Source: Sialis fuliginosa
Taxonomy: Eukaryota; Arthropoda; Insecta; Megaloptera; Sialidae
Direction: 5' to 3'
Assembly: GCA_961205875.1 (NCBI GenBank)
Contig: OY540813.1
Span: 17,641,001 to 17,705,000, forward strand
DNA length: 64,000 nt
Shown: positions 1-64,000 of the stretch, in pieces
Layout of the letters: each line of letters begins with the position of its first letter
Numbering within the stretch: position 1 is the stretch's first letter
Notes under the pieces: model-generated
What the model was told of the DNA's origin: nothing
The model's input: only the letters and a program-made list of their open reading frames with translations
Database searches by the model: none
Made by a program: the position numbers and the translations under genes

Positions 1-724
1 ATCACTTGTATTAGTTTAGGGGTATAATACCAATTGCATTTTTCCTCTGTGCCCTTTAATTCTATAACTCATCTTCAAGATATGATAACTTAGGAGGCTC
101 ATAAATTATGTCTTCTGATGTACATAATATGTTAAATAGGTCATTCAAATACTGCCTATTACAAATAAAAAAAAGTCTAATATTATGTAAACATTCTTGT
201 AAAAATATGCTGACTAAAGTTTACCTACAACGTTTTATTAATGTAAAACTAATCCATGCAAACAATTAATAACAAACAATTAACAAAGTAACATATACTT
301 TATAATCCAACACTAATTAGCTGTTAATAGTTAATACTAACAATACATACTCACACCCAAACAGAAAATATGAAAAACACGAATCTAATCAAGGAGCACT
401 TTGACTCAATTAAAAACAGCCTGTTAAATAATTCATAGAAGAAAATATCCTTCCCTATATACCTACCCCCTCCCGACCACGACAAGTGCGACGACCCTGT
501 GTCACCACCATCTAGCACGCGAACGATTATGTATGGAAACAAGTAAATTTCCGTCCAGAAAAAACTCTATCTGATTGTTGTGGAGTGTGTAATATAGGCG
601 AATCGTAAGTCGCGGTGGGTGTGAGGTTAAATTGTGGGGGTGGGGGTTGTAATAAAATTACCATATTAATTGAATATTTGTGGTTGAACATGTAACACCA
701 AGTACGAGGTTTATACGCTATGCA

Positions 725-745
725 TGTGTGTGTGTGTGTGTATGT
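725..745. repeat. (TG)n microsatellite
   Basis: TGTGTGTGTGTGTGTGTATG; a similar (TG)n tract lies at 25577-25594 and a (TC)n tract at 26880-26895. Confidence 0.75.
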
Positions 746-2566
746 GTCCCTAGAGATGACATATCTGTAGGTACCTATATTATAATTATTATACAGAGTA
801 CTACAACTATAAATACATTATGTGTCTGACGTACCTTGCATACATTAATATATGTAGTACCAGTTAATTAAGATTGCATGTTTTAATATTTTGATTTGAA
901 ATTTATCATTTCAAAAACATGTAATAAATTCAACAGTACCTATGTTTCATAACATACTTCATACCCTCTAACAGTTTGATGATAACAAGTAGGTACGTAT
1001 AAACTGTGTGGATAAATAAAAATGTCTACTATTTGGTGACATGGTACTCTAAGAATCAGTCTTCGGTTTCACCAAACTCTGTTATTTTTAATAAACATGT
1101 AAAACTCCAAATCAAAAGTTGATGGATACCTAGCTGTCAACACATATAAATATACTGGTAACATAGATTGGTGAAACCGGACATTAATTATTAAAATTTA
1201 CTATCATTCTGATAACTACTCTACTAGCTATAGCTATTTGAGTAAAGTAGATAAAAAACATCGGTATCTGAAAACCAAGTGGATTAATAAACTAGATCCA
1301 TATAAATATTGTAATTGTTTTTGAATCCACCATTAGAATTTAGATCATATTGTTAGTCTATTCAATTGTTGCATTCTTAATTAATTTAAAACGTTCGTAT
1401 ATCAAAAATGGCAAGCACATTTTTTATTAGTGTAGTTTAAGTAACAAATCTAAGCTATTACATTTTTTTAATTTTAAAACTTAAATAAAACTCATGTATA
1501 ATATTAAAATATTTTAGGAACCTATTGTAAGTACACATTTAAATACAAATTTAGTAGATTAATATAATAATAACTATCTTTTTCAAAAATTATAATTTTA
1601 AAATGAAATAAATTATTATTATAAAAAATGTATTGAAATTTTTCACTATAATATATAAGGAACAAATTAAAAACATCTAAGCATTATATGATTTTTTTCA
1701 TCCAATCATTATCGGTATATTTAAAAAACAAAATAGATTTTTTTATGTTACTTTGGTTGTTTGCACATAAATAATTAATAGTAATATCTAGTAAATATAG
1801 TATTAGATATGAACATAACTTTTTTAACATACATGGTGGAGGGGCTGGGAAGTACCTTGACATTATTAAAATAAAAAATAATCAATATCTACGATAATAA
1901 ATTTGTTACTGTGTAGTAGATAATTTTGAAGATTAAAATCAAATATTATGTTTAATTGATTAAGATATAAAAAAGATATATAAAAAAGTTACATTATAAA
2001 TAACAGTTATAAGTATACCAACTGCTTGAAAACAGTGTTACCCGAGAATTAAAAACTATAAATATTCACTGCTTAGCTATTTTGAGCGATAACGTGATAA
2101 CATTTAGCCAATAGCACTTCTGAGATTTCAAGTAACACTTTAGTGCAGGTTTTATCAAAATCGGTCAAGTAGTTTTCAAGATTACTTAAAAAATACAGAC
2201 ACACACACAGTCACACAAACTTTCTCTGTTTACATATTAAAACAAATCATTACTTATTAACATTTTATTTATAATTTTATAATTTAAAAATAATATAAAA
2301 ATATAAATCTAAAATACACAAAACTTTCAAGACCGCTGAGAAGTTTTGTTCGTGACTGGGTACAGTTTAAATGTCGCGCTGTAGAGCTTGGCCGGAAGTG
2401 ATATTAAGAACCGGTAGCAGGCGTCGACTCCGGAACACACCGGAACCCGTACCGGACCGCCTGATGTCGCTAAGATTATGGTCATCGTACCCACCTATCT
2501 CTCCTACACATTATACTACGTGTCTATATTTCTTATGCACACATATACTGGTTATTGTAGTGTTAT

Positions 2567-2584
2567 ATATATATATATATATAT
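2567..2584. repeat. (TA)n microsatellite
   Basis: A run of TA dinucleotides in AT-rich sequence. Confidence 0.8.
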
Positions 2585-4631
2585 GAATGTATATTATATA
2601 TGTACCATCTTTCTTGTATTAGAATATTATAATCAGGTATTAGTTATAAATATAAATTATTTATTTTAAAATATCTAAATTTTTTGATTTCTCATAATAT
2701 GACACTGAGAAATTAATAAAAAGAAAATGTTGTTAATTATTATGTACGTCTTACTTTTTCCCAAAACAAATTTATATCAATTTAAATAAGTATCTAATTA
2801 GCATGACAAATAATCATTCGTGTAGATTGCAAGCTAGATATAAAAGTTAGCGTGAGTTAATGACTATAATCACCAAAGGTTTTTCAGATAAAATAATAAA
2901 AACATAATCAATCAGTGTGGTAATTTACTTACTAAGTAAGTAAATTTCAATTATATAAAATATTTTACACGTCATTGTTTTTATTATTTGTAACAATGGC
3001 TTGATTTTACATTGATAACGATTATTATTAAGAATACACAATTTTCAAATAAATACTTATAAAAACATTAGAATATGTTTTCTGGAAATTTTTTTATGGG
3101 TTCAGTGAATAACTTGTAGAGGAGAGGTGTATCATGAATGTATAGCCAAAATTACAAATGCGATACAATTTAAATAACCAAAATACCAGTTACAGCCTTT
3201 AAATATATTTATTATGACACAGCTTTTAGATATACGAGTTATGTATTAAAATTCTACGAGCAGTATTTACTCATTTCTTCACCACAATGCCTGTGTATCT
3301 GTCTGTATGTAGACACTGTAACTCAAAAACGACAAAACATAGAAGAGTGAAATTTTATATTTAAGATTAACTTTCATCTTGGAAGAAAACCTCCTATTTT
3401 TGAAAACGATTTTACAAAATTTGTTTTGTATAATTAGAAACACGTACACTTTACACTCAGTATTGCGTATAAGAAAGTCCCGTGAACTCTGTATGATAAA
3501 TCAAATCTATAAATTTTACAAAACTCACTTTCCTGATTAAATAAATGAATTGGTTAATTTTAATCCATACAAAGAACAAAATTAGCAGTTCAGTCTGGTA
3601 TTTTTAAATAAAGTACTGGCATCAGTCTTGACCCCTTTAAGAGCAAGGTATACTGATTTTGGAGATTAATGGGTTTCTTTTTTGTAACTCTCATATTACT
3701 AATAAAACAACTACTTCTTTATTAAATCAATTTAATTACCAAAGTCCGCAAATATTGTTTGTTTTTTAAATTATAGCCTTTTATTTTGTTTATGTTTTTT
3801 CTCCAGTAATAGATAAAGAAAACCCAGTATTGGACACCTAGTGACACTTGCTAATAATAACAAAATGATAAGTACTACGACACAAAAGTTATTTAAAAAA
3901 GAATCATAAAATTTGAAACAATGTAATAATAATACCAAAAAAATAGTTTTGAATGTCCGCCATTTTTACATCCATTGGCCGATTTTTATCAAATTAAGCT
4001 GTTTTACAGTTAAGTGTTTACAGATTATGATTCATAATCGAATATCAACAAATATTTTTAATTAAGTACATTTAATTAAATAAGAATCCAACACTGGGGA
4101 ATACGAGTATATGATCCAAGACTGGTGCCAGTACCTTATATGGATGTTGTTATTATATACTAAATGTGATTTTAATTAAAACCAAATCGCAATTAACTAA
4201 CAAATAAACAGTACTCAAACATTCAAGAAATAACTCTCACAACTTTGTATAAGTGTCGGCGTATCAAAATCGTGAAACAACCCTTAATTTGCAGCAGTGC
4301 GTTGATCCAAGTAGACATGATTTGACACCACTTTAGAGTCAGTTCCGCTACGTGTTTAGGGACGTCAGTTATAATCTTGTCAAATAGTGGTGTTGTTATA
4401 TCTCTCTACTCACTCACCCTAACTCATTCCGCCCCGTCTTAAACTCTAAATCTGTCTATCCTCACTGGTTACATCACAACAATTCAAGCATTTTGTCAAA
4501 ATGTTTGTATGAATTTTCAAAATAGAACAAATCAATAATATTATTTACTTTTTCTTGAAAAAAAAATAACTAATTTTATATTATTTATATATTTTTTTTT
4601 TATATTTTAACATATGTAATTCTTATAAGAG

Positions 4632-4905
4632 AATAAATAAAACGCACACTATTTTAAATGAAATGAGAAATAGCGAAGAGCATTAAACTATTATACCATT
4701 TGTAAACAATATTTAACGGTATTTTTTGTTTTAGCAACAATTGTTATAAACTAGCGTTAAGAAAATACTCTTTCTTCATTAAAGAAATAAAATGACACAG
4801 AAAAAAATACTTGCTCCCTAAAATGACTAAATGAGTATAAGGTTGATGAAATTTCTACTAATTGAGCAATAAAATGTATTTATACAATATTTTATAAATC
4901 GAACT
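4632..4905 (+). repeat. dispersed repeat with shorter copy at 23220-23313
   Basis: GCACACTATTTTAAATGAAA and GAGAAATAGCGAAGAGCATT, followed by ATATTTTATAAATCG, recur at 23220-23313, where the middle is deleted. Class unknown. Confidence 0.6.
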
Positions 4906-5102
4906 GTTTTATTTTTTAATTCTTCGGAAACAGATACTTACATAAAATTTTTGTAATAAATGACAAGCGAAAATTTCATCGTTTTAAAAGGAGTTAGGGT
5001 ATGTAAGTCCCGGTCAAAAGCGAGGAATTATTTGTTTTGTTATGCCCACCTCCCCATCAAAATAATTAAAGAAAATAAAACAAAAGAGGATCGAATAGAT
5101 CA

Positions 5103-5120
5103 CCCCCCCCCCCCCTCCCC
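5103..5120. repeat. C homopolymer, 13 C then T and CCCC
   Basis: A run of 13 C broken by one T. Such runs could form G-quadruplex or i-motif structures. Confidence 0.85.
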
Positions 5121-5773
5121 AAAAGAATGATAAATATACCAATATACTCAACTGATGATGATGTTAACAAAAAAGGTAAAAATATGAACGTTTATAATTG
5201 AAATCGTAAGGTACTTATTTAATTATGTTTTACAAATTCAAAAATAAAGTAATATTTGTAAGTTTCAAACTTGGCTAAATCATCGAAGATGGAAAAAAGT
5301 TTCAAACTGAATATTTAAACTAGATATACATATTATGTAAATCCTTACAGCATCATTATAATTATGTATATGTGATTATAATAACAAAATGGCTTATTAA
5401 ATCCACATAAACACAATATAGTTGCAATACAAGGGCTACACTTCGTCTACTTTCTCAAAATATCTTGTTATTCTTCTTGCGGCCTTCTGCATAATTCATG
5501 TTTCAAAAGTAACCCCTTATCTTCCACGAGATAAGTTCCATTGTTAGTAAAAGTTTCCCTTCCTCAGCCTCATAATAAATGGTACGTATATGTTGAAATG
5601 TAAGCCAGGTATTTAAAGCTGAAAGTCACATTTTTCATTTCTAATGTTGGCAGTATACACAGTCTTTGAGATGGAACTAATATGCATGTTTATTTTAACA
5701 AAATATTGTGTATTAATAATTTTAAAATGTGTTCACTCAAATTATGTATTTCCATAACAAAAAATATTTTTTA

Positions 5774-6440
5774 TAAGGGTCCCGAAGAAACTCTATTAAT
5801 CCCACTTTGTCGCCCGTCCGTCCGTCCGTCCTTTTCAGTCAAAGCAAAATATCTCGTAAACTATATAAGCTAGAATCTTGAAATTTTTACTAAACGATGA
5901 TGCCCTCTAGTAAAATATGTACAAATTGTTTAAAGAAATTTTTCAGAGGGGACGAGAAGTGGCTAAAGCAAGACAAAAAATATTTTTTTTATACCAAAGC
6001 ATGTGGCACATTAAAATGTTTAACCAAACCAGTGGAATTTGACCTTTCTTATTTTTTTCTAATTCATAATGGCGCCTACAGAGGGCTTTAAGGCAAATCA
6101 AAAATAAACAAAAATATTGTATACCAAGACGTGTGGGGTACCCAAAATGTAGATCTCATCAGTAGAATTTCATCCTAATTTTTTTGTGCCACCAAGGGGC
6201 TAAAAGCAGTATTTAATATTGCCCCCCCCCCCCCCCCCCCCGTCTAACTCGATAACTACCGGCTAAAAAGTCTGAAAAATATTTGATAACGAGGCGGGAT
6301 TACCAATGACAAATACCTACTAAAGTCAACAATATAATTTTAAATTTTGAAATAATAGGGAGGAGCGTCAGAGAATTGTTTACTTTAATTTTCATATCTA
6401 GACATGTGGGGTGTCAAAATGTAAAATTTTGAAGCCAAAT
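5774..6440 (+). mobile_element. dispersed repeat with ATAAGGGTCCCGAAG end, copy 1
   Basis: It starts ATAAGGGTCCCGAAG, then carries CCGTCCGTCCGTCCGTCC and TTTTCAGTCAAAGC, and further on GACGTGTGGGGTACC. The same blocks occur in the same order, on the opposite strand, at 15918-16480. A tract of 20 C lies inside (6222-6241). No coding frame. Confidence 0.8.
6222..6241. repeat. C homopolymer, 20 C
   Basis: Twenty consecutive C, inside the dispersed repeat at 5774-6440. The inverse copy at 15918-16480 has only a short interrupted G run at the corresponding place. Confidence 0.85.
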
Positions 6441-6983
6441 CATAGATATAAATTTTAAATAGTGGATAGACTCATTACTCACATGATTAGTTGTGTTTAC
6501 TTTTTAAAATCTATCATGTAACGATTCGAAAAAATATCTAATATATTTCCCATCTCTTGGGAAGAAGAAACGTCTTGTAAAAACTTTTAACTTCTACAGC
6601 GAGACAAACAAATCACATATAGCTCGTAGATATTTCGATTTGTGGGTTATAAGACCGTTTGTAAATCAAATGTTCATAAACGTGTTCAGTATAAAAAGAA
6701 TCAAATCTCAGGCGGTATCTGTTATGGACCCTAAATATTGATGATCCTTCCCGATTCCACACAGCCACTGCCGCTGAGTTATTCCCAATATCTGACAAAT
6801 CGTTTGTATTATGTAATACCTACTTACAGTACCTCTAACAAACACACATGCATATTTGCTATTTTTATTTCATTATTGCTGGTAAGTAAACCCAATAAGT
6901 AAAAGAAATAGTTTAATATCACGTAAACACATTTATAAATTAATGGTTATTCTCTTAATATTCACGTTTTTAATGATTTAAAG

Positions 6984-7538
6984 TAGAACTGGGCGCGTGA
7001 GTAATTTTTGCTTACAAGAGAAAAATTTTTGATCACGCCCGCTCACTCACGGTTACAAAAAAAGTATTCACGATCACGTACGCTCACGAATCCTATTTTT
7101 TTACTCACGCTCGTAAATTAAATTTTGAAATGCTTATGAGCAGATATATTATATATTCATATTATTTCTTTTAAACTGCATTTCTAGTACAAGTAATAGC
7201 AAACATAACAGTAAAAAAATAAAGCTACAATGCATTTTAAATTTTTTTTTGGTGTTCCTATAGTGTTTTTTAATTGTCATTTTTAATGTCAAAATTCTTT
7301 TTAAAACATTATTTATGCATTATTAGTTAAGATCAAATAAGTTTATAAAAAAAAAATTTCTTCAAAATATACTCACGGAGTCACGCACGAGAAAAATGTA
7401 CTCATGTACAGTTGTTTTAATTTGACTCACAATCACGCACGCTCACAATTCAAGATTTCAAAATTGCTCACGCTCACATCGAGTTACGGCCGTTGACCCG
7501 ACGTGACCCGAAATATTCACGGCACACGCCCAGCTCTA
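6984..7538. mobile_element. hAT-type MITE with perfect 8-bp target duplication
   Basis: The element begins TAGAACTGGGCG and ends with the near-complement CGCCCAGCTCTA. It is flanked on both sides by ATTTAAAG (6976-6983 and 7539-7546), the 8-bp duplication expected of hAT transposons. The interior is dominated by CACGCTCAC-like repeats and has no transposase frame. A diverged relative lies at 50058-50689. Confidence 0.9.
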
Positions 7539-8269
7539 ATTTAAAGTAAAAAGGCCCTACAATAATGAAATACCTTATTATTTATTTATCAAATATTTTA
7601 CCTTGCCCAATACAATATTTGAATATGAATCTATAGAAGCAAAAATAGCTAAAAGAATGTAAAACATCACATCAAACTGGATTTAATGACCATTTTTTTT
7701 TAGAGAAAATTATAGAATTTACTGCATATAAAAAGAACATCTCATTTATAACATCTTGCAAATATCATTTTAAACTTTACAAAATATTAATACTGCAACA
7801 AATGTATACCTACATTTATGAGACTAATATAATACATATATAAAAATTAATATGAACTGTACCGAATTATACTAAATAATATATAATATAACAATTGTGT
7901 ACATCAAAACATCGTATAGCTGCATATGAAAATTCTACTTTTGTAATGGAAATATTGTTTATAAAAAGTTACCACTCTTTCCGAAATCAAGACCTTCTAA
8001 TTAAAAGCTTGTCAATATTGTTTACCGATATTCCCATAATGTTTTCATGATTCCGACGGTACTTACTGAAAAGAAACTAAAAAAATATTTGACATACCGA
8101 ATGAAAGAACACTGTTACACCGACTGTACCTAACATCAATCGCGTTGATATTGTAGTCATATATCCACCGATTCGTAATAACATAGAGTATCACGACATG
8201 AACATATGTAAAAAAAAGAATTTCAAGTTTAATCTACAGGGCGAGAGATATTCCATGTCGATTTAAAAA

Positions 8270-8425
8270 TCCGGCACGTTCCTTCATTCGTTTCGACATT
8301 ACGCGGACAGGATCTACCTCACCCCACCCCTCCTTCATTGCCTATGCTTGTTCGCACGTGCTCGTGCGTATGCGTGCGTGAGTGGCGTGGGACGTTCGCC
8401 TGATCCCATCGAATCTTGCATTTTA
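8270..8425. promoter_or_regulatory. GC/CpG-rich noncoding segment, possible regulatory element
   Basis: This segment (GTTCGCACGTGCTCGTGCGT, GGGACGTTCGCCTGATCCC) is far richer in CpG than the surrounding intron and contains an E-box CACGTG. It has no convincing exon. It lies 2.6 kb before the Beadex LIM2 exon. Function is inferred from composition only. Confidence 0.25.
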
Positions 8426-8893
8426 ATATTTTTATTACATCTTGTTTTCGAACCCTATTTTGGAATAATTTTATTGCCGTATCATCTCGCAATTTTCATA
8501 TTTCGATTTTAACACATTTTCTTTTGTTTCGTTGTCTGCTATTGTTCTTTTTATGTAATATTCGGTATTTAAATTATAGTATTTTATTAACTTATTTATA
8601 TCTGCCAATATAATCAAAATTTACACTATTTTTCTTCCTTACAAATACACATACATACATCTAATACTTACCAAAAATGTATTTTGATTAGCAAATCTAA
8701 GATACCAATATATTATTTTAATTTCCAGCAAGCAAAATGTTGTCAAAAAAATATTTTAGGTAGAATCGAACGAACGCAAGTAATAAAAGCATCAAATTTC
8801 AAAATACTAAATGAAGATTTAACTTATGAAGTAATTCAATTACAGTATTAAAAATATTTACGGATTATTACAATTAATTATCAAAAATACTTA

Positions 8894-9225
8894 TGCCCGG
8901 TTTTATAAAGAATTTGCTTGGCTGCAAATGTAAATTAGCTCCCAGCTAACGCTATCTACTAGGTATTAAATATAAATGACTATCACTCACAGATGTAGCG
9001 AATGAAATCAAGCATATAATCACTTTGACGCATGCGTATTAAGTAGAAATCAGCGACTTAAAAGAAGTAGACCTCATAAAATGCATAGCATTTACATTGT
9101 TATACATTTATTACCACTGTTTTCAAATATCGAGAAATTTCATAACAATTTGACACCTATCAGATAGCATTAGCAGGGAGCTAATTTGCATTTGCAGCCA
9201 AACAATTTTTTTATAATACCGGGCA
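8894..9225. mobile_element. MITE family 1 with long inverted repeats
   Basis: It begins TGCCCGGTTTTATAAAG and ends with the complement of TGCCCGGTATTATAA. The inverted similarity runs about 85 bp inward on each side (GCTGCAAATG, TTAGCTCCC, GCTATCT). It is flanked by TTA on both sides, a 3-bp duplication. Relatives are at 31043-31278 and 47923-48240. Confidence 0.85.
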
Positions 9226-10695
9226 TTAATTAAATGTTTCAATTATTAATAATCAAATATTACATTTTAAATTTAAATGTTTAAAAACCATCAAAAGCAT
9301 CCTATTTTCTTCATAAGAAAATTAAATTAATTTCCTTAAGTTCTATAGTTAAATTCTACACATTATATGATATGATATTAAAACATTTCAATAATTTCAT
9401 TTGAAAATATATTATAGGTAGATATAATGTATTTCTACGTCTTAACGTCATGCAATCGGTATAATGTTTTTACTGACAAAAACTGATTGTAAAAACTTGT
9501 TATTGCACACGTCTAGTTTTAAATGCAATACAAACCGATCTGTAGGGCTGTTTGGGTGGGTAGCTTGGGGTGGCGCCACGTTGAATACTTAATGAGTATA
9601 TTATGTATCAGATAGAAACTAACAGCTCCGTTGAGACTTTGTTGACATTTAGTTCGTGTTACCTAGGTGTAGTTATAAGATTGCTGATTTTAGATACAGT
9701 CCAAGACAGAGGTGGATACATTATATTTATGATATTTCAATGCTATTTACTTTTATACACTGCACAAAAGATTCTATAATGTCATTACTTTGTGGTATAT
9801 AATTTGTTTTCAAATTGTTTTAATATTCCGAGGAGAGGTGTATTTCTAATTTGAATTAGATTCTAAAAAATAATTAAGTACAGTTTAAAATTTTATTGTA
9901 AAAATAAAATAACTATGCTTTTACATGAAGTGTTAATTTTATAAACATTTCACTGTATTAGTTCTTGAACAGTATTTTAATATATCATACTAAAAAATTT
10001 AAGATAAAAAACAAAATGGATAGAGAAGAAGAAGAACCAGTTTTTTTAAATTACAATTAAAGCGTATACATTGTCATTTAAATGCCACGCCTCCTTCTGC
10101 CCTAAATGGATCATAAAACTAACAAAACCAATAATAATTAATTTCTATATTTTAAAATTAGTTTTACAAAAAAATATTATTGAAATATATAAAAATAAAA
10201 AACTTAAATCTGTAACAAAAAAATAATATTTAATATAGATTTTTCCTGATTTATATTATTATATTCACCCGCTAAAAGTTCCTTAGTCCGCCTAGGATAT
10301 CAACTGACTTGGAAAACGACAAAATAGGCATATTCATACGTCCCTTGTTTCGTAATCATGACGATCTCAATTTTATAGCTATTTTATTAAAATATATTTC
10401 ATATTTTACATAAAAAACTTTACAAAATGTTAATTTTAATTGTACCAAAATAAAACAAATGATATGAAACCGTAGATTACATGAAATATTGTTCATTTTT
10501 TCACAGTTAATGTATAGTTTTATTATTTAAAAGTTTTGTAGTTTGTATTTTAAATTCAGTCATTAACTATTTCTATTTTATTAGTCGTATTTTATTATTT
10601 TTTACTACATGAATATAAAACAGAATTAAAGAAAGATTAATTTCTCATTAAATTTTCAGTGTCTGTACATTGTACATTCATATATGTAAGTATAA

Positions 10696-10834
10696 TGCCG
10701 TGTTCAGACCGAAAAAACAAAACAGCAACATCGTGTCTTTTTGACAAAAGTGCAATAAAGCCTATGCAATTTTAAATACGACGTGTTTTCAAACACCGTG
10801 TTGCTGTTTTGTTTTCTTTGGTGTGAACACCGCA
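10696..10834. mobile_element. 139-bp MITE family 3, PIF/Harbinger-like
   Basis: The ends TGCCGTGTTCAGACC and GGTGTGAACACCGCA are inverted repeats that continue into AACAAAACAGCAACA and its complement. It is flanked by TAA on both sides; a 3-bp TAA-type duplication suits PIF/Harbinger. It lies 100 bp upstream of the Beadex LIM2 exon. A copy is at 63509-63634 and a decayed one near 33702-33800. Confidence 0.8.
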
Positions 10835-10937
10835 TAAGGATATTTTAATGAGTTAAGAACATTTAGACACTTGCAGCTTATAGATATAAAAATGATAATT
10901 AATTTGTTATTAATTAATTTTTCTTAATTTATTCCAG

Positions 10938-13900
10938 ATTCTGCGTAGGCGATAGATTCTACTTATGCGAGAACAAGATCCTGTGCGAGTATGACTACGA
11001 GGAGAGGCTGGTGTTCGCGAACATGGCCTACAATCCTAGCAGTCTAGCTCATATCAAAAGACAAACAACGAATCTTCCTCCGCCTCCTCCAGTTCTACCG
11101 GTCAAGTATATAAATATTTCACTTTCAAAACAATTAGTATACAAGAGAATTTTCACCCTCCTTAGAGTTAATTTTAGATTCTATAATCATATTGCAAAGA
11201 AATTCTTTTTTGCTCTGAAAATGAGGATTATTAAAGTCATTTTTATTTAGAAATCAAAAGGATTAGATAAAGAAAATAAAATTCTTAAATTGAAGTTTTT
11301 ATAAGTATGATACTAATTAAATTATATAGCCACCACTAAACATTTTTATAATTACATTGTTATACGGAAACGAATATCTTGAAAACGGTTCGTTTTACCG
11401 AAGAAATAGTGAGAATAAAAATATGTTCTACATCTTAAAAAATATTTACTAGCCATTTCAAAAATATATATTTTTTAATTGGTTGTCTTTTAAGATTTTC
11501 TGAAAAAATGTAAGATGTAGATAATAATAATCTATACAATTTTAATAATTAAAAAAATTTAAAAACTGATATGAGTAAACATCCGTTTCCGATTTAGTGA
11601 TGTACATTCAGGGTCGATCCAGACTATCGTGTCGCTTCAGTCAAATATTCAGTATAATAATACCTAAGCGATACCTATAGTGTGAATGATTTCATTATTT
11701 ATTGTTTATTTATATTTGATTGGAGCGAAACCGGACCGAGACAGGCTCGATAGTCTGGATCGACCCTTAGTGTATACAAGAACAAGTTATTTATATTTGT
11801 AAGATTGACGTTTTTGGCTGTCAAATGTCAAAAGCCAACAGACGGATACACAAATGTCATTAATATAATAGTCGTACTCGATTGAAAGTTTGAATTAATG
11901 TACAATCACCTACATATATAAATATATTTAATATTTTTGGGGTATTTTCTTATTAATTTCTGATAGTAATAATTATGGACTACTACGACATGAAATTTCA
12001 ATATTAATAATAGATATAAATCTGATAAACAAACACAACAGTTTTCAGAACCGCTAATCTATACAAATACGCTTCAGTTCTATTTTAATCAATTTATAAT
12101 AAATAACAATTATTCTCCACTAACGACACCTGACAGCCGCCAAATGTTTTAACTCTTGAACGAGCGCGTAAAACAAGGAGACACAAATTTATTCTCCCTT
12201 GATTATACATAATTCAGCCGGATGATGCAAAATAAAGCCATCGGCGATCTCACTGGCGTCTGTCTTAGCTACGTAAACACCTTCATGAATGTTGACGGGG
12301 GTGGAGGGGAACATACTAACATCACAGGCGGTCAGTGGTAAAAATAATGTGAGGAATTCTATTATTTTATTTAATATTTTAATTGAAGATGTTAAATCTT
12401 AAAAAATTATACAATAAAGGAAAATTTTTGTTACTACTAATATTCGCTTTTAACGAACGAACCACTGAACCGATTTGGATGAAGTTTTTTAAATAATATT
12501 CGAAACGTTCCTAGAAATATTTAAACCTAGTATAAATCACCAAGCTATATCTCTATATAAAATATTTATAGATTTTTCGTTTTGATAATCATTGATATAA
12601 ACTTACAAATTGGTTATTTAAATGTGATTTTAATTTTAAATACTTACCCATTACCAGAAAATGAGAATGGCAAAATTTAGTATGTTTATTGGTTATAACA
12701 CAAAAAATATAACTTGTTAATTAAAAAATATATATATATGGTATGTTATTTTTTATCAATTTGAAAAAATAATAACATAACCTACGTATATTTCATGAAA
12801 CAAGAATATGTGCTTAACAGAATTAATTGATCAATTTGAAATTTCCTCCTCGGGTTTACCGAAATATCAGCATTGCAGTACCTTAGCTAAATTCTTTTCC
12901 CTATGTCCTATATAGTACTTACTTTTTAAAGATTACCAAAAAACTGTATTACCGTATCTGTTTTTATTAATTTTTATTATAATTACCCATGTAACCTGCA
13001 CATGTAGCGCCATTGTTTAGCATTATCTTAACGTCTCTAAAATAAACATAGGTGTACTTGTTTGCTCTGTAACGTGTGAAATCGCTTACTAATCGTCTTA
13101 AACATTACAGGCGTGTGCCAACATCCCAGAGCAACGCGTTTTACCTTCAAAAGAACACCGTTTGTTATTGTCGGGAGTAAAGACGGCCCAACACGTATAG
13201 TTAACCTTTGATATCCTTTGTAACACGAATGTCTTATTCGTTCAGATGCCAAAAATATATAAATATTTCGAATTTATAAACGAAGTTCTATGTATAGTTA
13301 AATTAAAAGTAATTTATCGTCAGTGATACCCTGTAGAAATTTTAATTTTCAATGTTAATGTTAAAGAATTGATCAGTCCTAAGGCTGCGGTAACTTACAA
13401 TTAGACGCTTTAATGCTGGCTTATTACAGTGTCGTTAAGGTAACATGCAAACGCCTGTTCGCATCGCGTTGCTTTTTATGTACACAAAACAACATATTAT
13501 ATAACGGAAATTGATGAGTTACCAATCAATCTACTGGCAGTTACAAAGTATATATGGCCAGTTCCTCAATTAAGTTCAAATTATTTTGTATAAAATCTTA
13601 CGAGTAACACTACCCTACTCGCCGATATTCTTGAAACTTTGCACACATGTAGTACATCGAAAAACATTAAACACGTGCTTTTTTTATTTTGGCAAACATT
13701 AAATTTTTCATCCGCCACCTCTAGATTGATATAACTGTTGCCAAAATCGTAATCATGTATCTAATAAACTTCGCAAGTGGCGTTAAATAAAGTTTTTGAA
13801 ACTTCTGCATTTTTGTCCATCATTTTGTATTTTCCATTCTGAATCTCGTTAAACTAATGTCAAAATCGTCATTAGCGATCTCAAAAACACGCAGACAATG

Positions 13901-16900
13901 AAATTATGATAGAGAAATGTCGTAAAAACTGTAAGAGAATGACACTCATGAGTAGCGTTAGGTTAGTATTGCGTTAAATGGTGTTAAACTTTCGAATTGT
14001 TAGCCAAAATTAAAAAACACCTGTTTAATATTTTTCGATGAACTGCACAAAACGCAGAAAAATGTATATGTGTCCGGCACCTAATTTGAACGAATCGACA
14101 CTGGAAAATAATGTTGCTATAAACGTTTCAAAATCATTATAAAATCAAATAATCGACATAAAATTTAGCACATATTAACAATTTCTAAATCATCTAAAAT
14201 CCCTAACCCCTTTAAACAAACATTTTTACAAACTCCACCCCATCTTTACCTTCAAATACCCAACACTACACATGCATTCCTGCTTTGAAGCTAATTAAAA
14301 CATTCCGTATCCTGTAGTATGTAACACTCCCCTCTCCTATCCACCCCCCTCCCCCCACCCAATACACACAGACCGTAAGAGCTCCCACTCCTCCATTCTA
14401 CATGGAATTATGAAACACACTGGCTTCTTACGCATAATTGGTACATTGTTGTTTTATCATATTAGAACTTAAGGACGAGCTATGTCTTAAGGATAAACAG
14501 GTCGAGGGCTAGAATATAAGGATTATATAGACTTACCTGTACAACGTATACATACTGTAAATTACTAATGAGAACCATGGTTGTTTTGCAATAAGAGGTC
14601 TACTCCAGATAACCCTTGCCCTATGTTTATACTTGAACTCTCGCCCCCTTATGCCGTCTTTACTTGCTGTCTTTTTGTATACGAGATGCGTGTATATAGT
14701 TATAATGTTTTCATATTTAATTTGTTTACTATACAAAATGAAGAGATGGGTGTGGGGTATAAGAAAGTCAGAGTTAATAAACTGAACATATACAATAGGG
14801 GTGTCCACTAATTTTTACAAAAAGACAAGTGTGACATTAGATTAGAAAAGACTCTTGATACATAACAACCAATGCTAGTCCGTATATGAAAGTGTTAACA
14901 AAATTTGACGACGGCCATCTTTTCTTAAATGTCACAATCGTCATTTCTGTGTATATTATCCCAGAGGCGTCAGTTGAAAATTTATAATATGCAAATATGC
15001 CTTAAATTACAATTGAATTTAATATGTATGAGAGATGATAGTTCCAAATAGACATTTCGCTGTTAATCAATTATTACTGAAATACTTTTAAAGACAATAT
15101 AAAACATTTATTATTAATTAATTTTTTAATTCAAAACAACTGATATTTATTTTAAAATCTGAATGATACGCCAATGACTCGTGGAGCGATATGGTAACAA
15201 CTCCTTGTCTAAGATTAGGACAAATCTCTATAATCTATTTTATTAAGTTTTTTGTTTATAATTAATTAATTTAATTTACCTATTTTGTTTTACTATTTTT
15301 AGTGACAAAGAACTTTTAAAATACTCCAAATAAAATTGTATTTATTATTTCAAAAGATACAAGACAGTGTACAATAATAATAATAAACATTCCAATACAA
15401 ACATCCAGTTCGTAAAAAAATTCATATCCTGGGATATTGCCATGTGCACTTCTACATTACCAAAAAAATACATTCACCCTACGCTATCATAAAAATTTAT
15501 TTAAAAAATAAAATCTGGAAAAAACCACATACACATCAAATTCTCCCCGTTTCAAAGATAAAGAATCATTTTGTTCTCGATTACCGCAGTTAGTTGATGT
15601 TCCCGCCGTCGCTAACGAGCAGCGCTCAAATCGCATGTCATTTGTTAACAGCGTTGTTCGCAAGGTACATACCGTACATACACATGGTTTCTATGTTTCT
15701 GTAAATTGTATAGGATTTTTCAAGTAAATTCTTTTATAGAGGTGTGTATATTAGATTATTATTTTTATTTAAATGTTGGTACCTCTGTATATTTAAAATA
15801 TGTTTAAATTATATAATATTTGAAGATATATCCGTGCTATTTAGCAATAAAATATACTTTTATATAAAGAAACATTAAGAATAAAAATTCGGTCAAGACA
15901 TATTCGGGTGTGTGTCATAAGGGTTCCGAAGTACGTACTACGTGGACTGTTTGGAGCCACAGGTACATTTTTGAGTTAGAAAAAATATAAAAATAGAGTC
16001 AAATTCTACTAATTGAGATCTACATTTTGACACCCCACATACCTAGATATGAAAATTAAAATTAAAAATTCTATGACGCTCCTCTCTATTTTTCCAAAAT
16101 TTGAAATTATATTATTGACTTTAGCATTTGTCGTTGGTAGTCTCACCAAAGCCTCGTTACCATTTTTTTCAGATTTTTTTAGCCAGTAGTTACCGAGTTA
16201 GAGGGGGTGTAAAAAACTACTGCTTTTAGTAGCTGGCGCCATTTTTTATGGTCAAATTCTACTGATTGAGATCTACATTTTGATGATACCCCACACGTCT
16301 TTTTGATTAAGAAAAAAATAAGAAATAGGATTAAATTCCGCTAATTTGGTTATATCTTTTGACGTGATATTAAAAAAAAATTTCAAGTATCTAGCTTACA
16401 TAGTTTACGAAATATTTTGATTGACTGAAAAGGACGAACGGACGGACGGACGACAGTAAATTAATTAAAAACGGTATTGGGATTTTAAAATACCTTAAAT
16501 GCAGGCGTGTATCTAGTGGGGAAGATGAGAAGTTGCAGCACCTCCTTTTTGATTACTTTTTCGCATTTAAATTAGAAAATCAAAACTATATTTGAAAACA
16601 TATTTTGATAATTGAAGCAATCTGTAATGAGAAAATAATTAAAGGTGTCTCACTTCTGAAAATCAAAGATCCGCGCCTGACCTTTTTAAACGTAAATTAC
16701 TATTATCCTCATTGATGTATACTCGCAATTTAAAAAAATTACTATTAACTTTATTGGGATTATTAAATCATAATTTAGAAGGTTTAATTTTAAAAATTTC
16801 CATTAAAAAATTAAGTTAATTTTGTCACCTAAATAATATCATGCTAATTATTAAGTATTAAACATTTCAAGAAACTACATTTCCAGACAAATCACACAGA

Positions 16901-19789
16901 CACTAGCACAAGATGACTGTGTGCGTGTAAAGCAGTTAGTAGACGCCCAACGGGAGTCTGAGACCTGCACAGGTGTTTACAGACCTCATTTAGATCTCCC
17001 ACTACGGATAGAATTATCTGACGCCGGAATAATGATACGTACTTAATCTTTACAGTACCAACTGCTTTTTCACATTATCCGCGCACATTTACGTTGTGAT
17101 ATCTCTGTTGTTGTTGTTGCTGTGGTGGTTGTAGTGATGGCAGCACTGGTGCAGTGCAATGAATCACGGTAGATGGCGCGTTAGTAACAAATAAACACTA
17201 CTGTTACTAGATGTTTTTCTTGTCGCGTGAAGTTTTTGATGTTTGTTTTTTTATTTATGAACAACTTTAGAATGTATATTTTTATTTAAATAATTGTAGG
17301 TATATTTGATATTCATAGATACTGGAATTATTACCATGTGGGTAATTGATTTTAAATACAAACTTCCACAGCAAAGTTATTCAGAATGATCTTTATAGAC
17401 GGTTTTCCAACAAACGAAACAAAATGTATTTTCTAGATACATGGAGAAATATATTTCATAACAATCACTCAGTTTTTAAAGAAATATTACTATTTGATTC
17501 AGTATTGTTGAAACGCGAGACAATTTTGTAATCCTTCCATATTAATGATAATATATCTGATGAAATTGGACTATGCTGTATAGTAAAAATTAAACGTTGT
17601 ATTATTCAGGACAGTATGGACACATCTCTGTCTAACACACACACATCACACTCTCTCTCCTCACTGCTTTTTATATATAGTTGCACTGTATCTGTATCTA
17701 AGTACATACATATATGTAGGTATAATTTAACAAAAATTTTAAAATTTACCGTTTGTTTGGTTCTTCTAAAATCTTGTGCTTATAAAAGCAAAATGAAAAC
17801 ACTGCACGGACGAGAGTTAACTATACATTGCTAGGCCAAAATTACATTATGAATAGTAATTTTTGTGTGCAGGATCGAAATCTATATTATTGGTATAGTT
17901 TAATTTGTTATACCAATAAAAAATATACCATTAATATAATTAATTGTACACAATCGTAGTATTTATTGCATTGTCTTTTAATAAAAATTTAAGTATCGGA
18001 TATAGAAAAATGTACTAACAATTGAAATGATGTGATACTTCTATCTTAAGTACTTGCATACTTACAATTAAAACGTTACTTCACAAAAATATACTTTATC
18101 ATATTTTATTAATGTAATCGAGTTTTCAAGTAAGGAAATTTTTTCAAATAAATTAATGATCGAGTTATAGATTTAAGATGCGATTCTTATTTTCTATTCT
18201 AAAAGAAATAAAATAAAAAACATATTTAATATCGCTCACTTTTCTTCAGCACATAACAAATGACGCTGTAAGTTGTATCTCAAGCATAATATCTTCGAGA
18301 GATATATTAGAGCCCTCGTGCTGATTAATTACTGTTTTTCTCATGATGATCTCCCGATTGCATGTTCCATGGACATGATTATTTGTAAATGTGCAAACAA
18401 CGGAATGAATAGATATTTAGTAGATACGTGGAGTAATTAATACTGATACAGAATGAACGTTTCTAGAAATTCTGCAGATACTAAAAAAATAAATAAAATT
18501 AATTATGTAAGAAATAATAAAAATATAAAACAATTCTATTTATAAGATCATATACACCGTGACAATTATATTCGACGATGTACCGTTATTGGCGTTATTT
18601 TAGCAACCCATTCGTTACCAAAAAACAATTAGAAGTACCGTTATGTTATCTAGTATATCATGTAAAACAATTGTGCAATTTAAATTAGTCTTAAGTCTTA
18701 ATAAAAATTTCGAGCATGAAAATATATCGAGAAATAATATTTAAAAAATGGCTTGGCACGCTGCTGATGAATTTATATTTTCTGGTGAGAAGTTGTTTGT
18801 TCTGGAGCAATCTCACAACTCCCAGTATAACAGAGTTTGGTCTGATAGGTTTAAGGACATCCCGGAAGACAAAAGACATGTTCCAAAATTCTAAAATGCT
18901 GCGTCGGTCATGCTTTGGATCGCAATCAGCCCAAAAGGCAAATTACTCTAAATTTTCATTGAAAAAGGCGTAAAAATCAATGAAAAATACAATTTGGAGG
19001 AAGTATTGAAGAAAAATATCATGCTAAATGCCAAAAATTTATTTGGAGATGATTATTATTGATTTCAACAAGATGGAGCCCCCTCCCACACAGTAAACAT
19101 TATTGTTTTATTGTGTAGGGATAATTTAGTTAATTTTTTGTTGAAGAATGAATGGCCGTCAAGCTCTCTCGATTGCAATCCTCCGATTATTTTCTATGGT
19201 CATATACATATGTTGTCTAAGCTCCCAGATTATAAATTCTCAAATTTGCAGTAATTTAAGAATGTCATCCTCAAAATTTGCGACATAATTCCAATGGAAA
19301 CAGTGCGTGCCGCTTGCAATGACTTTGAAAGAAGATTGAAACTAGTTATCAAAGAAAGGAGGAGTTATTCCCAAACACTTATTATAAATTTTCAATACAT
19401 ATGTCTACTTTAAGAATTGAATTAAAACTTAACTGAAACTTTGTTATAAAAATATTTTAGCGTTTTAAATATTATCAGAATATAATTGTCAGGGTGTATT
19501 ATAACTTATTCTTTAATAAGTATAGAAAATATTATTTTACTATGTTAAAAAATGTCAATTAAAAAAATATCTAATTATTTCAAATAAAAGCTCAAGGAAC
19601 AAGTTTTAAAATAACAAATAAAAACTTTATTTGCAGATGGTAAATGGGACGGCAGGTCGTGCGCCTGGCCTCTGCAACGTTGGTGACATGGACAGGAACC
19701 GTGTTCACCACGGATCAGAACCAAGTGTTAACGGGTTTGCGACTCCGGTGTCTGGAGCCAACACCCACATGCATTTCGATGGAAAATGA
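10938..19789 (+). CDS. Bx: LIM-only protein, Beadex/LMO family, last two coding exons (partial)
   Basis: Two exons are visible: 10938-11100 and 19637-19789 (stop TGA 19787-19789). The first follows an acceptor ending ATTCCAG and starts in phase 1. It encodes the end of LIM domain 2 (FCVGDRFYLCENKILCEYDY), with the last zinc ligands C and D in ILCEYD, then a linker ending PPPPPVLP. The donor GTCAAGTAT is weak but leaves phase 0, and the next exon (acceptor TTTGCAG) opens in phase 0 with MVNGTAGRAPG and runs 50 codons. LMO proteins are nuclear adaptors made of two LIM domains; Beadex competes for Chip/LDB and so restrains Apterous-type LIM-homeodomain factors. LIM1 and the start of LIM2 must lie upstream of the window. 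The 8.5-kb intron holds a dead mariner and several short elements. The family call is strong; the exact C-terminus is an inference from matching phases. Confidence 0.85.
11610..11767. mobile_element. 158-bp MITE family 4
   Basis: It starts AGGGTCGATCCAGACTATCG and ends CGATAGTCTGGATCGACCCT, perfect 20-bp inverted repeats. It lies in the Beadex intron. The right half recurs at 53098-53166. Confidence 0.85.
11768..15917. other. Beadex intron, noncoding
   Basis: No exon is supported. A Helitron-like fragment (ACGAACCACTGAACCGATTT) lies near 12455. A diverged repeat with CTTGAAACTTTGCACACATG lies near 13630. A GC-richer block at 13075-13250 has no recognised domain. Confidence 0.55.
12165..12330. 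promoter_or_regulatory. complex intronic segment of Beadex, possible regulatory element
   Basis: Non-repetitive and GC-richer than its flanks (GCCATCGGCGATCTCACTGG, GACGGGGGTGGAGGGGAAC). No coding frame. Weak composition-based call. Confidence 0.2.
15918..16480 (-). mobile_element. dispersed repeat, copy 2 in inverse orientation
   Basis: The reverse complement shows GTCCGTCCGTCC, TTTTCAGTCAATC, AAAGACGTGTGGGGTATC and AGGAGCGTCATAGAATT as in copy 1, and ends CTTCGGAACCCTTATG, the inverse of the copy 1 start. The family therefore has ATAAGGGTYCCGAAG inverted ends. It lies in the Beadex intron. Confidence 0.8.
16885..17205. promoter_or_regulatory. GC-richer intronic segment of Beadex, possible enhancer or alternative exon
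   Basis: It stands out by complex, GC-richer sequence (GACGCCCAACGGGAGTCTGA, ATCACGGTAGATGGCGCG) and E-box motifs (ACAGGTGT). An acceptor-like TTTCCAG at 16880-16886 would open a short phase-0 frame (TNHTDTSTR, stop), so an alternative last exon is conceivable but weak. Confidence 0.25.
18748..19371 (+). pseudogene. mariner-type transposase remnant
   Basis: One reading frame can be followed for 624 nt without indels but with four in-frame stops: TAA 18892, TAA 18949, TGA 19060 and TAA 19252. Family landmarks occur in order: FSGEKLFVLEQ, NRVWS, SVMLWIAISPKGK, FQQDGAPSHT, NEWPSSSLDCNP, then METVRAACNDFERRL. The first catalytic position reads FSGEK where FTDEK is usual, and the third region reads LDCNPPIIF where DLNPLDY is usual, so two catalytic aspartates seem lost as well. 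The N-terminal DNA-binding half is missing. It lies in the last Beadex intron, about 270 bp before the final exon. Terminal repeats were not identified. Confidence 0.85.
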
Positions 19790-19871
19790 CATCATGCCCC
19801 TACAAACAACTATAGAAGAAACTGAGCAGTCAAGTTATAATTAGTTAATGTACAACCTACGTGATTGTGAC

Positions 19872-19920
19872 AGTGGCGGATCCAGGGTGGGGCGATCGCC
19901 AAAAAAGCTCCGGTAAATTG
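19872..19920 (+). mobile_element. hAT-like terminus fragment
   Basis: CAGTGGCGGATCCAGGGTGG resembles a widespread hAT left end. No matching right end was recognised downstream. It lies in the 3' flank or 3' UTR of the Beadex gene. Confidence 0.35.
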
Positions 19921-21051
19921 TAAGAAATATTAGTATTCATGTAAACACTTTCCTAAATCTTGAAATAATGAAAATTACAACTTCAAATGATTTTTCAGTC
20001 TCGGTTTAAAAACCGTTTTTTTTTTAATTTCTATCAAAAAATATACTTTCAAATATAACAAAAAATATTTGTCATTAATACCTAAACGATATTTCTTAAC
20101 TAGTAAATATATTTTTTTGTGTCAATAATTTTCAGTCTTTAACAATTATTAAGTTGCAGTGTGAGTATAGACAAAATATTAAGTTTTAATATGCAGGGTA
20201 ATTCATGATAAAGTTTGGAAAATATTTTTAAATTATCTGTTAAATTCTGTCAAACGAGTATTTTCTGCATTAAAATATAAAATGCTTATCACACAATTTC
20301 AAAAATTAAAAAAGTGATATTTAAATTGCTAGCCCTACCATGATTCAATAATTCAACATCGAAAATTATCATATATAAACTTATTTGTATTTTAAACTGT
20401 ATAATAGAATATTGTTTATATGTTGTTTATGTTATTAATTATTTTTCTGGATTCATCTAGTTCTTTTTAAAAAATCATACAATGTTCCTATCTATATGAT
20501 ATTAAAAATCTATCTTAAATGTTAAAATTATTTTTAAATATTTATTTATTCAACTTTTATGTTAATTTCTTATTTTAGTAGAAATAATTCGACTTATGCG
20601 CCAATTTTATTGTAAATAGATAATTATACTTAATTATAGGGTAATTACATAAAGCGTTTTTAATTGTTTTAATTATATTATATTTTCTGACGTACTAACT
20701 AATGAAGTTATTAGCGTTTATATAATTATTATTAATATTAAATTAAGAAATAAACACTTATATATTCAAGTAATTATAAAATGTAAATATTGTTATTATT
20801 TTTTCTATAAGAATAATTAGTTGATGTGGTAGGTGTTCTAAATTTACTTTTATTTACTAATGAATTTTGACATTCCATTCAAAAAATTATTTTTACAAAT
20901 TACTTACCGAGCGAATAAAATATTTATCTTCTTGTTTAATCATATTTATTGCTATAATCTTTTATACCACATCAATTGTTAACTTATTTATGTATTATAC
21001 AGTATATCTACATATTATTAAATTTTATTTATTATATGATATCTGCTAAAG

Positions 21052-21327
21052 TAGTGTTTACCAAAGTTACAATCACCATGTACCCTTTTTGAGAGTAGAC
21101 TGTTACCGACGTACCCTTAGGGGCGCATTCGTAGTGAGACAGTAAAAAAATTTGGATTTTTTTTATATATTGCATTTTTAAAGCTGTTTTTCATGAAAAA
21201 ATCAAATGCGTTTTAAAAATTGCATTTCTGCAAAATTTGTTAGAAAAACAAAACTATTTAATAAAAAAAAGAAGTATGCTGCGTGTCGCGTACCCCTTGA
21301 AACGTACCACACTTTGGTAAACATTAT
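21052..21327. mobile_element. hAT-like MITE, TTTACCAAAGT ends
   Basis: The start TAGTGTTTACCAAAGT and end ACTTTGGTAAACATTA are inverted. Flanks TGCTAAAG (21044-21051) and AGCTAAAG (21328-21335) match at 7 of 8 positions, like an aged hAT target duplication. The inner borders share GTACCC and its complement. Confidence 0.75.
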
Positions 21328-21889
21328 AGCTAAAGAATAAATGAAAATACAAGTTGGTAGAATACCTTGACTATGCAAACAAAATACATGGTAACATCTA
21401 GTTTTTAATATATTATGTTTTATATTAATGTAAACATTACATTAATTAAAAATATAAATATATACAACATTCCTAGTCATTTGATTGTTAAATTTATTAA
21501 CAAGAAACTTGCTCACTATTTAGGATAGTTACATATTAATTAACAATTATAATCAAAATATTAAGAAAAATGTTACAAATATATAATAAACAAAATCTAT
21601 AATCTTCATTGTAACATGAAAGAGAAATGATAAGTTAAACTGTATTAGTGTTAATTGTATTAAAATATATGTATTTATTTGAGATTTCAAAAATATATGA
21701 ATATTTAATATTTTTGTTTTATTATTTATCATACCATATTATTTACCCTTGCCATACAAAACTGATCTAAGTCATTAGAATGATTGGCTAGTACTACGAA
21801 ACAATAATTGAACTTAATCTATCGTTTCGAAAAAAATGCTAAAATCGTTTTCAGTTCTTCTATTTTTAAACATACTTTTAATCTCCTCA

Positions 21890-21908
21890 CCCCCCCCCCC
21901 CTTCCCCC
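21890..21908. repeat. C homopolymer, 12 C plus CCCCCC
   Basis: Twelve C, TT, then six C in AT-rich noncoding DNA. Confidence 0.85.
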
Positions 21909-23219
21909 CAAAACTGACACTGTCGGAAAATGTGTGCAATCTACACCTTCGATTACGAATGAAAATTATATTTCGTTTTCATTTATTTATATTTTCATTA
22001 ACTTTTACTTTCATATCATATTTTCGAGGTTGCACTAATATATGATTAACTAACACTACCGAGATGTTGAAAAAGAAGCAATCCAGCCTACAAGAACTAT
22101 GTACATTATCATCATAAACTCGCTTTATTGAGTATGTCCTCTTTTTATTCGTACAATATTTAAGTAAATACTCCCCACTTAAGTTTATTCTTCAACTTAA
22201 AGGTTTATTCATACTACCCACTATTTTCCAATTTCTTTGAGATTTAAAATTAAATCGGATAATAATTTTCGTCTTTTTAAATTTTATGTTCGCATGCAAA
22301 ATATTTTATAACATGACACCTAAATTATTAAAAGTGAAGGTATAGATAGATTAAAAATGTATAACAAAACTTCTCTTTGATTACTTGTTTATCATTGAAA
22401 AGCAAAAAAAAAAATCACCTTAATCTGCCTAACATTAAAAACAAATGAAGAATGAATAACTGTTTTGCAATTTAAGATTCCGAAATTGCTTAAAATGATA
22501 AATAATATTACCTAATTTTTAAAGGCATATTTTTAACTACTAACTACTCTTTTAAAAACTGTTACAACTAATACTTATACCCTATTTACACACGCGCCCT
22601 TTTCAGTAGCTGTTAAAAACACTTTCTTGTATATTCTTACTAATTGTAAGTTAATTGAACTGTTGTGCCATATCGTGAGTTATAACGAATCAAATACAGT
22701 GTTTAAAAGAGTGGCTTACGCATGTAAACTGCGCGCCTAACGGAGGGTTAAATACAAAATTATTATAAAGAAACTGATTGATATGTCAAAAAATCTTGTA
22801 TAACGAACTTATTTAAGTTATTTTGGTGATGGAGAAAGACGTGTGTAAATAGTAACTTATAATGAAAAATAAAAAGAAATACAAATATACAAAAACTGGC
22901 AAACGGTGGAATGATATCACAATAAGATTTCGATGCGTGTTTTTCTGCATATCTTTAGGGATTCCGCATACGTGTATGTGGGTGAATTTCCCCCACTATT
23001 AAATTTTTCTCACGTACGCAGCAGCTTTTGCAGAAATCAAACTTGGTTCACATGTCATTTCCGTCTAATGAAATATGCATGTGTTTTTTATTTATTGGTG
23101 AAATTATGTATACAAATAGTCCGCTTAGCTTTATAATATATATTTATTTAATTTAAATTGGCATGTTTGTATTGTATTATTTTTCTTCAAAGAAATAATA
23201 ATAAATATAATTATATATA

Positions 23220-23313
23220 AATTAAACGCGCACTATTTTAAATGAAATGAGAAATAGTAAAGAGCATTAATAAATAATCATTTTTATTTATATAATATTT
23301 TATAAATCGCACA
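23220..23313 (+). repeat. dispersed repeat, deleted copy
   Basis: GCGCACTATTTTAAATGAAA, GAGAAATAGTAAAGAGCATT and AATATTTTATAAATCGCAC match 4632-4905 with an internal deletion. Confidence 0.6.
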
Positions 23314-23794
23314 GAGTTGATGTTATAATAAAATACAAGTTAACTGTTCTTGGTTAGAGCAATCTATATCTACACATCAACACGTGATATTTGATAGTTG
23401 TGACGTATGTAACGGTATATTCTTCAGGTTTACCTTATTTTATTGTGTGGCGAGGGGTAATGAATCATCCCCTCCAAAATTAAAAGTTATAAAATTAAAG
23501 CAAATTGAATAATACAATTATTTTATTTTATTTGTGGGAGAGTAATGGAATGTAATTGCTCAAAAAATTAATTTTAACGTCACACATTATGTTTAGTATA
23601 ATGCTCAGAATTCAAAATGTTATTGCTCAAATACAATATATTTAATGCTCAAAAAAAAAAAAAAAACTAATATCTATCTAAATAAGTTGTTTTTATTTTA
23701 ACCACAGATATTCCCAAATATAAATTTAGATACTGGATTTGCTAATATATAAAAGAAGAACAAAAATAGTGATATTTATTGAACTAAAGTCTTA

Positions 23795-24118
23795 TGTCCG
23801 GTATAATAAAGGAGCTAACAAAATTGACTAGCTTGCAAATACTTTCAAATAAGGTATCAATGTATATTACCTATCTATGGATTAGTTATGAAATTTAAAG
23901 CAGTGATACTTCAACTTATAGTAACACAGTTTAGCTACTCTGACCGTACGAAATAATTTTCAAATTTTCATAATAAATACCGTTGGTGTTTACATATCAC
24001 GCGTGTACGAAACTTGTCAAACACTTCATTAAACTTCAAGCCAACTGTCAGATAGGTTTAATACCTCATTTGAAAGTGCTTGCAAGATAACAAATTTTGT
24101 TAGCTCGTTTATTAATCG
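23795..24118. mobile_element. MITE family 2, decayed right end
   Basis: It starts TGTCCGGTATAATAAAGGAG and shares with the copies at 24846 and 53911 the pattern AGCTTGCAAATACTTTCAAA and its complement near 24070-24100. The right terminus has decayed. Confidence 0.7.
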
Positions 24119-24845
24119 TTATTAATTATTATAAAAAAGATATTTAAAAATAATGCACATAAAAATACACATACACAATTCTTTCTTTTATGTTTTATAA
24201 AAAAATTCTCTTAATAAATTTTGGAAATACATATACATATTTAAATAACGACCCGGCGTATCATTCTAATCTAATTAATTTATCTATAACACAATACTTA
24301 TGTATGTATTTTCGTATATACGTTCATACAGTATAATATATCTGTCTATTATTACGATATATACGCGGTTATATTTGCTTTGGGTACATTATTAATTGCG
24401 TTCGGGATCTCCCGAGTCTTCCCGATGACATTACGACTCGAATTTGCTTTTAACTGCGAGCTAAGGGAATAATAAGCTATGGATATTATTTTGTTTATTG
24501 TTCGCGCAAACTGTTAATCCTGATTTAAACACCAAATATATTTACATTTACGTGATGAAAAGTATAACCGTACGGAAAATACGGGTTTACAAAAATAAAT
24601 GTGTAGATTTATTTGTGGTGTGTGTATAGCAGGAAGAATGTATTATTTGTTTTTGCATGTTTCGTATAAGATATATATGATGGTAATTATAGAATTATTT
24701 GATTCGATTATTTATTATCTAAAAGTTGCTATAAAAAATAGATACGCAAGGGTTATTTTAGTGTGTAGTTGTAGTTTATTTCTGAAAACTGCAGTTGTAA
24801 AAGCTAATTTGTGTATTTGAAAAATTGCAAGTAGAAATAAAAATA

Positions 24846-25341
24846 TGTCCAGTATTATAAAGGAGTTAGCAAATTTGCTAGTTAGCTAGCACTTTCAAAT
24901 GGGGTATTAATTATGTGATAGTATCTATGGATTAGCTATGGAATTTAGATCAGTGATACTTCAACTTATTGTTGAACAGTTGACGACTGATCGTACAAAA
25001 TAATTTTCATAATATCGCCACTGTTTTAATGCCGTTGGTGTTTTATTACCACCATTGTCAAACACTTCATGAAACTGCAAGAGAACTGTTAAATAGGTTT
25101 GAAACCTCATTTGGAAGTGCTTGTTAACAAAATTATAATAATACCGAATTATTTATAATATCGAACATTAATGTACAGCAAAAAAATGTCACTATAATTT
25201 GTAAGAAATAAATATACAAAGTGTCTGACAAAAAAGCAAAAAAATAAAAATAAAAAAAGGTATTTGCAGTTGAAAAATTCTGCCTCGTTGAAAGTGCTTG
25301 TTAGCTAGCAAATTTTGTTAGCTCCATGATAATACCGGACA
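24846..25341. mobile_element. MITE family 2 with an internal insertion or compound right end
   Basis: It starts TGTCCAGTATTATAAAGGAG and ends AATACCGGACA. A right-end-like segment occurs twice, near 25110-25145 and again at 25290-25341. About 190 bp of simple AT sequence lies between, so this is either an insertion or two overlapping copies. Confidence 0.7.
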
Positions 25342-27764
25342 TAATAGTAATTTACCAAACTATGAACATAAAACCAACGGCAAAATACGTAACAAAAGAA
25401 CAACTTCAAAAACGACTTCCCTAACTATAACAATTAAATCGATCCTAACAAATACACATGTAAACGGTGCAGATTACACATTTTTTCTAATCGTATATAA
25501 CACTATTGTTTTCTCATTCTCCGAAACGATTATTACCTTGTTATTCCTGCTTCAATAGCTCTTCTTAGCCTACGTGCGTGTGTGTGTGTGTGTATTTGTA
25601 TACACATCCACCCCAACTCTACACTAAATGGTCTATTTCCTTCACTTCGTTTGTTTTCCACAACTTGAACATTTAATTATAAGGAAAAATCGCCCCATTT
25701 TTGCAAACCTATGTTACATTAGCATTTTTTTTATTATAAACAATTATTTTTAAAATATTAGATATTTTATTTAAGGGTAACATCTAATGTATTATTTAAT
25801 TTTTGACAATTTTTTTATTTACTTAAATGATGTATAAACATTTTAAAAATGATTCAAAAGAAGTTATAAACAAAAAAATGTTTTTTTAATTTTTAGAGCT
25901 CACTTTCCAAAGTATCTCTGAACGAACGAAACAACCTAGATGGTGAAAGTGGTAAAAAAGGAGTGATAATGAGTATATGGTAATGTAAAGGGGCACCGTA
26001 ATTCGGTCTTAAGCCAAAACAGAAACAAAATAAGCAACCGAAAACCACCAAACCAACATAATCACGAAAAAAAGTCGGAACTTACATCGACGTTTGCATG
26101 TAGTAAAACAGTTTTCAAACCTGAAACTCATTTTTATCGAAACCACGTTTTTAAAAACTGCAGAAAACGTATCATGGCAATTTTTTATCCGATCAACTTG
26201 AAATTTTAACTACAACTTCTTAGATAGATTTTACATCAAAGTACACACGATTTTTACGATTGGTTAACAATTATGGTTTTTATAAACAATTTAAGTAGAT
26301 AATACAAAATTTGCAAAAATCAATATTTTTTAAGAATCGTGTGTAATTCGATAACTTAAATAAATAAAAATAAATATTTTTTTTATTCTGGATGTTAATC
26401 CATGGAAGTTCTGTTTTCCACAGTGAAGCACATAACAAAAAATCAGTGTAGGAACGCTAAAGTCGCCATTTTTTTATATTTCATTACAAAAAAAATTGTA
26501 CAATAAACCCTCCAAATTTAATGTGATTACTTTTTTTATTATTCTAAAAAAATTAAATTATTTAAGCTTAAGTTTAATATTTATATAATCCTTTAGCTCT
26601 GTGGAAAATTAATGAAATTTCAATCTGCATTTTTAAAGTGGGGATTTAAATCTTAAAAAATAATTATCTTATTTATGCACGACCATTGTTTGTTCTACAA
26701 AAAAATTTTATGCTCCAATTTGTATGCATTAATTTCTATCCAAGAATTATTTTCCTTCGAATCAAGACAATATCAAATCTGTCTCCGATACTCAAGGAAC
26801 ACTAAGTCCCCTCACCTCCTCCAAACCCGTAAATCCTTTGGGACGCGTTAATTTTTATTGCATTAGTACTATTTTCTTAACTCTCTCTCTCTCTCCCTCA
26901 GATCCAGTCTATCGGGAACTTCGGGACAACAAATAACTCGAATGTTTTCCGAACTTTGCGTCGTTATGTTTATTGCTTCATCAGCATTGCTTGAGATAAA
27001 TCTTAACACTTTTAATTATTTTATTTCCTTTCAGTGTAATAAAGTAAATAATAGTTTGACTTTTCCGTTCGAAAACAAAATCCAAAACATAACTTGATTT
27101 AAAAATCTATTTATATCGATATCAGAGCAGTGCGTAACTAAATTTTGTCCAACATATAATATTTTGTATGCTATTTTTAATAATCATTTCGATTTGTCCA
27201 ACTATTCTTTTTTATTAATTTAACATTAAATAGGTACAGTTTGGGAATATCTACTGCTACTGCGAAAATAAAATCCGAGTTTTTGCTGTCAAAGTTTTTA
27301 ATCTATATAGGTATACGGTATACTTACTATAATAAAATATATTATACCTATCCAGGGGTTATTTTTGTGTAGTCCGTTAAAATAACTGCTGTAACTTTTC
27401 TACAAGAAACAACAAATTATATGGAGAAATATTTTGACAAGAGAATCAGCTAGTTTCAATATACTTTTGAATACGTTCTGTGCATTGTTCGTCTTAATTA
27501 AACAGGTTATAATAAGACAGATAAAATAAATTAATTCAAATTAACGATATTCAACATTGTTAGAAACTAAAATTTCAGATGTAACGACAAAAAAGTAACA
27601 ATCGTATTATAATAATTATAAAATAGATAAGTTTTATTGTTGAGTAGAAACAAAGACAAGCTGCAATTCCATCAAATTGTAACAAACTTTCTTAGATTAT
27701 ATAACATTCATACAAGTTCAGAGATATTCTTGTTAAAATTAATGACTCTAATTGTCAGCCGCGC

Positions 27765-27970
27765 AGTGAACCACAATCAGATAATCTCAGCCGATTGTTA
27801 TAGCACACAAACGTTACCAAGCGAGTTACCGCATTGGCGCGCGGGTTGCTTGATGGCGCCACTGTAGCGTAAAGTGTAAAACAGTTGAATATATATATAG
27901 CGCGACCTCAGCGCCGCCTCTCGCCGACTGTAAAACTTAATAAAGATAATGCTCTTGCCGGAACAATGAG
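27765..27970 (+). promoter_or_regulatory. GC-rich segment with TATA-like box, possible promoter
   Basis: A CpG-rich block (TGGCGCGCGGGTTGCTTGAT) is followed by ATATATATAG (27889-27898) and GCGCGACCTCAGCGCCGCC. The layout resembles a TATA promoter in a region with no recognised gene. No downstream coding frame is convincing, so it may be a transposon end or a noncoding RNA promoter. Confidence 0.25.
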
Positions 27971-28421
27971 CAAATTGCACTAACTAGTTATACTCACGGG
28001 AGGAATGGGGGTAAGCATATAAAGGTACAAATTGGGAAAGAGGGTTTTACACAAGTTTGTCCCTTTAGTTATGTAATTGCTAAACTATGGGAAGATATTA
28101 TATGTGGATGTGGAACTATGTTACCATTCGAATTTCATTAATATGCTTTCAATCGAATGTTTGTTTTCAAAATAGAAAATTACTAATAATAACACCACTT
28201 AGTGGTTAACTAATTTTCAGCATTCCAATCGTCGTGATATTTAATTTAAATTTTTTTTCTTGAACTATTGCTCAATTTCAGCAATAACTCATTGGTAATT
28301 GGTAACAACTACGTCCTGAAGCGACACAAATAAGTATTTTCGTAGTATCCGTTTGTCAAATGCTCAATCTGTTCTTATTATCTTTCTGATTCATTTATAA
28401 GTATCAGTACTGGATTGAAGA

Positions 28422-28431
28422 GGGGGGGGGG
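28422..28431. repeat. G homopolymer, 10 G
   Basis: Ten consecutive G, 40 bp before the inverted-repeat element at 28477. Confidence 0.85.
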
Positions 28432-28476
28432 AAGCTTCCCGTGGTTCCACATTTTTGGGAGGCGGTAGGAAACAAA

Positions 28477-28969
28477 ATGAAAGGACCCCGCACCCAATCA
28501 ATGGTATTTAGTTCCCAGCTAAATTTGCTAAAACTGTAATATGTTATTCATTATGACCTCCTGATCAAAAGTCTCAATGGACACAAGGTCAAAAAAACCA
28601 TAGTTTTAGAGATATCTGAGCTTCAAAAGTTAGATTTTTAGCTTTTTACAGTACATTTTTGCATGTAAATGAACGACGGAATCGGGTATACGATCTTAAT
28701 GTACGTGTAACTGTAAACATGTGGGCGAGGATGTGAAGGCGATGGTATTATTGAATTGACAAGTGTACTGATTTTGAAAAAAAAATAAGATCGTAAACCC
28801 GATTTCAACGTTCATTTGCACGCAAAAATGCATTGTAAAAAGCTACAAATCGAAATTTTGACGCTCAATATTTCAAAAACCATTGATTTTGGACCTTGTA
28901 TCATAATGAATAGCATATTACAATTTCAGAAAATTTGGCCGGGAACTATATTCCATGGGGTCCTTTCAT
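28477..28969. mobile_element. 493-bp inverted-repeat element with 6-bp duplication
   Basis: The ends ATGAAAGGACCCC and GGGGTCCTTTCAT are perfect complements, and the arms run about 200 bp inward (GGTCAAAAA, GCTTTTTACAGTACATTTTT, GAACGACGGAATCGGG and partners). AACAAA occurs directly on both sides (28471-28476 and 28970-28975). There is no coding frame. Confidence 0.85.
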
Positions 28970-30220
28970 AACAAATATTTTTTTCAGTGGTGCAATGGCG
29001 AAGAAAGAAGTATAAAGATCTCTAAACTTTTATTCGATTTAGAGGTTCTCGCAGAGATGGAATCAAATTAAAATGTTGCGAGATGAGACCGAAACGATAA
29101 CTTGTATATTTGGGTTTTAAGGGATTATTAATAATTAATATTTCAATATAATTCAACGTTTCTTGATATCTAAACAATATTTATATTAATATTTTTAAGT
29201 TATTTAAACATACAAAATATAATGGCGGAATGAACTCTCGGGGCCCTAATTTTTTTAATCCGACACTGGCTATTATATTAAACTATTCAAAAAGATACAT
29301 TGTCTAAAAAGAACTCAACACCTTAAACTTGTATCTATTTTATTTTTCGAATTGTTTTAAAATAAAGAAGTGTATTTAAATCCCAACAAATAAAAAGACG
29401 ATTTAAATTTTTATCATCTCTAAAACAAACTTTTCTTAAGGATTAAAGCCAACAGATAATTAAAGAATATCTTAAAAACTGTAATACAGAGTTTTTTGTG
29501 CATCTACGGGCTATTTCACAGTAACAAGAAATATTCAGTGAGAAAGACACATGACTTTATTATTGAAAATAATTTTGTTTGATGTTAGATGGAAAATACT
29601 GAAAAACAGAACAGTTGGTTATTTTATACTTTTGCCAAAGACGTAACCAGGTTGGTACGGAGGATAATTACACCTTTTAGAACAGTAATTCACAATGGGG
29701 TTCAGCCAACCTTTTGAACCATCTGGGCCGCATAGTATAAACTCAATTTACTAAGGGCCACAAGCCAAAATATAAAACTGACCTTTTTTTTTGGTCGTGT
29801 CAATTTCAATTCTTAATGAATAATTAAAATTGAAGACCTTTTTTTGTGTTAATTTCAATGTAGGTTTATTATTATAAAATTATTATTATTATTATTATTG
29901 TTTTAAATTATCCTCACGGATCGCGAGTTACACAAACTTGTATTAAACTAAAAAAGTTGTTTTCTCCAAGAATTTGCCGCCCCTGGAAAGTATTTTATGT
30001 ACGTTAAACTATGCTATATATATTGATTTTTACAAAGATAAAAGCATAAAATGCTTTTTCAATTTTTTCGATTATGTTAATTGAATTTAAATCTTTAGTA
30101 AAGTATAACACCACCTATTATAGTATTTTTTCCAATTTCGGTACGGAACATTAAAAACACTGCAAAATTCAATATATAAACAAATAATTTATTTTTGTCT
30201 TCAATATGAGAGCAATCATA

Positions 30221-30340
30221 CAGAGGCGCGTAGCTAGAGGTCGGTTTTCACGCCTTCTAAAGTTATTTTACCCCATTTTGCCGCCCCCTAGACCTTGCGC
30301 CAATGAAGGCCGGTTTCGCCAACCTGTAGCTACGGCACTG
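30221..30340. mobile_element. short MITE with GCGTAGCTA / TAGCTACGGC ends
   Basis: It starts CAGAGGCGCGTAGCTA and ends TGTAGCTACGGCACTG, an inverted repeat of hAT style. The 8-bp flanks agree only in part. Confidence 0.55.
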
Positions 30341-30860
30341 CGTTTATATAATTATTAAGTAACTAGTAATATTATTTAAAAATAAATATGCCCATGTGAA
30401 ACATCTCGCATACTGTAGTATGAAAGTTTCTAAACAGTAGTAACGCGTAATTAACGTAAATGTATAATTTATGCAAGGAGAATTGCCGTAGTAGAGTTTG
30501 CAACGAGTGGCGTTACATAGGATTGAGAAATCCGAGTGAGAATTATATGTATATCGTACAGTACAGTAGGTATTATACACGCTATAAAGAGCTTAATTTA
30601 TTCAAAAAGCAGACTGCATTGATTCATGCAAAATTGTGAAGAGTGTTTAAATTTCTACGATGTACAAAACAATAGATTTATCAGTTTAAACCGAAAGAGA
30701 GCTACTTCAATTAATACACTTTTGCTTTAAATTTTCAAATCCGTGACATATATTATTTGAATATATTCTGTACCCCCTGGAGTTGAATAAATGACTTAAA
30801 AAAATTATTAACTGTAAAAAACTAAAAAGTTTATTGGTGTAATTATAACTAGAAGCTTTG

Positions 30861-30877
30861 CCCCCCCCCCCCCCCCC
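30861..30877. repeat. C homopolymer, 17 C
   Basis: Seventeen consecutive C in AT-rich noncoding DNA. Confidence 0.85.
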
Positions 30878-31042
30878 ACCACCATTCTCTATTGGATAAT
30901 TTTCTACGGTCGCCTCTGTATACTACTGTCTATTTATAAGAGACAAAAAAAATTTTTTTCCTTCACTTGTGAAACTTTTTAATGCAAAATTACTCGGAAT
31001 TGAAGCCAATTTTATTTTATTTTTATAAACTGGCTTACCATA

Positions 31043-31278
31043 TGTCCAGTATTATAAAGAAATTTGCTCGGGAGCTAACACTATCTGACAGTAAAAATGG
31101 ATGAAATGGTTTATATGAATACACTTGACACATGCGCGTTAAGTAGAAATAAGCGATTTAAAATAAGTGGCGACAAATGTACTTCAAAAAATGCATAGTA
31201 TTCACATTATTCATTTATTACCACTGCTCTAAAATCCCAAGCAAATTCATAATGATTTGATCTTGATAATACCGGGTA
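31043..31278. mobile_element. MITE family 1, internally deleted copy
   Basis: It starts TGTCCAGTATTATAAAGAAA and ends GATAATACCGGGTA. The left arm and centre match family 1 (GGGAGCTAACACTATCTGAC), but most of the right arm is deleted. Confidence 0.7.
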
Positions 31279-32426
31279 TTAAAGCAACAATTTTTATCAC
31301 ATTTTTAATCTATCGAAAACATTGATTTTCTCATGTAAAAAAAATGAAAAATTGCACATTAATTTTCATGGTATCGATCCCAGTACAAGAGAAACCCGAG
31401 ATATAGTTGAAGCCGACTTTCATTTTCACGAGACCGAGATGAAACTAGTTATATTTGACTTATCAAAAACTAGTCTCGAGTGAAGCCCTAATAAAAAAAT
31501 TATTTTCATTTTGGATGTTTCATAATGAATTTATTTATAATAGGTATAATGTATTATTGAAATTTATAATTATTTGTTAAATTAATATGTAATTACAATA
31601 ATCCCCAATTGTATTTTTGCTAATTTATGATTACATTTCAAAATATTGTTGACAAATAAACCGGATTAAAATATTATTTTATAATAATTTTTAATACATA
31701 AATAATAAATAAATATACGCTATACCTACTTATATTGAATTCATATTAATATTGTACTATGTATATAAGATAACTAATTATTCTATTCTTTTGCAGGCAA
31801 TCTTGTCTTTAACTGATTTTGAACAGATATTATAGGTACATATTGAAAAATACATTTTTAATATATGTACTTTCATATTTCCTAAATCATAGTCATATCA
31901 AAAATATTGATACTTTCAAATAAAAGAATTCACAAAAGACAAAAGGTCTTTTTACGACATAACTACATCAAGACTGTCAAAGAAACTTCAAGTATTCTAA
32001 TATGAGAAATATTATATTCTACAACAATATACATACATAACAGCCGGTCTGTAAGGGACGAATTTTTATTAGTAACATTTTTAAAGAAAGTTATCTTGGC
32101 TACTCTCCTTACCTGTTCACGTTATTGCCTTTCCACCGGACACTTCAATATTTTAATATATAGAAGAACTGCTGCGCTCCTGTTGCTATGGAATCGCTCT
32201 CTGTCCGACGGACTGGACATATCAAAAACGTCCGTTTAAATTAAATACTTCACATATCGCAAACTCATAATAAAAATATTTCACTGTACCTTTACACACA
32301 TTTGCATATACAGGGCTAGTAAAAAGTAACAACCGAGCGTTTTATTTGCGTATTCTATATCACCAAAAAAATCTGTTTAAGAAAAACACTTCTAAACAGT
32401 CGTAGGTTTTTTCCTTATTAACTAAT

Positions 32427-32951
32427 AGTCATCAGTACGTCAACCTTTTTGTTAATTTATTACCATACTTCTAAAACTTCGTGAGTGGCTTCTTTTTGAC
32501 AAATCTTCAAACTTTTTTATTTGCGAAAATTCTTAAAAATTGAGCATTCATGCAGCCGCGGAATCTTCCGGGCGGCGAACTGGAAAAACGGCCCAAATGA
32601 CCGATGGATTGTAACTAAAATAAAATGGTAAGAAAATCGAAAAAATAGTGGGGCGATCATCTAGTCTGCCACCTCCAATATGTCAAAATAACGAGGTTAT
32701 TATAATTTATTATCAGCTACCTGAAATTTGTAGGATTATTAAATAATTATTTTTACAATCCATTGGTCATTTTGTCCGTAAAATATCTTGGGCCGTTTTT
32801 CCAGTTTGCCGTCCGAAAGATTCCGTGGTTGCACGCTCGAAAATGACCCATTTTTAAGAATTATCGCAAATAAAAAATTTGGAAGACTCGTCAAAACGAA
32901 GTTTCAGAAGTATGGTAATAAATTAACAAAAGGGTCGACGTACTGAGGACT
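32427..32951. mobile_element. 525-bp inverted-repeat element
   Basis: The left end AGTCATCAGTACGTCAACC is mirrored by GGTCGACGTACTGAGGACT at the right. Arms of about 180 bp pair, including GGAATCTTCCGGGCGGCGAA and TTTGCCGTCCGAAAGATTCC. The centre near 32650-32710 is unpaired. Confidence 0.85.
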
Positions 32952-33701
32952 ATACATTGTACTTATATTCATTAAAAAACTTTTTCCTGGATATAAAAAT
33001 GACATTCGTGTATTTGAAATAAAAAAACCTAAAATAATTCTCAATAAAATAAATTTAAACTATACTTAATTAAATAGGCACTGGATTGAAATTTTAATAC
33101 CAATGAACTGCATACTGCATAGGTACATGTTTCAGTTGCATAAAGCTGATGTTATACTATATGCACCTGAAACGAGTAAAAATGGGAAATTTTGATACTA
33201 TGTACAATACATTGTACATAATGTAATTTTTTTATTTAAATTAAAATTGTAAATATGTATCATTGGTTTGGATGTCTTATCCCACCCACCCTATTCACCC
33301 AACCTTTCCTCTTCGATTATAATTATCATTTATTTTGCTTCTTAATGAATTATCTTAAAGACGAAAATTAGAATTCTTTAAAATTTCAAATAACACAAAA
33401 ATAACATTGAAGTGCTTAAAAAGTAAAAAAAAAAAAAAAAAAACGGAAATTTTGGGTGATTTTTACCTAAAATATACCTAAGATGATAGAAGGTGGCTGT
33501 TCTTACTCAACTTTAAAATACCTATGAACTTTTCGAACAACCCATAGAAAATCGTTGTTGAAAGAAAAGTTATTTAGATAGGTATATATTACTGTTTTTA
33601 TTTAATTTAAAAATGAAAAATAAATTTTTATAGATCTTGAAAACAAGTGAATCTACTAAGTACTGTTAATTAAATAATTTAATTTAAGTAAATAGTTAAA
33701 T

Positions 33702-33800
33702 CAGCAACACGGTGTGTTTTTTTACAAAATGGCAACAAACCCTATACATTTTTAAATATACAAATTGTTTGATCTTTTTTGGTGTATATACGGCAAAACA
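33702..33800. mobile_element. MITE family 3, decayed fragment
   Basis: CAGCAACACGGTGTGTTTTT, then AATGGCAACAAACC and TTTTTAAATATACAA, follows the interior of family 3. The termini are lost. Confidence 0.45.
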
Positions 33801-33914
33801 AATGAAAATTTAATGTGATTTCTTTCGTATACTACATGAAATTATAGAAGTATCGCCAAATATATAGGTTAACCAAAAATGACATTTTAAAAAAATCATT
33901 TTTTTCGAACTGTC

Positions 33915-34111
33915 CGCATACTACTATTTTAATTGCAAAAGTAACTCTGTCTGTCTATCTGTTACCTTTACAAGACTAAACCGCTTAACCGATCTTGATG
34001 AAATTTGGCAGGGAGATAGCTTACATCCTGAAGAAGGACATATGGTACTTTTTATTGATTAGAGAAAAAATACAAATTCCACGAGGACAAAGTCGCGGGT
34101 AACAGCTACTT
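33915..34111 (+). mobile_element. short Helitron-like 3' fragment
   Basis: CTGTCTGTCTATCTGTTACC, CCGCTTAACCGATCTTGATG, GGACATATGGTACTTTTTAT and the end CGCGGGTAACAGCTACT follow the common insect Helitron 3' pattern. The terminal CTAGT has mutated to CTACT and the hairpin is imperfect. Confidence 0.6.
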
Positions 34112-35478
34112 ATTATATGTATAGTTGTGATACCGAGAACGTACGATATCAAAAACGACTGAAAGATATGTGAAAATATATGTATATATATAGGTAGAAT
34201 TATATATATTATATATGTTTTTATATTGGAAGATTAATGATAAATACTCTGACAAAAAAAAAACATATAGGCTGTCCCATATACAACTAGAAACGGTCGA
34301 CTGTTATGTTACATTTTACATTTTTTGTGGATTGACTCGCATATCGTTGTAAAAATAAATAAGATCATTGAGTAAATTAATTCAATGGTAAAATGCACAT
34401 TCTATATTTTCACGTTCTTACGAATCGAAGAAAATAGAACGGGGGGCGGCAAATCGTCTTTGTCCAGGAATATGCAGTTTTCAAATACTGTACTAAATAC
34501 CAGGGCCGGCATCAGTCTTGTCTTCGATATGTTTACTAGACACTCGAAAAATTTACGTGTGTCGAATTACCCACCAGAAATTTTCGCCTTATCTAAGAAT
34601 TAATTAATGTACTTCGAAATAATTGACTCAGATTTTATGAATAAAAAGCTAATTTGAATTTTCATTTCTATAACTGCATTCACTTTTTTACTCGACACTC
34701 GAAGTTTATCTGTTCTGCCGACCCTGCTGAATACGCCACAGTTAAATATAAGAAGTTACATAGAAGTAAAAAATTGTTCCAATATGATATTTTATGGATG
34801 TCCTTCTTTTATGATGTAAGCAACCACCATTTTTGAAATTCAATCCTTATGGGAGAAAGAAGTAAAAGGTGTTAATTTTTTTTTTGATACAATTATCTGC
34901 ATATAAGTGTTTATTATAAAGGAGAATTTCAGTTAGATTTGTAAATTATATTAATGGTCATAAAAATTAACAAAACGCGGATGTAGCCTGTAGCCGCGGG
35001 ACCCTGCTAATACGTCTCCAGTATATAAAATAATTTAGTCCGCTACTGATTACAATGGTAAATTAATTTATTTTATTCACATTGCAAGATATGTGCTGCC
35101 ACCTCTACAACATACCAAAAAAATGCATTTGAAGACACACGTGAACTAATGGTTCTTATCTTTACTAAAATTATACTTGAATAGAAAATAATATTATGTA
35201 TTTGAAATTATGTAGATAAAAATAAAAATGTAAAGCTATAATTAATACTTTATGCACTTAATTAATTTATTAAATCATAAATCCAACAACAAAAAGAATT
35301 CAAGAACTGTCAAAAATGACCATAGATTATGAATACATGACAAAACGCAAATAACATTGCACGATATGTTCTTATTTACAAGTAAATTTTGTCTCCAACA
35401 TTCACAAAGCAAATACATAATATGTAATTAATATTATAATTAATTTATTAGACTATAATATTATTTTAAACACCAATA

Positions 35479-38031
35479 ATGTCTTGTGCTGCAATTGAAT
35501 GTAATGATAAACATAAAAAAGATAATAATATAAAACTTTACAGGTATAAAAAACAGAAATTTATTACGTTCTTTTAATTATTAATATTTATATTTATTTA
35601 TTTAAATAATGAACGTTACTAACAGATTTCCTTTGGATCCAAAAAGAAAAAAAATATGGATGTTAGCTACAAAACGGACTGATTTATTCGCTGAAAATTT
35701 TCAATATCTTTGCTCAAAACACTTTACCGAAGATTGCTTTGAATTAAATTTCACTGGTTCTAAAATAAACTTAAAACTTGATGCTATACCAACTATTTTT
35801 GAATATCCAGAAGAAAAAATAATTATGGAGCAAGGAGAAAGCGATACTAACGAGTAATATATATTTAATAAATATAATTTAAATCGCACAAAAAAAATTA
35901 ATGCAATTTACTTTCAGATCTAAAGATAATGCGATCAGTACTGAAAGTGTAGGTAAGTTAACAGTATTAACAGAATAATATGCAGATGCAATGATTTCAG
36001 TAATGCAAAAGTATTCATCCATATATATATCCATAAATCTATATTAATTATATTTTACAAATTTTAGATTCTTCAACAGAAAATGGAAATTTTAGAAGAG
36101 CGACACCTTTAATACTTAGGTATTTACTCAGTATGAAAAATGATAGATAAAATAAAATTAATGTAAATTAAACTGTTTTCAGGAGAAAAAGAAAACTTAA
36201 TAGGCGATATATTGGAGACATAGCAATTGAAGATGTGCCTGAAGAATTTAAAAACAAATTTATGTTAACACAAGCACACATAAGTACACAACAAACTAAA
36301 ATTAAAAATCTTCAAAAACAGAATTTACGTTTAAAAGAAAAAAATTCAAATCTATATAATGTTGTAATTAAATTGAGTGATAATGCTAAATCTACTGATT
36401 CTGATGCTGTATGTAATTTTAATTACAACCAGTTTTTTTTTCTAATAAATGTACTGTAGTTTTTCATATTTACAAATATATTAACCCCGTAAAACTTTGA
36501 AAATAATGATAATAAAAACTTAGTAAAATTACATTTTTATATTAAAAAGCACTGGTTAATTAAAACTAAATTAAATATCATTTCAAAAGTTTTTATTTTT
36601 TAGATAACATCTGTCATACAACAAAATAAAAGCAAGCGAAAATTTTACAAATATTCACATGCCAATATTTATGATGCGATAAATGCTGTTAAAAATGATG
36701 AAATGTCAATACTTGAAGCTGTGCGGACTTATAAAGTCCCTAAAACAACTTTATTAAGAAAACTATCAGACAAATCTCAGCACCAAATACGTAAAACAGG
36801 TCCAACCCCTGAATTGGGATATGATCTAGAAAACAAATTAAAGAATTGGATACTTGAATGTACGGAATCTGGTTTTATATTTAAGAAAATCTATTTATTA
36901 GATTCAGTACAGCAGCTTGTGAGAAAATATAATCTTGAAACAAAATTTATCGATGGGCGACCAGGGCGTAAATGGTTAAACAGTTTTCAAAAACGTTATA
37001 AAGATGTTGAAAAAGTACTAACTAAAAATACAAATATAATTCAGGAACAAATTACAGAAAATAAAATCAATGAATGGTACAAAAATATGTCTGATTTATT
37101 ACAAGATGATGTTTCTATTTTAAATAATAATGAAAGACTATTTAATTGTGACGAGTTAGTCTTCTCAATTACATCAAAAGAAAGTTTAGTCATGACAAAA
37201 ACACAGTTACATTTTCATAATATACAAAACAACCCAAGTAAAACAAACCTAACAACTACATTATTCACTGTAAATGCAAATGGATTAATTGCACCACCTT
37301 TAACCGTTAGTACTTTCAAAGAAAGATCTTCTGAATTTTTCCACGATACACCCCCAGGTTGGGGCATTGAAAATTCAAAAAAAGGTCTCTTAACGGGGCA
37401 ATTATTTTTTGATTACATCAGTAATGTTTTTAATTTATGGTTGGATGAATTAAAAATTAAACGTCCTATTATTTTATTTTTACATAGAGAAAGATCGCAT
37501 TTAACTATAGAGTTGACTGAATTTTGTAAAAAGAATCAAATTATAATTATTGCATTAAATCCTTATGTAAATGATTATTCAAGTCCCTTAGAAGTTGCGT
37601 TATTTCACAAGTTGACATTTAATTGGAATACACGTTTAGACAAATGGAAAAATGATAATGGTATTTTAAATTTTACAGAAAGTAATTTAATTCATTTTCT
37701 TAACAAAGCAATACGCAATTCTTCCTTATCCAATCGTATTAAAGAAGCATTTCGAAAATTTCTACTACTACCATTTAATTATACAAACAATGATTATTAT
37801 AATCTAAAAAAATCAAACTTTGAAAATAAAATGGAAATAATTGACCCAAAACACTTGTCACATTTAGAATACTTAGAAAGAAAAATTAACCCAACATTAT
37901 TGGCAAGCTTTAAAAATATGAGACATAATTTAATTAATAATATTGCTTGCACAGAAGTAGCACATATTGCTCTGTATTTTATTTGGGAACAATTTGTGGA
38001 AGATGATGAAAAAGAAACAGCGGCAAAATAA
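35479..38031 (+). CDS. THAP zinc finger-pipsqueak HTH-pogo/Tigger DDE fusion protein, probably domesticated
   Basis: Six exons join in frame: 35479-35543, 35626-35853, 35918-35952, 36068-36119, 36183-36408 and 36604-38031, giving 677 residues. All introns are short (63-195 nt) with GT-AG ends. Residues 1-80 form a THAP finger: C3-x4-C8, W33, C51-x2-H54 and the closing AIPTIF at 75-80. A basic stretch (RKRKLNRR, 128-135) and a coiled coil (about 157-192) follow. Residues 219-257 resemble a pipsqueak helix-turn-helix, 268-334 a CENP-B/Tc5-type helix-turn-helix, and about 378-545 a DDE_1 domain. The first catalytic aspartate is kept (NCDE, D385). The usual DGHxSH is replaced by HRERSH (H496 for D) and the usual PLD by PLE (E532 for D). 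The frame is open throughout while catalysis looks lost, which suggests use as a DNA-binding host protein. A poly(A) signal follows at 38092. THAP fused to a pogo-type DDE differs from P elements, whose DDE is of another type. Confidence 0.85.
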
Positions 38032-38091
38032 GTTACTTGGAAACCCCTATGTGCAAACTGATTTCAAACACATATCCATAAAAAATATTCA

Positions 38092-38097
38092 ATAAAA
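38092..38097 (+). terminator. poly(A) signal of the THAP-DDE gene
   Basis: AATAAA lies 61 nt after the stop codon of the THAP-DDE gene, a usual distance for a cleavage signal. A perfect palindrome begins about 40 nt further on. Confidence 0.6.
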
Positions 38098-38134
38098 AAA
38101 TGTCTTTTCCATTTTAATTAATGATATTTAATAT

Positions 38135-38172
38135 TATCATATATTAATCTACTAGTAGATTAATATATGATA
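38135..38172. repeat. perfect 38-bp palindrome
   Basis: The left arm (38135-38153, TATCATATATTAATCTACT) is the exact reverse complement of 38154-38172 with no loop. It lies between two convergent genes, just past the poly(A) signal of the THAP-DDE gene. It could extrude as a cruciform, or form a hairpin in read-through RNA from either strand. Confidence 0.9.
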
Positions 38173-38382
38173 TTATGTACCATATCGGAACTTCACCTAA
38201 TAACATACATAAATAAAAGTGATGAAGTAATTGAAGAATATGCAACCAATAAAGAAAAAAAAATTGTCGGTATTTTTTTTTTGTCAGAAAATGTATTTTT
38301 TTACTTATGATATATTATTTTTTTAATAAAAAATATGAACAATGAATTTAAAAACGTCTTTTATTTCTACAGACATTATACA

Positions 38383-38462
38383 TAACACATTGTTGACCAG
38401 CCACGAGTTAACTCTTGTTTTAATGCTCAAATGTTGTAAAATTGCTGATCAACAATGTGTTA
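38383..38462. repeat. stem-loop with 19-nt arms and 42-nt loop
   Basis: The arm TAACACATTGTTGACCAGC (38383-38401) pairs with 38444-38462, with one mismatch in 19. It lies between the convergent 3' ends of the THAP-DDE gene and the first THEM6-like gene. It may be a tiny MITE or a hairpin in the 3' region of either transcript. Confidence 0.7.
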
Positions 38463-38549
38463 AAGTTATGTTACATTATTATATCCACCTAGTGAAAGTA
38501 AAAAAACATGATCTCTATAAAATCACACTGCTCAAAACATTAATATCAT

Positions 38550-38555
38550 TTTATT
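38550..38555 (-). terminator. poly(A) signal of the proximal THEM6-like gene
   Basis: TTTATT on the + strand reads AATAAA on the minus strand, about 53 nt after the stop codon at 38608. Confidence 0.5.
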
Positions 38556-38607
38556 AAAAAATAATTCAACTTCAAAATAATGTTATATTATGATATAAAA
38601 ACTTAAT

Positions 38608-41600
38608 CTAATCAGATTTCCTTAATCTGGCACTAGTAATTTCAACACTTTGCATCCAGTGTCGTACTTCTTCTGGACATTCTGACTTCTTGTAATCTTT
38701 TCCAAGCAATTGCTTCATCATTTCATCTACATTTACACCAACAATATCTTGTTTACTAATTGAAACAGCTCTCACAAATTCATCTTTTAGTGTAATGAAA
38801 TGTTGTTCGAGGAATAAACTCTTCTCATCCCAATGAATTAACTGAAAAAATAACAATTATATTAACAATAATTGTAGTCCATGATAGAAGTAACAAGTAG
38901 GTGTACATATGAACATTTTTGAGCATGCAACTGATTGGAAAATCAAAATTGATACTGCATTTAAGCAGAGATGTGCTGCACAAATGGCCCCGCGGGTAGA
39001 TCAGCCCCACGCCGAAATTTTAATATGAGCCTACATTTTATTATTTAAATTAAGTAAACCCGGATTCAAAAAAAATGAAAATATTTATAGGTATTTAAAA
39101 AAAAATACATATCAATATAGAGTGCACCAAAAAATTTCAAATTTTGGCAGCGTTGATCCTGTAAAAAATTGTTACATAGGTACCATTTGAAAGCTTAGAC
39201 CGCTTAGACGACCGTACTGATTCTGAGCTTCAAAATGTTTTTTGGTATATTTTACATTAAGTTATTAAAGTTTTCGGCTAATATCGTCATTTTCACTTAA
39301 CGAACTTTGACAAAATAGTATACCTTGGATAACGCTAATTCCCAGTGATACATTTTTTCTTTCATCAGGTGGATAAAAAAAAATAGTAGAGAAAATAAAA
39401 TAAAAGAGATTTTGATGCTTACAATTCAAGCTTAAAATTGGTATAAATGAAATTTAGTTGCAATTTTTTTAAATACGAATTTAAAACTAGACACTATGAA
39501 ATGCTTTTTTGTACCATTTGTTCAGTTTGTAAAAGCTCATGAAGTGAAAAGAACTCAGTGAAAAAAATTTGAGAAAATTTTTTTTTGAAGAGTATAAACT
39601 GTAGAATTTTTAGACGAACCCTTTATTAGCCTATAACTTATTAAGATTGAAAGTTATCAGTCGTTCACCTTTAAAATTTATACCTATTGTATTCATTTTT
39701 AAATTAATAAATAAACATAAACTACAGTTATTTACCTTTGTATTGACTTTATAAAATGTAAAAATAGGAATACTTCTTCTATATCGAATATTCGAAGCAC
39801 CTTGTAACGCTGTTCCCTTATTCTTAACAATGGCAGCATATAGTCCACTGCGTTCATAATATTCAAACCTCGCAAAATCTAGCTCCCTGATATATCTAGC
39901 ATTGTTCATATGTCTAATGAAAATATCTACATCTTGAGTTGTGCAAACACCTGAAAAATAATAATAAATAATAATCAAGGGTGGTTTTAATATATCTAAA
40001 GTATTAAGCCCTTAAATTGCAGTACAACCTCTATATAGCGATTTTAATTGTTTATGCAGCATGCATTGATCGAAATATCTTGAACTTTTTTGTATAACAA
40101 CATAATAAAAATTTCAAAAAAAAATATAGGTACATCAGAAAAGTTATCAATGAAAAACAATGCTTTTCATTTTTCGATATTTACTATAATAAAAATGTGA
40201 ATTTTTATGTAAATACCGGCAGGTACCTATCTAATAATTAACAGAACACCGCCTGTAATTTTTTATTTATTTATTTTAAAAAAGATATCTACAAATTAAA
40301 TCAATTTGCTGCGTGCGTCATATTTGCGGAAGTAAATTTTTAAAATTTAACGTTCTATTACTGAAATTTATTATGGCTACTTTCAAAAACTGTTAATATT
40401 GATTTGCGTGTTACTTACAAAATTCAGACTGAATTTAATTAAAAAATGTGTTTATTTATTCTGAAGTTCTTTAAAATAATTATTAAATAAAATAGATTTT
40501 AAAACTTTTTGTTTTTACTTATGCCTTGGCACTTTACAGAAACGGTCTCCGTCACCGCTTCGACCTTGCAAATCTATTATATGTGATTCAATACAAGTGG
40601 CATGTTAACTGCGTCGAAACGGCACTGCGTTTTGACGCAGGAGACTGTTTCTGTAAAGTGCCAAGGCTTTATTTTTACATCATCATCAATAAAGCAACAT
40701 TCGAAAAAAATATTTGCACTTCTACTATAAAAACACAATTTAAAAATGTAAGTTTTTCCTTCCTTATTATTATACTGTAAATTCATATATATAATACATA
40801 TGCATATGTATGTATGCTATGACTGTACAAGCTCAAATAATAGGTAATTAGTTATCAATGAAACAATACAATACAAAACTAATAAAACTTGATTACTCAG
40901 ACCTAAAATACGAACATATTCTACTCGACATATTATATGAAATAACTATTACAAAATACTTCTATATTACAATACATTTATACCTGATAACAGGACCGTA
41001 CCTAAAGACTCTGAGGCCCCGGGGTAGCAAGTTACAGCCCTGCCTGATAGTAGGTATAAAAATTAAAGAAAATAATAGAAACAAGGTATCAAACGTATTA
41101 CACCAGTGACTACTTCTATTTTTGGTATAAAATTAGACAACCGCTTTAAGATAAGTAAGTAATTTTAATCTCTAATCAAAGCAATTCATAAATCTTATCC
41201 ATTTATTAATTCTAAAAAAATATTGAAAGCACCTAACATAAGACATGTTTTAAAAACATCTTGGTGTCAAAAATATTTTAATTGATTAGTATAACATAAC
41301 ATAATTCTTCTTCGAACGTTTCTGGAGCATTATTTTCCTAATAAATCAATCAATAATTTTATCGTACATATGACCATTTTCAATTTAATATAGTAATAGT
41401 AAATTAATAATAAAAAGCTATGTACCATCTGACATCTCAATAATGCAAGATAATTATTTTTTTATCAAAAATGACGTCAGTAATATTTACAAGCTAAAAA
41501 TTGATGCATCTAAAGTGAAATTAGCAAATACATTTCTAAATAGTTAACTTTCAAAAAATTGTTTTTATTTGCCAAACTAGGTATGAGTTGATTTATGTAT

Positions 41601-43398
41601 GAAAGTATATGTTTTTATAGGAATATAACAGTACCTGATGAATGCGAATCCAATCATGTTGGATAAATTAGAACAAAATTCTCACGTAAAAATAATGCCT
41701 ATACATAAAAAGAATCTTTTTACAATAATATTACGGTATTGTTGCCTACATCTATACAGTTGTTTATATATTTTATTGGTAAACAATCTTCAGTGGCGTA
41801 ACTGGACGTTATTTGAGATAGATAAAAAAACAGGGTTCAATATCTTGTAGACTAGTAGTTTCTAAAGTGTGCGTCGCGGCGTCCTTACAGGGGCGCCGCG
41901 GATTATTTCATATCTTTCATAATATTGTTTTATTTGAAATGAATTAATTTGTTAAATAATGCAGTTGTTTGATTTGTTGTAATTATTTTTATCTCTTATG
42001 ATTAGTCATGCTTTGACTCAGGAAATGGCGCCAGGAGAAAACCTTATTCGAAAAAGTTTGGAAACCACTGCTATAGACTTTAATATGACAATTTGAAATA
42101 ATAATTATTATAAAATATTATAGTTATACCAAATTACCTAATCTAATATAAATGAAAATGTAAGTTAAAAAAAATTCATTAAAAGTTACACATATTCATA
42201 TTCATATTCAATATTCAATATTCATAGAATAGTATCTGTGTGAATCGTACCGTCTAATCCCCGCTCACCACTGCAATCTTAAATGAAACAGACTATAAAT
42301 GTTATTGTGCATCCGCTTAATACAATAAGTAATGTATTTACATGTCTTTATTCTGTGATTTACATATAGCTTGTTTTAGAAAATATCCATGCAATCAGCA
42401 AAAATGAATAATGTCAATAAAATTCATTGAATATTCAAATTATGCAAAAGAAATATAATTGTCTTGTCTATGTATGCATATATTGTGTATTTATATACAA
42501 TGACCTTTAGTTATATACAATGTAAATGGTCAAAATTAAAAACTTGCCGTTAAAGTCATCATGCGAAACAATACCATACTTATATTATTTTTTTCAAATA
42601 TCTACTAAAGTTAACTAACTGGAAATACGTTGATATTATCTTTATCAGATATAATAATATAAATAGAAAACCTTCCTAAAATAATTAAATGCAACTAATA
42701 CAGCATTCATATTATGGTAAATTAAAAATAAGTAATTATAGTACTACCGGTAATAACTAATTATAAAATAGTTAACCGGAAATTCACGAAAGTACATAAA
42801 TAACATTAATTCATACACATTCTCAAACTTTGAGAATATATGTATAGATATGAGTGATTCTTTTAACTATCAGGAGGATTCTTCTTATCACTGAAGACAT
42901 TACTGCAATCGTTTTTATTTATTATAATTTAAAAATGCATTTGGCACTGTTTTAAAAATTTACGACTCTACAAAATAAAACATAAAATGAACTTCTAAAA
43001 CTAAAGTAACCATTTATTATTTTTGAAAATGTGATTTCATTCATTTAAAAAAATGAGTTAATTCTACAATATACTTAGGTTCATGTATTTGCAGTTTTCT
43101 CCTCAATTTATCCTCTATTTAATATAAAAACTGACATTTTAATAACCGTATCTCAATAGTTTCCCAAATACAAAGCCATACAAACATATAACTTACCGTA
43201 GATTGTTGTGACGTCTGTTGGTTTGACTCTCGGTCTACATAACCGGCCAAAGCCAATTGTGAAGAGGATTCTTATGAAATAATTCACATCCCAGGTTATG
43301 TAGAGTATGGCCACGAATAGTGCCACAAACAGTAGCATCACGTTGACGGTATCGAAGCTGATGAACAGCCGGGACAAGTCGAAGTAGTACGACGACAT
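38608..43398 (-). CDS. THEM6-like hot-dog-fold protein, copy A
   Basis: Three minus-strand exons: 43197-43398, 39736-39950 and 38608-38841, total 651 nt or 216 residues, with introns of 3246 and 894 nt. Phases are 1 then 0, and all junctions are GT-AG. The start is ATG at 43398; the frame stays open to a GTG at 43416 but no ATG lies there. Exon 1 carries a hydrophobic anchor (about residues 18-38, from [11 protein letters not shown]). Exon 2 has the family signature [15 protein letters not shown], then YYERSGLY and the RYRRS strand. Exon 3 holds [14 protein letters not shown] and ends [12 protein letters not shown]6 proteins have the 4HBT acyl-CoA thioesterase fold and a membrane or secretory N-terminus, about 208 residues in mammals; catalytic activity is not well established. 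Its 3' end faces that of the THAP-DDE gene. Copy B lies upstream on the same strand with the same exon structure. Confidence 0.9.
40523..40667. mobile_element. 145-bp MITE family 5
   Basis: It starts GCCTTGGCACTTTACAGAAA and ends with the complement (TTTCTGTAAAGTGCCAAGGC). It lies in intron 1 of THEM6-like copy A. A longer copy with complete arms is at 46890-47065. Confidence 0.85.
41853..42070. mobile_element. hAT-like MITE with CAGTGGTTT-type ends
   Basis: The right end reads AAAGTTTGGAAACCACTG and the left end TAGTAGTTTCTAAAGTGTGC, a common hAT terminus followed by GTCGCGG. Flanks TTGTAGAC and CTATAGAC match at 6 of 8. It lies in intron 1 of THEM6-like copy A. Confidence 0.65.
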
Positions 43399-43419
43399 AG
43401 TGGTTCTGTATGACACAGC

Positions 43420-43500
43420 GGCTTTGGAACTGACTGCGAGTTCAACGCCGTGAACTTAGATTGAACAGGTGTAGAAGTGGGGGTTTACGGAAAGGTATTA
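43420..43500 (-). promoter_or_regulatory. probable promoter/5' UTR of THEM6-like copy A
   Basis: This segment directly upstream of the start codon is richer in GC and CpG than its surroundings (ACACAGCGGC, CAACGCCGTG). No TATA box is clear. The call rests on position and base composition only. Confidence 0.3.
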
Positions 43501-44565
43501 TTGTAGCCAGTGGCGGTAATATAGCTAAATATAGGTAAACATGCTTGGATTTTTTATTTAAATATTTGAATATATAAAATAAAATAGAGAAATAAATAAG
43601 TACACTTAAAATATCTTAGTATTTTATTTTTTTATTGTATTATTGTTAGAAATATGAAATTAACTATAGGTATATCATTATTATTTTAGACAAACTGTAC
43701 GAAAATGCTTAAAAATTGTACTGCTTTCCTAGAGTAGGTACCTCTAGGGGTTATTTTAATGTGTAGTTGTAGCTTCTTTCTATGTATAAATATACAGTTC
43801 CAAAAATGAATAAATTCCGGTTCAATTCCCTGGTCGAAACTTTAAAGACATCCTATATTTAAAAAATAACTTAAAGTATAAAAATACAGGAGTCAAATAG
43901 AAATCCGTAAAGTTCGTAAGACGACATTGAAGTCAGGAGTGGATTGCAGCCAGTTTGCGTGAACCGTTACTTCTACATATTATTTGTCATAGTCTATAGT
44001 GAATCGACACATCTCTTATACTTTTTATAGTGGATTCAATTGAGGCGATTATTTCTGAAACTGAAGACATTATTTGGAATTTAAATTAAAATATGTATTG
44101 AGGAAAACCTTCAAGTGCACCAATTTTTTATGATTTTTTTTTATTGTCAGTAAAAAAATTGGGTGGTACTGAAAAAAATGTTTGCATTCCTCAGCAGTCC
44201 TGGTCAAAATTAAAAAATTAAAGTTTTTTAAAACTCTACTGATTAGGGGTGTACCGGAATTCCGGTCCGGCCGGAATTCACGATTTTATTCCGGTTCCGG
44301 TCGGATTTTTACGGAATTTTTAAATTTATATAAGAATACGTTATTTTTGTTTAAAAAATCAAACATAAATATAATAATTATAATATAACAACATTTTATT
44401 AGTAAACATTTTAATGGAGACAATCAATAACACAAATGCAGTTTTTTAACATTATGTGCAGGAAAAGAATGAGTGTAATTATAACATTAATTGACCTTAA
44501 AAAAATAAGTAATTTTTTTATAATATATTAACAAAAATATCATTATATTAAACTGTTCAATTATA

Positions 44566-45532
44566 CAGGATGAGTCATATCAGGTGGAACAAACTTGAAC
44601 AGTTGATCGAGAAAAATATTTTAAGAAAAAAAGTTCATATATACATGTGTTTGGAAACTCTTCGCGAGAGAGCTACAGACTCTCAAATATTTTGTCTAAA
44701 ATTAGTTTTTATTTAATATTTTGAGAACCCATTATGATACAATTATGAAATTTTATAATCGGTTTAGTATTAAACACGTATTAATACTAAACCGATTATA
44801 CAAAAGAAAGATCGAGTGAAAATTTTAAAATAGGAGAACAATTTTTCTTTAAAAAACGATCGCAAAGCTTTTCATATTTTCGATAATAAAACAAAGGTAC
44901 AATTCATTTTATTCATTATTGAAAAAAATCACAATTGCCATGAAAAATTAAAATATGTTTGTTAGTCGATGCGTCATAAAACTACAACAATCACTCGAAT
45001 GCAATATTAAAAAGTCAAGTAAGCTTTGGAAAAAAGAATGGTTGATGTTTAAAAATTTTATATTTATTAAAATTCGTTGCTTATTTTGTTAATGTATAAC
45101 AGCAATGCTGGCTTTAGGGAGGGAGGCTGGGTGACCGCTCGGAGTGCCAGTTCAGAAGGGGCGGCGGACGGCCACATGGAGAAAAACTTAACTTGTATTC
45201 TAGCAGATTTTTTTAAGAAAAAAAATAAGAACAAAAAAAACTAGATATAACTCAAAGAGCCCACTGACCCCATACATCCCTGGTCTAAATAATCATTGGT
45301 TGCTACAGGAAATCGATAACATGTATTGATACTAAACCGGGTATCAAATTTAATTACAGTATCACAATGGGTTCTCAAAATATTAAATAAAAACTAATCT
45401 GAGACAAAATCATTGAGCGTCTGTAGCTCCCTTACGAAAAGTTTCCGGACACATGTTTATATGAACTTTTTTACTTGGAATTTTTTTCTTAATAAACTGT
45501 TCTACTTTGTTCCACCTGATATGACTCTCCTG
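44566..45532. mobile_element. 967-bp element with about 200-bp terminal inverted repeats
   Basis: The left end (CAGGATGAGTCATATCAGGT, 44566) and right end (ACCTGATATGACTCTCCTG, to 45532) are inverted copies, and the pairing continues through GAGAACCCATTATGATA / TATCACAATGGGTTCTC. TATA flanks both sides. The interior includes a GC-rich patch at 45110-45180 and no transposase frame. Confidence 0.85.
44755..44799. repeat. perfect 19-bp hairpin with 7-nt loop
   Basis: ATAATCGGTTTAGTATTAA (44755-44773) is followed by a 7-nt loop and its exact complement (44781-44799). It lies at the inner edge of the left arm of the 44566-45532 element; a related motif GATACTAAACCGGGTATC lies near its right arm at 45329-45346. 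Confidence 0.85.
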
Positions 45533-46889
45533 TATATCAAAGATTTTCGAAAATTTTCAATTGTTATGATGTAAAAATAAGACTTGTTCTGAAGTTTTTA
45601 TAATACTCTAGCCCTACATATGTTTTCTTCAAAAACATTTCATTTCTCTCCGAATAGACTGATGCATACTAATCTGAACTTACCTAATAGTATTAAGATA
45701 ATGCAGTATTGTTTATGATACATGCGCTATAGTATAATAGCAATATTGGTACAAATGTTCAAAAAATACTACTCTTCACCAAAAAATTAACTTCATTTTT
45801 ATCTCATTTTTTATATATTTCTGTGATTATTTTTATCATCATCTCAATACTCGTATATATTTTTATATCAACTTTCTCTGATATCAGATAATCGATTTAT
45901 GTGTTTATTTTTGTGCTATAATACTGACTGACATTCTTATTGAAGAATGTTCAAAATCAAAATATCGAAATATTGCATAAAGGTTTTAAAGTTTAAAGTA
46001 AATATAAATATGTTCATGTTATCTAATGTTAATTTAATTATTATTTATGTACCTGTATACCATGAACCAGAACGTTGCTTACCTTTTATTTGTTGACGTA
46101 CATACATACAATGTTTTTTTCCTACTTAACATTTTCTTCTTCGGCCCGCTATGCATTTGCATTTGGTTGGAGGGATAGAAAAAATTGCGGATTGTTTTCA
46201 AATAACCTTTTTTTCACTTTTGAAACAAAATTGTCTGGTGTAAGCAATTAAATGACCTTTTTTGCTCACTCAAAAAATTTTAATTTTTCTCTCAAAATTT
46301 TTCAATTTTTACAAAACGAATTGAAGAGGAGGAACACTGATACAAAAATATTCGCCCCTATATATTTCTATTATATTTTTACATGATTCCTATACTACCC
46401 CTTACTCCGATATAGCCCACCCCAAACCTGCTTATGTCGCTGGCTGTCCCATTCTTTAATATACAGTACATAATTTCATAAACGCATAAAAATAGTAAAA
46501 AATATATTGCTAAGTTGTTAAAATATTATTTCTTATTTAATAAACTATTCATATTTAAGATACGCCACTGAGTACCTTAGTATGCACTCAACAGAAAAAA
46601 ACTATTATTTTTTTGATACACATATTATGTACCTACCTATACATTTATGCATTTGTTTGATAAGTAACAGTTAAACAGGTTATACTTACGAATAAGTACT
46701 TAATGTAACTGTACAATACAACTTAACAAATTACGGGAATAATTAAATATTGCTTGCTTCTACAAATAATACGTAACATTAACATTTAAATAAAAAAACA
46801 CAAATAAAATAGACATTATATTTATATTTTAACTGCAAAATAAAATACATGATTTATCCGTTTCTGTAAGTAAATGGTTCACAATTAAA

Positions 46890-47065
46890 GCCTTGGCACT
46901 TTACAGAAACGATCTCGCTTCGATCTTGCAAATCTATTATATGTGATTCAATACAAGTGGCATGTTAGCTGCGTCGAAACGACGCTGCGTTTTGACCCAG
47001 CTAACATGTAATAGATTTACAAGGTCGAAGCGATGACGGAGACCATTTCTATAAAGTGCCAAGGT
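46890..47065. mobile_element. 176-bp MITE family 5, longer copy
   Basis: The left arm (GCCTTGGCACTTTACAGAAA, GCTTCGATCTTGCAAATC) is mirrored by the right arm (GATTTACAAGGTCGAAGCG, ATAAAGTGCCAAGGT). This copy keeps the inner parts of both arms, which the 40523 copy has partly lost. Confidence 0.85.
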
Positions 47066-47922
47066 TTAAGATATTACCAAAAACAATAAAAACCTCACTC
47101 ACATATAAATTAATTACATATGTTTAATACATTTTCATATAAAAATGATACAAACTAAATTATATTAAAAACCTATTAAAAAAATCAAATATTTTTTTGA
47201 AATATCACAAAAAATAAACGAAATTAATATCGATTTATTTCAATCACTTTTGTAATTACCAAATTTGACTCAATCGATTTGATAAATATTTCATTCATTC
47301 ATTTCAAACAGTGTTGGAGAAAAATCTCCTTCAAACCCTTCAATACAGGAAGAGTTCTAAGAACTCTGTGACCTTTAGTTATAAGTCTTTCAGTGCAGTC
47401 TTAAATAATGCAATACTTCTTCCATATACGAATATCTTTATAGAAGTACCAACCAAAGGTTAAATTAATTGTTTTTCTTTGACAAAATGATTTCGCATTT
47501 TCTAATTAAATCAGCTAGTTTCAAATATTGTTAATTACAGTTTATATTTAGAACTAATACATATAAGGCAAAAATCATCATGTTGGCTATTAGTAAATAC
47601 CACATATTAGCAATCACTGTACAAATCATTCATATTGCTTTTACCAAATGTTCCCAACAACGTTACGATTCTTTTTGTTGATTTAAACGAAAATAATATC
47701 AGTGCATATTTTCTATTTTTCAAAGCTAAATATATTTATTTATTTCTAATATCTACTGATAATTTCTATACAACATCCAACATTTAAATGATTCTAGAAA
47801 ACAGTATGTTTTAAAGATTTAATAAAGGTACTAAAAACTTATAACTCATCTTATATGTACGTAAAATCTATATTTCATAGTAAAAGGGTAAATTACGCCA
47901 TAAATTATGAAAAATCGACCAA

Positions 47923-48240
47923 TACCCGGTATTATAAAGAATTTGCTTGAATGCAAAAACAAATTCGCTTCCAGCGAACGCTATCTGCTAGGCACTGAAT
48001 ATAAATGACAACACACTCACTCATCATTCATATGATAACCTTAACGCATGTGCGATTAGAACAATCAGTGACTTAAAATAAGTGTACCTTATAAAATACA
48101 TAGTATTTACAATATTATACATTTATTACCACTGCTTTAAAATATCGAGTAATTTCATAAATATTTGACACCTAGCAGATAGTGTTACCTGGAAGTTAAT
48201 TTGCTTTTGCACTCAAGCAAATTTATTATAATACCGGGCA
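47923..48240. mobile_element. MITE family 1, second copy
   Basis: It starts TACCCGGTATTATAAAGAA and ends TTATAATACCGGGCA, with the same long inverted arms as the 8894-9225 copy. It is flanked by CAA on both sides. It lies between the two THEM6-like genes. Confidence 0.85.
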
Positions 48241-48445
48241 CAAATGTATCAGATTGTATTAATTTCAGAATTTATGAGAATATTTATTTTTGTTTTGATG
48301 TTGAGACAATTTTTATATCAAGACAAGTCTTCTGAGATCGTTTGAAGATTATTAAGTAACATTAATACGTACAATCTCGCTAATTGGAAACCATAAAAAC
48401 TAGCCTATCATATAATTACTGAATGTGTCGAAAAACTGGATATAC

Positions 48446-48682
48446 CTAGAGTCACTCCAGTAAGAGTCTGGACAGCGCGGATAGATTTTTGGTTGATTGT
48501 AGTAGCCAAGTCTCACAGCCGTATTTTCTGATATTATCAGTCAACATCATTAAATATACTTTATATTATTACATTATGTTCAATTTTAATGGTAATTTTT
48601 TTATACTTGCTAAAAATAACACGCAAATGATCTTATTAAAACGCCGATTTCGCTAAAAATGGTGACGCTTGAGTGACTCTAG
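48446..48682. mobile_element. MITE with CTAGAGTCACTC ends
   Basis: CTAGAGTCACTC at the left and GAGTGACTCTAG at the right are perfect 12-bp inverted repeats about 237 bp apart. Flanks ATATACCT and ATGTACCT are similar but overlap the repeat end by two bases, so the duplication is uncertain. Confidence 0.6.
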
Positions 48683-49703
48683 ATGTACCTACATAGAAAA
48701 TAAAATAAACAATTTTTGTTTCATTCAACGTTGAACTACTGTACATGTAGATATATACATTGTATATAAAACACTGTTTGGAGGACTGCAAGCTCAAAAA
48801 CATCTAATTACTGAACTTGTCTAACTAACAAATGTCTGATTAGCGAACTTGTACTTCATTATTAGTCCACTGCAATAGCTATATATACATTATACATATA
48901 CCTATTTTTTAATAAAACCTTTTGCATTTGGATTGTTTCGATAAATAGGTCAAAGTTTATATGATTCAACTTTACGCTCGTTCCTAAATAATTTTTAGGG
49001 GCATTCTATTAGAAAACCGTCGATTAGGTATATAGTGACCTCTTAGATTTTTTTTAAATTTTCATATGTGATATAAACCATCAACAAATAAATATAATTA
49101 ACAAAATTTTTGCGATCGGAAACGTCGTTTACCCGTTGTGAGTAACGAAAGTCGCCACGCGACATTTATACGACTTTTTGAAGTCTGCGTTATAGTTACC
49201 TTGACTAAATTAAACATATTAGTCGTTAGATCTCCATATTAAGTATTTAGACTGCCCCTAGGCCCCGTACTGATACAATTTTACTCAAAAGGTTTCATTA
49301 AAATCGGTTTATAGAGGCCCGATTTAATCATTTTGCTGTTTTTCAGTCTATAATTGCAGCGGACGAACATTCAAAAAATAAAAAAATAAAAACTATCTGC
49401 AACAACTGACAGATTAAAATAAGTATTTTGAAGATACTAACAATTATGATTCCCTAATGTGGAAATCAATGGACAATGGAACTATGTACATAACGTACAC
49501 TAAAAGATCTCTGAAGCAAAAACGTAGCTAGAAAAAGTATAAATTCCAAAGAGGCTATATATAAAATAATTAATATTATCCATTATTTTTATTGTCTACC
49601 ATGTAAATCTTTAAAATCCTAAAATAATATATAATTCATTTTGTATTATTAATTTAAGTAAGTTTACAATATAACATTATCTTCTCCTACATTAATGGTA
49701 ATC

Positions 49704-49809
49704 GATCTTGACTTCTGGGTGTAAGCCGCGTCGTTTTAGTCGTGTTATCGGCCAACGTTTCGTCACACATTGCAGTGGACATATTTACGACCAAACAGAA
49801 ACCAAGATC
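49704..49809 (-). ncRNA. structured RNA element, hammerhead-like core (copy 1)
   Basis: Read on the minus strand, a core GTCCACTGCAATGTGTGACG followed by AAAC forms a small stem-loop plus the GAAAC of hammerhead ribozymes. It is enclosed by a 14-bp outer stem: GATCTTGGTTTCTG pairs with CAGAAGTCAAGATC using two G-U pairs. Copy 2 at 61559-61663 keeps the fold with different bases. Penelope-like retroelements carry hammerhead motifs, which is the likeliest source. The full CUGAUGA box is not present here, so self-cleavage is uncertain. Confidence 0.45.
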
Positions 49810-50057
49810 CATGTCAAGATCACCGCGGAAGCCTGAAGACTTATTAATGGTAATCATTTACAAATGCTATAGAAATTGCTAATTTCTGATATATAGGCAC
49901 TTTTTCTTCTTTCTTGCCATTCTTGGCCCAAAAATATGATATTTTGAAAATATTTAAACGAGTCACACATAGCAGCGTTTAGTTCCATAACGTTAATGTA
50001 GCCTCTTTAGAATTAAAAGATCGCCTACGTGCCTCCTTTGAGATACATACCGTATAG

Positions 50058-50689
50058 TAGAACTGAGCGCATGAAAATTTTTACTTACTATCACACATTC
50101 ACAAATTCATTTACTTTTTTACTGATACTGACCTTTTACACACTAGCAACTTTTAGTAGCGCGACTATCGCGGGTCTTAGTAGTATTTTTTAATATAAAA
50201 ATGTGAATTTAAATTTTATTTCTTGATTTAAAATAATCATTTTATATTCCTACATTTTTGTAAATGAACAAAAAAGCAGCAATAAAAAATTCGTTTTGAT
50301 CATAGACATAGAGAATGGACCAGGCATCTGACTCGAACACAGAACCGTGTCAAAAGAAAGAGATAGAAACAGATTTGGAATAACTGTGTAATTCTATATC
50401 TATGTTCCAAACTACACTGCATCTCTCTCTCCTTTTTTGAACAGATGTTACACCATTGAGTTAATACAGAATGCACTGTCCATTCTCTATGTCTATGGTT
50501 TTGATAATATATTTTATTAATGATTTTAATTTAAACTAGTAGGTATTATAAAATATTTATTGGAATATCAGAAATAACAAAAAATTTTTTTTTTCCATCT
50601 TCGAAATGTATAACTCACGCCCGACAAAAATACATTAACTCAAAGTCACGCGTGATCCATGATCGGGTTATGGTCTGCGCCCAACTCTA
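50058..50689. mobile_element. diverged hAT-type MITE, relative of the 6984-7538 element
   Basis: The ends TAGAACTGAGCGC and GCGCCCAACTCTA match the termini of the 6984-7538 element. The interior is CACGC-rich near the right end. The flanks share only TATAG, so the target duplication has decayed. A second MITE is inserted at 50301-50497. Confidence 0.75.
50301..50497. mobile_element. 197-bp MITE nested in an older MITE, hAT-like
   Basis: The termini CATAGACATAGAGAATGGAC and its exact complement GTCCATTCTCTATGTCTATG form 20-bp perfect inverted repeats. Both sides carry GTTTTGAT (50293-50300 and 50498-50505), an intact 8-bp target duplication. There is no coding capacity. It interrupts the older element at 50058-50689. 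Confidence 0.92.
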
Positions 50690-52384
50690 CTATAGAGGTA
50701 ATATTTAAAACTGCGATACACCAGTCAATATGTTGTATTTGGGCACTCTTGAGACATGAAATATAATATGTATCTATCTTCCTATATTTATTTAATTTTT
50801 AATAAAATAAATTTTAATTTTTTAAATAGTCAAATAACGTAGAAAGAAATGTAATTTCTAATTTATATGATTTCTGACCCAAGAATTGCACAAACACAAA
50901 TTTATAATATTTTGATTGTATTATTAATTTATATAGATCTAAATACTAATAGTAATAAGAGTTAAGTTCAATTCGAAATTCCATTATTTATAATAGCAAT
51001 AGTATAAAAAATAAATATACTATAATAAATAACAAATAACAGTAAAATATAATTATCGAGATCTTTATTGTTACAAATAAATATTTTTTTTAAAGTTCTA
51101 AATTACATATAATTTACTAAAAGAGAAGTGCAATCTATTTTTCATTTATACAGAGCATAAATAAACATTAATAAATATTAGATCTAGTATTTCCTTATAT
51201 TTATTATTTAAAGTTCAATTTAAAAACAAAAAAAATGTCGATCTATTAAAATTTAAACTTCTCAATTAATATTATTCTGTTATTAAAATAGTGGTTAAAC
51301 GCAATAATATATTTTTTAAATGATGATCAACAATTTTCTAGCTTGATTAATTAAAAATACTTTGCATTTATAATGATTTTATAAACCACAATACATAATA
51401 ATAACAATAATACTGATTTAAATACTGAAGCAGTATCATATTATGCAGTATCCAATGCTTTAATTGGAAAGAGCTGCTCCTCTATATGGTATTTTTAACA
51501 AGGAGAATGATGAATCCAATTCGAATACTGCCAGTATCGTCGTCAACAAATCAAAATTATTATATTATTCTATATGAATGTCAGGCATGAACAACCTATT
51601 TAATCCGCAGGTTATTCAGGGTGACCTCAAATATCTGAAAAAAATTCATGTATTTCCCCTAGGTTTTCTAGTACCTAAAATTTTAAGTAATGTATCCTCT
51701 CTCGTAGCATAGTGTTTTATGTGGGAATTCTAGTCTAAAAATAGTTTGGAAAGTGATTTTTATATTTGGATTAACATAAAAAACCTTTTAAATCAGAAAA
51801 ATTAATATCTTCATCCATAACTTTTCCTTATTTTCTATCACCTATTCAAAATTCTAGGTATATGTAGCCACCCTGTTATTTTTAGTGTATATTTTTCTTT
51901 GTTAATTAAATTTTACAAAGAAAAATATATCTTTAAAATATTATCATTCCAAGAGTAATTTTAAGTATTTTTCCTTTTCCTCCTTCAAGAACAACTTTGT
52001 ATGATTCCTTTCTCCCTATTACCTACAGGCCTGGCGACAAGAAATACTAGGGGTACAGATATACCAAGCCCCGAAATTTATTTCTGATTACCTATGATCT
52101 CTCACTAAACTTACGAATGTAAACATTTGGTTTCCTAACCCAGAAAAGATTGTCCATGCCTAATCTATTAAATATTTATGTATTTCCTGCTCTGTACAAA
52201 ACTATAACAACCAAAGAGCTCTAACTTATATATCAACACGTTCAAATCTACCATTTCCAATATTTATGGCATCATATGACTCGTTTGACAAGTCAACAGC
52301 CGATTTCAACAACGAACCCTCTTCCTCATAATCATCATCCTGTGCAGCCACAAAGTTGCTTTTAGAAGCACGACGTACCGTAGG

Positions 52385-55300
52385 TCAGCAAATGTTACTT
52401 CGAAGATTAGCGCTTGAAATGTCATTAGACTCAACCCATCGTTCAACTTCCAATGGAATCTCTGGTTTCTGATATGTCTTATGTCCAATTTCAGTATCTG
52501 ACGGGCTCTTTGGACCCCATGCAAGAAGTTTCTTCATTACATCTTCAGCATTAGCATTGATGACCCTTTGCCGACAAATAGCAATTGCTCGAACAAAACT
52601 GTCTTTTGGTGTGATGAAACGGTGTTCCATAAAAATGGATTTGTCATCCCAATATATTATCTGAAAAAAATGAACAGTTTAATTGTAATCTTTATTACAG
52701 TCAGTGGCATCGCTAACGGCTAATACCGTCAAAGGAGTGACACCTGTCCCACATATTCAAAAATAATGCGTATTTACCACCTTTTTGGTTATTTGAAGCT
52801 TCTAGGGGGTAAAATATGTAAGAATTGAGCCAATTGACTTTTTTTGTCATTAAAAGTCTATAAAGGGGTGATAACCGTCCAATTTATTAATAAACAATAG
52901 AGTCCACTTTTTTTTTGTCGTTAAAAATTTATAGGGGGTGACATTTTGTGCAAAAAATAAAACATATTGATTTTTTTTAGGGGGGTGAAACTATCAATTT
53001 GGCATGGATTATATCCATTCAGTTCGTCTTCGATCATTCTAGTAACTGATCATCGAGTAAAGCGTAATCTAAACTTGCACGATAATGTGAATATCATAAG
53101 ATTTGATTGGAGTGAGACCAGACCGACACCGGCTCGAGACCAGCTCGATGGTCTGGATCGACCCTAAAAGTGTAATTTAAACAAAATTAAATTAATAAAA
53201 TGCAAAATCACTTAATATTTTAATTTTATTATAATTGACATAAAATAAATTAAACTTTAGATATTATTAATATTTAAGTATTAAACTAAATAATATAGTT
53301 TATTTTGTTTTTTCCGTAGGAATAAATCTTTTATATTAATTAATTTAAAAATATTTCTGGTTATGAAAATAGCGACCCCCGAGTAAAATGAAAAGTCGAT
53401 GGCTATATTTATTACACAAAACAGTTAAAGTACAATACTATATTGATGTTTCTATTCTTGTATAATACTATTGAGTATTAAAATCGATAAATATACAACA
53501 CATATAATACAGCTGAACAACATGTTGCATACATATCAATAATTAATATGTAATAAAATAATTTATAGGTACTCGTTTTTCAACGATTTAATTTGTATTG
53601 AAATGTTTTATTACAAGATATTTATTGTATTTAACTAATTAAAGTTACATGTATAATGAAGGCTGAAGAACACAATATACAATTCATACATTTAATTAAG
53701 TAGACGAGGTTTCCTTTTTATTATTTATTTTTATATTACTTTATTTATTTTACAAAAGTCTGCAAAATTTTCAAAATCATATCAAATGAGATGTCGAAAA
53801 AATATATCTTACATTCTGAACTTCTAACAATAAGTGTGACACCAAAACACAAATATGAATGCACTGGGAATCGGAAAAAGTCTTAAATTTTCTTGAATTT
53901 AGTACTATAATGTCCGGTATTATAAAGGAGTTCGCAAAATTTGCTAGCTTGCAAGCACTCTCAAACGGGGTATTAATTCTAAACTAGTATCAATGGATTA
54001 GCTATGGAATTTAGAGCAGTGACACTTCAACTAATTGTAACAAAGTTGGCGACTTTGACTGTATAAAATAATTTTCATAATATCACCACTGTTTTAGTAC
54101 CGCGAAACTTGTCAAAGTCTTCAACATCCTCCAAGAGAACTGTCATATAAGTTTGATTCCTCATTTGAGAGTGCTTGCAAGCTTGCAAATTTGCAAGCTC
54201 CTTTACAATACTGGACATAATTAATGTGGAAAAATAATAAATTTATGACATGCAAATTTTCTTATAACTATTATTTATTACAGTTAAGAACTATAAAAAT
54301 AATTTATAAATGAGTCAATAAGTTTTCCCATAATAACAATAAGACAAATAGCAAATTTGCAATATTCATGAGAATTAATTAAAATAGACCACTAATTATT
54401 TACGTCACCATGCGATAAATATATTTTTATGCAACGATTGCAAATCAATCGGTTTTTTTTCAGAAAATCCTACATTTTTCAAGTTACAAAATTCAATTGT
54501 AAATATAATTTATGTATTCCCTTCTAGTCAAGCCATGAATAATATCGTAGGAGGTCGGCAGTCTGCGTCATTTATGAATTAATAACAAAGTAGCATTTGT
54601 TTCTGCAAGTATATTATTTCCAAAATGCCGTTCTTTTGCAATCCGAAGAGAAATTTCCGAAGATAATTTCTATAACATTGTTAACGTTATACACGGAAAA
54701 AATATACTGTAAGAATTACAGTTTTTCCTGTCTATCGCGAATAGTAAACGAAAACATATAATATTTTACTGTCTGAAACTGTGATTATATAATTTTAGGC
54801 TGTAATGTTTGCAGTTTATCCATCAATTTATATTGAGTATTAATTTACATTACAGTCTAAAATTATATTATTGCAGTTTCAGAAAGTAAAATATTATATA
54901 TTTTCGCTTACTATCCGGGATAGACAGAAAAAAATTTCATACCTGTAAAATCTATATAAATTCGTTAAGAATTTTATTTTCCTCAAATTTAAACGTTAAA
55001 ATTCACCATTTAATATATGGCTGACCTAATTATTCGAAAAAAACGGTTTTTACATCAACATCACAACTATCTTTGGGTTTTCTTTCATTTTCATGTATAT
55101 TTATTATAAAATACCAATTATAAATTTTATTTAATACGGGCCAGTTCCAACTAATTCAATGGTCTTAGACTATTAAACAGTAAACGTCCTATCCAAATCG
55201 GTTCAGTAGTTTTCATGTCAAATCGGAACAAACAGATAAACAAAAAAACTACGAACTACCAAAAACATTCGAAATTTTCAAAATATTTTCATTGTACAGA

Positions 55301-58300
55301 TAGAGCTCATATCAGTATTGATTACAATTTTTCTAAAGACAGACCAATAAAAAGTAGAAAGTTAGTGCGAAAGATAATACATATACGAGTATTATATACC
55401 AAATACCGGGTGTTCAAAATAAAACGTTATGAATTTATATTTCGAAAATTTATTTTATTTAGTTTGAAGGAAGCATTATCCTCATATTTTATATTTGTGG
55501 GTGTTTTTTTTTTTTTTTGTAATAAAGAATCTAATGTTTATTTAAAGATCTAATTCTATGTACTTAAAAAAAATTATACATTTTTTAACTCGAAGTGATT
55601 TTTTAATTTAAATTTTTTTTATGGAACGCGATTTTTGTCATATTTAAAATAAATTCATTTGAAGAAAAGTACAACAGAAAAAAAGTTTGCAAATATTTTT
55701 TTTAACTGCAAAAAAATTAAATATTATTTCAGACAAAAGTTTCAATTTTGCTTCCTCGCCATATCGATGATACAAGAAACGTTTTAAAATGAGAATAAAA
55801 TGTTCTACGATTTCAAAATTTTAACTTAATCTTTACGTTTCAGGTCAAGACAAACACTTTTCGTTCCGTGTCTGTCTGTCTGTCCCCTGAATCCTTGTTA
55901 CACTCATAACTCATGAACCACTGAACCTATAATAATGAAACTTGGTTTGTTAGTTGGCTCTGGCTTGAGGGCAGCTTCATTTAAAAACCATCAAAATTAT
56001 GTGTAAGTAGGAGGGCTAACATCCCAAAAAAATATTTTTTTCAAGATATATAAAGACGATGGATGTTTACGCGAAATTTTATAGAATCTTTTATGTAGAA
56101 CATTTAATTTTTTATTCATTACAACTTTTGTAGTAAAATATTCCCTTGGGAAGATTTATCTCCATTTGCTTTAAAAAATTGTCATTTGTTTTATGTAATC
56201 GCATTTTACTTTGACATATTAAATGTTATTTTGACGTTTGCATAGCAGAAAAAAATAGATTTTAATTGAAATTGTTAAAAAACTTAAAATATACGAAAAT
56301 AATCAGACGCGTATTAAAAAAAATTTCGAATTAGAATACTTTCTTAATATTTGTTAAAATTCTTCAATAATAAATTTTTTTTAAAACTAGTTTTTGGTGA
56401 ATTTAGCACGAGGAAGCACTGTGCATTCACTTGGCAATGTTTTTTTTCACGTGGAATCAGATCCTTAAAATAAAAATATAAACACTCACAAATAAAAAAT
56501 ATCATAATATTTTCCCCTCTAAACTATTTAATTTTTGTCTGAAAAGTTCTTTTGTAAGCATCATAATTTTAGAAATAAATATCCACAACGATTTATTTTG
56601 ATCACCCAGTATATATACATTTTTTTAAATAAGTAAGAAAATAAAAGGTTTCAGTTCAAATCCCTTCGGACATAACCATTTCTGTACTAACTAATTTTTT
56701 AACTTACTAGATATAAATAGGTAGTATGAATTCTGTGGTGTGAACTAGTATATGATTTCATATTAAATATTTAACATTTTATCGCAATAATATTACTTAC
56801 GCCGATTTCTCAATGTACAATCGCAACGTTGTTAGTCTTTTACAATGCAGGAATAGTGACCGACCTCGAATAGCCTTCTGATTACGATTAAATGCACTTA
56901 GAAAATAGTGTAACTTAGTATGGGAAACACACGCCTATTTATCATTTATAATTATGTTTGTTTTCATTAAATTTTGTAATGCAGGTAAAAATTATACATA
57001 CTAAATGAAAAAAAATGTATTACCTACGTATAATACATAAAAAAAATTTTGCTCAAAATTTATTTAGGTATAAAAGACACCCCTATTTTTTCAATCAGCA
57101 TGTATCTCAAGTCTCAAGTTAAACATAAATTTGTAATGAAAAATTCAGTTATCGTTTAAAAAAAACATCTGCCAAGTAAATTCACAGTGCTTCCTCGTGC
57201 TGAATTCACCAAAGGTAGTTAATAACTGAACAATTTAAATAAAAACCGATAAAGTGTTTAGATAAATTGCCTGGCATTGGTTAATTAATCATTTATTAAT
57301 TTATTAATTAATTTCTATACAATTTTACAAAAAAATTTAGTTAAGACGCACTTGATTATTTTTTCGTATATTTTTAATGTTTTGACAATTTCTGTCTAAA
57401 TCTAAATTTATGCAAACGTCAAAATGACATTTAATATGTATGTCAAAGAAAATATAAATTTAAAAATAAAAAACAAATGACGATTTTTTAAAGCAAATTG
57501 AGACAAATCTTTGTAAGGATATATTTTACAACAAACGTTGTAGATCTATATTATAAGAAAATGAATGCTCTACAAAAAAGATTCTATTCTTGAGATATCT
57601 TGAAAAAATAAATATTTTGGGATGTCACCCCTCCCCCTACACACGATTTTGATGATATTGTAATGGGGCCGTCCTCAAGTCAGACCCAACCATCCCACCA
57701 AGTTTCATTAATATCAGTTCATGAGTTATGCGTGTGACAGGGTTTCAGGGAACAGACAGACAGACACACATACACGGAACGAAAAATGTTTATCTTGACC
57801 TGAAACGGAAAGATCAATTTAAAATTTTGAAATCGGGAACAATTTTTTTGTCTCATTTTAAAATGGATTACAATGCTTCTCGTATCTTCGATATTGCGAA
57901 GAAGCAAAATAATTTCAAATCATGTAAAAGTACTCTTAATAAGAAAGGAGTTGTTTTTCATTATGTAATAGTAATAGTGTGTCACAGAAACCGGACTGCT
58001 TCAGACATGTGTTGTTAAGCAAAAATGTTGGAAAACATTGTTTTTGACTGCAGGTTTTCAAATTGGAAAAATAATTATAACACTTCCTTAAATTTTATTA
58101 ATCTGAACAAAATTAAGCTACTTTTTAACAAAAAAATATTCAAGCACATAAAAATACCTATAATGAAACATTTTATCATTCCAATCTTAACTTCCGCTTA
58201 TGTTAATTTATTGCGAAGAAAGTTTTTTTGCAATTCACTTACAATATCTATAAATTATTTTCTTAATAAATAGTTACACATTTAATTTTCCATTATATTA

Positions 58301-60815
58301 AAAAGGAAAATCGATTCGAACAGTTTAGTAATAGTAAATTCAAATCATTAATAACTACATACATATATGTATGTACGTATATTAATATAAAGTACCTACA
58401 GGGGAAATATTAAAAAAGTGCCTCTAAAAAAATACTTATAAACGAAATGTAGATATTTGTACGGTCCAGGGTTCTTATTGATTTCGAATTTTTACTCTGT
58501 ACGACGCTCAAATGTACTGTATAAATATAAATGAGAAAATACTTCTCTTGCAAAATAAATTTTTACTAATAACATCGTTATTTTTATTAATGATTCCTTT
58601 AATAATAAGCCTAGTTCATACTATGCTAGTACTTCAGTCAAATGGCGAATAATTTAGTAATTAAACGTGTATGAACAGACTTTAGTCGAGTAATTTAGTA
58701 CAAACCATTTAGTCGAGTCAATCCATTTTGTTCTATTTTTTTGGTTGAGTAGCGACCTCCACCACCCCTCACTACTAGATAAATCTGAACTCGATATAGT
58801 TTATTATTTACCGCAAAAATTAAAACAAATCTCCGTCAATCTTTTTAATATAACAAAGTATTCTTTGAAATCTTCCAATTCCTTGAGAATGACATTTGTA
58901 GCTCCTAGTGTATCTCTCCTATTGATCCGTTTTCTTATCTATATTCTTTTTTCTTTTCTCTCGTTAATTTCTTCATCCACTTCTTCTAATATAGCCATTA
59001 CAAGTTAACTAATTTATTTATTTATTTTTACGCTGTACCCTGTTCATCTTGACGCGCACTAATTACGAATACGCTGTAGTATACTTGGAGTTTTTAAATT
59101 CATGGTCATATAATACACCCACAAATATGTATACATGTATGTATTATTTAATTGTTTTTTCATAATTAATTTAAAGTTTAAAAAAATAAAACTATTATCC
59201 TAAATAATATACGTCTCATTACTTTTAGTGTTCATTAAATGAATAAAGTCTTTCTCTCAAAAACAGTTCATCTGATAAACACTAATAATATTATTTTTAC
59301 ATACCTTCGATGTAATTTGGTACATTGAAAAAGGCCTCACGAAGCGCCTGTATCTTATAGTACAAGCGCCTTGAACCACACTGCCTCCAGTCGTACAGAT
59401 TGTCTTGTATAGTCCTGTTCTCTCGTAGAAGTCAACCCTTGCGAAGTCGAGCTCCCTCAGATAACGCGCATTATTCATGTGATACAACAATGTATCGATG
59501 TCAGTCGTAATGCAGATACCTTAGGAAATGAAAATCATTTACCCCCAATTTCACCAAAATATCAAATCCTCAAATTGACCAATCAGCACCCAGCATTCAA
59601 AAGTAAAGTTCTAAATGCTGGACTCTGATTTACAAGTATGTTAAAAATAATAGACTTTGGTGAAACTTGGGATTACTGTATCTAGCAAATAAGTTATAAC
59701 AATCCTGAATCTTTATAACAGTATATTTTCATCAACTGCCATGTATTACAACTGAACTTTAAAATTTATTTTCTTAAAAACAAGTTGATCAAAAAGTCTG
59801 AAATTTCAGTATTTCATTCATTTTAAGTGTTTAAACAATTGTACTTAAGAAATTTTAACTTATTCCTACTGGTTTGACGTAACTCCCAAACCTCCTTAAA
59901 TGAGAGGTACATTTTTTTTAATTCGTTGCAAAGATGTGAAATACTAAACGATTTTCTTTTGTTTTCTACACTAGTAAAGAAAATATAAATACTAAATAAT
60001 AATTTTCAATAAATATAAAAAATGAAACAGAGTATATTAAACAACCCTCTTATATTCCTAATTACAATTACGACACTGTAATGATGTAAATAGCACAAGC
60101 ATCTTTATGTTTTAAAGTAACTCAAAACACGTTCATTTCGTAAGATGTTTATATTATTTACAATGTTTTGCAAATCAAGCAAAAATTAATAACCATTTAT
60201 GAATTAAAGAGAACAAATGATTTATTTATGTAATGCTTTTTAATGCTACCCTCCAAAAAAATCTACGAGTGTCCATGTGAATAATATAATAGTTTTTTAT
60301 GAAGAAACGATTTTTATAAACATTGAAAACAACAAATTCTTGGCTATGAAAACCCAGACACAGAAGAAGCACAACAATATCTAATGATTTTAGTGAAAAC
60401 ATAAAATTTTCATTAACTCTATCGATATATTTTAATGTATATGGTATAATTACATTTGTAAAGTTTCATTGCTTCAAAAAAATTAAATCGATAACTACAT
60501 TCGTTTCATATATTAACAAATCAAATGGTATACTTACTAAAAATTAATTAAAATAAAATGTGGTTGTTCAGGATTTAATTTTAATTTCATTGATATTTTT
60601 TTAAATAATTGACATCAAATTATTTTTAAAATATATTGATTCTTAGAATATATATTACCTTTTACAGTCGTTTCTTGAAGAATGTGGACCTTTTTCTTAA
60701 ACAATCTTGCAAGAAAAACACATAAACACATTCTAAGGAAGTAATGAATTTCTAAACAAGTATACATAAGGATAACAAAGCACAATACAGCACCAAGGAT
60801 ATAGCAAAGTAACAT
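52385..60815 (-). CDS. THEM6-like hot-dog-fold protein, copy B
   Basis: Three minus-strand exons: 60659-60815, 59305-59519 and 52385-52660, total 648 nt or 215 residues. Introns are 1139 and 6644 nt; phases 1 and 0 match copy A exactly, and exon 2 is 215 nt in both. The N-terminus is a hydrophobic anchor (MLLCYILGAVLCFVILMYT). Exon 2 carries HMNNARYLRELDFARVDFYE and then RYRRFVRPFSMYQ. Exon 3 has YWDDKSIFMEHRFITPKDSF and ends SSANLRSNIC. The motif set is that of THEM6 (DSCD75-like) proteins of the 4HBT fold, likely membrane- or ER-associated; substrate unknown. A possible minus-strand poly(A) signal lies near 52077-52082, about 300 nt after the stop. The long second intron houses a foldback element and several MITEs. 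Copies A and B are diverged paralogs, not a recent duplication. Confidence 0.9.
53098..53166. mobile_element. MITE family 4, right-half fragment
   Basis: TTTGATTGGAGTGAGACCAG through GGTCTGGATCGACCCT matches the right half of the 11610-11767 element. The left half is absent. Confidence 0.7.
53911..54217. mobile_element. MITE family 2, intact copy
   Basis: It starts TGTCCGGTATTATAAAGGAG and ends CTTTACAATACTGGACA. Arms containing GCTTGCAAGCACTCTCAAA pair with the right side. It is flanked by TAA on both sides. It lies in intron 2 of THEM6-like copy B. Confidence 0.85.
54692..54950. mobile_element. palindromic MITE
   Basis: A left segment (CTGTCTATCGCGAATAGTAA, TAATATTTTACTGTCTGAAA, ATAATTTTAGGCTGTAATG) is mirrored by the right one (ATTACAGTCTAAAATTAT, AGTTTCAGAAAGTAAAATAT, ACTATCCGGGATAGACAG). 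The exact ends are not defined. Confidence 0.7.
55735..57925. mobile_element. 2.2-kb foldback element with about 700-bp arms
   Basis: The left arm (about 55735-56445) is the diverged reverse complement of the right arm (about 57160-57925). Landmarks are GGTCAAGACAAACACTTTTC vs TTTATCTTGACC, GAGGAAGCACTG vs CAGTGCTTCCTC, and GACGTTTGCATA vs TGCAAACGTC. The central 0.7 kb is AT-rich and noncoding. The arms carry CTGTCTGTCTGTC near their outer ends. It lies in intron 2 of THEM6-like copy B. A truncated arm is at 61805-62085. Confidence 0.85.
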
Positions 60816-61254
60816 TTTCCTATTCGTCCTTGCAAAATTTTTCAGATGAAAATTTATATATTTAAATTTCGCACATTACATATATTTTCATTGTTACAAT
60901 CCGCAGTAAAAGCATATATTTATTTCATAACTGTGCACTATATTTTACATAACATTTAATTCATTTTAATTAATTATTTGAATATTTACGATACTAATAT
61001 TGATTTTCAATAAAATTTAGTTTGTTTAAAAATATTAATTTTTTATATGTCAATTTAAATATCACAATTTTAAGTTCACTAAAAAATTTTAAAATTTCAC
61101 CCACTAGCATACACGTATTTTCTAATAATTAACTATGGCACTTGATTCTAAACTATAAACATAGTTAAAATAGGTAACTAGTGTTTTGTTTTGATTTTAT
61201 TAATGCAAACGCAAGGCATTTTCTATACTAGCAGTGTCTCTAATGCATGGCCAT

Positions 61255-61345
61255 ATCTCGTTTATAAAACTAGTCGGTGTGCGAACGTCAATTCTTATAA
61301 CGCATGCGCGGGGCGGAAAAATCTGCGCTGCGGGTTTTGACGTAA
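61255..61345 (-). promoter_or_regulatory. candidate promoter of THEM6-like copy B with NRF1-like site
   Basis: This is a GC- and CpG-rich island in AT-rich sequence, about 440-530 nt upstream of the copy B start codon. It contains CGCATGCGCG at 61301-61310, the core of an NRF1-type palindromic site, followed by GGGGCGGAAAA. NRF1 sites are typical of housekeeping promoters. Function is inferred from position and motif. Confidence 0.45.
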
Positions 61346-61558
61346 CTGGGGAAATATCACAGAAATAGAACGTTTATACATATAGGTATATGTGTATTGT
61401 ACATATAAGGGGATGAAAAAAGGGGTGGGTATTCATGAATGTTAGGTTATGAACTGCTACCGGCAAAACATTAATAGTAAACATTTTTTTTCTCTTCTGA
61501 TGAAAAAATGCATTGCTGAAGATTTATGTAAGTTTAAATAACTAATAGAAAGTTTTAC

Positions 61559-61663
61559 AGATCTTGGCTCTTGCACTTTTAGAAGAGCCCTGGAGATGTC
61601 CACTGCAATGTGTGACCAAACGTTGATCAAATCGACGCGGCTTATACCCAGAAGCTAAGATCT
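61559..61663 (+). ncRNA. structured RNA element, hammerhead-like core (copy 2)
   Basis: The core is CTGGAGATGTCCACTGCAAT, then GTGTGACCAAACG. An outer stem pairs AGATCTTGGCT (61559-61569) with AGCTAAGATCT (61653-61663). Compared with copy 1, two G-U pairs are replaced by G-U/G-C and C-G pairs, which preserves the stem. The box reads CTGGAGA and CAAAC in place of CUGAUGA and GAAAC, so this copy is probably inactive. Confidence 0.45.
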
Positions 61664-61804
61664 ATATCCAGATCACCGTGGAGTCTCAAAACATTACAAA
61701 GTTTTACATTCAAAATGTATCTAAAAATATAATTGAATGATTAATTGAACACATTTTTGAATTTTGAATGTAGTTTCATTCAAAATAATGTTTACAACAT
61801 TGTA

Positions 61805-62085
61805 AAAAAAACATCTGCCAAGTAAATGCACAATAGTTCTTCGTGCTAAATTCACCAAATTAATTTTAATAAACACCGATAAAGTATACGTGCTTGATTA
61901 TTTTATCGTATATTTTTATTTTTTTGATATTTTCAATCTAAATCTAAATTTTTCTGCTTTGCAAACGTCAAAATGGCATTTACAAACGTCAAACTGATAT
62001 TTAATATGTCAAAGTAAATACCGGTTGTAAAAAACAAATGATTTTTTAAAGCAAATTGAGATAAATCTTTGTAAGGAAGTATTTT
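61805..62085 (+). mobile_element. truncated arm of the foldback family
   Basis: ACATCTGCCAAGTAAATGCA through TTGTAAGGAAGTATTTT follows the right arm of the 55735-57925 element in the same orientation. It contains a small internal duplication of the CAAACGTCAAA motif. Confidence 0.8.
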
Positions 62086-62168
62086 TTATTTAGATGGACT
62101 TATTGTTAGACTACAATGATGTCAAACACGCAGCCCGCGGCCCAAAAATTACAGTTGATTTTATTTAA

Positions 62169-63051
62169 TCTTTAATATATATAAAGCTCAACGTCTTTCT
62201 GTCTGTCTGTCTGTCCGTTAGTTACCTTATCACTCGAGGACCACTTATCCGATTTACGTGTTTTTTTTTAATTCATAGGTACGTTCTCTGACCAGGTTAT
62301 GGGGCTATATTTTTTTACGTTAGGTAACATAACAACTAAGCAGTGACGATAATAGTAAATCAAGTCGGAAAAAATTTTGCCGTCGGCGCGCTGTTTTTTA
62401 ATACGCTACCTAAACCGTTCAATATAGAACAAAATAATGTATTAAAGAATTGTGTAGAATCAAAAGTTGTACAATTAAGTCCTCGACACGATATGTCTAA
62501 CTTTTATATTTAAGCCACAATGACTGCTTTTATGTTACAAAGAAAACATAAAATATTTGGGTTTTGTTTACAGTTACATGGACTTATGACCTGCAAAACA
62601 TTAATCCTTATCGAAATAAATGATTTCATCGTCATAAGTACTTAATGTAGATATAGTTTGCCATTTACAGCATCCAATTTGGTCGTATAGTTTAGAAAAT
62701 ATCGAAATATACATATTGGAACATATTATTCGCGCGATTGTGACCGTGCGCGGGGTGCGGCGAGGGAACGTGGCAACACGCTGGGCAGAGGGACAGCCGA
62801 ACAGGCCGGTATTCTTTTGATTGTCAATTGTTAATTTTGTTTTCAATAATTAACTTTTAAATTTAAATAGAACAAAAATTATTTTTACTTTTTGTTCTGA
62901 TTCGTTTTTGTTAGGTAGGTAATTTAAGTGTTATTTGGTTTTTATTACATTAATAACTAATCGTGTTTGTAATTAATTCAACTATATATTTTTTAAATCC
63001 TAAACAATAATTCCGTAGTCCACGCGAGCGAAGCCGCGTGGGCCCAGCTAG
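62169..63051 (+). mobile_element. non-autonomous Helitron, 883 bp
   Basis: The 5' end TCTTTAATATATATAAAGC follows a host A, and the 3' end CTAG is followed by a host T, the A|TC...CTRR|T arrangement of Helitrons. Just before the 3' end lies the hairpin CCACGCG-AGCGAAG-CCGCGTGG with a perfect 7-bp stem (63020-63041). Helitrons insert between A and T without target duplication. There is no Rep/helicase frame. CTGTCTGTCTGTCTGTC lies near the 5' end, as in many insect copies. Confidence 0.85.
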
Positions 63052-63384
63052 TTAAATAATAAAATGACATTAAAGAAATATAAAATACGTTTTTAAAACA
63101 TTGAAAATTATAGAAGTATAAAATATAGAGATATTCTCCCAGACGATTTCTAGTAAAAATATTATTTTTTGAATTCCTGGGCAGCATTCGGCAAATTACG
63201 AGAAAATTACAAAGGTTCGTATGCATAATATCTTAAAACCAAAAACCAATATGTCCTGCCAAATTTCACATACGCTGCAGAAACATAATCTATGACAGAA
63301 ACTGCAATGAAAAAACCACGTGTGGTAGAAAAGGTCATGTTGGAAATACGACTTCAAGACAGAAAACCCAACAAAACGTATAGG

Positions 63385-63475
63385 AACCTTGAAATGGAAG
63401 TGGGTAGGACACATGATGCGAAGTGAAGACAGAAAATGGAACCGAAAAGTATTCGAATGGAGGACCAGAACTATA
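63385..63475 (+). pseudogene. LINE (non-LTR) polyprotein C-terminal remnant
   Basis: The frame reads TLKWKWVGHMMRSEDRKWNR then KVFEWRTR, the KWxWxGH...RW..KV.EW signature at the C-terminus of many RTE/CR1-like LINE reverse transcriptases. Upstream sequence (63260-63380) is broken by stops and shifts. A MITE lies just downstream. Confidence 0.7.
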
Positions 63476-63508
63476 AAATAAGATCGTGAAAGACCATGTT
63501 CGTATAAT

Positions 63509-63634
63509 GCCGTGTTTAGACCAAAAAAACAAAACAACAATATCGGTTTTTTTTGACAAAACAGCAACAAACTCATTTTTAAATACGAAGTATTTTAAAA
63601 ACGCTGTTTTGTCTTTTTGGTCTAAACATGTTCA
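63509..63634. mobile_element. MITE family 3, second copy
   Basis: It starts TGCCGTGTTTAGACC and ends TTTGGTCTAAACATGTTCA, like the 10696-10834 element. It abuts the LINE remnant at 63385-63475. Confidence 0.75.
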
Positions 63635-64000
63635 TTATATGAATTTAACACCACTGGCTTAAAGTCTAATTGATGTTAGAATTGCCAATATTTCTTATTT
63701 ATTCTGTACTCAGCTTTTTTATTATCCCTGATTTAAAGTTACAGCGTGTAACCTGCAGGTAACAATATATCTTTAGAAAAATATTTAGCCCTTGGCAATT
63801 TTGTAATGACTTGTTTTGTTAAGAAAAATAAACAAAAGTGCCTATTTAAATTTTCTCTAAATTAAGCCCTTTGTATTTTTATGTACTTTACATACATAAA
63901 TGATAAAGCAATTTTAAATGTAAACTGCACTTTATAAACGTAGGAAAAGATATAAATAAGTTAATATTAATCTGGGTCAAAAAGTCCTGAAACGATGCTC

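Follow-up and report, generated by a model that had tools for sequence, protein, structure and literature searches.

The window, a stretch of 64,000 nucleotides (C5:17641001-17705000; GC content 28.6%), contains a gene in which a THAP domain is joined to a pogo-type transposase. The genome comprises 392 Mb in 20 contigs, and its 42 matches to 7tm_6, an odorant-receptor family specific to insects, show that it belongs to an insect. The gene is located at 35479-38031 on the plus strand, and its six GT-AG exons join in a single frame that encodes 677 amino acids plus a stop codon. We consider it most probably a host gene formed by transposase capture (probability about 0.72), that is, a domesticated fusion that would act as a DNA-binding regulator without transposase activity. 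The exons are as follows.

35479..35543, plus strand: exon 1, start of the THAP domain (donor CAG/GTATAA)
35626..35853, plus strand: exon 2, remainder of the THAP domain (acceptor TTACTAACAG, donor CGA/GTAATA)
35918..35952, plus strand: exon 3, 35 nt, placed by its splice borders
36068..36119, plus strand: exon 4, 52 nt, placed by its splice borders
36183..36408, plus strand: exon 5, basic, with a probable coiled coil (matched weakly by coiled-coil families)
36604..38031, plus strand: exon 6, putatively captured pogo-type transposase, 475 codons plus stop (acceptor TTTTTTAG)

Exons 3 and 4 total 87 nt, joint skipping of both leaves the frame unchanged, and they may be optional in the transcript. 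Exon 6 is open over 475 codons; by comparison, the longest frame among 200 random sequences of 64 kb with matching order-2 composition has 217 codons. GC1, GC2, and GC3 of exon 6 are 36%, 28%, and 19%, and the introns are at 18%, near GC3. We count this pattern for the capture reading, but an active transposon in an AT-rich host would show the same.

The domains of the predicted protein were identified using Pfam, with THAP, HTH_psq, and DDE_1 all exceeding their curated cut-offs.

35485..35800, plus strand: THAP domain, residues 3-80, across intron 1 (E-value 3.8e-15)
36664..36765, plus strand: HTH_psq, residues 223-256 (E-value 2.2e-4)
36823..37008, plus strand: HTH_Tnp_Tc5 of CENP-B type, residues 276-337 (E-value 3.4e-4; 21.0 bits, slightly below the cut-off of 22.2)
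37246..37647, plus strand: DDE_1 match, residues 417-550 (E-value 1.0e-8)

THAP domains are defined by C2CH zinc ligands and a terminal motif of the AVPTIF type. Both are present here, as C3, C8, C51, and H54 and as a terminal D-A-I-P-T-I-F. The best solved relative of the THAP part is human THAP2 (2d8r; E 8.3e-18), whose solved chain does not include a transposase part. The psq HTH, CENP-B/Tc5-type HTH, and DDE_1 follow one another in the order of the pogo superfamily, with the Tc5 match just below its cut-off, and the relatives L011 and L014 exhibit the identical order. The AlphaFold2 model of exon 6 alone has a mean pLDDT of 36. The initial annotation of this DNA, which was made from the sequence without database searches, had proposed the same six-exon join and the same domain order; the splice sites (GT donors, AG acceptors) and the Pfam matches agree with both. 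The coiled coil that it placed behind the THAP domain is probable, judging from the look of the sequence and the weak matches of exon 5.

Relatives of both gene halves were searched for in the genome, where all counts are lower bounds. Among the best 90 of 104 candidates, exon 6 has at least 65 other protein-level matches in the genome at E up to 0.001, and its best-scoring relatives are 32-33% identical across most of the length. Higher identity was found in short stretches (52% over 48 residues on C4 and 39-41% over about 60 residues on C1). They come from decayed copies that resemble L010 and L011 more than exon 6; catalytic site 2 is D in each. The closest genome relatives of exons 1-5 are at most 39% identical (58 of 58 candidates). 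A longer match on C5 covers residues 13-196 at 32% identity inside a long frame, which we take to be a P-element-type THAP transposase. With 3.8 kb of DNA spanning the gene as the query, the best 40 of 422 candidates gave, beyond the gene itself, matches to two short repeats that follow the stop codon, and no longer DNA match. Further genome searches scored 150 of 261 and 137 of 137 candidates. A second copy of either gene half was not found in the 392-Mb genome, given counts that are lower bounds. No relative was found in viral contigs, and one short weak match was obtained in Larkinella in the search of genome contigs.

The catalytic residues of exon 6 were compared with those of relatives at 29 loci (L010-L038) taken from the exon 6 matches; two of 36 weaker matches were also examined. 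L023, L024, and L034 were dropped for their short frames and L026, L027, and L036 as exact duplicates. Both halves of L018 (6 stops) were excluded from the triad count, which leaves 22 relatives that include near-copies of others (L012, L013, and L032). Removing these near-copies and the odd-motif loci L017, L019, and L022, by our own choice, gives 16 selected relatives. The three catalytic sites, placed by comparison with the relatives, are as follows.

37150..37152, plus strand: catalytic site 1, D385, retained
37483..37485, plus strand: catalytic site 2, H496; D in 16/16 selected relatives
37591..37593, plus strand: catalytic site 3, E532; D in 15/16 selected relatives

The motifs read as the initial annotation had described them, with D385 kept in NCDE, H at position 496 in LHRERSH, and E at position 532 in PLEV. 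The triad of exon 6 is thus D-H-E, and D-D-D is required for an active pogo transposon. D-D-D is present in 19/22 compared relatives. Three have a single change (N at site 2 in L017, E at site 1 in L019, and E at site 3 in L037), and none of the 22 has two changed sites. In the nearby LQP motif, Q is present in all 16 selected relatives and S in exon 6. The annotation had counted two of three aspartates as lost. Both are indeed changed, but a disabling effect is clear only for the replacement of D by H at site 2. The change at site 3, from D to E, retains the acid, and the same residue is found there in L037, whose other two sites are intact.

In a tree of 21 proteins, no terminal branch is longer than that of exon 6 (1.50 per site), and the next longest belong to L035 (1.47), L019 (1.26), L017 (0.94), and L022 (0.87). 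Exon 6 groups with L017 at a low support value of 35. The long branch also fits relaxed constraint. Exon 6 keeps 3/4 conserved columns of the psq HTH, 7/10 of the Tc5 stretch, 22/34 (65%) of DDE_1, and 2/5 of the C-terminal part. HTH function is not assured, as columns are less kept in the Tc5 stretch and the C-terminal part. The conserved DDE_1 columns are kept at 74-96% in the 16 selected relatives and at 64-69% in L017, L019, and L022. Among 15 sites that are invariant in the selected relatives, three are changed in exon 6 (D294H, Q327S, and G387L in exon-6 numbering), two in L017, three in L019, and five in L022. In a leave-one-out control, which scored each selected relative at the sites invariant in the others, 10/16 showed zero changes, L037 showed changes at 4/18 sites, and L031, L035, and L038 showed two each. 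The measure therefore gives no clean split between domesticated and mobile copies. Some of the changes in exon 6 may predate the loss of mobility.

The longest branch and the altered catalytic residues are also what would be seen if exon 6 were a recent pseudogene, a dying pogo copy beside a THAP gene that is still open by chance, and the deviation of the D-D-E relative L037 at 4/18 invariant sites agrees with such decay. We regard this explanation as unlikely. Neutral change simulated from the present frame of exon 6 already brings a mean of 2.3 stops at 2% divergence and 5.9 stops at 5%. At each of five divergences, no more than 0.4% of 3000 runs produced a frame without a stop in which at least three of the 15 invariant sites were hit. 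The simulation omits insertions and deletions and is thus lenient to decay, but its threshold of three was chosen after seeing the gene. An intact frame with catalytic damage is unlikely under recent neutral decay by this limited test. The genome candidates searched include neither a close copy nor a source element. These findings suggest, indirectly, that the frame of exon 6 has probably been maintained by selection after catalysis was lost.

It is rather improbable that the gene model joins two adjacent genes, where a THAP/coiled-coil gene would end by read-through of exon 5 and a separate immobile pogo copy would have an undetected first exon. Read-through of the exon 5 donor stays open until a stop after 36456, and AATAAA is present in intron 5 at 36511, so that a short THAP isoform ending in this intron is possible; these features would suit a two-gene arrangement. 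The 5' edge of exon 6 argues against it. The acceptor TTTTTTAG places an in-frame TAG immediately upstream of exon 6, and the first in-frame ATG is located at 36703, within the psq HTH. Without an ATG ahead of the first HTH, exon 6 alone would not yield a whole transposase and needs an upstream coding exon, which exon 5 supplies in phase 0. The exon 5 donor (GTATGT) and the exon 6 acceptor agree in this phase, and intron 5 is merely 195 nt. The missing start before the middle of the HTH and the in-frame TAG that is the splice acceptor itself therefore disfavour two genes.

A frame covering the HTH is present in 20/22 relatives. Sixteen of them have an ATG 9-20 residues upstream of the psq HTH, and L017 has one at 62 residues. 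The ATG is absent before the HTH in L019, L022, and L037, where L037 is poorly aligned at that region. Counting the D-D-D relatives with a frame covering the HTH, 16/17 have the ATG at 9-20 residues, with L022 as the exception. At the level of the sequence, the host and transposase coding parts of the THAP/pogo gene share one spliceable frame, as in a fusion gene.

Terminal inverted repeats were searched for around the gene and around exon 6 in two scans. The first used gapless arms with 8-base seeds (left arms in 34401-35478 and 35855-36604, right arms in 38021-39600), and its best pair is 23 nt with 5 mismatches and TA on neither side. The second covered 33500-40000 and gave exact 16-nt inverted pairs at 33602-33617/39692-39707 and 34248-34263/38273-38288 (E 0.008). 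Both pairs are A/T-rich, one being mainly an A run, and neither has TA on both outer sides. We take them as chance for these reasons and because L011 has pairs of 14-16 nt at a similar E-value. The method is able to detect such repeats, as it recovered the perfect 25-bp pair of the control pogo element L025/L026/L027, which has three copies of about 3.55 kb that are at least 99.8% alike. This is the one of three multi-copy controls with both ends covered; L011-L013 and L030/L032 are uninformative on terminal repeats. Multiple copies with terminal inverted repeats, as in an active pogo transposon, were thus found for one control element and not for the THAP/pogo gene. The initial annotation had held that near-identical copies and flanking terminal repeats would speak against a host gene. 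As far as the search tool reaches, the genome shows no near-identical copies, and the regions scanned show no convincing repeats, which supports its reading of a fusion between host gene and transposase.

The 127 THAP and 100 DDE_1 matches of the genome were also compared by position. Among the matches listed, only in this gene do a THAP and a DDE_1 match share a strand at a distance of up to 2 kb; another pair (C14:5917831 and C14:5926689) is 8.9 kb apart on the same strand. THAP domains are known in P elements and DDE_Tnp_4 proteins (excerpts of PMC13228809), but a transposon family carrying its own THAP domain ahead of a pogo transposase is a very remote prospect here, given that no second copy was found among the candidates scored, no terminal repeats were recognised, the triad is changed, and none of the 65 other exon 6 matches has a listed THAP match up to 20 kb upstream on the same strand.

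The architecture, the frame, the missing ATG ahead of the exon 6 HTH, and the catalytic changes of the putative domesticated fusion are read directly from the sequence, as are the negative searches for a second copy and terminal repeats; we infer its splicing, expression, DNA binding, regulation, targets, and order of events. A gene with THAP and a coiled coil (exons 1-5) would have acquired exon 6, a pogo-type transposase, as its final exon. The joining would have used an acceptor at the 5' border of the transposase frame, with loss of the start codon that the transposase originally had. The anatomy of the gene favours this order, and not the gain of THAP exons by a transposase. The product would bind DNA via the THAP zinc finger and the pair of psq and CENP-B-type HTHs, and it may pair through the coiled coil. 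DNA cutting is not expected since the second catalytic aspartate is histidine and the third is glutamate. The product would probably regulate transcription or chromatin, perhaps where the DNA resembles old pogo ends.

The neighbouring genes include exons of a 4HBT_2 thioesterase on the minus strand at 39634-40011 and 38611-38856, which form one gene by the parts of the profile they cover; the latter is below the cut-off on its own. It is convergent with the THAP gene, and about 0.6 kb separates its end from the stop codon of the latter. A further 4HBT_2 exon is located at 52388-52678 on the minus strand, and the two 4HBT_2 genes are perhaps tandem duplicates. A palindrome at 38131-38180 (38 nt perfect core) recurs at many places in the genome, and a short hairpin repeat at 38380-38464 has three other genome matches that are 86-88% identical. 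The window also contains 34 repeat pairs, dispersed or inverted, with E-values up to 1e-5 (for example 55745-56326 and 57332-57910), none of which overlaps the gene.

Host-transposase fusions of vertebrates were reportedly described by Cosby et al. in 2021. They are said to have host exons first and the transposase as a later exon added by splicing, with the DNA-binding part kept and often with KRAB as the host part. Compared with those fusions, the host part here is itself DNA-binding. POGK, POGZ, and CENPB of vertebrates are pogo-derived chimeric genes, as given in excerpts of PMC7386202. The THAP/pogo gene is similar to them in that a pogo transposase (DNA-binding and DDE parts) is fused to another domain in a host gene. 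It differs in the partner: those genes carry KRAB, zinc fingers, or a dimerisation domain, and the gene of this insect carries THAP with a probable coiled coil. THAP proteins with P-element or DDE_Tnp_4 domains have also been reported (excerpts of PMC13228809, a preprint, and of PMC10027918). THAP9 and the THAP/DDE_Tnp_4 proteins likewise have the THAP domain preceding the transposase domain; theirs is of the P-element or DDE_Tnp_4 type, whereas the one here is a pogo-type DDE_1 (excerpts of PMC13228809). Neither a THAP-pogo fusion nor a lola-pogo exon was found in the open-access literature as far as its searched excerpts cover it. As far as these searches go, THAP with pogo is an unreported combination within host-transposase fusions.

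Other pogo exons of the same genome were also identified beside regulator exons. The pogo exon L019 (L060; C9:12225924-12227267, minus strand) does not have an ATG before its HTH and begins at a phase-1 acceptor. Over 29.7 kb, its flanks contain eight upstream and three downstream frames that encode paired C2H2 fingers on the same strand; Pfam was run on three of these 11 frames, and two exceed the cut-off. An exon matching zf-Tnp_2, a DDE_Tnp_1-like zinc finger, is also present beside L019 in the same C2H2 array (L060 5675-5926, minus strand). About 62 kb further upstream of this stretch, two BTB-domain exons are located on the same strand (C9:12307100 and 12306018), and the open frame of the second finishes in a phase-1 donor, whose phase matches that of the L019 acceptor. 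From the BTB sequence and the exon layout, we take this gene to be lola. The L019 pogo exon fits one more alternative last exon of a lola-like BTB gene.

L017 on C4 (L059 6135-8408, plus strand), with N at site 2, has a C2H2 finger frame directly upstream on the same strand. An in-frame splice between the two is possible from a reading by eye, which we offer as a lead. Catalytic changes at one or two sites are present in exon 6, L019, and L017 alike. L022 (L061, C13:16897392) keeps D-D-D and has no ATG before its HTH and 5/15 invariant sites changed; no upstream exons were recognised for it on C13. We see an even chance that genes for DNA-binding or BTB regulators in this genome have captured pogo repeatedly as their last exons, namely the THAP gene, the lola-like gene, and perhaps the C2H2 gene on C4.

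The THAP/pogo gene would be an insect example of the vertebrate route in which splicing into a transposon supplies a host gene with a ready-made DNA-binding module. With a THAP finger and a psq/CENP-B HTH pair in one protein, it would allow tests of how a single factor recognises DNA in two ways. A second case within the same genome would be the pogo exon of the lola-like gene. If repeated capture is true, insects would gain new transcription factors through transposase capture, in line with reports for vertebrates.
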